A stretch of DNA of 41,803 bases. Origin: a virus. Positions 1 to 41,803 of the stretch are shown here, in pieces; position 1 is the stretch's first letter, and each line of letters begins with the position of its first letter. A program made the position numbers and the translations under genes. The stretch lies in the IMG/VR virus record IMGVR_UViG_3300025655_000086, positions 1 through 41,803 of that record; one strand, given 5' to 3'. The notes beneath the pieces were generated by a model that saw nothing but the letters and a program-made list of their open reading frames with translations, was not told the DNA's origin and did not search any database.

Positions 1-559
1 AACCTTGATACAATTCAGGACCTTCAGATTGAAGATCCCCAGCTGGATTTAGAGGTGAAGGTCCTACACCAGTACCGCCTGGACCAAAACCCCCTCCAGC
101 TGGAGGTTGCGGGTCAGGAGTAAATCCAAATTCTGGTTTTGGAGTTCCATCAGGATTAAAAATATTTTTAAAGCCATCATTAGAAAGACCATATAAATAT
201 GCAATATCGTTTTCTTTATCCTTAGGAACAGGAACACATTCATTCACTATTTTAATGCAAACTTTATAAGTATAAATTGCTCCAGTAGGTGTATTATTAA
301 TACCTACTAAAAAACCCCCTTTAGGCCCTGGAGAAGCTATATCGGCACCTTCAGGTACTTCACCGATTACATTTTTAGGTATACAAACAAAAGCTATATC
401 ATTTGAGTCAGGTTCTTTTATTGGTGGTCCTGTTTCTGGGGGTTCAGGTGTTACTCTTTCCTCTCCCCCATCTACTCCATCATCTGGGGGGTCTCCAACA
501 TTACCAGGACCCTTTCCAGGAAGAAAGGCTCCGCAACCAAACTTCTCTACATTTGACAT
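1..559 (-). CDS. Pro/Gly-rich hypothetical virion-region protein (3' end outside window)
   Basis: This frame opens with ATG at 559 and stays open to the window edge, so at least 186 residues are coded and the C-terminus is missing. The N-terminus has MSNVEKFGCGAF and is followed by a Pro/Gly/Glu-rich stretch (about residues 14-50). A more ordinary segment with FVCIPKNVIGEVPEG and YTYKVCIKIV follows, and then another Pro/Gly-rich stretch containing PQPPAGGGFGPGGTG. The composition looks like a linker or virion surface protein. It begins 7 bases after the stop of the 707-residue gene in the same direction, so it probably belongs to the same late unit. No Shine-Dalgarno site is evident before the ATG, which suggests coupling to the upstream gene. 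I do not recognise the family and assign no function. Confidence 0.6.
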   Translation of the reverse strand, partial: MSNVEKFGCGAFLPGKGPGNVGDPPDDGVDGGEERVTPEPPETGPPIKEPDSNDIAFVCIPKNVIGEVPEGADIASPGPKGGFLVGINNTPTGAIYTYKVCIKIVNECVPVPKDKENDIAYLYGLSNDGFKNIFNPDGTPKPEFGFTPDPQPPAGGGFGPGGTGVGPSPLNPAGDLQSEGPELYQG

Positions 560-565
560 AATTTA

Positions 566-2689
566 TCAAGTAATATTTCTAAGTTCCATTATCCCGTCTA
601 AATACAAACTAAATTTTATTTTATTTATATTAGGATCAACGATTCCACCTGATGAATCTTTCATATACATTTGAATTCTAGCAAGATAAGAAATATTAAG
701 AGGATTTTGAGCATGTCCTAAAGGAAAATAAAAAGAATCTATAGTCTTAAAGTCTCTTAAATCTGCAAACGCTTTCCTACCTCCGCATCCTACTTTTCTA
801 TAATCAACTTTGGGTACAGATTGTCCAAACTCTAGATATGTTAGTGTTGGATCGGCTGTTGCCATATAAATATCTACAGGACTAACAGAATTATTCTCAA
901 GTCCAGTATAGTCAACTTCTAATCTAAAAAAACCACCTCCATAATTTTTATAAGTAAGTAGACCGTAATCTAATTCATTTTGAATAGCGGCAAGATCCTC
1001 TGCGAATTTACTATTTACTGGATTAAAAGGAGCTTGAGTTCCTAATATAAAATAATTTATTGGTGAATTTTCTGTTCCTAATTCTGAATATGTTTTATTA
1101 GTGAATATCTTAAAAGGAGTTTCAAATGTTCTAGGAACTGCGGCAGTTGTAGCCCCTATACCGCCTCCTGTACCGCCTCCTGTACCCCCCTCTATTAATT
1201 CTGTTAAAGTTTGTATTTTAGTTTTTAAATCATCATTAATTCTTTTTAATTCATACTGCATCTCAGCTTTTCCAATAGCTGGGTTAGCTAAAGAAAGTTG
1301 AGGGAATGCGGCTGAAATGCCTGCTCTTTCATTATAAGTTAATTCAGCAGTTCTAAAGAAAGGTCTAATATCAACAACGTCTTCAGGAGCTACAGACAAA
1401 GAAGTATTTTGTACGAAAACATAAGCTACAGGAAGTATTGACTGACCTACTAACTCATATGCAGTACTTTCTAACTTTTCCGAAATTAAAGGAGCTATGT
1501 TAAGCAAATCATCTGGTGAGGGGAAAGATCCTCTCATATCATAAGCTATATCATTATCTGAAGTCGATGTAAATCCTAAATCCTCATTTAAAGCGTCTGC
1601 TGGATTTGCAAGTATTTTATGATTATCAGTAGTAAGTTGATAATTTTTTAATTCAATACCAGTCAAAGGCTTATCACTAATTTTAATACCAGCCCCACGA
1701 ACTATACCTAAAGTGGGAGCTGTTATAGTAGTTTTTCCTGATGGTTTTAAAATATTAACACTATCACTATCTATTGGAGAACTATAAATAAATACTAAAT
1801 CAATTCTACTTTGAACACCATCTACTGGAACTTCATTACCATTTTCATCTATGTAATTAAAATCATTAGAATCAAATGGTGGAACTTCAATAGAAAGTTC
1901 TGAATCAACATCCACTACAGCTAATCTTGAAACACCCCTCCAAGCTTTTATAAAATAAGATTCAACATTAGGTAGATCGACCATTCCAAGGTTAGCTGAA
2001 GAACCGTACTTTTCTAGTAAAAAACTAGAATAATTTTCGCTACTTTTTGCCCATAATAAGGCGTGACTAATTATTGGAACTGTAAAAAATGCTTGTGATC
2101 CTGGATCATTATCTGCACTATAGAAAAAACCTTGCGAATTATCGTCAACTAACAAGCCTGTACTATTTACAGGTGTTTGTGGGTCGTAAACAGGCCAAGT
2201 GAATGCTCTTTCTGCTAAACCTGTCATACCTGTAGAATTTCCTATAACATTTGTTTTAAATCTATTTAATGTTTGATTTAAAACAAAATTAGCATTATTT
2301 ATAAAATTACCACCAAATTCTAAAGGTGTGGCTGTCTTATAACTATCAACCTCACCAAGAACGTCACCAGTAAGTTTTTCTAAAAAAGCTAAAGGTAATT
2401 TTGTAGAAACATCATTAATTCTAGCAGTATATCTTCCTGGTTTAACCCTAACTTTTCTATCCCCACCAGAAGCGTAAGGTTTTAACTCAGAAAAATCAGA
2501 TCTACTAACATTAGAAATACCATCCCCAAGTGTTACTTTTTGAATTTGATCCTTCAGCCACAAACAATTTTCTTGAAGCTGCTTTAATGGAATGTTATCA
2601 ACTTCAAAATAGTAAGGATCATTAGCTTTAAAAAAGCGTATAGGGTCTGTAAACCTAAAACTACTATCTTTAAAAATTTTCTCTGCCAT
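566..2689 (-). CDS. Baseplate-associated structural protein with PYYFEVDNIPLKQL N-terminal motif
   Basis: This is a 707-residue protein. Near its N-terminus (residues 23-48) it has the string NDPYYFEVDNIPLKQLQE followed by LWLKDQI. The next protein encoded upstream has a comparable stretch (DNEPLYDLE...LWEK), so this is probably a shared docking segment for the baseplate. Residues 430-470 contain DIRPFFRTAELTYNERAG, typical in style of phage virion proteins. Residues 473-500 look like a short coiled coil, followed by a Gly/Thr-rich linker (about 501-512) and a C-terminal beta-rich domain. Its start overlaps the stop of the 1179-residue gene (TAATG), indicating coupled translation. Virion function is inferred from position and composition; the exact attachment point is unknown. 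Confidence 0.65.
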   Translation of the reverse strand: MAEKIFKDSSFRFTDPIRFFKANDPYYFEVDNIPLKQLQENCLWLKDQIQKVTLGDGISNVSRSDFSELKPYASGGDRKVRVKPGRYTARINDVSTKLPLAFLEKLTGDVLGEVDSYKTATPLEFGGNFINNANFVLNQTLNRFKTNVIGNSTGMTGLAERAFTWPVYDPQTPVNSTGLLVDDNSQGFFYSADNDPGSQAFFTVPIISHALLWAKSSENYSSFLLEKYGSSANLGMVDLPNVESYFIKAWRGVSRLAVVDVDSELSIEVPPFDSNDFNYIDENGNEVPVDGVQSRIDLVFIYSSPIDSDSVNILKPSGKTTITAPTLGIVRGAGIKISDKPLTGIELKNYQLTTDNHKILANPADALNEDLGFTSTSDNDIAYDMRGSFPSPDDLLNIAPLISEKLESTAYELVGQSILPVAYVFVQNTSLSVAPEDVVDIRPFFRTAELTYNERAGISAAFPQLSLANPAIGKAEMQYELKRINDDLKTKIQTLTELIEGGTGGGTGGGIGATTAAVPRTFETPFKIFTNKTYSELGTENSPINYFILGTQAPFNPVNSKFAEDLAAIQNELDYGLLTYKNYGGGFFRLEVDYTGLENNSVSPVDIYMATADPTLTYLEFGQSVPKVDYRKVGCGGRKAFADLRDFKTIDSFYFPLGHAQNPLNISYLARIQMYMKDSSGGIVDPNINKIKFSLYLDGIMELRNIT

Positions 2690-5600
2690 TAGTTATCTCT
2701 CTTTAAATCAAAAATACCTGCTGATTTGAATCCTAAACTTCCAGAAGTATCTCCAGGGAACGCTTCACTTCCTCTTACATTACTAAACCCTGCATTATAC
2801 ATTGTAACTTTTCTAGGTCTGCCGGAACTTCCTAAAGTTGCATTTCTAGAATTAGCAAAACAATAAGCTGCCGACTCGTCTAACATACATTGCGTCGGAT
2901 TATCGTCTAAAAACTCTGAACAGTAATAAAACCCAGAAGTCCATAAGGTGTCTGGGGTCCCGTCACCATCACTATCGTAACTTAGTTTTAACAATTCAGG
3001 ATAAATTGAACTTGCGTTTGTAGCACCAACAGCATTTACAGCAGATAACGGCGCTGAACAGTTGTAGCCTTGAGCAAAAATTTGATAAGCTGGTCCAAGA
3101 ACACCGCTAAAGTTCCCAGAATGGGGGTAAGCCCCCTCATAATAACCGCTTAAATCCGTCAAAAGTATTTTAGCTGCTGATTTAGGAGTCCAATAAATTC
3201 TAAAAGGACCTCTGTTTTCTGCTGTGCCTGGAATAGAACCATATAATTCTGTATTTATAGAATTATAGTTTAGACCAGCCTCTACTAATATATCAGCTGT
3301 TTCTGAATTTAATTCTCCACTTACAGGATAAAATCTATCAAAAGGATCGTTATACCCTACTCCCGAAGGAATAGTAAGTACAGAGCTACCAGCACCGAAA
3401 GAATCTAAAATACTTAGATTACCTGTATCAGGAGTATACTTAGGTGCTCCAGAAGCGATAACATTTACCGCTAATGAACCATCAATAGATGAATACCAAA
3501 AAGCATCAGGACCTTTATATTGAGTATTAAAAGGATGTTGACCACTTAAAGATAAGTAAGAAGCATTTAGTCTTGAAGTGTCTGCTATATTCCAAATTAA
3601 AAACTTATCACAATCAGAACCACTAGCATTGTAATAAAAACCATCTAAAGGAGAGGTGTTACTTGCTAATGGGAAATGCACGTTTGTAACATTGACAACA
3701 CTGTCTTGAACAGCTCTAACGCAAACACCACCTTGAGAATAAGTTTGTGCATCGGAATATGTATTTAATATATCAGTTCCATTAAGCAAAAATACGTTAA
3801 CATTTGGTTGTTCATCAAAAGTTTTTATAGTGGTTAGAGATACAGGCAAACTTGGAGAGTTTACTGCAACAGTAGGCTCTTGTGGGTTTGCGAAAAACTG
3901 AATTGACCCAGAACCTGTAAAACCACTAGTATAATATAGTTCTGCTTGTCCGTAATCTAAGCCACTAACTAAAACATCTAAACCTTCTGCTGTATTAGAC
4001 CAGTGTGTAGGTGCTGATCCGCAATCAAACATATTGATTATAGAATTTTTATTAGCCACCAAACACGCTCTTGTAGCATGTAGCTCTACAGATGTGTGAT
4101 TTCCCTGAGAACTAAGATCAAAACCACTAACATCTAATACATTAGAGGTCTCTTTTTTAGCAGGTTCAATATTTAATGTAGAATTATTTTCTACTAAAAT
4201 ATCGACACCAAACTGTCCTATAAATGTTGGCCCATGAATATTTATTTCTGAATTATCAGATCCATAAAGAGCACAGGATTTTTGTTGAGTATAATAACTA
4301 TCATCTCCAAAAACAAAAGTGCATCCATTTTTTGAACCAAATAAGGATGCTTTTGAATTATTTTTAACAAAAACACCCTTACCGTAACATGCTGTTTCGT
4401 TTAAAGAGTTAGTTGATTGCAAATCGCAATGAATTAAATCAATATTAGAATTATCAAAAACGGATATTGCAGGCAATGTTGCAAGTCCCGTTTCCCAATA
4501 TTCAGCCGCATGATCATCTAAGAATCTGGAGCTTCCGTATTTTTCTGGAGTGTGGTCACCCCTTTCAAAGGTAAACTCACTATTATTTTTTAAAAATATA
4601 TGTTGACCGTTTGCAGAAAAATCTAATTGACGTTTTGTTTGTTGAGATGCGACAGTCATACCGTTTTCAGATTTATATAAAAACAAAGAGTTATTAGATC
4701 GTATTCCTTCTTTTTTATTAGCATCAACAATTAAATTGTTAAATATTAGTGTTGAATTTCTAGATGTGATTCCCGTTTCACTACCATAAGAATCTAAACA
4801 TCCTGAAAAATCTAAATGTGAATTATTAAATACAAAATTAGATTTTGTATTTAATTCTCCAGCTAACAGAGCAGCTGAATCAAAACTTGTTATCGCTGAG
4901 GGACCGTAACCTCCGTAAATTTTAGAATTGTCTAATAAAAATCCTATTTCGTTTCTAGATGCTATAATTGAAAAATCTTGAGGAACAGCACTTAAATCAC
5001 CAACACCGTCAGTAATAGAATTAATGAATGTGGAACTTAATATAACTTCAGAATTAACTGCATGGAATCCAGGTGTCTGTCCTACTATTCGCGTAGTTGC
5101 ATCTGATTGTTCATAATTCCTGTATGCGAAAGCAGATCTTGATAATGTTACAGTAGAGTTTATGAACTTAAATCCAGCTTTCTTTGCATGAGCAGCGGAA
5201 CAATTTTCTAAAACAACGTCTGAATTGTTAATCTCTATACCTAAATTTTCTGTATTCTGTGGGTTTACAAAGAAATTTCTAATGTAAATTTTTCCACTAC
5301 AGTTCTTAACTCTTATTTTTTTTAATGAGTTTAGGTAAAAATTTCCTGTAATGTCAGTACTATTAGCTACAGCAAAGCTTCTAGCCAAATCATTTCCATT
5401 TGTTTGGTCAGTTGAACTAAAATCATAACTAAATGTTTGATCATCTAAACCAAACGTATAATCATAACCATTTAACTCTTCTGCTGTAGCTATCTTAAAA
5501 GAGTTTGCATTAGTAGCAGTAAATGGAGAATTTGCACCGTCAGCGTTTATTGCTACTGCTAATGGCGCTTTTCTTGTACTGTGGACTGGATATGCCACTA

Positions 5601-6228
5601 TAGTACCGCTATCAACCCTACTATCTAAACCTGCGGGATCTGAAGCTAAGGAGCTTAATACTCTAGTCTCTATAGCTAAACAAGATGTTTCTCCGAGAGT
5701 TGCGCTCAACTCACTTGAGGAAAAAGATCCAATAATATTGTGGCTTCCATTAGACCAAGAAGCAAAACCCCCATTCATAGTTTTTGTTATAGAACTAACA
5801 CTATGCGCTCTACCGAATCCTCTATTAATAATTTCTATAGAACCTTCTTCTTCTATGATAAAGTCATTTAGATCTATAATCTCATCTTCTCGGAAATTTG
5901 CATACTCAATTAATACAGGAAATCTAATTACTTTAGGTAAAGAGGCTAAACAAGAACTTAAATCCGTAAATATCGTTGAGTTTTGTTGTAGTGTTACGGT
6001 TGGGGTGTCCGCAGATACTGTTAAGGATAACCCAGGAACTGATGATGTTGGAAATCCCAATTTCTCCCAAAGAGCGTATGTTCTTTCTTCTAAATCATAC
6101 AAAGGTTCATTATCTTGTTCCCAATTATAAAAAGAACTAGTATCAAACTTGGAAACATTAGGAGTCCAAGAGTTGAAAAGCATTACACTCCCACTTCCAG
6201 TATAAATATCGTTTTTATTAAATGCCAT
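2689..6228 (-). CDS. Large tail-fibre/baseplate protein with predicted parallel beta-helix
   Basis: This is a 1179-residue protein. Residues 34-56 carry YNWEQDNEPLYDLEER followed by a hydrophobic LWEKLGF, resembling the anchoring motif of its neighbour. From roughly residue 290 to 800 there are many spaced repeats of the form N-N/D-S-x-hydrophobic-x-hydrophobic (for example NNSDVVLENC, NSTVTLSRS, NNSHLDFSGC, DNSNIDLIHC, NNSKASLFGS, NNSTLNIE). This is the signature of a right-handed parallel beta-helix of the pectate-lyase/tailspike type. The C-terminal third has many Tyr, Ser and Gly and looks like a separate beta-rich domain. The likely role is a virion fibre or a spike-like side protein. 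No catalytic site is obvious, so enzymatic activity is not claimed. It starts two bases after the stop of the 200-residue gene and has no clear Shine-Dalgarno site. Confidence 0.65.
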   Translation of the reverse strand: MAFNKNDIYTGSGSVMLFNSWTPNVSKFDTSSFYNWEQDNEPLYDLEERTYALWEKLGFPTSSVPGLSLTVSADTPTVTLQQNSTIFTDLSSCLASLPKVIRFPVLIEYANFREDEIIDLNDFIIEEEGSIEIINRGFGRAHSVSSITKTMNGGFASWSNGSHNIIGSFSSSELSATLGETSCLAIETRVLSSLASDPAGLDSRVDSGTIVAYPVHSTRKAPLAVAINADGANSPFTATNANSFKIATAEELNGYDYTFGLDDQTFSYDFSSTDQTNGNDLARSFAVANSTDITGNFYLNSLKKIRVKNCSGKIYIRNFFVNPQNTENLGIEINNSDVVLENCSAAHAKKAGFKFINSTVTLSRSAFAYRNYEQSDATTRIVGQTPGFHAVNSEVILSSTFINSITDGVGDLSAVPQDFSIIASRNEIGFLLDNSKIYGGYGPSAITSFDSAALLAGELNTKSNFVFNNSHLDFSGCLDSYGSETGITSRNSTLIFNNLIVDANKKEGIRSNNSLFLYKSENGMTVASQQTKRQLDFSANGQHIFLKNNSEFTFERGDHTPEKYGSSRFLDDHAAEYWETGLATLPAISVFDNSNIDLIHCDLQSTNSLNETACYGKGVFVKNNSKASLFGSKNGCTFVFGDDSYYTQQKSCALYGSDNSEINIHGPTFIGQFGVDILVENNSTLNIEPAKKETSNVLDVSGFDLSSQGNHTSVELHATRACLVANKNSIINMFDCGSAPTHWSNTAEGLDVLVSGLDYGQAELYYTSGFTGSGSIQFFANPQEPTVAVNSPSLPVSLTTIKTFDEQPNVNVFLLNGTDILNTYSDAQTYSQGGVCVRAVQDSVVNVTNVHFPLASNTSPLDGFYYNASGSDCDKFLIWNIADTSRLNASYLSLSGQHPFNTQYKGPDAFWYSSIDGSLAVNVIASGAPKYTPDTGNLSILDSFGAGSSVLTIPSGVGYNDPFDRFYPVSGELNSETADILVEAGLNYNSINTELYGSIPGTAENRGPFRIYWTPKSAAKILLTDLSGYYEGAYPHSGNFSGVLGPAYQIFAQGYNCSAPLSAVNAVGATNASSIYPELLKLSYDSDGDGTPDTLWTSGFYYCSEFLDDNPTQCMLDESAAYCFANSRNATLGSSGRPRKVTMYNAGFSNVRGSEAFPGDTSGSLGFKSAGIFDLKRDN

Positions 6229-6230
6229 TT

Positions 6231-6833
6231 CTAAAAATTAAGAGTCCATCTAAATATTAAACTGAAATCATCAGTTTTTCTTATATCTCCAAAAGTTCTA
6301 TAACAAACAAGAATAGGTCTATTTGTTGCGTATCCTGTTGGATTTTTCATCAACATGCCTATCTCATTTAAGTTTAAATCTTGTCCACTTCTAACTAAAT
6401 TGTTGCAAGCATCCTCATCTAAAACTAAAGTATACCTAACTGATGTTTTATCAATTTTAGTTATTTTATTTTTTGGTATTCTAGCAGCTATCGTAGTGCT
6501 TGTGGTTTCATTAGTTATTTGAGTTGCCTCTTCTATATATAGGTTAGAATTAATACCATACTCTGTTCCTGTTAATGCGCCAGAAAGCTCATAAATCGCG
6601 CTAGTCTCCCCTCCCTCTGGGGGTCCAGACACGCCGACTTGAAATCTATCTATTTGATAATCTAAAATACTATTAGATCCAGATCCAGTAAAAAGGTAAG
6701 ATAACCCAACACCCATACCAGACACGATAATATTATGATCATCGAAAATCTTTTCTGTTGATCCGTCTTTATATTTTTTATATATTTCTAAATGACCAGA
6801 TATATTTAATTTATTAGACATAGATTTTTTCAC
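6231..6833 (-). CDS. Small tail adhesin/adaptor made of the shared GHLEIY...RWTLNF module
   Basis: This protein has 200 residues from a GTG at 6833. That start is preferred because AAAGGTG lies 6 bases upstream, and because it places SGHL at residues 12-15, exactly where CGHL sits in the paralogue encoded just upstream. The whole protein matches the N-terminal domain of that paralogue: NIIVSGMGVGLSYLF versus NIIVSGTGLALANLF, IDRFQVGV in both, NEIGMLMKNP versus NEIGLFIKDP, and RKTDDFSLIFRWTLNF versus RKTNDFSLIFTWTINF. It is therefore a stand-alone copy of a virion module. The likely role is as an adaptor or adhesin near the baseplate. An alternative start is ATG at 6821. A longer reading from GTG at 6842 is less likely because that codon lies inside the putative ribosome-binding site. 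Confidence 0.65.
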   Translation of the reverse strand: MKKSMSNKLNISGHLEIYKKYKDGSTEKIFDDHNIIVSGMGVGLSYLFTGSGSNSILDYQIDRFQVGVSGPPEGGETSAIYELSGALTGTEYGINSNLYIEEATQITNETTSTTIAARIPKNKITKIDKTSVRYTLVLDEDACNNLVRSGQDLNLNEIGMLMKNPTGYATNRPILVCYRTFGDIRKTDDFSLIFRWTLNF

Positions 6834-6863
6834 GTTATTCACCTTTATATAATAGATAGTGCA

Positions 6864-9017
6864 TTAAGGACATTCTCTTACAACTCCATAGTTCAAGAAG
6901 ATAGAGCTAGGACAAGTAAGCTCCGGGTCATACGTTTCTCCTTTATACTTTTTAAACTCTTCATCGAAAGTATCCAAAGCCCATGTACCACTAGGACCTA
7001 TATTGTAAGCATTATATGTCGTCGGACCTTCTCCTGATACTGTAGGCCAATAACAATGACCTTCAGCAACATCATCCCAGGATAATGCATGGAATCCAAA
7101 GTCTAAAGGTTTTGATAAAGTGTTTTTAAAATAATCAGCGGCAGAAAAGGATGCTATAATTGTCTCAGGTTGTCTTGGTATCTCTCGGACAGTACCTGCC
7201 CCAAACTGTTTTGTAATGTCGTGGAAACCACAGGGAACAATTAATCCACCCATTCTTCCTGGGAAGGATCCATCGTTAACATCTGTAGCAAGTGTATTTA
7301 AAGCACTATCATTAGTTAAAAATTCATAATAGGCGGTTGGGTTTGTAAAGTCGTAACTACCGCCAAACTGTATTAGTTGGTCTTTATAATCTTCAGATGA
7401 TGGGAATCTTTGCACAGAATCATACGAACCTAAAACATTAATGTTTCCACCAGTTCTTACTGTATAAAAATCCTGATTAGTTGCAGCTCTCACATCGTTA
7501 AAAAACTGAGTTAAATCAGCATTTACATCATCCCAAGTTTCTCCTATCGCTGGAATTCTGAATGCTGTTCCATCTGGAGAACTACCAAAAAATCTTAAAA
7601 CAAGCCTTCCGTTGATTCTAAATGCTGCTGAAGAGTATTTTAATCTATTTATAACAAAAATAAACTCCTCTTTAACTAGTTCATCTATTTCTTCAGTTGT
7701 ATACAAACTTGTTGTTTGAGTATCTGTATATAAATTTACAGTCTCAAAATGTGGAAGTATACAATTAGTTAATCCATTATCTTCGCAGTATTGTACTTGA
7801 TTTAAAAAAGCGTGATATCTTATTTCAGGTATCGTTCGTATTTGGTCTGGTTCCGTTGAATAATAACTTGTCCATCTTAAATATTTAATTACAGGAGAAA
7901 TTGCGTCAAATCCGTAGTTTTTTCCAGATTTAGATTTTAATAATCTAGTGAATAGTTCAAATCTATCTATAGATTCTTGAGTCCTCATGCTGCAACTATA
8001 AATACCATTAGCAGGTCTTAAATATGACCAGACATTTCTAACTGAACAAGTATCAGTAGTACTCATCTGATCAAAATAATTTGAGCAAGTAGAAGGGTCT
8101 GCGTTTGTGAATGATGATGCATCTGTGTAGGGTGGGTTTGATCCAGTAACTTCTAGTGTGTCTGGATCTAAGTAGGGGTAGACTTCGGATTTATAGGTAG
8201 ATAACTTCCAACCGCCATATCCTTGGTCACTTCCAAGGGCAGAAGATGTTGCATCCACTAAAGGATCTCCACCACCACTAACCGATCCATTGATATTATC
8301 TGTTTCTGGTATACCCAACCAATTCATAAAAAGCATGGTGCTTATTGGCTGTGTTAATCTGTAGGATAAATCAAACGTGTGAGTACCATTAAATGTTCCT
8401 GTTAATTTAGGCTGCTCCACAGCTGTTATAAAGTTAATAGTCCATGTAAAAATTAAAGAAAAATCGTTCGTTTTTCTTACACCAGTAAAACTTCTATACG
8501 CGGCTAATACGCTGGAATTTTCGTTGTTTGGATCTTTAATAAATAATCCTATCTCATTTATAAATGCAGGTTTTTCATCTCTTGTAATCTTATTACATAA
8601 ATTATCTCCCAAAATTAATTTAAAAGTAACGCTTGTAGGGGAAGTTCTTTTAATTTGGGATTTTTTTATTTTTAAAAAATACTGATTTAATAATTTTTTT
8701 TCTTCTACTAATTGATCACTAACAATTTTATTTTCTGTAATACCATATTCGTCTAAAAGAGGATCAAATAATGATGTAGTAGAAGTATCAACTACTTTGT
8801 CAGAATCATAACCAACACCAACTTGAAATCTATCAATCTTAAAATTGTCAATAATTCCGTTTTCTTTAGAAGAGAATAAGTTAGCTAAAGCTAAACCAGT
8901 ACCAGAAACTATGATGTTATCTTCATCAAATACACATTCTTTTTTTCCATTTTTGAATTGTGTTTCAACTTTAAGATGCCCGCAAACGGTACTTACTTTA
9001 TCTTTTATTGTTTTCAT
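6864..9017 (-). CDS. Putative tailspike: shared adaptor module fused to GH71/GH99-like glycosidase domain
   Basis: This protein has 717 residues from ATG at 9017. That start overlaps the previous stop (ATGA) and has GGAGG about 11 bases upstream. An in-frame ATG 18 bases earlier would contain that ribosome-binding site and is rejected. Residues 12-196 form the module shared with the 200-residue neighbour (IDRFQVGVG, NEIGLFIKDP, RKTNDFSLIFTWTINF). Residues about 215-717 form a different domain. It has FRINGRLVLRFFG near 466, like the 'yfrinGkPvl..f' strand of GH99/GH71-type barrels. SWDDVAEGHCYWP at 646-658 resembles the family signature W-N/D-D/E-x-x-E-G/S-H/T-Y-x-x-P. This suggests a host polysaccharide-degrading or receptor-binding tailspike. 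The domain assignment rests on motif memory and needs a profile search. Many cysteines may form disulphides. Confidence 0.6.
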   Translation of the reverse strand: MKTIKDKVSTVCGHLKVETQFKNGKKECVFDEDNIIVSGTGLALANLFSSKENGIIDNFKIDRFQVGVGYDSDKVVDTSTTSLFDPLLDEYGITENKIVSDQLVEEKKLLNQYFLKIKKSQIKRTSPTSVTFKLILGDNLCNKITRDEKPAFINEIGLFIKDPNNENSSVLAAYRSFTGVRKTNDFSLIFTWTINFITAVEQPKLTGTFNGTHTFDLSYRLTQPISTMLFMNWLGIPETDNINGSVSGGGDPLVDATSSALGSDQGYGGWKLSTYKSEVYPYLDPDTLEVTGSNPPYTDASSFTNADPSTCSNYFDQMSTTDTCSVRNVWSYLRPANGIYSCSMRTQESIDRFELFTRLLKSKSGKNYGFDAISPVIKYLRWTSYYSTEPDQIRTIPEIRYHAFLNQVQYCEDNGLTNCILPHFETVNLYTDTQTTSLYTTEEIDELVKEEFIFVINRLKYSSAAFRINGRLVLRFFGSSPDGTAFRIPAIGETWDDVNADLTQFFNDVRAATNQDFYTVRTGGNINVLGSYDSVQRFPSSEDYKDQLIQFGGSYDFTNPTAYYEFLTNDSALNTLATDVNDGSFPGRMGGLIVPCGFHDITKQFGAGTVREIPRQPETIIASFSAADYFKNTLSKPLDFGFHALSWDDVAEGHCYWPTVSGEGPTTYNAYNIGPSGTWALDTFDEEFKKYKGETYDPELTCPSSIFLNYGVVRECP

Positions 9018-10153
9018 AATAAGTGTAACCTCCATTTAATAGTCAAAGGCACCCCTACCCCTAATGCTGTGTTTGTTGAATTGTTTTCTGTTATATTTTT
9101 AGTAAAATCTTTTCTACAAAATAATTTATATTTTCTAGGATTATTTAAAACATCAAAACTATATGGTGGTGTGTTTCCATTTAATAAAGATTTACTCATA
9201 TCAATTGACCATAAACCCATACTATAAACACCCCCATAATGATTTACTGTATGCATATCTCCTCTCGCAAAAGCTACAGAATATTCTATAATTCCGTTTG
9301 AAGAAAACTCGGAATTTGCCGACATAACTAAACCACTGGCAGGACTACTCATATCATAATTAGGTCCTGGAACTGAAGACATAACCATATTTACAAAACC
9401 AGAAATATCCATAGAACTTACTTCATTAAAATAACCGAAAACCTCACTACCATAATCACCAACAGAAAAACCAGTACTTTGAAAACCGCTAACATAAGTA
9501 TTATGAGGGCTACTGCTTCCGTCAGGAAACGCTCCAAGAAAACTAGCTATTTGTCCATCTAGATATCTTTTTAACAAATCAGTGGTGCCAAAAGAAGATA
9601 ATTCCGGGGTAGATAATCTAATAGAGGAAGCTATACTTTGTGGCATAAAATTTAAATGCTGCCCATTTCCTGGGAAAAAAGAACTAATATCATATTTACT
9701 CTGAAGAGAGTCGTCAAATTTACCGGAAACGCTAGTGTCTGTTTGTAATACGGTTAGTGCAGGATCTGGATAGTTAGGTAATCCAACTTTAGGATAGTAT
9801 GGAGGAGTTTGAGTGTAATCTTGATCATTAGCTACTCCAGGAACTACTAAACAATAGTTATTTACAGAATCTTTAGTTTCATTAAAATAAATAAGTGCAA
9901 GTTTTCCAAGTTTATCGTCAGAATAATTGTGACCATTGTTCAAGAATCCATCTTTTCCTGTACTAAAAGATATAGCTTGAATCATATAATTAGAAGCATC
10001 TAAAATAGAAGACGTTGCTTGATCTTCTATACTAGACAATGAAGGCGTTACTGTCATTATATCTGCTAACAGCTCGCCAGCACCGTCTGTAATTAAATTT
10101 GATTCTCTTAATATAAGATCATCGCCTTGCCAAATTTCTACTTCACCTCTCAT
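9014..10153 (-). CDS. Tail adhesin-like protein, extended relative of the shared adaptor module
   Basis: This is a 379-residue protein. Its N-terminus (GEVEIWQGDDLI, then NLITDGAGELLADIM) parallels the start of the adaptor modules encoded by the next two genes (GHLEIYKKYKDG, NIIVSGMGVGLSYL). ISFSTGKDGF occupies the place of IDRFQVGVG, and the C-terminus PLTIKWRLHLL parallels LIFRWTLNF. A large Ser/Gly/Tyr-rich insertion lies between these strands, at about residues 100-330. It is therefore probably a third member of the same family, made into a longer surface protein. It overlaps the 1483-residue gene by TAATG and the next gene by ATGA. The likely role is receptor binding or fibre attachment at the baseplate rim; this is inference from homology and position. 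Confidence 0.55.
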   Translation of the reverse strand: MRGEVEIWQGDDLILRESNLITDGAGELLADIMTVTPSLSSIEDQATSSILDASNYMIQAISFSTGKDGFLNNGHNYSDDKLGKLALIYFNETKDSVNNYCLVVPGVANDQDYTQTPPYYPKVGLPNYPDPALTVLQTDTSVSGKFDDSLQSKYDISSFFPGNGQHLNFMPQSIASSIRLSTPELSSFGTTDLLKRYLDGQIASFLGAFPDGSSSPHNTYVSGFQSTGFSVGDYGSEVFGYFNEVSSMDISGFVNMVMSSVPGPNYDMSSPASGLVMSANSEFSSNGIIEYSVAFARGDMHTVNHYGGVYSMGLWSIDMSKSLLNGNTPPYSFDVLNNPRKYKLFCRKDFTKNITENNSTNTALGVGVPLTIKWRLHLL

Positions 10154-13100
10154 TAGTTATCAAACTCCAAGCTACTGTAATTAGTAATTGTATATTTACC
10201 ATAAGAACCCCATTCAGGGTGTATTCTGTAGTTTAATCTAGAACCACCACTAAGCTCTAAACTTCCAGAAGTTATTGTTGCGTCTCTAGACGCTAAATCT
10301 GTTTGATAAACACCTGCACCTTGTCCAATTAAACCATTATAGAACTTTAAAATATCTCTTATTTGATATTTATCTAAGTATATTTTATCTTCTTTTACAT
10401 ATTTCCTAAAAGGAATTCCACTAGTTTGTAGTCCATGGTCAAATCCTAAAGATGCCTGTTCTCTTTGTGTTAAATCTGTTAAACCAACACTTTCTAATAG
10501 TAAATATTTTTTTGGATCATTATTAGGTATAAAGAAAATTTCAATAATATAATTAGTATCATCGGTGTGAACTAAATCGTTGATAATATATTCATTTTCT
10601 TTTATTGGTATAATATCAGTATATTCAAAATTATTATTTATTGTATAATTTCTAGTATCAAACTCAATTTCAAAATGTTCAAAATAACTATCTAAAATAT
10701 TATTTAATGAAGCATCATTTATTTCTTTTGTTGTAACTTGATTACTATCTACACAGCCTGGCTTATATTCATAATCCGAAGTAAAATTAGTAATAGGTTT
10801 TTTATTTTTAAATTTATATTTTAAGCATTTATCTTTAACAAAATCAATAGAAAGGTCGGATTCATAAGCATATTCCCACTTTTTATTAGGAGTCCATTGC
10901 CAAAACAAACCACTAACAGGTTGTGTGTGTATCCAAACACCCAAAGTACCTCCACCTAATTTTACTCCGTCCTCTTCTCCTACTAAAGCTTTTATATCTA
11001 ACTTAAATTTATGATCTTTTATAAGAAAATTTCTTCTTTCCCCATAAGAGGATAAATCAAACCTTAATCTAGGAAGCCCTCCTAAAGATTTACATTTTAC
11101 AACCGTATTTTCTATCAAAGGATTTTTAATACCGTTAACAGAAGCAGTAGCATCTAGTTTAAATATTCTAAATTGATTACTACTTGGTGCTCCAGAAATA
11201 TCACAAAACTCTACTCCTGAGATAATATTTGGATTTCTAAATTCGGCATTATAAGGATCCCCAGAAACAAAATTTCCTAAAAGAGGTACTACGGTATCAC
11301 CAGCATCACTAGCTATAAATGTTCCATTTCCTGATTCTGAAAAAGCATTTTGTGTGCTTATTCCACTTCCAGTAGAAAGATTATTAGAAATTAAAGATGC
11401 GTATTCTGTACCTCTGGTTTCAAAATTACCATTGTATACCCCTGATCCAAATATATGAGATATTATATTTCCACCACTTTCCTCTAAGTCGTTTAATGAT
11501 AGAGAATGTTTTTGAAAATAATTAGTATAGTCTTTATACATTTTGTGTACATCTCTTCCGAAAGAAAAATTGATGTAATCATCAAATGAATTTAAAACTA
11601 AACCACTAGCTATAGCTTCATTAGCAAAACTTTGAATAGTATTCTTCCAGTAACTATCTTTTGAGTACAGGTTAGAGTATTCAGTAACTGCTTTTATGTG
11701 TTCATTAGCCGCATCATACGCTTTTTTCTCAAACATTGTGTGAATTGTATGGTATATTGGGGGTAGTTCACCTCTGTCTACATATCTGTCTGTTGCAGAT
11801 GGGATATCGCTATTTTTCTCATTAGATCCTAAAGCCCTTAAACCTCTATATGGAAATGTATTACTAGTATCTACTCCAGAAAAAGTTTTATTAGAACTTA
11901 AATCTTCACAAATACCCCAAACTCCTGATGGGTTTATAGGATCTACCACTGGATAAAATTTTCCTGAAGAAGCGACGTAACCTAAAGTAAGCTCCCCTAA
12001 AGAAGATACATGTGAATTTTCTAAAGTTGAAGGGTCAAAAGAGGTGGGAGAATTAAAACCAGTTCTATCATAATAACCAGATCTTGGAAGTAAATATTTA
12101 TAATTTCTTCTTCTTGTGGCTCGCCTAGGAGCTGTTATTATTGATGTTGTAGAAGATAATAGTGAATCATTTATATCGTCCACATCCTCTCTAGAAAAAG
12201 TATTTAAGCCTCCCCTACCATCATTTGTTCCTGGAGATACAGAACCCATATTAACCCCACTAAGTTCAAAGTTTGATAATACAGATCCAGACGTATATCC
12301 TGCAAAAGTTTCTTGTTTATCAAAATTTAAGTAAGGAAATTCAGTGTCCTGAGAGGTGTATGTATCATACGAACTTGCTTCAACTTCTACTAAATTTATT
12401 GCATGTGCTGGTGTAAACTCATTTATAATCTGAGCTGCTTCATACAGAACATACTTTGAATCTCCCTCATATGTGGTTTTTCCAAAATCAAAATCTGTGC
12501 TAGAAAAAGCTAAATGTAAGTGAGATGATTTGCCATTCCAAAGATCTAAAATATTTTTTTGATAATTAGAAAATTTAGAAATTATACTATTAAAATTTGG
12601 AGGAGTTTGTGGTTTTTTAAAAAACATCAAAAAGTCGTTAAAATATGATAAAACAACTTCTGAATCTATAGCATTTTCAAATAAAAAGGTTTCTAATTGA
12701 TCACAAAAATCAGAATCTACAAGAAAACATCTTAGTCTTTTGATTAAAAATTTTATTAGATCTGGAGTTACTACACAGTTTTTATAGTATTTTTGTTCTT
12801 CAAAAGGAGGTAGTGGGTAGTTGTAGTATTTCCTGTAATTGAACAAAAATTCAATATCTCCCTCAAATTTTAGATAAAAACCTGAAGTTTTAACATTAGC
12901 AATATCCCCTAATAAAGTTAATCCTTGATCATCAGGAGTAATTTCTCCCGCTAGATAAACCCCCTCACCAAGAGGACCATAATAAGTAGCCTCTTCAAAA
13001 GCAGCTAATTCATTAAATGCAATAGCTTTCTTTTTTTGGATTTTATAGTCATTACTATTTTTAGGAATCATATAAAAAGGTTTCATTGCAGGATCATTCA

Positions 13101-14604
13101 AAATAGTGTATACCTGAATTTTTTTTCCGTTTGGAGTTAATCCGTAAAATCTAGGTACGGGAAACTCTTGACCTTTGTATATGAATAATTCTGGGAAAGC
13201 TCTATAAATATCTAATATTATTGAGTCTGTAACTATTTTTATATTATTTTCTAAACTAAGCTCATCGTATGTTGTAATTAAATTTTTTAAAGCTTCCTGG
13301 CTTGTCCAAGTTGTTAAATCTTTGAATAGTGGGGATTCGGTAGCTAACGAATACCAAATTAAGTAAGGTATATAAGATTCATAAAGTTCACTTACAGATC
13401 CCGTAACATCAAAAGAAGAATTAACAACCAAAGCGTTTATCGCCTGTTGAATTCCCGCTAAAGTTCCTGATTTTTTGTATAAATCTACAGCTAACCTTAG
13501 TTGATGCCTCCATTTATATGGAGAGTTTCCTCTTAACCTAAAACCTATTAATTCTGCTAAGTATTTTAAATACTCTTCAGGAGCGTTTTCGATATCGTAA
13601 AGTGTATTAATATTTAATACTTCATCATTTACATCAGCGAAATGATATCCTAGTATATTTAAAAATTTCCTATAAGGGCCTTTAGATTTTAAATCATCTA
13701 AAAGTAATCCAGTATTAATATAATCATCAAAAGCGTTTTTTACAAAAAAATCTTGTTCATCCATATAACTTGGAGAATAAATAATTTCATTCCAAGTTTT
13801 TAAACTTTCTAATTTTTGTATTCCGCTTGTGTATGTAGCAACAACCCCATCACTAGAATCTAATACGGCATCCTCTACCCCAGATACAAAATCTCCGGGT
13901 ATTAAAGATAGGTCTTTAAAGACAGAGCAGGTTTCATAGTTTCTCCAAATGTATTCAGTAAAACCATTAATTCCTTCTAAACTTTCTAAGGTTTTTCCTG
14001 TGTAAACATCTAAAAAAGATTGAAAAACATAGCTAGATGGTTCAAATAATAACCCACCATCTGCTGAAGTATTTAAAAAGTAAAACCAACCTAAAGCATC
14101 TATTAAATAATTATGAACACTACTAGCGTTTGAATTTTCTGTTAAGGCTGAGAGAGTTTGAATATTTTCCTCTAAAGAGCCGGGAGAGGTTTCACTTGCT
14201 GGTATTATTTTTGGTAATAATGTTCCAGATAAGTATGAACCGAATTCAGAACTTGTGTCAAAATTTGCTAAAGTAGTACCTAAAGGTAATAATATTTTAG
14301 TTTCTAATAAATAAGGATTAATTTTTGTAAGGCTGTTTTGTTTTACAAAATATTGAGATATCCCGCTTACAGAGTTTAAATTTTTTGTTTGAGAGTTTGG
14401 TATTGAGGATATAGATAAAACTTTAGAAATATTCCCTGCTGCAAGTAAGTGCGTATTTACTATCTTACTTATTGGATTAAGTTCAAAACCACTTAAACTA
14501 GAATCTTCATATTGATAAATATCAGGTGTTATTTTCTCTAACACATCAATATAATTAGATTTAAAGTAAGTATTTTTTTTTGATGTAAATTTATTTTGTC
14601 CCAT
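10153..14604 (-). CDS. Baseplate wedge protein with P2 gpI-like domain (gp7-type position)
   Basis: This is a 1483-residue protein. Residues about 337-392 carry the phage tail protein I pattern: IENAPEEYLKYLAELIGFRL, then WRHQLRLAVDLYKKSGT and an Ala/Gly helix. That pattern is a conserved Pro, an 'LA..lG' helix, an Arg-rich helix and a K-S/R-G-T turn. In contractile tails gpI partners with gpJ in the wedge triplex, and T4 gp7 and gp6 are the corresponding pair. The gene directly follows the gp6/J-type gene, which supports this. The rest of the protein is large and beta-rich and may hold fibre-docking domains. Start and stop overlap both neighbours (TGATG, TAATG). The gpI-like domain is fairly secure; naming the whole protein gp7 is less so. 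Confidence 0.7.
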   Translation of the reverse strand: MGQNKFTSKKNTYFKSNYIDVLEKITPDIYQYEDSSLSGFELNPISKIVNTHLLAAGNISKVLSISSIPNSQTKNLNSVSGISQYFVKQNSLTKINPYLLETKILLPLGTTLANFDTSSEFGSYLSGTLLPKIIPASETSPGSLEENIQTLSALTENSNASSVHNYLIDALGWFYFLNTSADGGLLFEPSSYVFQSFLDVYTGKTLESLEGINGFTEYIWRNYETCSVFKDLSLIPGDFVSGVEDAVLDSSDGVVATYTSGIQKLESLKTWNEIIYSPSYMDEQDFFVKNAFDDYINTGLLLDDLKSKGPYRKFLNILGYHFADVNDEVLNINTLYDIENAPEEYLKYLAELIGFRLRGNSPYKWRHQLRLAVDLYKKSGTLAGIQQAINALVVNSSFDVTGSVSELYESYIPYLIWYSLATESPLFKDLTTWTSQEALKNLITTYDELSLENNIKIVTDSIILDIYRAFPELFIYKGQEFPVPRFYGLTPNGKKIQVYTILNDPAMKPFYMIPKNSNDYKIQKKKAIAFNELAAFEEATYYGPLGEGVYLAGEITPDDQGLTLLGDIANVKTSGFYLKFEGDIEFLFNYRKYYNYPLPPFEEQKYYKNCVVTPDLIKFLIKRLRCFLVDSDFCDQLETFLFENAIDSEVVLSYFNDFLMFFKKPQTPPNFNSIISKFSNYQKNILDLWNGKSSHLHLAFSSTDFDFGKTTYEGDSKYVLYEAAQIINEFTPAHAINLVEVEASSYDTYTSQDTEFPYLNFDKQETFAGYTSGSVLSNFELSGVNMGSVSPGTNDGRGGLNTFSREDVDDINDSLLSSTTSIITAPRRATRRRNYKYLLPRSGYYDRTGFNSPTSFDPSTLENSHVSSLGELTLGYVASSGKFYPVVDPINPSGVWGICEDLSSNKTFSGVDTSNTFPYRGLRALGSNEKNSDIPSATDRYVDRGELPPIYHTIHTMFEKKAYDAANEHIKAVTEYSNLYSKDSYWKNTIQSFANEAIASGLVLNSFDDYINFSFGRDVHKMYKDYTNYFQKHSLSLNDLEESGGNIISHIFGSGVYNGNFETRGTEYASLISNNLSTGSGISTQNAFSESGNGTFIASDAGDTVVPLLGNFVSGDPYNAEFRNPNIISGVEFCDISGAPSSNQFRIFKLDATASVNGIKNPLIENTVVKCKSLGGLPRLRFDLSSYGERRNFLIKDHKFKLDIKALVGEEDGVKLGGGTLGVWIHTQPVSGLFWQWTPNKKWEYAYESDLSIDFVKDKCLKYKFKNKKPITNFTSDYEYKPGCVDSNQVTTKEINDASLNNILDSYFEHFEIEFDTRNYTINNNFEYTDIIPIKENEYIINDLVHTDDTNYIIEIFFIPNNDPKKYLLLESVGLTDLTQREQASLGFDHGLQTSGIPFRKYVKEDKIYLDKYQIRDILKFYNGLIGQGAGVYQTDLASRDATITSGSLELSGGSRLNYRIHPEWGSYGKYTITNYSSLEFDN

Positions 14605-16256
14605 CAGTCTAATAACTCTACAAGAATAACGATGTTATTTAATTGAATAATTTCATTAAAATCTACAGGAACATTCTGATCTAAGTTAGTTATACTAGAA
14701 AACCTAACTTCGTCTACTTCAAAAATTTCTCTGTTTAATTCAGATATATTTAATTCTTGACCAAAATCCCTATTATCAATGCTCATGTAGTTTAAAATTT
14801 TATCTCTAACCTTTATCTTAATTTGTTCTTGGTTTAGTTCTTCTATTTTATCAATTTTTATAGTGGTTATTAAATCTAAAGTTCTAATTAAACCATCAAC
14901 AAGAACCACTTCATCAGTAGCCATCTTCTTTTCATTAATAGCTGTCAATAGTTCAGTTTTAAAATTTGTCGTTGCTTTTTGTAATTGAATATCGGATGCT
15001 TTTTCCAGTATATAAATATCTATAGTATTTGCTGTAGCAAACGCTTTTCTTACTACCGCAGTTGCCTTACCTGCTGTTCCAAAATTACCAATAAAAGTAT
15101 TTGCAAAAGTTGTGTAATCTAATAAAGTAACCAAACGGTCTTGTCTTCTAAAAGTTAGTGGTGCATATTTTTTAGCGTGTTCTAAAGTCTCCGAATTCGA
15201 CCCACCAACACCTTTAGAGGTATTCGTTAATACTCCGGTAGCTGGGTAAGTAGGACCTAGAAGACTTCCATAAGCATCTGAGATATCCTGATTAATACTG
15301 TTTACTGAGATATTTCCTCTGGAGCCTCCCCCAACACGATATAAAACGGTATAACTAGCAGAATTAGAGGGACTTTCTCCTGTAACCCCATCTCCAAAAA
15401 CTATAGTTGCTTTATAAGAATCGTCGTAGATCACTTCAAAAACTTTATCTGTAGCTCCTGAAGCAAAATAAATATTATCTACTTCAGTATATGTACCTCC
15501 TGTATTAAGCTCTGAATCAGTTATAAACACTTGCACACTCTGTTCCGCTACAGGAAACTGTTGAAGTTCTATACTTTTTAAACCTTCTGTTGCGGCAAAA
15601 TCCCCAGACTCTTTTACTAAAGAACCTTCTTGAATAACAAGATTTTCAAAAATAGCTTTGTTTGTTCCCAAACCTTCTGTTTTTGGAATTAATTCTAAAT
15701 TTCCTTGGCTATTTGATAAAGGTTCTATCAACCCATCTATAACCTTATATAAAGTAAAATTTAAAGAACCGCCATCCTCAGCGGATATTGTTTCTATTAT
15801 TCTTGATTGTGCTGGAATTATAACTGTTTGTTCTGAAAATGGTGGGGATCCAGTGGGACCAAATGTACCTACATATCCAGGGTCATTATTAAAATCTAGT
15901 TTAGCTTGAGCAACTGAAGATATAGGCCCACGAAGTCTAACACCTATAAGTTCTAATAATTTTTTAACACTAGATCGTTGTCTTGCTGTAGCTAAAAAAT
16001 TCTCGTTCGCCAACATATCTGCTTTTAAAGAAACTACTGATCCTACATAGGCAGCTAATTCTAAAAACATCATTCCTAAATCTGATTCTACAAAATACTC
16101 ATATTCACCAGGATATACGGCTTTTGCATAATTGATAAGAGAGTTCCTAAAAGATAAGAAATCAGTTCCAGCAAAATTAATTAAATTTGGTTTTTTAAAA
16201 TCAGGAAACTTAACTAGTTTCATAAAATCTGATTCTACTCCTCCAGAAAAACTCAT
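14604..16256 (-). CDS. 6: Baseplate wedge subunit, gp6 / baseplate J family
   Basis: This is a 550-residue protein. Residues 45-110 contain the family hallmark: an SDLGMMFLELAAYVGSVV helix, then LANENFLATARQRSSV and LLELIGVRLRG. Later sections show the expected beta-rich middle (VFGDGVTGESPS near residue 290) and a C-terminal part with LVTLLDYTTFA and LDLITTIKI, typical of gp6/J proteins. In T4, two gp6 copies and one gp7 form each wedge core that carries the iris opening of the baseplate. It lies between the gp25-type and gpI/gp7-type genes, the same order as W-J-I in P2. Its start is four bases inside the end of the gp25 gene. At 550 residues it is somewhat shorter than T4 gp6. Confidence 0.88.
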   Translation of the reverse strand: MSFSGGVESDFMKLVKFPDFKKPNLINFAGTDFLSFRNSLINYAKAVYPGEYEYFVESDLGMMFLELAAYVGSVVSLKADMLANENFLATARQRSSVKKLLELIGVRLRGPISSVAQAKLDFNNDPGYVGTFGPTGSPPFSEQTVIIPAQSRIIETISAEDGGSLNFTLYKVIDGLIEPLSNSQGNLELIPKTEGLGTNKAIFENLVIQEGSLVKESGDFAATEGLKSIELQQFPVAEQSVQVFITDSELNTGGTYTEVDNIYFASGATDKVFEVIYDDSYKATIVFGDGVTGESPSNSASYTVLYRVGGGSRGNISVNSINQDISDAYGSLLGPTYPATGVLTNTSKGVGGSNSETLEHAKKYAPLTFRRQDRLVTLLDYTTFANTFIGNFGTAGKATAVVRKAFATANTIDIYILEKASDIQLQKATTNFKTELLTAINEKKMATDEVVLVDGLIRTLDLITTIKIDKIEELNQEQIKIKVRDKILNYMSIDNRDFGQELNISELNREIFEVDEVRFSSITNLDQNVPVDFNEIIQLNNIVILVELLD

Positions 16257-16720
16257 GATATTTTTACCTCTACATCAAATATACTTAGCTCATCAGAATC
16301 TAACTTCAAACTCAAAACAACTAACAAAGAATTACCTCCTGCTGGCCCCGGTTCTTCTGTAGGAAATACTCCTATTTTTATTAACTGTGCTCCTACAATG
16401 TAATTGTAAAAAGAGTATTTTATTTCTTCTTTTATTTGCTCAAACAAATAAGAGTCTAAGGGTTGAAATAAAAATTTTCTTAAGTTACAACCAAAATTAG
16501 GAAGCATTAAACGCTCGCCTCGTTCAGTTTGTAGTAATTGTTTTACGGCCCCTTTTATTAAATTAATTCCTACTTCTTTTGAAAAAAAACCTCCAACTTT
16601 TTTATTTTTTCCTAAAGGATAATTTAAACCATAAACATAATTTCTAGAATTATTTGGTACTTGGTTTATATATTTTGGTGGAATTTTTCCAAAAATAGTT
16701 ACTGTAGAATTAGCAGCCAT
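16253..16720 (-). CDS. 25: Baseplate wedge subunit gp25 (GPW/gp25 family)
   Basis: This is a 155-residue protein. Its conserved core, about residues 65-100, reads GERLMLPNFGCNLRKFLFQP and then LDSYLFEQIKEEIKYSFYNY. This is the standard gp25/P2 gpW signature (GER.m.P.fG..l...lFep.d). In T4 the protein joins the wedge to the sheath's first ring and helps trigger contraction. An N-terminal extension with Asn, Pro and Tyr precedes the domain. It overlaps gp6 by four bases and abuts the 925-residue gene. Despite an old name of 'gp25-like lysozyme' for the family, no catalytic lysozyme site is visible and its role is structural. Confidence 0.9.
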   Translation of the reverse strand: MAANSTVTIFGKIPPKYINQVPNNSRNYVYGLNYPLGKNKKVGGFFSKEVGINLIKGAVKQLLQTERGERLMLPNFGCNLRKFLFQPLDSYLFEQIKEEIKYSFYNYIVGAQLIKIGVFPTEEPGPAGGNSLLVVLSLKLDSDELSIFDVEVKIS

Positions 16721-19497
16721 TATATTCTAATAGTTTTAAAGAAGCCTTTTTGAGCTTTATAGTTTTTATCTACCTCACTACTATTTAGAGGCTTTGAATA
16801 AAATTTTAAACTACCAATATGTCCACGAAGACCACTAACCACCCCTGATCTGTCTCCACCTAAAAAGTTACCATACTTATACATACCGTCAGTGTAACCG
16901 CCACCAATAATCCATGGTGTATAAAAATTATCTAATTTTGGACCCTGTTTTAGTGTTGTTGGTCCATCAACGGTTGTTTCTGAGTATTCAAAACTATTTT
17001 CTTTTTTAAATGTAGGTACTTGTATCGGTTGTCCTGGACTTACGCCAAAAACATCTGAGAGTGCTGATGTAACGACTAGTGAACCGTCAGCATAAAATTT
17101 TATTTCATTATTTTGAGGATCACATGTTATATCTATTAAAACAAATTGAGATGATACGTTACCGAAATTCGTATTATCTAAATCAACTTTCATTTTGTAA
17201 AATGTAGCTAATTCTTCCTTACACTCATCTTTATTTTTATTTATAAACGATGCTGAAGATAAGTCTCTAGATATTGTTGGGGCTAAGAAAAAACTTAATG
17301 ACGATACTGGATCGTTATCATAGTTATTATTACTATATCCTGTATTTTCTTGTGTAATTCTTCTATCTCTAGTAAATCCACAAAGAACTCCTCTTACAAA
17401 TTGATCTCCCTTATCATTGTTTAGATAATCTAAATCTAATAAATTACCCTCCTCGTCTAGCTGAATAGTATCTTCTGTTTTAGATCCTACATTTTCTGAA
17501 GAGAATAATACTTTTGTTAGAGATGATGTTGTGGAGCTTAACCAGCCAACCTCTCCATCTAAAATATTAGGTACATGAACCCAACATTCCAAAGTAAACC
17601 CTGAAGGACTATAAGTTAAGTCCCTAAATTCTTGAGTTTGTGGAAGTCGTAAGTAAGAACCTAATCCAGAGGCTGCTACTGGATCTGATGATTTATTTTT
17701 TACTATACCCTCTAGGTACGGAATAGCTAGTCCAGAAAAGAAAATAGCAGATGTAGCCGGAGCAACTAATTGTGCATTGTTATACATATTATCTGTTGCA
17801 CAGTTAGTAGTTTTAAAGTTTACTGATGATGGAAGAACAATATCTGTATTTAAAAAGTTATATATTGCAAAAAGACCATCATTAGTTATTTGATCATTTA
17901 AAGAAAGTATAGTTCCGGCATTAACAGACGAGGGTGTGTAAAGTATACTACCCTTACCTACTGTTGGAACTACTAAGTTATCAAAAGTGATTTTTGGTTG
18001 TTTAGAAAAAGTGCTAACAAATTTTGGTTCTATAGGTAGTACAATTCCAGTAACATCACCTTGCTTAAATATTAATTTTTTTTGTTTTTCTAATGCAACG
18101 TAAAAATCATAATTAGCCAAATAAGAAAAATCATTTATAGGTATATTTCCAGGAGCGAACAAGGGTTCTGTCTGTTCCGGGTCAAAAATTTGTGGAGCTT
18201 TTACTGCTATTTCTATTTGTTTTTTACGTTTATTAATTTTTAGATTATGCGCCACAATCTCAGCCGATATTAGTTTTCTTTGATTTATAACTATAGACGA
18301 GTCTTCTCCGTAAGTAGCAATATAATCTACTAAGTCCGCAGACAAATCATAAACATGCTTATCTCTTTGCTGGTTAAGGACTGCTAAGAAGTGATCCTCT
18401 TCGTAATATTTTTTAATACCTACTGAATCATCTATTATCTCTGGATTAAATAAAGCATTCTTTGTTTCATTTAATATTTTTACTGAAATAGCGTCTCCCT
18501 TACCTCCTAAGTTAGCTGGATAATTATATTTCCATAAATCACCAACATCTACAGAAGCGGATAATGAGTTTATTATCGCTAGTACACTATCAGGTATACC
18601 TGATAGTCCTAGTAAGTCTTCGTCAAAACCTCCCTCTAAAGAATCGTAATACAAACCGTCATTACTTAAAACATACTTTCCTTTAAGTGAAACTGGAGGT
18701 TCATAAGTTAATCTAAATACTGAATTTTGTGCATCATCTCCTGCTGTACCATCTAGATTTGGATCAATTAATGGGTATCTTTCAAATTCCGTTCCGTCTA
18801 AAAACTGATCTAATTCTGAAGAGTCTAAAAATTTGGGCTCTAAATCTGGATTTTCTTTTCTTTCAAGAATTATACTTTCTATAGAATCTAATAAAGAATC
18901 AGCAGAATTAATAAATGTAGTAGCATTATTTAGTTTTTGTATATCTCCAGCATATTTTTTATCAAATAATTCATTAATTTGTTGCTGAGACAATGTTGCT
19001 TTTTGTGTAGAGGAGTTTCCTTTTTCAAATGATTTCAATTCATTAAATTTATCTAAACAAGATTTTATAGCATCTATTTGTCCTTTAATCCCTGTATAAT
19101 TTTGATAAATTTGTGCTGCGAAAGTTGATGCGTATTCAAATGCTCCAAGAACACCAGCTAAGTTGTTTAATGCTTTTGTTTGGTCATTATCCAACCCGTA
19201 CCAAGAAGAGTCTGATTTAAATTTAAACAACCCAGAATCTGTATCAAACTCTATTATTCCTGTATCTAAGCTTAGTTTTTTGAAAACTTCTTTAGTTAAT
19301 TCATTTGCTTTAGCTTTAGCGGGAATCACTTGAGACTGTATATCGGAAAGTACTGGACTTGGTAAAATACTTAACACATCTGATGCCAAATTTAATAAAC
19401 AACTAGGCATTCCATAGGACATACCTAAGGCTTGTAGGGCTCCTGTCCCTGTAGTTCCTTTTACTTTTAAAAATACATCTAAATCTATTGCTGCCAT
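16720..19497 (-). CDS. Baseplate structural protein with C-terminal LamG/ConA-like domain
   Basis: This is a 925-residue protein. The N-terminal third is helical and polar (residues 45-230, Lys/Asp/Asn-rich, probably coiled). Residues about 640-915 look like a concanavalin A/laminin-G jellyroll. FTLECWVHVPNI marks the first strand, then come KFYADGSLVVTS and GLRGHIGSLKFYSKPLNSSE, the 'G.ig.l.iy.r.Ls..Ev..ny' ending typical of LamG_3. Such domains bind glycans, so a surface-exposed, host- or matrix-binding part of the baseplate is possible. AGAGG lies a suitable distance before the ATG. The gene sits between the spike and gp25 genes, so a baseplate location is likely. The LamG call is good; the N-terminal function is unknown. 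Confidence 0.65.
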   Translation of the reverse strand: MAAIDLDVFLKVKGTTGTGALQALGMSYGMPSCLLNLASDVLSILPSPVLSDIQSQVIPAKAKANELTKEVFKKLSLDTGIIEFDTDSGLFKFKSDSSWYGLDNDQTKALNNLAGVLGAFEYASTFAAQIYQNYTGIKGQIDAIKSCLDKFNELKSFEKGNSSTQKATLSQQQINELFDKKYAGDIQKLNNATTFINSADSLLDSIESIILERKENPDLEPKFLDSSELDQFLDGTEFERYPLIDPNLDGTAGDDAQNSVFRLTYEPPVSLKGKYVLSNDGLYYDSLEGGFDEDLLGLSGIPDSVLAIINSLSASVDVGDLWKYNYPANLGGKGDAISVKILNETKNALFNPEIIDDSVGIKKYYEEDHFLAVLNQQRDKHVYDLSADLVDYIATYGEDSSIVINQRKLISAEIVAHNLKINKRKKQIEIAVKAPQIFDPEQTEPLFAPGNIPINDFSYLANYDFYVALEKQKKLIFKQGDVTGIVLPIEPKFVSTFSKQPKITFDNLVVPTVGKGSILYTPSSVNAGTILSLNDQITNDGLFAIYNFLNTDIVLPSSVNFKTTNCATDNMYNNAQLVAPATSAIFFSGLAIPYLEGIVKNKSSDPVAASGLGSYLRLPQTQEFRDLTYSPSGFTLECWVHVPNILDGEVGWLSSTTSSLTKVLFSSENVGSKTEDTIQLDEEGNLLDLDYLNNDKGDQFVRGVLCGFTRDRRITQENTGYSNNNYDNDPVSSLSFFLAPTISRDLSSASFINKNKDECKEELATFYKMKVDLDNTNFGNVSSQFVLIDITCDPQNNEIKFYADGSLVVTSALSDVFGVSPGQPIQVPTFKKENSFEYSETTVDGPTTLKQGPKLDNFYTPWIIGGGYTDGMYKYGNFLGGDRSGVVSGLRGHIGSLKFYSKPLNSSEVDKNYKAQKGFFKTIRI

Positions 19498-19509
19498 TTA
19501 ATAACCTCT

Positions 19510-20589
19510 TTAGTATGTAGTTATTCCTTCACTACCGTAAACACTTTCTTCTATATTCGTATTAGTTGTTCCTGGTGATGCGCCTTCGGCTAAACGAATA
19601 GCACTTCCATTTATTTTTGTTTCCCCAGATGAATTTGTATCAATGGTATCCCCCTGTATACCAACCGTCGAACCTTTAATAAAAACCCCATTAACAGCAT
19701 CTATACTTATGTTGTTTTGTGCAATTAAATTTATATTATTACTACTAGTAATAATAATATCTCCATTAGCTGTTCTTATTTGTATTATTTGAGAAGATCC
19801 ATCTTGATTTATAGATTCTATAAATATTCTTCCAGACTCACCTTTTGTAAAAATATGAACATCTTTTCTTTCGCTCTGAATATTTACATTTCCGCATAAT
19901 ACATCTTCTCCCCAATCTTCTCCATGTGCTTTATTGATAAGCTGTAACTCTCTACCACCATCCCCAACTACAATATCAGTCTGTGATTCTCTATTTATAT
20001 ATTTCTGTGGTCCCACACTCTCTACTTCAATAGATCTAGGAGCAAAATACCCAGACTTAGGATTGTCAGTTAGTGTTATTTTACTATGATTACCAGAATC
20101 AATAATAATTGAATCTTCTCCAGGACTATCAGAAAGTTTAACTTTTTTACTAACCATAGACTTTAATTCTACTGATTTATTAAAACTTTTTGGATTATAC
20201 TCCTCTGATATAACCAAGCCTTGGCCGCCAGTCCCCTTTAAACTAAGCCTCATAGGAATCCCTCTGGCTCTATTTAATTTTGGATCTGCTCTTTCTAAAG
20301 GGTTTATTTGAGAATCAGTTATTTTATCTCCAGAGCTTTCATCAATCTCAGGGGAAAACGTCGCTCCTAGATAATAAAAACTGTTAGATCCTGTAGGTTT
20401 ACATACCAAAATCTCAACACCCACTTCAGGAATTGCAATAAAAGCACCTTCAGTATTTGATGCGTATGGGCTTATATAATATACAGGCTCCTCTTCATTT
20501 GTATGTCCATATATTTTAGCCCAAAAAACACCGGCTCTGGTATTATCTGCTTTATCTAAAACTTCTGCTAGATATATATTATTATTCAT
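19510..20589 (-). CDS. 5: Baseplate central spike, gp5/gpV/VgrG-like, without lysozyme domain
   Basis: This is a 359-residue protein. Residues 1-90 resemble the OB-fold of gp5/gpV (YLAEVLDKADNTRAGVFWAKI, then IPEVGVEILVCKPTG). Residues about 215-340 are a run of alternating hydrophobic/polar beta-strands with IQIRTANGDIIITSSNNI and NISIDAVNGVFIKGSTVGI, the trimeric beta-helix of spike proteins. T4 gp5 has a lysozyme domain between these two parts; none is seen here and the length leaves little room for one. The protein should form the membrane-puncturing needle below the hub. It follows the hub gene by 4 bases. The symbol is used in the T4 sense and refers to function and fold. Confidence 0.78.
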   Translation of the reverse strand: MNNNIYLAEVLDKADNTRAGVFWAKIYGHTNEEEPVYYISPYASNTEGAFIAIPEVGVEILVCKPTGSNSFYYLGATFSPEIDESSGDKITDSQINPLERADPKLNRARGIPMRLSLKGTGGQGLVISEEYNPKSFNKSVELKSMVSKKVKLSDSPGEDSIIIDSGNHSKITLTDNPKSGYFAPRSIEVESVGPQKYINRESQTDIVVGDGGRELQLINKAHGEDWGEDVLCGNVNIQSERKDVHIFTKGESGRIFIESINQDGSSQIIQIRTANGDIIITSSNNINLIAQNNISIDAVNGVFIKGSTVGIQGDTIDTNSSGETKINGSAIRLAEGASPGTTNTNIEESVYGSEGITTY

Positions 20590-20593
20590 TTTA

Positions 20594-23206
20594 TTATGAT
20601 TCTGTGTTTACTTTTACTAATGAAAATTCGGATGAGATGTCTGACGTTGTTATTTTATGTTTATACCCTATGATATTATACAATCCACTAAAAAATGAAT
20701 TTAATATAGATCTAGGGGGTTTAATTGATTGAGAAATATCTACATCTTGAGCAAAAACTAAACAAGGTCTATCTAATACAGATCCCGAAGTTTTTGATAA
20801 GTGAAACATAGGTAATGTTTGTATATTAAGCCTTAAAGCTTCTCTATATAATTTATTACCAAGTTCAGCAATTATACTTTCTGGATTTCCTGGCAACGCT
20901 TGTTTTATCTGTAAATAGGATTTGTAATTCTCTTCTGAAAACTGATCTACCAAATTAGCGTATTTTTTTGCCGCATTAATATTATTTTCTCCTTTAACTT
21001 TTGTTATTAATTCCTTAGACAATTTTGCTGCTAAAGTTTGTATAATTTCATTTTTTTCACTATCTCCTAAACCCTTTGAATAGTTTAAATTAACTAAGAA
21101 TCCTATAGCCGCACCTTCTGTTGTTGTCTCGAAATTGGCAAAACCGTCAGACATTATACCCTCAGCCACCGCCGAAGATTTTCTTTCTACTTCTTTTCTA
21201 AAACCAGTTTTCAAAAAATTTAAATATATTGGAGCAAAATTAAATTTTAATTTTAATATATTTGGGTTTTTTGTATTATATCTAAAAACTGGTATTTGTT
21301 CTTTTTGAATATACTCAATTTCTTGTTCTGTGAATTGCTCGTCCCTGTAAGCAAACTTATCAGGAATATATGAAGGATCTCCAAAAGAGCCTATTAGATT
21401 TTCTTTTTTTGAATAAAGTAAATCTCTTATTTTAAAATTATAATTTTTGTTAAATAATACGGCTTTATCCACAGGATGAAGTGGGACTGCCTGCTCCACC
21501 GCTAATAAATATTCTTCTTTAGAAAATTGATTATTTTGTAAAGTAGCGTCAGATGTGTTTTGTAAACCAACTTGAGTTTTTATAAAATCATCATTTAAAA
21601 AGTTAATATTCTTTTGTGTTAAAGCTGTTTTTGCTTTTTGTTTAAATTCATAAATACTATCTTCTTTTTTGTTTATATTAATACCGCCATACAAATATTC
21701 TCTAATTAAAGTCTTATCTCCAAAAATAACAACGTCATTATAATTATTAAACGTATCATATCCTCCAAAAAGTAACTGATTTTTATAATCACTAGATGAC
21801 CATAGTTTCTTTACAAACTCATTTGTTTCTGAAATATAGATAACCTCTAAAGGGTAGTTGCTAGTTATCTTTTCTCTTATAGAGGATATAACATTATTTA
21901 ATGTCTTTTGGTGATCAAAAAATCCAAAAGAGTCTATAGAATCTAATGTTGATCTAAACTCATTATCTGTAAAAAAACTATTAAAGCTTTCAGAAAAGTC
22001 TTTAAATTTTTCAATATTCTTCTTCAATCCCACCAAACCAAAAGGTATAGTGGGCTGATTAGTTTCATCTTCTTTTTTTATTTTTTTTAATTTTAAATTA
22101 AAAGAATCTAAAACAGATATTAAAAAAGAATTATACGAAGATAAGGCTGCTATTTTTTTTGGGTGAAACTCTTCACTCTTTGCTGTAGACCCTAAGTTAA
22201 TACTTTTAGCTGGTTTATTAGTATTTATTTTAGATGTGGAGGTTTGATCGTTTAAATACTTCCTAGATAATAAGTTTAAATTAGGCAATAACACAATAAC
22301 ATTTGGAGTTTGTGTGACGTTTTGTATGTAGGATCTAATAGTATCAACTACAATAGAGTGGACATCAATATTATTTATTAAATTAGCTAAATCAGGTAAT
22401 TCTAATTCTTTTAAAAATTTTACAAAATTTTCGTCATATTTTTTAATATCTTGATAAATATTAAAACCCACAACACTTTGTTTTTCAGGATAATTTACTA
22501 CAGGGTTGTATATGGGTTTTGAATTATTTAACGCATTTTTAAAATTAATAGGTCTAGAATGTCCAGAAGCAACTTGAGTTAATCCTCCTAAATTTAAATT
22601 TACAATTTCATTTTCTGCTCCTCTATTTTGATTAATTATTAATGATTTAGATGATGCAATAAGTTTTAAAGTAATTTTTTTTGGACCTTTAACCTCCACA
22701 TTCGCCCCAGAAATAATTGTTCTATGTGGTCCAGACCAAGTATCAAAATTTTGTCCAACCCCATAAACAATATAAATTTCTTTTTCTCCAAAAGACTCTA
22801 AATAATTTTTTTTAAACTCTGCTTGCCCGGCTTTCCCTAATTTGGAAATACTCTGTTTTGTTATTACTTTTTCTCTTACAACAACTCCATTTTCTGTAGA
22901 GTACTTTATTCCTTCTGGTTGAGTAAATCCTGCTATATTTTTAACTAGAGAATCAGAAAAAAAGTTAGTTTCAAATTCGTTCTTAGGATCAATAAAACTT
23001 ATAGTAAATACAGGACCATCGCCATAACCAAAACTATGCTCAAAAGAAATTAAATTTGCACTCCCTTTATTTGAAAATAATAAAAGATTTTTATTGTTTG
23101 ATGCAACATTAAACAGATCTTTTGGAGTGTTTCCTGTTTTTTTAAATAAGGTTAATAGTGCTTCCTTATCAGAAGACAATAGTATAAATGCTGCGGGTAT
23201 CTTCAT
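20594..23206 (-). CDS. Putative baseplate hub protein (gp27/gpD position)
   Basis: This is an 870-residue protein encoded between the gp53-type wedge gene and the gp5-type spike gene, which is where the hub (T4 gp27, P2 gpD) would be expected. Residues 45-75 carry FEHSFGYGDGPVFTISFIDP, a beta-rich stretch of the kind seen in hub proteins. Residues about 140-180 have IYIVYGVGQNFDTWSGPHRT followed by strands ending in TLKLIAS. The remainder is long, Lys/Asn-rich and partly helical, so the protein is more than twice the length of T4 gp27. The start overlaps the previous stop (TAATG). The assignment rests on position and style; a fold search would be decisive. Confidence 0.55.
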   Translation of the reverse strand: MKIPAAFILLSSDKEALLTLFKKTGNTPKDLFNVASNNKNLLLFSNKGSANLISFEHSFGYGDGPVFTISFIDPKNEFETNFFSDSLVKNIAGFTQPEGIKYSTENGVVVREKVITKQSISKLGKAGQAEFKKNYLESFGEKEIYIVYGVGQNFDTWSGPHRTIISGANVEVKGPKKITLKLIASSKSLIINQNRGAENEIVNLNLGGLTQVASGHSRPINFKNALNNSKPIYNPVVNYPEKQSVVGFNIYQDIKKYDENFVKFLKELELPDLANLINNIDVHSIVVDTIRSYIQNVTQTPNVIVLLPNLNLLSRKYLNDQTSTSKINTNKPAKSINLGSTAKSEEFHPKKIAALSSYNSFLISVLDSFNLKLKKIKKEDETNQPTIPFGLVGLKKNIEKFKDFSESFNSFFTDNEFRSTLDSIDSFGFFDHQKTLNNVISSIREKITSNYPLEVIYISETNEFVKKLWSSSDYKNQLLFGGYDTFNNYNDVVIFGDKTLIREYLYGGININKKEDSIYEFKQKAKTALTQKNINFLNDDFIKTQVGLQNTSDATLQNNQFSKEEYLLAVEQAVPLHPVDKAVLFNKNYNFKIRDLLYSKKENLIGSFGDPSYIPDKFAYRDEQFTEQEIEYIQKEQIPVFRYNTKNPNILKLKFNFAPIYLNFLKTGFRKEVERKSSAVAEGIMSDGFANFETTTEGAAIGFLVNLNYSKGLGDSEKNEIIQTLAAKLSKELITKVKGENNINAAKKYANLVDQFSEENYKSYLQIKQALPGNPESIIAELGNKLYREALRLNIQTLPMFHLSKTSGSVLDRPCLVFAQDVDISQSIKPPRSILNSFFSGLYNIIGYKHKITTSDISSEFSLVKVNTES

Positions 23207-23511
23207 TAGAATTTAGGTATTTTTATTCTTTGGCCTACAAAAAAGCCTTCCATAGGATCATAAATATTATTAACTAACATTAATAACCAGTAATATCCTG
23301 GATCTCCATAAAATACATTAGAAATCAGGTCAGGTCTATGCTCATATCCTGTAGGAACAAAACCTATTTCATAGTCATAAATATTGTTTATATTTTCTAA
23401 TATAGTATCGAATACCTCAGAATTAACTATTGTTGTAGTTTTTTTTCCTCTATGAACAACTTCTACAGAATCAAAAGAATAAGGACCTTTATCACTTCCC
23501 AAAGCTGCCAT
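23206..23511 (-). CDS. 53: Baseplate wedge subunit gp53-like with LysM-type end
   Basis: This is a 101-residue protein. The second half, EHRPDLISNVFYGDPGYYWL followed by MLVNNIYDPMEGF and GQRIKIP, matches the gp53 pattern in which a tyrosine/aspartate-rich LysM-like segment ends in 'nnI.dP......G..i.IP'. In T4, gp53 clamps neighbouring wedges together. The protein is about half the length of T4 gp53, keeping mainly the LysM-like part. It is located between the tube-junction and hub genes and overlaps both by one base (TAATG at each end). The identification is good; whether it performs the full gp53 role is not certain. Confidence 0.8.
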   Translation of the reverse strand: MAALGSDKGPYSFDSVEVVHRGKKTTTIVNSEVFDTILENINNIYDYEIGFVPTGYEHRPDLISNVFYGDPGYYWLLMLVNNIYDPMEGFFVGQRIKIPKF

Positions 23512-24503
23512 TATAATATCCCCTCATAACCTGGATCCATACTATTAGTATCTCCTAAAATCACAGATTCCCAACCTGCTAAATTATCTCTCTTAACTGG
23601 GTTTTGGTTTTCTTTGGGTTTAAAATCACCGAAATCCCCTGTTCTAAATTCTTCTAAATCTAATGTAAATTTTAATTTTCTAGGAAGTAAGGTATCAATG
23701 TCATACCCAGCTACCTCATCATAGTCTAAAGAATAATTTGTACAAATACATGGGACATCTTGATATAAAATTCCATGACGCAACCTTATTATTGGAGGAC
23801 CAAATAATGGATTTGTAGAATAATTAACGACACTAGCTCTAATTAGATTAGTCCAGTATATTATAAGATCTATAATTTGATTTTTTTTATTATAATTTGA
23901 AGATGCTATATCTGCGGAGCTTTGTACGATTGCTGCTGTTGCTATTATATTTAAATAATTTATATTTGGAGATATTAAAGAATTATTAAAGTTTACCCCA
24001 TATCTCTCTGTAAGAACAGCCGACTCTTTGACGGTTATGCCTTGAGCAATCCAATCAGTATTTAATAATTGATTTGCAGTTTCTTTAGCTAATTTTTTTG
24101 TATAGTCTGTTCCTAACAAAAATGCCATAGAATTTGGAGTCTTTGTAGTACCAATAGGGTTAGTAAATTTTTCTTTCTCTGATAAAATATTTTCTTTACT
24201 CAATGCATATCTCATATATTTGTCTTTAGTTACTTCTGGGTGTTCTTCAAGTATATGAGGTAATGTCATTGTAAAGCTTAGTTTTATCTTTCTAGAATCC
24301 GCTCCAAGATAACTGTATAGATTACTAGATCTAGAAATTAGGGAGTATTTTTGATAATTTGCTTTTTTGCTTTCTTTTATTTTTATATTTTCAAAAAAAG
24401 GAAACTCAACAACATAATAATTACTTTCCATCTCTCCTGGAAAGTAGAATAAAAGTTTTGATCTTTCTGGAAGTGATCTGTCTATTATATTTGAATTCGC
24501 CAT
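23511..24503 (-). CDS. Baseplate-tail tube junction protein (gp48/gp54-like candidate)
   Basis: This is a 330-residue protein encoded immediately after the tape measure gene and before gp53. In contractile tails this is the place of the proteins that cap the baseplate and start the tube (T4 gp48 and gp54). Near the start it has LLFYFPGEMESNYYVVEFPF followed by a tube-like strand ending KIKLSFTMTLP at about residues 70-80. The C-terminal part has DVPCICTNYSLDYDEVAGYD, then LLPRKLKFTLDLEEFRTGDF, an arrangement like the closing beta-hairpin of tube/tube-initiator folds. The call is based on position and beta-strand pattern, not on a decisive motif. It starts 4 bases after the tape measure stop. 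Confidence 0.55.
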   Translation of the reverse strand: MANSNIIDRSLPERSKLLFYFPGEMESNYYVVEFPFFENIKIKESKKANYQKYSLISRSSNLYSYLGADSRKIKLSFTMTLPHILEEHPEVTKDKYMRYALSKENILSEKEKFTNPIGTTKTPNSMAFLLGTDYTKKLAKETANQLLNTDWIAQGITVKESAVLTERYGVNFNNSLISPNINYLNIIATAAIVQSSADIASSNYNKKNQIIDLIIYWTNLIRASVVNYSTNPLFGPPIIRLRHGILYQDVPCICTNYSLDYDEVAGYDIDTLLPRKLKFTLDLEEFRTGDFGDFKPKENQNPVKRDNLAGWESVILGDTNSMDPGYEGIL

Positions 24504-24507
24504 TTAA

Positions 24508-26268
24508 CTACATATTCCCTTGAATTAATCTTTTCGATGATTCTGTGGTTTCTATTAATTGTTGTGTTAGCATGTTACTTTGTTGCAGTTCTTCTAACAA
24601 ACTAAGGGTGTTGTCTTCTGGACCTGAAATACCTAGAATTCTCTCTATAGAACTTCCTAAAACACTTACTGTTTCATTTAAAAATCTCGGTCCTGTATCC
24701 TCTGGTTCTTGAGTTTTTCTGTTTATTTCGGCTGTGTTCTCTTTTGTAGATTCACTGGATTGAACTAATCCTCCTAAAAACTTACCATCTTGTTCAGTTT
24801 GCCTATTAAGTTCCGCCATTAACTGATCGTGATTTAATTTTTGTAGTTCAAGTTCTCTTTTTGCAGCAGCGGCAGCCGCTACTTGGTCATTTTTTTCTTC
24901 TGGTGGTTTTGGAATATTAATGTCTTCTTCTTCTTTATCACTAAACCAAGAAAACCATGCTTTAGCAGAAGCTATCGCCGCAACTAAAGCAATTAGAGCA
25001 CCTACTGCTAGATATACCGGACTAAATAAGGCAGCAAGGACTACACCTATAGGTATTAATGTAAGGGTAGCTAAACCAACTACAGCTCCTACAAATATAG
25101 ATGTGGCCATTTTTATATCTGAAAATATATTTTTAAATTTATCAGAAATACTTAATCCAAAATCTTTTATTTTATTTTTTAAATTATCTAACCCTACTCT
25201 AGATTCTTCAAATTTTTGTTTAACTTTTAAAACAATACCTTGAAGTCCTCCCAAAGATAAATAAAATATTATTGCTTTATCTATTAAATTTTTAAGTTGA
25301 TCAGATACAAAACCACCTATACCTTGTGCAAGAGGTAATATAATATTATATAAGAACGAAAAAGATTCTGTCAAAGGTAACAAGGCTTCGTCTTTTACTA
25401 TTGATAATATATTACCGAAATCAGCAGTCTGTTCTTTAGCTAACTCATCACGGGCACCTAAATTTTCAGCTATTGTTGTAAATTTAATTGCTTCGTTTCC
25501 AAAAATTTCCGAAGCAATTCCTATTTTATAAAATCCCTGACTCGCATCCCCAGCCACACCTTTAAAAGTTTCAGAAGCTTTTACAAATGCATCTTTTAAT
25601 ATTTTTTGTGCTTCTGCTGAATCCTTCGCTGCTGATAACCTTTCTCTAACATCTCCTATACCTAGCATTGTAAGTCTTTCATAACCCTTAATGCTAGTAT
25701 CCATTACTAACTTCATAACCGATTGTAAAGGTCCAGCTAATTGTGGACCTAATTCAGATTGAAGCGTAGCCATAGCAGCAGTAACCTTATCTCCCATACC
25801 AGCCAACTTTTGCGCCGGGAATGTTGCTGCTAGAGCGTCAACAGCATCTACAAGCTTATCGGTTGATACCCCGTACATAGCTCCCGATTCTAGTATGTTA
25901 TCAGATAGATTATTTGTCTGATCCCTGGACAAGCCTAAACTTGCCTCTAAATCTGCCATAACCTTAGCAGTATTCGCGTTTTGAGTTCCTGTTAATCTTT
26001 GTTGATTTATTAATCCTGATATTCCAGCGGTGTTTCCTTGAAGACCAGCTTCCATTGCTGCTATCCCAGCAGCAAACCTCTCCTCAATACTCCCACGAAG
26101 GTTGTTTATAGAAGGTCCTAAAGTATCTCTAGTCTGTGCGTAAGTTCTACCTAAAGCTAAGGATGTTTTTTGCGCCGTATCGGCAAAAGACAACGCATCT
26201 TTTAAGCTTTTAGTAAGCTCACTCATTGCGGTAGTAAGACCACCTATAACTACATCAGACAATACCAT
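24508..26268 (-). CDS. Tail tape measure protein
   Basis: This is a 586-residue protein, close to T4 gp29 (590 residues), so a tail of roughly T4 length is expected. It is mainly helical and Ala-rich. Residues 1-240 contain phased helices, including LVDAVDALAATFPAQKLAGM and a conserved-looking GIASEIFGNEAIKF segment at 249-263. Residues about 389-440 form two or three hydrophobic helices (IFVGAVVGLATLTLIPIGVV and following), as expected for the part inserted into the host membrane after ejection. The rest is polar with coiled-coil character. It is preceded by an unknown 128-residue gene and followed by tube-junction, wedge and hub genes. Confidence 0.82.
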   Translation of the reverse strand: MVLSDVVIGGLTTAMSELTKSLKDALSFADTAQKTSLALGRTYAQTRDTLGPSINNLRGSIEERFAAGIAAMEAGLQGNTAGISGLINQQRLTGTQNANTAKVMADLEASLGLSRDQTNNLSDNILESGAMYGVSTDKLVDAVDALAATFPAQKLAGMGDKVTAAMATLQSELGPQLAGPLQSVMKLVMDTSIKGYERLTMLGIGDVRERLSAAKDSAEAQKILKDAFVKASETFKGVAGDASQGFYKIGIASEIFGNEAIKFTTIAENLGARDELAKEQTADFGNILSIVKDEALLPLTESFSFLYNIILPLAQGIGGFVSDQLKNLIDKAIIFYLSLGGLQGIVLKVKQKFEESRVGLDNLKNKIKDFGLSISDKFKNIFSDIKMATSIFVGAVVGLATLTLIPIGVVLAALFSPVYLAVGALIALVAAIASAKAWFSWFSDKEEEDINIPKPPEEKNDQVAAAAAAKRELELQKLNHDQLMAELNRQTEQDGKFLGGLVQSSESTKENTAEINRKTQEPEDTGPRFLNETVSVLGSSIERILGISGPEDNTLSLLEELQQSNMLTQQLIETTESSKRLIQGNM

Positions 26269-26276
26269 AAACTTTA

Positions 26277-26663
26277 TTATTCCTCTATATTTGTCTCTTT
26301 TTTCCTAATTCTTCTCAAGGGTCCATAAATTTTAGACATTATGTATGTTCTAAAATTTTCCATAGGAATCTCCTTATTTTTATATAGGTTATCTAAAGAA
26401 TCTGGGTCATAATCCCTGTCTTCAGGTAAAGTTAACCCTGTCAAAAGTCTGTTACCTGTTTTTGCATCTTTTGTTACAGGCTGTGTTAATAACAACAATC
26501 TATACTGTCTGCTACCTTTACCAAAACCTAAAATGTATCTAAAAAATAAAATATCTCCTGGTTTAGCACAGGAATCACTTTTAGGAACTATAGAAACATC
26601 CTCATTAGGATCAGCCCCAACTTGTTCTAAAAATTTTTTAACTTTTGGTGAAAATTCTTTCAT
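26277..26663 (-). CDS. Conserved-looking small protein upstream of the tape measure, function unknown
   Basis: This is a 128-residue protein. It has a beta-rich core with KPGDILFFRYILGFGKGSRQ and YRLLLLTQPV, then TGNRLLTGLTLPEDRDYDPD, and a basic C-terminal helix with MSKIYGPLRRIRKK. The spacing of strands suggests a small barrel, and the basic end could bind nucleic acid. It begins the tail unit: ATG at 26663 is preceded by a very AT-rich 21-base gap shared with a divergent gene, and no Shine-Dalgarno site is visible. Its position before the tape measure would suit a tail assembly factor, but nothing in the sequence proves this. Confidence 0.55.
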   Translation of the reverse strand: MKEFSPKVKKFLEQVGADPNEDVSIVPKSDSCAKPGDILFFRYILGFGKGSRQYRLLLLTQPVTKDAKTGNRLLTGLTLPEDRDYDPDSLDNLYKNKEIPMENFRTYIMSKIYGPLRRIRKKETNIEE

Positions 26664-26684
26664 CTTTTATATATAATATAATAT
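26664..26684. promoter_or_regulatory. Divergent AT-rich promoter region, TATAAT next to the plus-strand ATG
   Basis: These 21 bases separate two divergent start codons and consist of C/T-rich bases followed by TATATATAATATAATAT. A perfect TATAAT occurs at 26672-26677, ending 7 bases before the ATG at 26685. A second TATAAT at 26677-26682 overlaps it. On the opposite strand TATATAAAAG directly precedes the ATG at 26663. If the first box is a -10 element, the plus-strand mRNA would begin at or very near the A of ATG. No -35 element of standard spacing is convincing. Confidence 0.45.
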
Positions 26685-26981
26685 ATGAGTAATATAGATA
26701 TACAGATTATTGATTTTCTAGACTTAATAAATGAAACATTAAGCTATAGTTTTGTAGAAAAATGGAGATATAAATACTCTGAAAAATTTATAAAGCATTT
26801 TCAGTTAAAAATACTTGAATCTATGAATAAACAAAAACCAATAAAGAAGGAAATGCTTTATAATTATTTAACTAAGAAATGTAAATATTCAGACGAACAA
26901 GTTATTAATTTTTTTAATTCTATAGATATTGATATTTACAAGCCTTTTATTTACGGTTCTTATCCTCAGAGGATTTCTTAG
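26685..26981 (+). CDS. Small hypothetical protein
   Basis: This is a 98-residue, mostly helical, Lys/Tyr/Ile-rich protein with no recognised motif. It begins with MSNIDIQIIDFLDLINETLS and ends with YGSYPQRIS. There is no Shine-Dalgarno site. A TATAAT box ends 7 bases before the ATG, so the transcript may be leaderless. The last 35 bases overlap the 3' end of the nuclease gene coming from the other side. It is one of several plus-strand genes set into the minus-strand late region. The frame is likely real because it has a plausible promoter and fills an otherwise empty gap, but its function is unknown. Confidence 0.5.
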   Translation: MSNIDIQIIDFLDLINETLSYSFVEKWRYKYSEKFIKHFQLKILESMNKQKPIKKEMLYNYLTKKCKYSDEQVINFFNSIDIDIYKPFIYGSYPQRIS

Positions 26982-27735
26982 ACTTTAGTTCTTCTATTTT
27001 TTTTGTAACCTCATTCATAGTACAGAATTCAGGACAAGCTGATTTGTAAGCGCACCAATTACAGAATTCGTTCCTACTAGCTCTGAAATCATCTTTCTTC
27101 TTCTTACGAATCTTCCAAACCTCATCTACCACAGTTTTAAGGTGTGTATTGATTTGAGGTTTAGAGTACTGTACATGCACGAAGTTGTTTGTTAGTGGGT
27201 AGTAATGAGCAGCTATTATTTGCGAGTATGGAACTTTATATAGTTGACTCACAGCATACACATAGCCTTTTAGTTGGCTGTCCTGATAAAGATCTACTTT
27301 ACTCTTTTCTTTTTTTGAAGTCTTATAGTCAATAACTAGGTAGCCGCCATCAGCACCTTTGATGATTCTATCAATAACCCCATTTAGACTTATATCGTCT
27401 TTTATGGGAACTTCAAAAACTAATTCAGTGGCGACGGTTTCCCCAAGCTTTGCATTGAAATCAAAAAAGTTTTCGATGCATTTTAAATCCTTACCGTCAT
27501 ACGCCTTTGATACGTTGTATGAACCACGAACGTCCTCAGCGATTTGAATTAGCTCGTCTTTGGAAGAAGCGTTTACGCCGTCTTCTAGGATCTTGTGGAT
27601 ATAAGATCCAAAGTGTAAAGCGTCCGTGTTCGCTTCTTCAGGCTCAGGAAGCCTTTCTACATAACGATATTTGTACTTCAATTGACATTGTTTGAATGTT
27701 TGGTACTTTGATTCAGAGATAGTTTTTATGAACAT
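26947..27735 (-). CDS. PD-(D/E)XK nuclease with predicted Fe-S cluster (Cas4/RecB-like)
   Basis: This is a 262-residue protein with the full RecB/Cas4-type motif set. SESKYQTFKQCQLKYKYRY occupies residues 7-25 and includes Cys17. FGSYIHKILE follows, with His47 of the QxxxY/H motif family. GVIDRI carries Asp122, and VIDYKTSK provides Asp136 and Lys138. The C-terminal CNWCAYKSAC gives Cys225, Cys228 and Cys234. Cys17 plus these three is the 4Fe-4S arrangement of Cas4, AddB and related nucleases. The likely role is DNA end processing during phage replication or recombination, or degradation of host DNA. GAGGTG lies just before the ATG. The start codon region overlaps that of the divergent primase gene by 8 bases, and the 3' end overlaps a small plus-strand gene. 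Confidence 0.87.
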   Translation of the reverse strand: MFIKTISESKYQTFKQCQLKYKYRYVERLPEPEEANTDALHFGSYIHKILEDGVNASSKDELIQIAEDVRGSYNVSKAYDGKDLKCIENFFDFNAKLGETVATELVFEVPIKDDISLNGVIDRIIKGADGGYLVIDYKTSKKEKSKVDLYQDSQLKGYVYAVSQLYKVPYSQIIAAHYYPLTNNFVHVQYSKPQINTHLKTVVDEVWKIRKKKKDDFRASRNEFCNWCAYKSACPEFCTMNEVTKKIEELKSKKSSEDKNRK

Positions 27736-28717
27736 TATATCACCTCAATTTATTAGAGACTACGTTACGTCTAATTTTAATGGAAAGTTGTCGGCAAATG
27801 GCGACGAGTACATTATGGAGTCTGTATTTTTTGAGAATGATTGGAAGCGGCACATGAGCGTCAACGTAGAGACTGGCTTATGGCAATGCTTTAAAAGCGC
27901 CCGTTCTGGGAACTTCATTTCTCTCTACGCTCACAATGAGTCAATACCCTACTTCAGAGCCCAACGCGATCTCATAATAAAAAACTTCGAGTTTTTGGGG
28001 GAAGAAATACCCAAAAACGAAGAGGTTGTCAAGACGGATTGCGAATTAGATATAAACAAACTAATTCCCATAAATATTGAATCTGCTGATTCTTCAGACC
28101 AAAAAGTCCTAGAAGCTTGGTATTTTCTTTTTGGGAGACGTTTATTTAATGAATCTCAGATCGAAAAAGAACCATATTATTTATGCAAGGAAGGTAAGTT
28201 TAGTAATAGAATAATTATACCTTTTAGATCTAATAATATAGTTTACTATTTTCAAGGTAGAGCATTAGCGGATCAAAAACCAAAATATCTAAACCCATCT
28301 ACAGAAGCAGCACCGAAGCCTTCTGATATCGTTTATCCTTACGATGAAGATGCGGATCATCTTGTAGTATGCGAAGGTCCTTTAGATGCTATATCTCTAC
28401 AATTGCAAGGAGTAAATGCAACAGCAACAATAGGTTCATCCGTAAGTAGTCGTCAAGCTGAGATATTTTCTACTTTCTCAGGAAAGATTATACTTGGTTA
28501 CGATAACGATGAAGCAGGACAGAGGGGTGTTGAGAAGTTCGATATCCTCAGAAAACAAAGGAGGATGGAGAACTTTTATGTATGTCCTCCACCCTCCAAC
28601 TGTAAGGATTGGAACCAAGCTCATATACAGAATGAAGATCTAAAGAGTTGGGTTTTAGATAATCAAACCGTTTACGATTTTGATTATAAAATTAGATATC
28701 AACTAGAGAAGTATTAA
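27728..28717 (+). CDS. DNA primase-like protein with TOPRIM domain
   Basis: This protein has 329 residues from ATG at 27728. An upstream in-frame TTG at 27692 is less likely because it would lie entirely inside the nuclease gene. Residues 212-262 form a TOPRIM domain: LVVCEGPLDAISLQLQG supplies the catalytic Glu216, and IILGYDNDEAGQRG supplies the Asp-x-Asp pair at 259-261. KDWNQA near 293 is typical of DnaG/gp61-type primases. Residues 30-70 recall the CHC2 zinc-binding region (VNVETGLWQCFKSARSGNFI), but three of the expected Cys/His ligands are absent. The protein should synthesise RNA primers with a separate replicative helicase, like T4 gp61. Its 3' end overlaps the converging 191-residue gene by 26 bases. 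Confidence 0.82.
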   Translation: MNIISPQFIRDYVTSNFNGKLSANGDEYIMESVFFENDWKRHMSVNVETGLWQCFKSARSGNFISLYAHNESIPYFRAQRDLIIKNFEFLGEEIPKNEEVVKTDCELDINKLIPINIESADSSDQKVLEAWYFLFGRRLFNESQIEKEPYYLCKEGKFSNRIIIPFRSNNIVYYFQGRALADQKPKYLNPSTEAAPKPSDIVYPYDEDADHLVVCEGPLDAISLQLQGVNATATIGSSVSSRQAEIFSTFSGKIILGYDNDEAGQRGVEKFDILRKQRRMENFYVCPPPSNCKDWNQAHIQNEDLKSWVLDNQTVYDFDYKIRYQLEKY

Positions 28718-29267
28718 ATCTTGGGCATTGCTCAACAGCCTTCATAATAACATCACTAAAGAATTGACCATTAAATGATGCACTAGTATCTAAAGCTGCA
28801 TTATAGTCTCCGGCCTGCTTCCCTGCTTCTACAAATGCTGATTTAAAACACTCATCATCGGAATCAGTAACTGTTTTCTTTTTTGTAGTAACGCCTGCCT
28901 GAGTGGTATAAAAATATCCAGAAAGGCCCCACCCACCACTAGAAGAGTCTGTATAGTAATCAATTTTGTGAGCTTGTTGTGTTGTACCACTTAAAGAAGC
29001 GATTACGGTCTTATCTACAACATTCTCATCAAAATTAACTAAAAGGTATGTGTATTGAACAGGTGGTGGTCCTGATGCGCCAGCCCCTCCGTGTGGGTGC
29101 CCACCACCTCCATGTGGATCATAAACCCACTTTCTTTCCCAAGTACCACCTATAGTTTGGGTGTGTACAAAATAAGTATCAAATTTTTCTTCACTAGAAT
29201 CCCCTGATGTACTAAGTCGTGAAGTTGGGAAACCAGCACCACCCCCTGAAACTGAATATCTTGCCAT
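28692..29267 (-). CDS. Gly/His-rich hypothetical protein
   Basis: This is a 191-residue protein. The N-terminus is Gly/Ser-rich (MARYSVSGGGAGFPTSRLST), followed by a His/Gly patch (DPHGGGGHPHGGAGASGPPP) at about residues 50-69. Beta-rich stretches and a helical end with FSDVIMKAVEQCPRFN follow. A strong Shine-Dalgarno site (TAGGAGG) precedes the ATG. It lies in a group of virion-type genes between the gp26-type gene and the replication genes, so a minor virion protein is possible. The family is not recognised. The 3' end overlaps the primase gene on the other strand. Confidence 0.55.
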   Translation of the reverse strand: MARYSVSGGGAGFPTSRLSTSGDSSEEKFDTYFVHTQTIGGTWERKWVYDPHGGGGHPHGGAGASGPPPVQYTYLLVNFDENVVDKTVIASLSGTTQQAHKIDYYTDSSSGGWGLSGYFYTTQAGVTTKKKTVTDSDDECFKSAFVEAGKQAGDYNAALDTSASFNGQFFSDVIMKAVEQCPRFNTSLVDI

Positions 29268-29281
29268 AGTTGTTGCCTCCT

Positions 29282-29300
29282 AAAAACGCTATTATGCGTT
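29282..29300 (-). terminator. Small hairpin followed by T-run
   Basis: On the minus strand AACGC and GCGTT pair around the six-base loop ATAATA, and the second arm runs straight into TTTTT before the TAGGAGG of the 191-residue gene. This looks like a weak intrinsic terminator or an mRNA-stabilising hairpin between the 328- and 191-residue genes. The stem is only 5 bp, so confidence is low. Confidence 0.3.
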
Positions 29301-29311
29301 ATATATATATA

Positions 29312-30298
29312 CTAACTAACTGAAAAATAAAAAGGTGAACTTACAAAAGTTTGATTTAAATAAGTGTACTTTACTGTAATAACGTAAGTTCCAGCGGGAC
29401 CCCCAACACCTGCTCCTAGTAAAGTATTGGATACAGTATTAGTATCGAAATTGTAAAGAATTGTATTATCTGAAGTTATATTTGTATTAGTAAAATCTAT
29501 TATTAAAGTTCTACTCGGTAAAGATGTAGAGTCTTCATTTACTTTTTCTATTTTTACTTGAGGGTTTGTAATATTTATATCTTTAAGAATATTTTTAGTT
29601 TCTTCTGGTATTGTTTTATTTTGAACAGTAATCTCTACAGGAATTTTTAAATCTATAACTGATCCTAATTTAATATGTTTATTTACTAATTTTTCTTTAG
29701 TAGTAATTAATAAAGGTTCTGTTATTGTTGTAAAAGTATCATTATAGAGCTTAAAATAATTAATAAAAGTTTGATATTCAGAGCTTTCAAATAACTTTAC
29801 TGTCCAAATATCAATATAATCTTGAACTGAAGATGCCTGATTAGCTAAAGAAACCCCTTGATTAAAACCAACATTTAAGTTATACCCACCTGAAAGATCT
29901 AAAGACCCATCTAAAACTACAACGTAATCCCCAACACCCGATCTGTATATACCACTAGCATTTGTTCCTGGTGTGTAAAGAGTAGGGTCAACCCAGCCTA
30001 GATTTTGAGATGTAACTCTAGTTCCAACACCATCATGAGGGTTTCCTAAATCAGGATCACCTGAAACCTCAAAATTCATTAAGCATACTGATGAGGCTGT
30101 AGTGCTTATTGTATTTGCAGAGGAATCTAAAACACTACTTGGAGTAGTATTAGCTAGTTTAGAAAATATAGTACAAGCACTAACATCATAAGGGTCAATA
30201 AATTGACCATTATTTATAAATAAAGTTCTTATTGCTACTTTATTATTTACGCTTGGTCGATTGTTACGTTCAACCAGATCTACTCCGTTTAATTGCAT
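29312..30298 (-). CDS. Hypothetical virion-type protein
   Basis: This is a 328-residue protein. It starts MQLNGVDLVERNNRPSVNNK and is rich in Ser, Thr, Asn and beta-strand patterns. The C-terminus has an Ig-like run ending GTYVITVKYTYLNQTFVSSP, which reads like an Ig/FN3-type strand pair and could be a surface-exposed domain. Its ATG lies inside the -1 frameshift extension of the gp26-type gene, which overlaps it by 29 bases. The two are therefore expected to be translationally linked. The context (gp26-type gene before, small Gly-rich protein after) points to a minor virion protein, but the family is not recognised. Confidence 0.55.
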   Translation of the reverse strand: MQLNGVDLVERNNRPSVNNKVAIRTLFINNGQFIDPYDVSACTIFSKLANTTPSSVLDSSANTISTTASSVCLMNFEVSGDPDLGNPHDGVGTRVTSQNLGWVDPTLYTPGTNASGIYRSGVGDYVVVLDGSLDLSGGYNLNVGFNQGVSLANQASSVQDYIDIWTVKLFESSEYQTFINYFKLYNDTFTTITEPLLITTKEKLVNKHIKLGSVIDLKIPVEITVQNKTIPEETKNILKDINITNPQVKIEKVNEDSTSLPSRTLIIDFTNTNITSDNTILYNFDTNTVSNTLLGAGVGGPAGTYVITVKYTYLNQTFVSSPFYFSVS

Positions 30299-30461
30299 CT
30301 TCTTCTCTTTCTAGATCCTCTTTTAACAGTTTAATGAAAACAGACCGCTCTGTCCTTGTGAGAGTTCTCACATCAGAATATGTAAAACCTATTCTTTTTA
30401 CTAATATATAGGCTTCTAGAAGAAGAGAATTTAAATCAATTACTTCTTCTAGTTCACGTTG
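30270..30461 (-). CDS. C-terminal extension of the gp26-type protein read by -1 frameshift
   Basis: This is a 63-codon open stretch in the -1 frame relative to the 248-residue gene. It continues from the TTTTTTC site and ends at TGA 30270-30272. It codes QRELEEVIDLNSLLLEAYIL, then a helical region with FTYSDVRTLTRTERSVFI and KLLKEDLEREEDAIKR. There is no ATG, GTG or TTG between the preceding in-frame TGA and a GTG about 30 codons into the extension, so it cannot readily be made on its own. The helical, charged end with 'L.r.ER..f...L..e.e.E' resembles the C-terminal part of tail assembly chaperones in other tailed phages. The expected fusion product has 308 residues. Confidence 0.75.
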   Translation of the reverse strand, partial: QRELEEVIDLNSLLLEAYILVKRIGFTYSDVRTLTRTERSVFIKLLKEDLEREEDAIKRSRSG

Positions 30462-30467
30462 AAAAAA
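30416..30467 (-). promoter_or_regulatory. Programmed -1 ribosomal frameshift signal
   Basis: The slippery heptamer T TTT TTC lies at 30467-30461 in the zero frame (codons Phe244-Phe245). After an 8-base spacer, CTAGAAGAAG (30452-30443) pairs perfectly with CTTCTTCTAG (30425-30416) across a 17-base loop that can itself form a short AATT/AATT helix. The zero-frame TAG stop is three codons after the heptamer, inside the first stem arm. Heptamer, spacer and stem all fit standard -1 frameshift cassettes. An A AAT TTT site overlaps just upstream. Confidence 0.8.
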
Positions 30468-31195
30468 TTTGCGGTTATTGGTAGGTCAACGACCGAAACC
30501 CCTCCACAAGAATTGCATTCAAATTTTACATTAGTATCTACTCCATAGTCAGTTCTTAAAGTATTTAATATTGTTCTAATATCCCTTAGGGGTAATTTAT
30601 TAACTACAGCAGATATAATGGATTTATCTGTATGTCCGTCAATCTCTAATACGAACCTCCAAAGTTGATCTAAAGATTTTTCTGGGTCAGAAAATATTTT
30701 TTCATCTTTTACTCTAGGATATCTTAATTTAATTTCTTTTTGAAGTATGGGTAGTTTTAAAACAACAGGTTCACAAAAATCATCAGGAACAGGGTTAATA
30801 TTTAATTGTGATAATTTTATTATTGTTTGATTTTCTGCTTTACAGTTAGAACAAATTAGCATAGTATGGTAATCATCTCCATACGATATCTCTCTTAATT
30901 TCATAATTAAGTAAAGCTTGTCCATAGGCAAAATATCTGAAATATTTATATTAGTAACGCATCTATTCAGAATTATATTAACAGGGTCTTCTGATTTATT
31001 AGCTGAAACTAAAACTTTTTCATCCTCAAATGTCATGGGACGTATAGTTATTCCTTGTTCAGGATCAATTAACTTGTAAACTCTACATTCAGAAGGTAGT
31101 TCAACTTCAATCGCATTTTCTGAAGGTAGGTCCTTTAATAACTCATTTATTATCTCATCTTTTGCTGATTGAACAGCAGGGCTTTGTTCTAGCAT
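30449..31195 (-). CDS. 26: gp26-type baseplate hub/tail assembly protein with zinc-ribbon cysteines (zero-frame product)
   Basis: This is a 248-residue protein of the T4 gp26/T4_baseplate type. It has VELPSECRVY near residues 31-40, then GITIRPMTFEDEKVLVSANK at 48-67, RCVTNINISDILPMDKLYLI and MKLREISYGDDY. This follows the family order of a beta-strand 'LPS', 'RP....dEK.LL', 'C......dl..lp..D...L...lR..S.G'. Two CxxC pairs (115/118 and 227/230) could bind one zinc. AAGGAG precedes the ATG. The gene carries a -1 frameshift site at codons 244-245, so both this form and a 308-residue form are expected. By analogy with tail assembly chaperones, the two forms may act on the tape measure. It shares a divergent promoter region with uvsW. 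Confidence 0.75.
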   Translation of the reverse strand: MLEQSPAVQSAKDEIINELLKDLPSENAIEVELPSECRVYKLIDPEQGITIRPMTFEDEKVLVSANKSEDPVNIILNRCVTNINISDILPMDKLYLIMKLREISYGDDYHTMLICSNCKAENQTIIKLSQLNINPVPDDFCEPVVLKLPILQKEIKLRYPRVKDEKIFSDPEKSLDQLWRFVLEIDGHTDKSIISAVVNKLPLRDIRTILNTLRTDYGVDTNVKFECNSCGGVSVVDLPITANFFNVN

Positions 31196-31232
31196 AAAAA
31201 AATACTCCTTAAAGATATACTATAATAGTATA
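31196..31232. promoter_or_regulatory. Divergent promoter with 17-bp perfect palindrome abutting the uvsW start
   Basis: TATACTAT-A-ATAGTATA at 31216-31232 is a perfect palindrome around one central base and ends immediately before the uvsW ATG (31233). On the plus strand it contains TATAAT at 31221-31226, six bases before the ATG. On the minus strand the matching TATTAT lies about 28 bases before the gp26-type ATG, with AAGGAG in between. The element may supply the -10 for both directions: a leaderless transcript one way and a leadered one the other. It could also be an operator. Confidence 0.5.
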
Positions 31233-32609
31233 ATGAAGATTTATGTTGATACCATAAAATCAAAAATAGAAACAGATAACCCAAAGCTTATGGATGCTCT
31301 GTATGATTTATATTCATTCAAAGTCCCTGGGGCTGAGTACTCTACAGCCTATAAGCGAAGACATTGGGATGGTAAACAACATTTCATTACAAAAAATGGT
31401 CAATTTTCTTCTGGTCTATTATCTAGGTTGTTAGTTGATCTAAAGAAAATTGACTGCGAACCAGAAATAATTTCAGATAAACACACTAGAGATGTTGTAC
31501 ACAAAGAAGAGTACAGTATCTCTGGATTTACTTTTTATGATTATCAAGAAAAACTTATTACTATAGGTTTGAGTAAAACCAGAGGAATAATAAAGTCTCC
31601 AACAGGCTCTGGTAAAACTTTAATCATGGCAGGTCTGGTTAAAGCATTAGAAGGTCGTAAAATGATAATCCTATTTAATGCAAAACAACTACTAACACAA
31701 ACTTATGAATTTTTTACTAAAGCTTGTGGTTTTGATAATGTTGGTCTTTGTTTCGGTGAGGGTTATATTTACGGCGATATTATGCTTTGTACTATCCAAA
31801 GTATCGAAAAAATCCTAGATACGCATCTTCAAGAATCAGAAGTCTTGATGATTGATGAGTGTCATGAATTTGCAAATGGAAAAACAACACTAGCAGCCAT
31901 AAACTCTTTTCCTAACGCAACTTACAGACTTGGGTTTACCGCAACTCCTCCGTCAGATCCAATACCAAGATATAATTTAGAAGGTGCTTTAGGAGAAGTA
32001 ATTCAAGTTATAGACACAGCCAGCTTAGTTGATTCTGGAAATCTAACAAAACCAATTATTCAACTGATTGATAGACCGTACACTTGTAGCGGTATTGATG
32101 ATGTTATGGGTTATTTGGACGTATATGAGCAGTTTATTGTAAATAATGAAAGCAGAAATAATATAATTAAGGATATCGTAAATGACATCAGATCTAAAAA
32201 AGACTCAGCTCGCATACTTATACTTACCAAATCACTTGAGCATGGAAGAACCTTGGAAAAGCTTCTTGGAGACGGGTGCGAATTTCTTGAAGGTAAAAAC
32301 TCCCTTGGAGAACGGTATGAAAGTATTTCTAGATTCAGAGACTCTTCAGGATCTAGGATCCTTATTGGAACGAAAATACTCCAAACGGGAATTAATATTG
32401 AAGAAATTACCCATTTTATTAATGCAAGAGGAATGAAATCAGAAATTGCGACTCTACAGGCATTGGGTAGGGCTCTTAGAAAACACGAAACAAAAAGTAA
32501 GGTTTTTGTGTATGATTTCTTAGATAAAGAAAAATATCTACTAGATCACTCCAAATCTAGACAAAAATACTATAAAAAAGAAGGTCATGAGGTTAAGATA
32601 TTAAAATGA
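31233..32609 (+). CDS. uvsW: ATP-dependent helicase UvsW (SF2)
   Basis: This is a 458-residue protein. The N-terminal 90 residues match the UvsW accessory domain style (KVPGAEYSTAYKRRHWDGKQ). Helicase motifs follow in order: YDYQEK with Gln105, SPTGSGKT (Walker A, Lys128), the DECH box at 208-211 in LMIDECHEF, GFTATPP at 235-241, and QALGRALRKH (motif VI) near 420. In T4, UvsW unwinds branched DNA and R-loops and helps switch from origin-dependent to recombination-dependent replication. Its length is close to T4 UvsW (about 500). There is no Shine-Dalgarno site; a TATAAT box lies 6 bases before the ATG. A small gene overlaps its end (ATGA). Confidence 0.9.
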   Translation: MKIYVDTIKSKIETDNPKLMDALYDLYSFKVPGAEYSTAYKRRHWDGKQHFITKNGQFSSGLLSRLLVDLKKIDCEPEIISDKHTRDVVHKEEYSISGFTFYDYQEKLITIGLSKTRGIIKSPTGSGKTLIMAGLVKALEGRKMIILFNAKQLLTQTYEFFTKACGFDNVGLCFGEGYIYGDIMLCTIQSIEKILDTHLQESEVLMIDECHEFANGKTTLAAINSFPNATYRLGFTATPPSDPIPRYNLEGALGEVIQVIDTASLVDSGNLTKPIIQLIDRPYTCSGIDDVMGYLDVYEQFIVNNESRNNIIKDIVNDIRSKKDSARILILTKSLEHGRTLEKLLGDGCEFLEGKNSLGERYESISRFRDSSGSRILIGTKILQTGINIEEITHFINARGMKSEIATLQALGRALRKHETKSKVFVYDFLDKEKYLLDHSKSRQKYYKKEGHEVKILK

Positions 32610-32833
32610 AAACAAATGATTCTATAAAAAAACAAAATTCAGTATTATCTTCTGAAGATAAAAAAAATCTTCTACTTCTTATAGAAGATGTAAAAATGAT
32701 TATAGAAAATAATAAAATAAATGAGGATGCATTAAGAACACTTAGTAATATACTAATTACAATAAGTAGTGTTCGAGATAATTATATGTGGAGAATTTTA
32801 AGAGCAGCTAAACAAAATCACATGCTTGATTAA
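32606..32833 (+). CDS. Small helical hypothetical protein downstream of uvsW
   Basis: This is a 75-residue, charged, helical protein. It contains KKNLLLLIEDVKMIIENNKI in the middle and ends MWRILRAAKQNHMLD. Its ATG overlaps the uvsW stop codon (ATGA), so it is most likely co-translated with uvsW. T4 also has a small gene after uvsW, but no sequence similarity to it is claimed. The stop codon lies inside a 7-bp inverted repeat that also holds the stop of the converging gene. Function unknown. Confidence 0.55.
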   Translation: MKTNDSIKKQNSVLSSEDKKNLLLLIEDVKMIIENNKINEDALRTLSNILITISSVRDNYMWRILRAAKQNHMLD

Positions 32834-32841
32834 AAATCAAG
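32825..32841. terminator. Bidirectional hairpin over two convergent stop codons
   Basis: CTTGATT (32825-32831) and AATCAAG (32835-32841) form a perfect 7-bp inverted repeat around AAA. The plus-strand stop TAA (32831-32833) and the minus-strand stop TAA (32830-32832) both sit at the tip of the hairpin. The position at a convergent junction suggests a bidirectional terminator or 3' end stabiliser. No long U-tract follows, so strength is uncertain. Confidence 0.45.
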
Positions 32842-33075
32842 ATCAGGTATTACAATATCAGGGTTTTCCATTTTAAGCCTAAGACCCCAATTTTCCATAT
32901 CTCTAGTAGTCCACTGATCTTCTAGTTTGTTTTCTAACATGTCCAACTTATAATTTATATTATTGAGTTGAGTGCTAATCCAAACAACCCCTCCACAAAC
33001 TGCTATGACCATGCTGATTGGCATAAGAGTTTCCTTACCTAATGTCAATTTCTTTTCTTGAGTATTCATGATCAT
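32830..33075 (-). CDS. Small single-TM membrane protein (candidate holin-type)
   Basis: This is an 81-residue protein. Residues 18-35 (LMPISMVIAVCGGVVWIS) form one clear membrane segment. A heptad-like stretch (LNNINYKLDMLENKLEDQW) and a polar C-terminus ending NPDIVIPDLDF follow. One short TM helix plus a coiled coil would fit a small holin, an antiholin or an inner-membrane accessory protein; no lysis gene is next to it, so the role is open. The ATG overlaps the previous stop (ATGA) and AAGGA lies just upstream; a second ATG at 33069 is also possible. The 3' end meets the small gene from the plus strand at a shared hairpin. Confidence 0.6.
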   Translation of the reverse strand: MIMNTQEKKLTLGKETLMPISMVIAVCGGVVWISTQLNNINYKLDMLENKLEDQWTTRDMENWGLRLKMENPDIVIPDLDF

Positions 33076-35036
33076 GCAATCCTTCGTATTAGTAAGTTAG
33101 ATCCAGCTCCGAGCAAATGTGCTGCTGAACCAATTAAAGTAATTCTTATTTCTTGTCCTGCATTTAAGAATTTAACTTTTTGAAGCTTAGATAACATATA
33201 GTGAGGTGATGTAATACCTACTAAAGTATCTACTAATGTCATATCTGCAACATTATCTATTTTAAGTTGATAAGTTACATCTATTTCTGATGTTGATGAA
33301 ACATTTAACATAGCCTGTATTTCATACACACCTGTAGATGAGACAACGGTTCTAAAATAAGCAGAGTTATCATAAAAAGCAGGGATAGTTCCTGATAGAT
33401 ATGAATCTGGAGTTGAAGATACAGTATATCCAGGAGTAGCTCCAAGCCCAAGCTCATTTGATCCCGTTCTTACTGAACCATTTGTTGAAGTTTCATAGTA
33501 AATAAAAGGTCCAGCACCATTAGTAACATATAAATTATCAGCTCCAGATCCTATACTAGACCCATTTACCGCAAATCTATCCTTAGATGTAGCTCTATAG
33601 CCTCTTGGAGTTATTGCTAAAACATCTTCTTCTAATGTTAGCGTATCTTCCACAGTAAGATTTACTGCACTAAGAGTATTAGAATCTACAGTAGCTGCTA
33701 CTAGTCGCCTAATTCCAGACATATCAAACGTGGCAGTTCCTGATAGATAATTGCCAGAAGTATCTATCATTACTGAACTTTGACCATCTGGAGATGTAAA
33801 TACGAAAGTCCCATCTTGACTTATTTCTATAGTGCCTCCTGCACCAACGGTTGGGTCCCAACGAGCACCATACCCACCTCCAGGTTTAGCTAAATCTGGA
33901 AGATAATTAAACCTACCTAAAGCTGATGAATAAACGGGAATAGCTCCATCAAACACTGTAACACCTGATACATCTCCAGCTCCAAATCCTGATATTTCAA
34001 CAGAGGATAGTGTTTTTGTAGGGCCATCAGGAATAAATCCAAAACCACTAGCGATACCTGAAGTTACTGCCCAAGCTCCTGAATTATCATTAACCAATGA
34101 TGATACATCTCTTAAATCAGCAGAAGTATCTCTAACTTCATCGTAAGTATTCTGCCAATTTCCTGAAGAATCATTTAGTGTAGAAGAAGCTGATCTTAAA
34201 TCAGCAGAAGTATCTCTAACTTCTTCATAAGTTTTGTTCCAATATGGACCACTAACAGTAAGTTGAGAAGTATTTATAGCTATAAGACCTGTATTAGCAG
34301 CTATACTAGATCTTAAATTACCCACAGAAGTATCTAAAGTAGAACTTAAATTAGCAGTTGATGTTTCTACTGATCCAGAAAATACAATAAGATCATCTAC
34401 CCTACCAGATGCTGTAATTAGGTCAGCAGATGTATCATTGAAGTTTTCATAAGTACCTTGCCATCTACCAGAGCCATCATTAACTGTAGAGGAAGCTTGT
34501 CTTAAATCGCTAGAAGTATCACGAACCTCTTCATATGTATCATCCCATCTCTCAAATCCTTCAGCAGATGGGGATCCACCACTTTCCCAAGTGGTTTCTC
34601 TAGAAGATATATATCCAGAAATATCAACAGTAGATGCAGCAATATCAGCGGTTGATGTTTCCACTGACCCAGAAAATACAATAAGATCATCTACTCTACC
34701 TGATGCTGTAATTAAATTAGCAGATGTATCATTGAAGTTCTCATAAGTGCCCTGCCACCTTCCTGAGCTATCGTATAAAGTACTTGATGCTTGTCTTAAA
34801 TCAGAAGAAGTATCTCGTACTTCTTCGTATGTATCGTCCCATCGTTGAAAACCTTCAGCAGAAGGAGAGCCTCCAGCCTCCCAAGTTGATGAATTATCAT
34901 ATACTACCGTATATGTTTCTCTTATATTCTCAGGTAAAACTGAAGAAAAAATTGTATCTCCTTCAGAGACAGCAGAAAGACCTGTTATACCATCTGCATC
35001 AATACCAAAATAAAGTAAACTAGAAACTTCTGCCAT
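33072..35036 (-). CDS. Repetitive trimeric fibre-like protein in the head module
   Basis: This is a 654-residue protein. Residues 51-130 and 149-228 are near-identical direct repeats (GGSPSAEGF, then RWDDTYEEVRDTSSDLRQAS, RWQGTYENFNDTSA, GRVDDLIVFSGSVETSTA). Shorter relatives at about 266-320 repeat TYEEVRDTSADLR and NTYDEVRDTSADLR. The units look like a segmented coiled-coil or triple-stranded fibre shaft. The C-terminal 130 residues (YFRTVVSSTGVYEIQAMLNV, then VKFLNAGQEIRITLIG) resemble a C1q/TNF-like or other jellyroll tip. Located after small capsid-region genes, it could be a head fibre or a capsid-attached adhesin; a tail fibre encoded out of place is also possible. The receptor is unknown. 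Confidence 0.62.
   Translation of the reverse strand: MAEVSSLLYFGIDADGITGLSAVSEGDTIFSSVLPENIRETYTVVYDNSSTWEAGGSPSAEGFQRWDDTYEEVRDTSSDLRQASSTLYDSSGRWQGTYENFNDTSANLITASGRVDDLIVFSGSVETSTADIAASTVDISGYISSRETTWESGGSPSAEGFERWDDTYEEVRDTSSDLRQASSTVNDGSGRWQGTYENFNDTSADLITASGRVDDLIVFSGSVETSTANLSSTLDTSVGNLRSSIAANTGLIAINTSQLTVSGPYWNKTYEEVRDTSADLRSASSTLNDSSGNWQNTYDEVRDTSADLRDVSSLVNDNSGAWAVTSGIASGFGFIPDGPTKTLSSVEISGFGAGDVSGVTVFDGAIPVYSSALGRFNYLPDLAKPGGGYGARWDPTVGAGGTIEISQDGTFVFTSPDGQSSVMIDTSGNYLSGTATFDMSGIRRLVAATVDSNTLSAVNLTVEDTLTLEEDVLAITPRGYRATSKDRFAVNGSSIGSGADNLYVTNGAGPFIYYETSTNGSVRTGSNELGLGATPGYTVSSTPDSYLSGTIPAFYDNSAYFRTVVSSTGVYEIQAMLNVSSTSEIDVTYQLKIDNVADMTLVDTLVGITSPHYMLSKLQKVKFLNAGQEIRITLIGSAAHLLGAGSNLLIRRIA
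34353..34886 (-). repeat. Two direct repeats in the fibre gene (period about 294 bases)
   Basis: The stretches 34886-34647 and 34592-34353 encode two protein copies that differ at only a few residues (Q/E, LY/VN, S/G, N/D). The DNA copies differ at scattered third-codon positions, so the duplication is not very recent or has been kept similar by selection. This is an in-frame gene-internal duplication. Confidence 0.8.
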
Positions 35037-35038
35037 TA

Positions 35039-35431
35039 TTAAAGCCCCCCACGAAATAAGGAAGCATCAACAAAATTTAAACTTGAACTTCCAGGTATAG
35101 TAGTTACTCCACTTTCTACTGTCATTGTAAGATAATTTTGCATAGTTGCATTTGCATTTACAAAAGCAGACAATACAGCAAGGCTTGGTCTTCCTAAAGT
35201 TGCCCCTACCTGAACTCCAGCAGAATCCCAAAGTTTAAAATACCAAATACCTCCACCAAATCCTAAAGTTACTCTATATCCATTTGAATTAGAAAAAGAC
35301 AAGTTGTTTATCCCTTTAAAAGTAACTCCAAGATCTCCTCCTGAAGTAAGAAAAACAACTCTACCTTGTCTTCTTCTTCTTTTCTTATTACCTTTAAAAG
35401 AAAAGGGTTGTTTCCGAAGTTGAAGAGGCAT
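35039..35431 (-). CDS. Small basic-N-terminus beta-rich protein in head module
   Basis: This is a 130-residue protein. The N-terminus is strongly basic (FKGNKKRRRRQGRVVF) and the rest is beta-rich and Gly-rich (GYRVTLGFGGGIWYFKLWDS). The basic segment could touch DNA or an acidic surface of the capsid. It overlaps the previous gene (TGATG) and ends 3 bases before the fibre gene. Position and composition fit a minor capsid, head-tail joining or fibre-attachment protein, but the family is not recognised. Confidence 0.55.
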   Translation of the reverse strand: MPLQLRKQPFSFKGNKKRRRRQGRVVFLTSGGDLGVTFKGINNLSFSNSNGYRVTLGFGGGIWYFKLWDSAGVQVGATLGRPSLAVLSAFVNANATMQNYLTMTVESGVTTIPGSSSLNFVDASLFRGGL

Positions 35432-35841
35432 CAGGATCCTTTAGTCATATCATTAAATCGCAATGCGTTTGCAACATGGATATTTCCATAAGTTACAACT
35501 ACATCTAAAGAACTTTCACAATAAACAGTAATCTTATTAACCTTGTCCTCATAATCTAAAAATAACTCTACAGGCTTTACACCAGGAGCAACGCCCATTA
35601 TTCCACAGAAACCAGAAACAGTAGCAAGAACAGGAGTAGTTGGAGTAGCAGGAGTTGTTAATCCAGGAACGGAAGACAGATAAACAAAGAAATCTGCCGC
35701 TGCCCCTCCAGCTCCAGAAGCATCAACTGTAATATAGTTACAATCTAATGAGTTACCAGCGGAGTCTTTTAAATCAATAACTGCATGTGTCCCTTGTGTA
35801 ACTGAAACTACTTTGGTGTATGGTCTTAATGTTGTTAGCAT
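35431..35841 (-). CDS. Small beta-rich structural protein, candidate head decoration
   Basis: This protein has 136 residues from ATG at 35841, which overlaps the previous stop as TGATG. A GTG one codon earlier is less likely. It reads MLTTLRPYTKVVSVTQGTHA, then ITVDASGAGGAAADFFVYLS, a Pro/Thr hinge (TTPATPTTP), and strands ending ITVYCESSLDVVVTYG. This composition is usual for decoration or stabilising proteins of virions. It sits between the acidic-tailed post-portal gene and the basic 130-residue gene. The exact role is unknown and the decoration idea is inference from context. Confidence 0.55.
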   Translation of the reverse strand: MLTTLRPYTKVVSVTQGTHAVIDLKDSAGNSLDCNYITVDASGAGGAAADFFVYLSSVPGLTTPATPTTPVLATVSGFCGIMGVAPGVKPVELFLDYEDKVNKITVYCESSLDVVVTYGNIHVANALRFNDMTKGS

Positions 35842-37454
35842 CACTCTACACCCTCTTGGTTAATATCTTCAGGAGCTTCTTCCTCTTCTTCTTCTCCCTG
35901 TAATTCTTTAACAATATCACCAACCATAGCTTCTAAATCAGATAACCCCTTTAAAACCTTTTCTTGCGTTTCTGGCTCTATTTCTGGGGGAAGTTCTTCT
36001 TCGGGACCTCCTTCAGGGGCTTCCTCAGGGACTTCCTCAGGAGCTTCCTCAGGAGCTTCCTCAGGAGCTTCTTCAGCAGCCGCCATAGCTTCCTGATCTA
36101 CGTTTTCATCACTCTCATACTCAGCATCATTAGTAACAGTGTCTTGTAAACCATTAATCAATTCTGTAATATCTGACAGATCCTGTACGATTCTTTTAAA
36201 GTCTACTTTTTTATACCTATCCATACCGACTGCTTCTTCTAAAACTTGGTCGTATCCAACAGAGACAAACATTTCAACCAAAAAGTTGTTTACGTCTATA
36301 CACTCAACTCCTGATTTAGTTTTGAGTTCTTTAGCCATTTCTGATAAAATATTTTTTAAAATGCTACCTTTTGGTGATAATCTTGATAGTGCTTCAAAAA
36401 TAACTACTTGTGTATTGGCTAAACTCTTAAACGATACAGGCTCTTGGAGGGTTAATATGTTAACTCCATACTTTTCATTAATATTTTGAATAAATAAATC
36501 TTTAACTTCTTTTTTGTATTCAAAAATTCTAGAGGCGTAAGTTTGTATATCTGTATCGGACACCCCAAAACCGTCAATATTAGCTAGAGAGTTTGAAAAT
36601 GTTTTAAATAATTGCTTCTTAGACGCTAAAGCTAAATAAGGAACTTCTTTTAATGCTTCTGATAAAGCTTTTACTACAACATCATCACTTTCAAAAATTA
36701 AACTAGCTAGGTTTTTAATAGATGGATTATTTGCCCAAACTAAATCAAAACTTTTCTTAGATTCTATTAACTCTTTTTTGACTAGTTCTTGTCTACAAAT
36801 CATATCATAAATTGAAGTGTCCTGATCATTAGATAATGAATATTCTTTATTATCTTGTAATTCTTCTAAAGTTAGTTTAGGTAAATTAAAACCTTTTGAA
36901 ACAGTGTGTGATAAGTTCACAGCGTTCTTAATTTCAGGAACTTTAATAATTTTTTCAAAATCTTCTTTTAAGAAACTTTCTAATTGAGGTTTAACTTCTA
37001 TTAGATTTTGAAAAGATTTAGACTCTATTATATTTTCAATACTAGCAAGTTTTGAACACTTCTCATTTAGTTTATTTTGTAGTGAAGAAAGTTTAACTCT
37101 TTGTTCCCATAATGATAAAACATCACCAAAAGATATGTCTGCATCAGAATATTCCCCATGATGAATATTTTCTATAAATAATTTAATTTTACTGTTTACA
37201 ATTAAATCAAATTTTTGTTCATCTTCAAAAATAGAAGAATCTTGAACCTTTATATTTTTTAGGTTTATACCCGAGTTAAAATTATAATTACCACTGATTA
37301 CTTTATTACTTTCAGTTAAGTAGGTTACATACTCGTTAGTTGAATCTATAGAAAATAAAATTACATTTTCTCTTATAGATCTCCCAATATAATCACCTAA
37401 TTTTATTAGATTTGATATAGCCTTATCTCTTTCTTCAAATAATCTTAAAAACAT
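35841..37454 (-). CDS. Post-portal protein with acidic tail (prohead core/scaffold candidate)
   Basis: This protein has 537 residues from ATG at 37454, with GGAG 9 bases upstream. An in-frame TTG at 37469 overlaps that site and is rejected. The first 420 residues are helical with alternating Lys and Glu and have no recognised domain. After about residue 440 the protein becomes extremely acidic, with EEAPEEAPEEAPEEVPEEAP and then a Glu run near the end. In T4 the gene after the portal (67) codes a small acidic prohead core protein, so a core/scaffold function is plausible here; no protease motif was found. A late-promoter-like TATAAATA lies 25 bases before the ATG. Confidence 0.55.
   Translation of the reverse strand: MFLRLFEERDKAISNLIKLGDYIGRSIRENVILFSIDSTNEYVTYLTESNKVISGNYNFNSGINLKNIKVQDSSIFEDEQKFDLIVNSKIKLFIENIHHGEYSDADISFGDVLSLWEQRVKLSSLQNKLNEKCSKLASIENIIESKSFQNLIEVKPQLESFLKEDFEKIIKVPEIKNAVNLSHTVSKGFNLPKLTLEELQDNKEYSLSNDQDTSIYDMICRQELVKKELIESKKSFDLVWANNPSIKNLASLIFESDDVVVKALSEALKEVPYLALASKKQLFKTFSNSLANIDGFGVSDTDIQTYASRIFEYKKEVKDLFIQNINEKYGVNILTLQEPVSFKSLANTQVVIFEALSRLSPKGSILKNILSEMAKELKTKSGVECIDVNNFLVEMFVSVGYDQVLEEAVGMDRYKKVDFKRIVQDLSDITELINGLQDTVTNDAEYESDENVDQEAMAAAEEAPEEAPEEAPEEVPEEAPEGGPEEELPPEIEPETQEKVLKGLSDLEAMVGDIVKELQGEEEEEEAPEDINQEGVE
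36011..36080 (-). repeat. 12-base tandem repeat coding Glu-Glu-Ala-Pro
   Basis: Roughly five imperfect copies of GCTTCCTCAGGA (plus-strand sense) encode EEAP/EEVP units in the acidic tail of the post-portal protein. Such a run is prone to copy-number change between relatives. Confidence 0.75.
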
Positions 37455-37479
37455 ATTTTTTATCTCCAAACTTGGTTTA

Positions 37480-37487
37480 TATTTATA
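37480..37487 (-). promoter_or_regulatory. T4-type late promoter TATAAATA overlapping the portal stop
   Basis: The minus strand reads TATAAATA at 37487-37480, identical to the T4 late -10 consensus. It overlaps the portal TAA stop (37485-37483) and lies 25 bases before the preferred ATG of the acidic-tailed gene, with GGAG in between. Position and match make it a good candidate for a gp55-type late sigma factor site. T4 late promoters have no -35 element, so nothing else is expected. Confidence 0.6.
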
Positions 37488-39267
37488 TAGACTCTTTCTG
37501 ATCAGCTTTTTTTGCTTTTTGCTGTTGTTTTTCTATAATTCTATTAAGAACTACTTTTGTTTGTTCATCAGAAACACAATCTTTTATATAACTGAAAGGG
37601 TCAGTTATATTAGTAGATTCGTTTGCTGTGGGAGGTATATTTTCAGCAGACTCCTGACCACCAGCCTCCCCAGGACCGGGACCAGCCATACCAGCAGACA
37701 TACCCCCTTCAGCAAGCCCCAACTCTTCTTGTTCTTTTTCTAATTCATCTTTGATTCTATCAATCTCATCTTCAGACATATCGTAATATTCCCTGTAGAT
37801 TGTAGATTTTGGGAATAACCCCAAACCCTGTACAGCCTGAATTACTCTAGTCTTCTGCTCATCTAAATCTAGTTTTCTTTTAGCTGACATATCAGAAGGT
37901 TCTGGAAGTTTGATTTTTAAATCACGAATAAGGCTTGGTGGATAGCCTTTAAGTTGTAAGTGACGCTTCGCTAAATTTTCTAAACCTGTTTCAATATCTA
38001 TCTGTATTCTTTGAATGGTTCTTGCAAATTTAACATCTAACTGAGACAAATTAGCCTTTCTTTCAGGAGATTGATCCTTTTCTACTATATAATCTTTTGG
38101 AATTTTTAAAGCAGCTAGTAACTTATCTCTGTAGTACTTAACATCTTCGATTTCTCCTAAATTAGTTGCTCCGGGCAATGTATCAATTTTAGTACCTTTT
38201 CCGTTTTTAGTAGCAACATAATAATCTTCATCTAAAGACATAGGGTTGTATCTTGCGTCTACAGTACCTTTAGAATCATTATAATATTTCTCTTTTTTAA
38301 ATTTTTGTTTTAGTCTTTCAATGTACATCTCAGCTTTAGATGCAGGAAGATTCCCCGTATCTACATAAAAAATTCTTCTTTCGGGTGCTCTAGATAATCT
38401 ATAAATCATCATAGCATCTTCCATCATTTTTAAAGATCTAAAAGTTCTATGACACATAGCCGCTATTGATTTACCATAAGGATAGAATACAGGATCCGAT
38501 GTATGTAATCTAAAGTGGACTATTTGATTTTTATCTAGTTCAATATATTTAGCAGATCCTGAGTTTCCCATATTTTCATAACTGTATTGATCTACATTAC
38601 TTTTGGTTGGGATTTCTTGAAGAAATTTTAATAAATACCCAAACTCATTTTCTACTCTTAAAATCCAGGTAGGGTTTAATATTTTTATTTTTTTAATACC
38701 CTCTTTTGGATTTTTTAAATCAACTATTAACTCAGAGAAACAATCTCCGTATTTTACAGTGTTACGAACGATGTCCCATAAAAACCTATTTAGATGAATT
38801 TTATCAAATAATCTATTAATTTCATCAACTACCATCTGGTTTTTTGATTTTATTGTCCACCTCTCCGCATGAACACCTCGTTGAGTACTATCATCTGCAT
38901 AAATATCAAAAGCAGCACCTATTTCAGGATATTCATCCATTTCTTCATACTCTTTATACCTCTTTCTTCTATTAAGCTCAATTTGAGGTATTATCGGAGT
39001 TCTTGAAACTCCACCAACGGCCAAATTTGGATCACTATCAGCAACTAAATCATTACTAATGACAGTATCACCTACTTTAGATGCAATATCTTCATTATCT
39101 AAACTTTTTTGTACTGGTAGTTGCGCTTTAGTAGCAAAGAACTTTGCAAAAAATCTACCAATGGGTCCTGTTGGAGTGTAGTAGTTTCCTGCTCTGTTTG
39201 AGCTTCCTCCAAAAACAGTATAACCACTTTCATTAATTTCTTGTTCTTTTTTTATTTCATCAGCCAT
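37483..39267 (-). CDS. 20: Portal protein (gp20 family)
   Basis: This is a 594-residue protein, slightly longer than T4 gp20 (524). Residues 94-140 hold RRKRYKEYEEMDEYPEIGAA followed by FDIYADDSTQRG, typical of the T4-type portal clip/wing start. The middle has YGKSIAAMCHRTFRSLKMME, then RAPERRIFYVDTGNLP, and LPGATNLGEIEDVKYYRDKL followed by IPKDYIVEKDQSPERKANLS. These are well-known gp20 segments. The C-terminus has a Gly/Ala/Glu-rich stretch before a basic end. The dodecameric ring sits at the capsid vertex, docks the terminase and later the neck. The start overlaps the terminase end by 16 bases. Confidence 0.93.
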   Translation of the reverse strand: MADEIKKEQEINESGYTVFGGSSNRAGNYYTPTGPIGRFFAKFFATKAQLPVQKSLDNEDIASKVGDTVISNDLVADSDPNLAVGGVSRTPIIPQIELNRRKRYKEYEEMDEYPEIGAAFDIYADDSTQRGVHAERWTIKSKNQMVVDEINRLFDKIHLNRFLWDIVRNTVKYGDCFSELIVDLKNPKEGIKKIKILNPTWILRVENEFGYLLKFLQEIPTKSNVDQYSYENMGNSGSAKYIELDKNQIVHFRLHTSDPVFYPYGKSIAAMCHRTFRSLKMMEDAMMIYRLSRAPERRIFYVDTGNLPASKAEMYIERLKQKFKKEKYYNDSKGTVDARYNPMSLDEDYYVATKNGKGTKIDTLPGATNLGEIEDVKYYRDKLLAALKIPKDYIVEKDQSPERKANLSQLDVKFARTIQRIQIDIETGLENLAKRHLQLKGYPPSLIRDLKIKLPEPSDMSAKRKLDLDEQKTRVIQAVQGLGLFPKSTIYREYYDMSEDEIDRIKDELEKEQEELGLAEGGMSAGMAGPGPGEAGGQESAENIPPTANESTNITDPFSYIKDCVSDEQTKVVLNRIIEKQQQKAKKADQKESI

Positions 39268-40790
39268 TTGTAATCTTCTTCACTCATAAACCCATAAGAG
39301 TTTTTTAATTTTGTCGTCATGCTAGGCATAACAGGTCTAGTACTATCATCATTTTTAGAAACAAACTCTATTGGAGTATTACCTAATAAATCTTTATATA
39401 AATGAATGGCTAAAGCCAAACTCATAACTAAATCGTCATTATACCCCTTATCAGCCAAAGCCTTACCTCGCTCGTTTACAATAAAGGTCATAAGCTCATC
39501 GCAAGTTCTAGTAGAGTTTATCTTAATTAAATCTGTTCTTAAAGCCTCTTCTAATTCTGCTAAAATACTTTCTCGATTTTTAGCAGTAACTTGAAACCCT
39601 ATATCACCCTTATCGTCAGCCCAAAGATTTTCATACTCGTACACATTAAAGAGCCAATCAATAAGATTATTTCCTATCGTATTTCTTTCACATATAACGT
39701 GTGCTATATTATATAGCATACCTTCTTGTGCTATTATTTTAGCAAAATCATTTATAGGTGTTTTGTTTGAGTAAAATTCAGCTACTTGTTGTCCGTTATA
39801 CATGTTTATAATATGAAAAGCTGAATAATCCCTATTTCGACCTAAAGAAGTATCACACGATAATAAATATTCGTATTCAGGTCTAGGCTCTTGCCAAATA
39901 CGCATTCTATTGTTATATTTTGTAAAATATTTTTCACTAGTTTGTTGTGAAATTTCTTTAAGAATTTCTCCTTCTATATAAGTATCACCTGTTCCTAAAA
40001 AGGAACACTCATATTCTTGAAGCCATTGTTTTGTGGGCAAGTTTGCTCTTGTTGTTTCTTCCCATTTATTGATGTCTAAACCTTTTTTAGCCATTTCCTC
40101 ATATAAATGCTCAAAACCATCCATGTATGAGTACTCTGGATGCTCTTGCCAGCGAATATCTATAGCGTGGAATGCATTATTTCCATCTACAGCTCCTTGA
40201 TAGGTTTGATGATACCAATTACCAACACCATTAACTGTAGAAAGAATAAAGGCTCTACCACCAGTAGAAATAATAGGATAAACGGCAGCCCAAATAGTAT
40301 CAATATTCTCAATAAATGCTGCTTCGTCAATAATTAGCATTGAGCCAGCTAGAGAACGTCCAGATTGCTTTCCAGAAGGTCTAGATTTAATAACTGATTG
40401 AGTTTTTAGCTTTAGAGTGTGTTTATTATCTTCTGCAATACCGGGTTTTAAGAATTCAGGAAGTTCATCATACATTAATTTAATTCTATCCAAAACTTCT
40501 GTAGATTCTGCGTCACCCTTGGACAAAATAGCAATTGTTTTGTATTTTTGAAAGATAGCCATCCACAAACAATAAGACGCTGCAATTGTGGTGCATCCTG
40601 CCTGACGAAATTTACGAAGAATATTGAATCTATGAGATTCTAAGTTCGATAAAATACGTTCCTGAAAGGGGTATAGCTTAAAAGGAACCAAACCTCGAAC
40701 TGGATGAGTCACTTTTATATAATTTGAAATAAAATATACAGGATCTTGACTGCATCTCTTGAATTCTTCTATTAATTTCTCTTTTTCCAT
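39252..40790 (-). CDS. 17: Terminase large subunit (gp17 family)
   Basis: This is a 512-residue protein. The ATPase half has RKFRQAGCTTIAAS (residues 59-72) in the Walker A position, LIIDEAAF (152-159) as Walker B with Glu156, and LSTVNG (183-188) as the coupling motif. The RNase H-like nuclease half has LSCDTSLGR with Asp313, VICERNTIGNNLIDWL with Glu368, and YNDDLVMSLALAIHLY with Asp452/453. It pumps DNA through the portal and cuts concatemers. It is about 100 residues shorter than T4 gp17. The usual P-loop Lys is replaced by Cys66 (GCTT), with Lys60 a few residues earlier. No Shine-Dalgarno site is seen; an AT-rich TATACTATAATA element lies upstream. The portal gene overlaps its end. Confidence 0.93.
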   Translation of the reverse strand: MEKEKLIEEFKRCSQDPVYFISNYIKVTHPVRGLVPFKLYPFQERILSNLESHRFNILRKFRQAGCTTIAASYCLWMAIFQKYKTIAILSKGDAESTEVLDRIKLMYDELPEFLKPGIAEDNKHTLKLKTQSVIKSRPSGKQSGRSLAGSMLIIDEAAFIENIDTIWAAVYPIISTGGRAFILSTVNGVGNWYHQTYQGAVDGNNAFHAIDIRWQEHPEYSYMDGFEHLYEEMAKKGLDINKWEETTRANLPTKQWLQEYECSFLGTGDTYIEGEILKEISQQTSEKYFTKYNNRMRIWQEPRPEYEYLLSCDTSLGRNRDYSAFHIINMYNGQQVAEFYSNKTPINDFAKIIAQEGMLYNIAHVICERNTIGNNLIDWLFNVYEYENLWADDKGDIGFQVTAKNRESILAELEEALRTDLIKINSTRTCDELMTFIVNERGKALADKGYNDDLVMSLALAIHLYKDLLGNTPIEFVSKNDDSTRPVMPSMTTKLKNSYGFMSEEDYKWLMK

Positions 40791-40809
40791 AAAAAATACA
40801 CAAGTATCT

Positions 40810-40824
40810 GTTATATTATAGTAT
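40810..40824. promoter_or_regulatory. Divergent AT-rich promoter between terminase and glycosyltransferase
   Basis: The plus strand reads TTATATTATAGTAT directly before ATG at 40825, and the minus strand reads TATACTATAATATAA. The minus-strand string shares TATACTATAATA with the uvsW promoter palindrome. For the glycosyltransferase, the TATA-like box would be only about 5-8 bases from the ATG. For the terminase it would leave a leader of about 25 bases without an evident Shine-Dalgarno site. Confidence 0.45.
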
Positions 40825-41520
40825 ATGAATATTCATGCTATTATTTGTACACGATCAAAAACACAAATAACCAAAACATTACATGATTTACTATCATTCT
40901 TATCTAGATGTGAAGTAAAAACAAATGTTGTAGTTGGTTCAAAATCAATATTTGACGCTTATAAGAACACTTTTAACAAAATTAAAACAGATCCTGACGA
41001 TATTGTGATATTTTGTCACGATGATATCGAAATTAAGGAGTCTGAAAGCGATTTTAAGACAAAAATATTCAAGTTATGTAACGAATCAGATAAGGTTGGC
41101 TTTGTAGGACCCGCAGGAACGACATTTTTGAGTCAAAATGCTGTCTGGTGGGATCACGAACTATGGAGACAGGGGTTTCATAGAGGTAAAGTCTACCACA
41201 TCAACCAAAATAATCAGATATATTCCACCGATTATGGTCCACCAGCCGATGTTGTAGTGCTTGATGGACTATTTTTAGCTGCAAAAGCGTCAGCTATCGA
41301 GGATATTGGACTATCAAAGCCGCAATATTTTGAAGGAGAGTGGGATTTCTACGATATACACTATACATCAAAGGCATTTTTGATGGGTTACACAAATAAA
41401 ATACTAGATATCGCAATAATTCACCACTCAAATGGAGAACTTGTTGGAAGAGAATCATGGCATAAAAATAGAGAAGCTTTTGTAAATAATACAAAGCTTC
41501 CCTTAAAAATAACTAGTTAA
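40825..41520 (+). CDS. GT-A type glycosyltransferase
   Basis: This is a 231-residue protein. It begins with MNIHAIICTRSK and a nucleotide-sugar-type Rossmann start. The metal-binding region is IVIFCHDDIEI (Asp66-Asp67), and GFVGPAGTTF and VVLDGLFLAAKASA follow. Then come YFEGEWDFYDIHYTSKAFLM, GYTNKILDIAIIHHSNGE and RESWHKNREAF. This order (D-D-x, 'DG.f.a.k', 'W..YD', 'h.s.g') fits the small GT2-like family often found near phage structural genes. The substrate may be host or phage surface glycans, virion protein or modified DNA; the sequence does not say which. There is no Shine-Dalgarno site and a TATA-like box abuts the ATG. Confidence 0.78.
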   Translation: MNIHAIICTRSKTQITKTLHDLLSFLSRCEVKTNVVVGSKSIFDAYKNTFNKIKTDPDDIVIFCHDDIEIKESESDFKTKIFKLCNESDKVGFVGPAGTTFLSQNAVWWDHELWRQGFHRGKVYHINQNNQIYSTDYGPPADVVVLDGLFLAAKASAIEDIGLSKPQYFEGEWDFYDIHYTSKAFLMGYTNKILDIAIIHHSNGELVGRESWHKNREAFVNNTKLPLKITS

Positions 41521-41524
41521 ATAG

Positions 41525-41575
41525 TCAGCACCCATTACCACAATGGGCAGTTCTTGGAATCATAAATCTTTTCAT
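41525..41575 (-). CDS. Possible 16-residue peptide MKRFMIPRTAHCGNGC
   Basis: A very short frame from ATG 41575 to TGA 41525-41527 follows the 69-residue gene. AAAGGTG, a strong ribosome-binding site, overlaps that gene's stop codon and lies 8 bases before this ATG. The peptide has an N-terminal basic/hydrophobic part and ends HCGNGC, so the two cysteines could pair. It is too short to prove by sequence alone; the good ribosome-binding site is the main support. Confidence 0.35.
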   Translation of the reverse strand: MKRFMIPRTAHCGNGC

Positions 41576-41582
41576 AATATTT

Positions 41583-41792
41583 TCACCTTTCTGATGTGGG
41601 TCTTACATTACGCTTTCTTTTTTTGGACTTTTCAGTAGTCTCAACTTCAGGAATAACAACCTCTTCTTTTATAGAAGCTGATTGTACATCTAAACCTAAT
41701 CTTGCTCTCAAAATACGAGCATGGCCTGTGTTTGGTTTAAGTCTAGCTAATCTAGCCTCAGCCTTTGCTCTTATTCTATCTCTGTGGTCCAT
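41583..41792 (-). CDS. Small basic protein, Arg/Lys-rich at both ends
   Basis: This protein has 69 residues from ATG at 41792. The N-terminus is helical and Arg/Ala-rich (MDHRDRIRAKAEARLARLKP, then RILRARLGLD), then comes an acidic middle (KEEVVIPEVE) and a basic end (KKRKRNVRPTSER). The frame has no stop upstream before the window edge, so the true start may lie outside. The charge pattern could suit DNA or capsid binding. It is just upstream of the terminase in transcription order, a place that often holds small terminase or head genes, but it is not recognised. Confidence 0.45.
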   Translation of the reverse strand: MDHRDRIRAKAEARLARLKPNTGHARILRARLGLDVQSASIKEEVVIPEVETTEKSKKRKRNVRPTSER

Positions 41793-41803
41793 TTTTAAAG
41801 TTC

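Follow-up and report, generated by a model that had tools for sequence, protein, structure and literature searches.

The window analysed here, a 41.8-kb uncultivated viral record, carries genes for a gp17-like terminase, a portal, a tape measure, and gp25-like and gp6-like wedge proteins. This gene set, together with a terminase that is 31–34% identical to those of T4-type and related phages, indicates a T4-like myovirus. The tail genes form a minus-strand run consisting of the gp6-like wedge, a 1483-aa Tail_P2_I protein and then genes encoding proteins of 379, 717, 203, 1179 and 707 aa. The features relevant to this study are as follows.

14604–16256, minus strand: gp6-like baseplate wedge protein (PHROG 219, E 1e-33)
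10153–14604, minus strand: 1483-aa protein with a Tail_P2_I domain (Pfam PF09684, 21.5 bits against a cut-off of 20.6)
9014–10153, minus strand: 379-aa tail-cluster protein (gp379), N-terminus weakly adaptor-like; relatives are size variants with domain insertions
6864–9017, minus strand: 717-aa adaptor–enzyme fusion, candidate tailspike (ORF; GGAGG site; 4-nt ATGA overlap)
8430–9017, minus strand: adaptor module, residues 1–196 of the fusion (36–38% identity to the gene at 6231–6842; PHROG 5417, E 1.3e-4)
6864–8411, minus strand: GH71/GH99-like putative catalytic domain, residues 203–717 (homologue L104; structural matches of model residues 135–420)
7584–7622, minus strand: FRINGRLVLRFFG strand, residues 466–478 (aligned with FKVDGRPVLLWYR of L104 and HYFRNGKLVLSPYY of the GH71 protein L117)
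7044–7082, minus strand: SWDDVAEGHCYWP, residues 646–658, with the putative dyad D649/E652 (W, D, A, E, G and P unchanged across the five sequences of alignment A6)
6231–6842, minus strand: standalone adaptor, 203 aa (family seen in 48 of the 50 viral records covered; PHROG 5417)
2689–6228, minus strand: 1179-aa conserved cluster gene (gp1179), following the adaptor (synteny)

The 717-aa reading frame opens with an ATG at position 9017, which is preceded by a GGAGG ribosome-binding site, and the gene overlaps the stop of the upstream gene by 4 nt (ATGA). An alternative ATG at 9035, for a 723-aa product, overlaps this GGAGG site. Recent acquisition of the C-terminal payload is not evident from base composition (GC 0.36, compared with 0.28–0.36 in the other genes compared).

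The original prediction described an enzyme fused to an adaptor module that also exists alone in the next gene. Indeed, residues 1–196 of the fusion match the product of the gene at 6231–6842 with an E-value of 1.1e-36 and 36–38% identity. The adaptor belongs to PHROG 5417, a family without an assigned function, and all 17 of the 17 sampled adaptor members, the fused copy included, match the PHROG profile at E ≤ 0.01. A search with an alignment of three copies located the adaptor at approximately 80 viral loci, nearly all of which keep the order wedge, Tail_P2_I protein, gp379, adaptor, gp1179. Among the 50 whole viral records searched, 48 contain the adaptor. A single copy is present in 45 of these 48 (in one case broken across frames) and two copies in the remaining three, both standalone in two of the records and one fused plus one standalone in L022. 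Moreover, the cultured Pseudomonas phage vB_PpuM-Aura encodes a distant homologue in the same place (Aura_00120, 25% identical to a consensus), closely preceded by one hypothetical gene and two genes for baseplate wedge proteins and directly followed by a 1346-aa tail fiber gene. Unlike the window protein, Aura_00120 is standalone, is annotated as hypothetical and has no fused enzyme. This placement supports the predicted role of the adaptor as a baseplate or fibre connector, and the adaptor half of the interpretation appears well supported by comparative genomics.

The N-terminus of the window gp379 (9014–10153, minus strand) resembles that of the adaptor (hhalign local E 4.9e-4, probability 32%), and given this likeness a relationship between the two attachment modules is possible. 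At one further locus (L086:5962–6580, plus strand) the adaptor and several adjoining tail genes are fragmented across many frames, in a way that resembles the effect of sequencing errors or decay.

An extra adaptor copy is present in the window, L022, L011, L012 and L017, each time with the gp379 homologue on one side and the standalone adaptor on the other. In the window and L022 this copy is fused to a C-terminal payload, and the two payloads, although they share the slot, are unrelated; at L011/L012:5324–5944 and L017:5325–5945 (plus strand) the slot that holds fusions elsewhere contains an extra copy with no payload. The L022 gene (3175–5943, plus strand) joins the adaptor to a payload of ∼720 aa that is dissimilar to that of the window and weakly alpha/beta-hydrolase-like (E 0.008), and which displays GFGVGG where a solved alpha/beta hydrolase has GFSMGG, so that its nucleophile is possibly missing. 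L003, which is 55% identical in the 1483-aa protein, is without any fusion. The presence of two distinct payloads in one slot, together with payload-free extra copies, lends comparative support to the earlier suggestion of a plug-in arrangement with an exchangeable catalytic part. In the adaptor tree the fused window copy forms a very long branch (2.75), apart from L022, L011 and L017, and the tree gives no clear support for one origin of the extra copies or for several.

Several gp379 homologues (L019:2555–5995, L021:2465–5986, L023:2558–5995, L003:13408–15420, L043 and L067) contain large inserted domains, bringing them to 632–1173 aa as against ∼320–400 aa. Some of these inserts recall carbohydrate-binding modules, and they represent a second payload site beside the adaptor. 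Another gp379 homologue (L078:4036–5976, plus strand) has Kelch-repeat (beta-propeller) domains (Pfam E 2.4e-35). In L038:2859–4886 and L039:2787–4871 (plus strand) an extra gene encoding 675–694 aa lies between the Tail_P2_I protein and gp379; it gave no Pfam or PDB match, and the L038 product contains EWSNETWN, recalling glycoside hydrolases.

The C-terminal domain of the fusion was originally proposed to be a GH71/GH99-like glycosidase on the basis of two motifs, and both lie where they had been placed in the 717-aa ORF, FRINGRLVLRFFG at residues 466–478 and SWDDVAEGHCYWP at residues 646–658. Database profile searches with the protein or the catalytic domain returned no Pfam match and no convincing PDB sequence match. 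The GH71 profile (Pfam PF03659) did not match the protein at E ≤ 1 or E ≤ 10, no WbsX (PF14307) profile match was seen in the window, and searches of viral contigs, phage records, plasmids and GTDB genomes turned up no close relatives of the protein or the domain. The one homologue found for the catalytic domain, and only by a motif-based DNA scan (W[ND]DxAEGxxxxP), is L104, which stands alone as a 448-aa gene on a different phage contig. L104 aligns across its length, C-terminal TCP motif included, with 29% identity and 74 bits, the top score among 2000 shuffles being 10 bits. In Pfam, L104 matches GH71 best (E 0.0029; 16.9 bits, below the cut-off of 34), and this match spans both of the motif regions.

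The DNA scan also yielded the viral proteins L117, L124 and L120, all of which score above the GH71 cut-off and contain WND[YV]AEG. An HMM of these three sequences recovered Schizosaccharomyces pombe Agn1p from the PDB (E 0.0014), with TWNDYAEG opposite TWNDYGES; the 717-aa protein was absent from the best matches of this HMM and L104 was marginal. In a profile–profile comparison of alignment A2 with the viral GH71 alignment A4, the 20-residue motif alone was aligned, with a probability of 11.5%. L117 and L124 likewise lie in phage contigs and carry a GH71 domain, but they are above the GH71 cut-off, show no PHROG 5417 adaptor and have only a distantly related domain. L124 (8444–12195, plus strand) adjoins a gene with PHROG matches to tail fiber, tail spike and hyaluronidase families, and its contig also has a PHROG 4291 polymerase gene. 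Most matches of the scan were GFSIKPKWW... proteins, which were discarded as having the motif in common without homology, and an 11-residue match in L010 was taken as chance.

Residues D649-V-A-E652 are in register with L104, L117, L124 and L112 and correspond to the D-x-x-E dyad of GH71, located within W[ND]DxxE. The W, D, A, E, G and P residues of this motif do not vary, although the aligned sequences are otherwise 17–29% identical to the query. The same dyad occurs in the GH71 alpha-1,3-glucanases S. pombe Agn1p (8yfh/9m6l) and Aspergillus nidulans AnGH71C (9fng) in a TWNDYGE-like motif; the Agn1p motif is TWNDYGES, and the entry for the Agn1p D237N mutant has TWNNYGES, with the same Asp changed. 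The conserved carboxylates, for which mapping to the active site had been named as a check, align with both acids of the GH71 dyad. Mutation of either residue of the AnGH71C dyad, D265/E268, lowers activity 6,000–15,000-fold, and an inverting mechanism in which Asp is the base and Glu the acid has been proposed for GH71 (PMC12394665). An Asp as the first acid of the dyad occurs almost only in GH71, and a Glu almost only in GH99 (PMC12394665), the GH99 dyad being ExxE (EWHE/EWGE; PMC11025385, PMC12394665). The GH99 endo-alpha-mannosidases and mannanases have the predicted barrel superfamily and the dyad position in common with the window protein, but differ in the first acid, which is Glu in EWHE and Asp649 here. 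The presence of D649 and E652 makes GH71-type chemistry a better prediction than GH99. Of the two families named in the original prediction, the dyad Asp points to GH71 and argues against GH99 chemistry.

When the query, adaptors and GH71 proteins were aligned over their full length, the domains did not come into register, and the catalytic domain alone was therefore modelled. AlphaFold2 gave a mean pLDDT of 33.7 from a two-sequence alignment without GH71 sequences (first model) and 37.9, with a core of 55–85, from a five-sequence alignment (second model); the second model is not independent because its alignment includes GH71 proteins. With the first model, Foldseek placed AnGH71C at rank 1 with a non-significant E-value of 0.12 and Agn1p at rank 3 (E 0.21); with the second, the glycoside hydrolase-like 5ngw was at rank 1 (E 0.012) and Agn1p at rank 2 (E 0.029). 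In VIA-align, Agn1p was at rank 2 with the first model (Z 7.9, tied with a GH5 mannanase at 8.2) and at rank 1 with the second (Z 9.6). A BFVD search returned nothing useful. The structural matches start near residue 337 and cover about 135–145 residues, which is the first half of a barrel. In the half that contains the dyad pLDDT drops below 50, and no Foldseek match, all being at E 0.01 or worse, covers it confidently. The low-confidence models (mean pLDDT 34–38), with GH71 and GH99 among their top matches, thus resemble the expected TIM barrel over roughly half its extent and resolve no acidic pocket at the dyad, which falls short of a decisive outcome for the structural check that accompanied the original prediction.

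Taken together, the one homologue, its sub-threshold Pfam match, the motif and the low-confidence, mutually agreeing models support placing the domain, which carries a GH71-type dyad, at the level of the GH71/GH99 superfamily and not within GH71 itself: L104 reaches 16.9 bits, as against the curated PF03659 cut-off of 34. The glycosidase assignment stands at this superfamily level, through L104 and its GH71 match, the dyad and the two models, and a direct GH71 profile match was not obtained. Although GH71 is the best Pfam family of L104 and Agn1p and AnGH71C are among the best structural matches, the window domain differs from the GH71 glucanases in falling below the curated cut-off and in being fused to a phage tail adaptor. 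In addition, with 65 residues after E652, it has no room for the C-terminal beta-sandwich of the fungal enzymes.

A GH99/WbsX-type enzyme would share the barrel but would act on a substrate of the alpha-mannan type, with retention by way of a 1,2-anhydro sugar as in GH99. GH99 barrels are indeed among the structural matches (Z 5–7), and AEGxxxxP is reminiscent of WbsX, to which L104 also has a weak match (E 0.21). This identity is nevertheless rather unlikely, given an Asp first acid almost exclusive to GH71 (PMC12394665), GH71 scores that exceed WbsX for L104, L117 and L124, and GH71 Z-scores above those of GH99 in both models, the best GH99 chain of the first model lying within 1 Z. It is likewise unlikely that the barrel is degenerate or non-catalytic and serves only to bind host glycan. 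Tail proteins can retain enzyme folds as binding modules, and the GFGVGG of the L022 payload, in place of GFSMGG, could reflect such a case; however, the six motif residues of the window domain are invariant despite the low overall identity to the query.

Least probable, and decidedly so, is a different fold or another barrel family, such as a GH5-like one, in which the GH71 motif has arisen by chance. The low confidence of the models leaves room for this, and GH5 mannanases are at rank 1 in the first model and, at Z 8.0–8.7, tied with AnGH71C in the second. Against chance, W[ND][DE]xxE[GS]xxxxP arises in only 11 of 200,000 shuffles of the 717-aa protein, and L104 has GH71 as its best Pfam match with the motif in register. 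Among ∼400,000 ORF residues, copies of the 717-aa gene aside, the motif is absent from other ORFs.

The preferred reading, with a probability of roughly two in three, is that the 717-aa protein is a virion-associated, adaptor-docked GH71/GH99-superfamily hydrolase that carries a GH71-type dyad and would cleave a host glycan by inversion, and that the second adaptor accepts exchangeable payloads. The N-terminal duplicated tail adaptor would dock the protein on the baseplate, and the C-terminal domain would form a (beta/alpha)8 barrel in which D649 would act as the general base activating water and E652 as the general acid. The enzyme would cut an alpha-linked glycan in the capsule, EPS or O-antigen of the host and so expose the receptor. 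Known GH71 enzymes cut alpha-1,3-glucan, and the glycan that a phage would most probably encounter is an alpha-linked capsule or EPS. The architecture and the tail-cluster position fit a virion-associated tailspike depolymerase, most likely a virion-borne, inverting GH71-type glycanase acting on host surface glycan. The standalone adaptor would keep its ancestral role, and the second copy would be the site at which payloads are exchanged.

A common N-terminal attachment module with a variable C-terminal enzyme is likewise found in modular tailspikes and depolymerases, such as the Ackermannviridae TSPs and the Klebsiella depolymerases, although their enzymes are mostly beta-helices and the window adaptor is from a different family (PHROG 5417). 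In the DepoScope survey TIM barrels account for 10 of 984 fold hits (PMC11326577). Phage tails rarely carry a payload of the GH71/GH99 barrel type; no report of GH71 in a phage tail was found in a literature search, and bacterial GH71 enzymes are uncharacterised as of the 2025–2026 literature. The chances appear even that T4-like phages use a distinct GH71-related enzyme family as a virion tailspike and that the duplicated adaptor is a dedicated cargo slot for unrelated domains (GH71-like, hydrolase-like as in L022, or none), leaving the ancestral adaptor untouched. Annotation tools are trained on beta-helices and propellers, the folds of most phage depolymerases recognised so far, and would overlook a tail adaptor that carries a GH71-type barrel. 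The adaptor family would provide a sequence handle for other unusual payloads in uncultivated T4-like phages.

Follow-up and report, generated by a model that had tools for sequence, protein, structure and literature searches.

A probable programmed −1 frameshift joining gp26-type and gp51-type coding sequences in a T4-like phage fragment

Does the gp26-type gene of a marine T4-like phage end at its own stop codon, or do some ribosomes slip back on a run of T and read on into a gp51-type domain? The question is raised by a 41.8-kb viral fragment from IMG/VR (IMGVR_UViG_3300025655_000086; the window, below, is this whole stretch of 41,803 nucleotides), whose source is a T4-like myovirus and in which we found domains of the T4 portal, the T4 terminase, gp25, gp53, a baseplate wedge protein and a UvsW-type helicase. 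It is very probable, judging from comparative evidence, that a programmed −1 frameshift on U_UUU_UUC yields a short gp26-type protein (TAC-N) and a long gp26–gp51 protein (TAC-NC).

The gp26-type gene and its junction in the window

The features needed for the argument are given here with their basis in brackets.

30449..31195, minus strand: zero-frame gene for a T4 gp26-type protein, short form (TAC-N), 248 aa (PF12322, E 2.5e-20; phrog_150, E 3.8e-26)
30461..30467, minus strand: slippery heptamer T_TTT_TTC, codons AAT TTT TTC (sequence; T_TTT_TTY in 67/67 relatives; synonymous constraint)
30449..30451, minus strand: zero-frame stop TAG, three codons past the heptamer (sequence)
30443..30452, minus strand: 5′ arm of the predicted stimulatory stem, CTAGAAGAAG, 8-nt spacer from the heptamer (folding; kept in close relatives only)
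30416..30425, minus strand: 3′ arm of the predicted stem, CTTCTTCTAG (folding)
30405..30416, minus strand: GAAGCCTATATA, extension codons 16–19, nearly invariant at synonymous positions (alignment)
30273..30461, minus strand: −1 extension, 63 codons, predicted gp51-type C-terminal domain (TAC-C) of three helices (sequence; phrog_634; hhalign; AlphaFold2)
30270..30272, minus strand: stop codon of the −1 frame (sequence)
29312..30298, minus strand: next gene, 328 aa, its ATG overlapping the end of the extension (ORF; no Pfam match)
24508..26268, minus strand: tape measure protein (TMP), expected client of the chaperones, not adjacent (phrog_58, E 1.4e-6)

The elements that a sequence-only reading of the window had named are all present. 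The heptamer TTTTTTC, at plus-strand coordinates 30467-30461, is split as AAT TTT TTC and is thus in the X_XXY_YYZ phase, and a second motif, A_AAT_TTT, overlaps it and is also in phase. An 8-base spacer (30460-30453) leads to the predicted 10-bp stem, CTAGAAGAAG (30452-30443) with CTTCTTCTAG (30425-30416), around a 17-nt loop (30426-30442), and the zero frame stops at TAG (30451-30449). The −1 frame continues for 63 codons (30461..30273), which would give a fused product of 308 residues, and overlaps the ATG of the next gene at 30298; upstream of the shift it is open for 8 codons only and contains no ATG, GTG or TTG. A lone slippery heptamer would count for little, as 30 genes of the window contain 168 in-phase heptamers of this type; the signal beyond chance lies in conservation and not in the heptamer alone.

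Near-palindromic TATA-rich stretches were seen between divergent genes at 31196-31232, upstream of gp26/uvsW, and at 40791-40824, upstream of the terminase gene, and they resemble paired phage promoters.

Conservation of the slip site and relationship of the extension to gp51

From IMG/VR, 69 related loci were collected by protein similarity, and 67 were counted, all those whose 3′ end is intact and clearly related; the two left out are one that is cut off (L051) and one at 22% identity with another arrangement (L070). All 67, reaching down to 37% identity, have an in-phase T_TTT_TTC or T_TTT_TTT and a homologous −1 extension of 57–66 codons, and a programmed −1 frameshift giving a short and a long chaperone, as the sequence-only reading had proposed, is the best reading of the locus. 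The alignment of related phages that it had named as a check came out in its favor as regards the heptamer.

Codon usage at the site was counted in 46 distinct sequences below 92% identity. The codon preceding the Phe-Phe pair ends in T in 46/46, mostly as AAT or GAT, and the first Phe is TTT in 46/46, against 25% TTC among the Phe codons of these genes; the second Phe is free, with 35 TTC and 11 TTT. A T-ending codon, a fixed TTT and a free second Phe together read as the fingerprint of tandem slippage on X_XXY_YYZ.

Profile matches that span the full length of both the short form and the extension place them in the T4 gp26 / gp51 family, the gp26 family aligning with the full short form and the gp51 C-terminus with the extension. 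The gp51 profile phrog_634 (‘baseplate hub assembly catalyst’) was matched by 40 of the 52 distinct extensions, and hhalign of the extension profile against the C-termini of T4-like gp51 gave E 1.9e-5 (probability 78%). On phrog_150 the short form ends at position 234 and the fused protein reaches position 281 of 282; T4 gp26 aligns from about 10 to 236 and T4 gp51, a single gene, from 3 to 281. Therefore T4 gp51 consists of a gp26-like part and the extension domain, in a gene of its own. By these alignments the −1 extension is the C-terminal domain of T4 gp51, and the homology supports the link, drawn in the sequence-only reading, between the T4 gp26/gp51 proteins and a frameshift system. The short and long forms would share their N-terminus, as judged from sequence. 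AlphaFold2 models, made separately for the two parts, gave a pLDDT of 87.7 for the short form, with the same fold as the models of SP-15 and Aeromonas phage gp26, and a pLDDT of 89.3 for the extension, which is modeled as three helices and is a conserved protein domain.

The short form carries two Cys-x-x-Cys pairs (C115/C118 and C227/C230), and all four cysteines are invariant among 34 aligned relatives of the window clade. Cysteines on the short form had been taken as unusual, which does not hold, as Cys pairs are also present in T4 gp26 and gp51. No solved structure related to gp26/gp51 was found in a PDB search, which had no match at E ≤ 0.001; the entry 3klu (YqbN, a TAC-type protein) appeared at a non-significant E of 2.9. 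Two of the extension alignments, A1 (L002-L069) and A5 (L204-L234), had weak matches to DUF6760 (PF20546), a domain that occurs in contractile injection systems, and these matches hint that gp51-type domains may extend to such systems.

Helper elements and the arrangement in other phages

The junction region in the window folds at −19.6 kcal/mol, compared with −11.1 ± 2.6 for shuffled sequences (z −3.3). The 10-bp stem pointed out in the sequence-only reading is indeed perfect in the window, but 9–10 of its pairs are kept in only 18/43 sequences, which are close relatives; it is lost in distant ones, being absent from the heptamer-bearing L050, L052, L055 and L067, and was rejected as a universal element. 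At 44 sites of the window clade, the sequence downstream folds just moderately better than its shuffled versions (median z −1.3), and several lineages have a different hairpin at the same place (L064, L066). Downstream structure is weak or absent in several distant relatives and present in the window and most cyanophage loci. At the cyanophage gp26/gp51 junctions (L091, L092, L123-L202) it is strong (median z −2.9 over 45 sites, 37/45 below −2), a hairpin about 5 nt past the heptamer enclosing the gp51 ATG, and most of the sites checked have a Shine–Dalgarno (SD)-like GGAGGG 9 nt before the heptamer. A comparable SD-like upstream stimulator of frameshifting is known from dnaX. For the window clade such a stimulator was rejected: the distance from GGAGGG to the heptamer is ~33 nt, beyond the range of the effect known from dnaX, and many relatives have no GGAGGG upstream of the heptamer. 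The heptamer is the constant part, with helper elements that vary by lineage.

The codons GAA GCC TAT ATA at 30405-30416 are nearly invariant synonymously across L002-L069, down to about 37% identity, and GAAGCCTATATA is perhaps a further RNA element. A pairing partner for it was sought across the relatives and none was consistent, and no repeated motif was found. The invariant GCCTATATA was also considered as a promoter and rejected, as it is neither enriched in the window nor common to the regions upstream of other genes.

Outside the window clade, T_TTT_TTY with gp51 in the −1 frame was found in P-SSM2, S-PM2, HTVC008M, phiM12 and PhiW-14 and in 80/80 cyanophage-type metagenomic loci, two of which have short extensions only (9 and 14 codons). 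Vi01 also has its second frame at −1, but with a non-canonical slip site. The cyanophages P-SSM2 and S-PM2, as well as HTVC008M, share the heptamer and the −1 gp51 frame with the window; cyanophages differ in having, besides the SD-like element and the stronger hairpin, a start codon near the beginning of the second frame (in the metagenomic loci ATG beside the shift site in 74/80 and GTG in the other six), whereas the window clade mostly has none. Cyanophage gp51 is only about 20% of the T4 length (Sullivan 2010, PMC3037559), and a frameshift fusion to gp26 would explain this shortness. In the Straboviridae examined (T4, KP15) gp51 is a full gene: T4 has two separate full genes, gp51 with its own gp26-like part, whereas in the window a −1 shift would give both products from one gene. 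In the huge phage LR756511.1 (L071), gp26 is followed by a gp51-like domain that has an ATG of its own in a TAATG overlap, and translational coupling may replace frameshifting there.

The sequence-only reading had noted that in many tailed phages the two chaperone frames lie just before the tape measure. This is correct for SP-15, HTVC008M and phiM12, whose gene pair is flanked by the genes for tail tube and tape measure, where tail assembly chaperones are usually encoded, but not for the window, where other genes separate the gp26-type gene from the tape measure gene at 24508-26268.

The gp51-like extension is in the +1 frame in SP-15, LIS04, GXN1 and RM378 as well as in some two dozen IMG/VR loci (loci L203-L234, L072-L074 and L101; a repeat scan gave practically the same set). 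When 25 of these +1 extensions were aligned and compared with the −1 extensions, the two proved homologous (hhalign E 2.9e-9). UUU_CGN occurs at the Phe-Phe pair in 19/29 distinct sequences of this branch, and the other loci have NCC_CGA, AAT_CCC_A or TTT_TGG at the same place. At the FFR sites the Arg codon is CGN in 18/18, against 79% AGR among Arg codons elsewhere in those genes, and the second Phe is TTT in 18/18 with the first one free; because the sequences are related, these counts are not independent observations, and coding in the +1 frame may contribute to the retention of CGN. Influenza PA-X and the plant amalgaviruses use UUU_CGN as their +1 motif (PMC3498833, PMC5052127), and a literature search found no published report of UUU_CGN +1 shifting in phages. 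We lean toward the view that the gp26 family is recoded both ways at one Phe-Phe pair, by −1 on U_UUU_UUY in marine T4-like phages and by +1, mostly on UUU_CGN, in the SP-15 branch, and that T4 replaced frameshifting with a separate fused gene. If true, bacterial viruses would also use UUU_CGN, and the +1 side result may be newer than the −1 finding.

Other explanations, mechanism and meaning for T4-like phages

One possible interpretation is that the extension is a separate small gene, gp51, translated from its own start or by translational coupling. It is so annotated in P-SSM2, HTVC008M and phiM12, the zero-frame stop is close to the second frame, the cyanophage ATG or GTG by the shift site permits separate initiation there, and the TAATG overlap in L071 fits coupling. 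In the window, however, the few open −1 codons before the slip site offer no start, and in 36/46 distinct relatives no ATG, GTG or TTG occurs in the −1 frame from the upstream stop to extension codon 12. Coupling also leaves the retention of the heptamer unexplained, the cyanophage ATG sits within the strong hairpin, and T4 gp51 is a full-length fusion, and we consider a separate gene very unlikely.

It is also quite improbable that the slippage is transcriptional, with RNA polymerase adding one extra U at the T run to some mRNAs, so that both proteins would arise by ordinary translation. The runs are 6 to 8 T long, with T7 or T8 in some relatives (L053, L058, L062), but most sites are T6C, which is short for slippage; moreover, the constraint follows codon boundaries, since the second Phe may be TTC, as tandem tRNA slippage predicts, and the cyanophage hairpins and SD-like element are ribosomal stimulators. 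A chance overlap, a sequencing error in an error-prone homopolymer or a broken gene might be suspected in an AT-rich genome where in-phase heptamers are common. The same arrangement and frame are nevertheless found in 67 assembled loci and five cultured reference phages, and the extension is a conserved domain; the comparative data already refute this reading. Site, phase, conservation, absence of another start codon and homology to gp26 and gp51 are direct observations.

Under the programmed −1 frameshift, a small share of ribosomes would move one base backward on U_UUU_UUC shortly before the gp26-type gene ends: the tRNA-Phe in the P site would re-pair on UUU, that in the A site would shift from UUC to UUU, and translation would go on for 63 more codons. 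Most of the product would be the short form (gp26 type, TAC-N, 248 aa), and a minor part the long form, which adds the gp51 C-terminal domain (TAC-NC, 308 aa). Both the occurrence and rate of this event and the chaperone role are what we infer. The lambda proteins gpG and gpGT, tail assembly chaperones reportedly treated by Xu, Hendrix and Duda in 2004, are alike in their late −1 frameshift, their short major and long minor forms and the small C-terminal domain from the second frame; they differ in that no sequence similarity is shown, in the Cys pairs of the gp26 type and in that the window gene is not beside the tape measure gene. The function is best read as that of TAC-N and TAC-NC chaperones with the same roles as in lambda: by this analogy the short form would coat the tape measure protein, the long form would recruit the tube subunit, and both would be gone before the tail is completed. 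For lambda, a review describes binding of gpG and gpGT to the tape measure and recruitment of the tube subunit through the T part (PMC5009743). For T4, PMC3004832 counts gp26 and gp51 among the hub assembly chaperones, gp51 being required yet absent from the particle.

The G-T frameshift was described in 2016 as conserved in long-tailed phages ‘except T4’ (PMC5009743). According to later papers that cite it (PMC10885494, PMC12846349), Vladimirov et al. 2022 (PMID 34826709) identified T4-like TAC genes; some T4-like phages use a separate fused gene, as reported from that work in PMC10885494, and PMC12846349, citing it, states that the TAC-N genes of T4-like phages are known to have poly-T slippery sequences. 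The link from T4 hub assembly to G/GT, offered in the sequence-only reading as a new inference, was thus preceded by Vladimirov, Gautam and Davidson 2022, as far as PMC12846349 conveys it, and the locus is a well-supported new case and not a new kind of system, because that work, as so cited, already names T4-like TAC genes and poly-T sites. The Vandenendeviridae TAC (phage Adele, PMC12846349) is similar in having a poly-T slip site near the TAC-N end and a −1 extension open in all genomes; its motif, GTTTTT, is unlike the window heptamer.

By strong comparative evidence, the frameshift reading would connect gp26 and gp51, hub-assembly proteins of T4 that have long been a puzzle, with the mechanism of lambda G/GT, and here there is hardly another way to express the second frame. 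It would also account for the ‘truncated’ gp51 annotated in cyanophages, and suggests that, in a marine phage group of great abundance, gp51 be re-annotated as the terminal part of a frameshifted protein.
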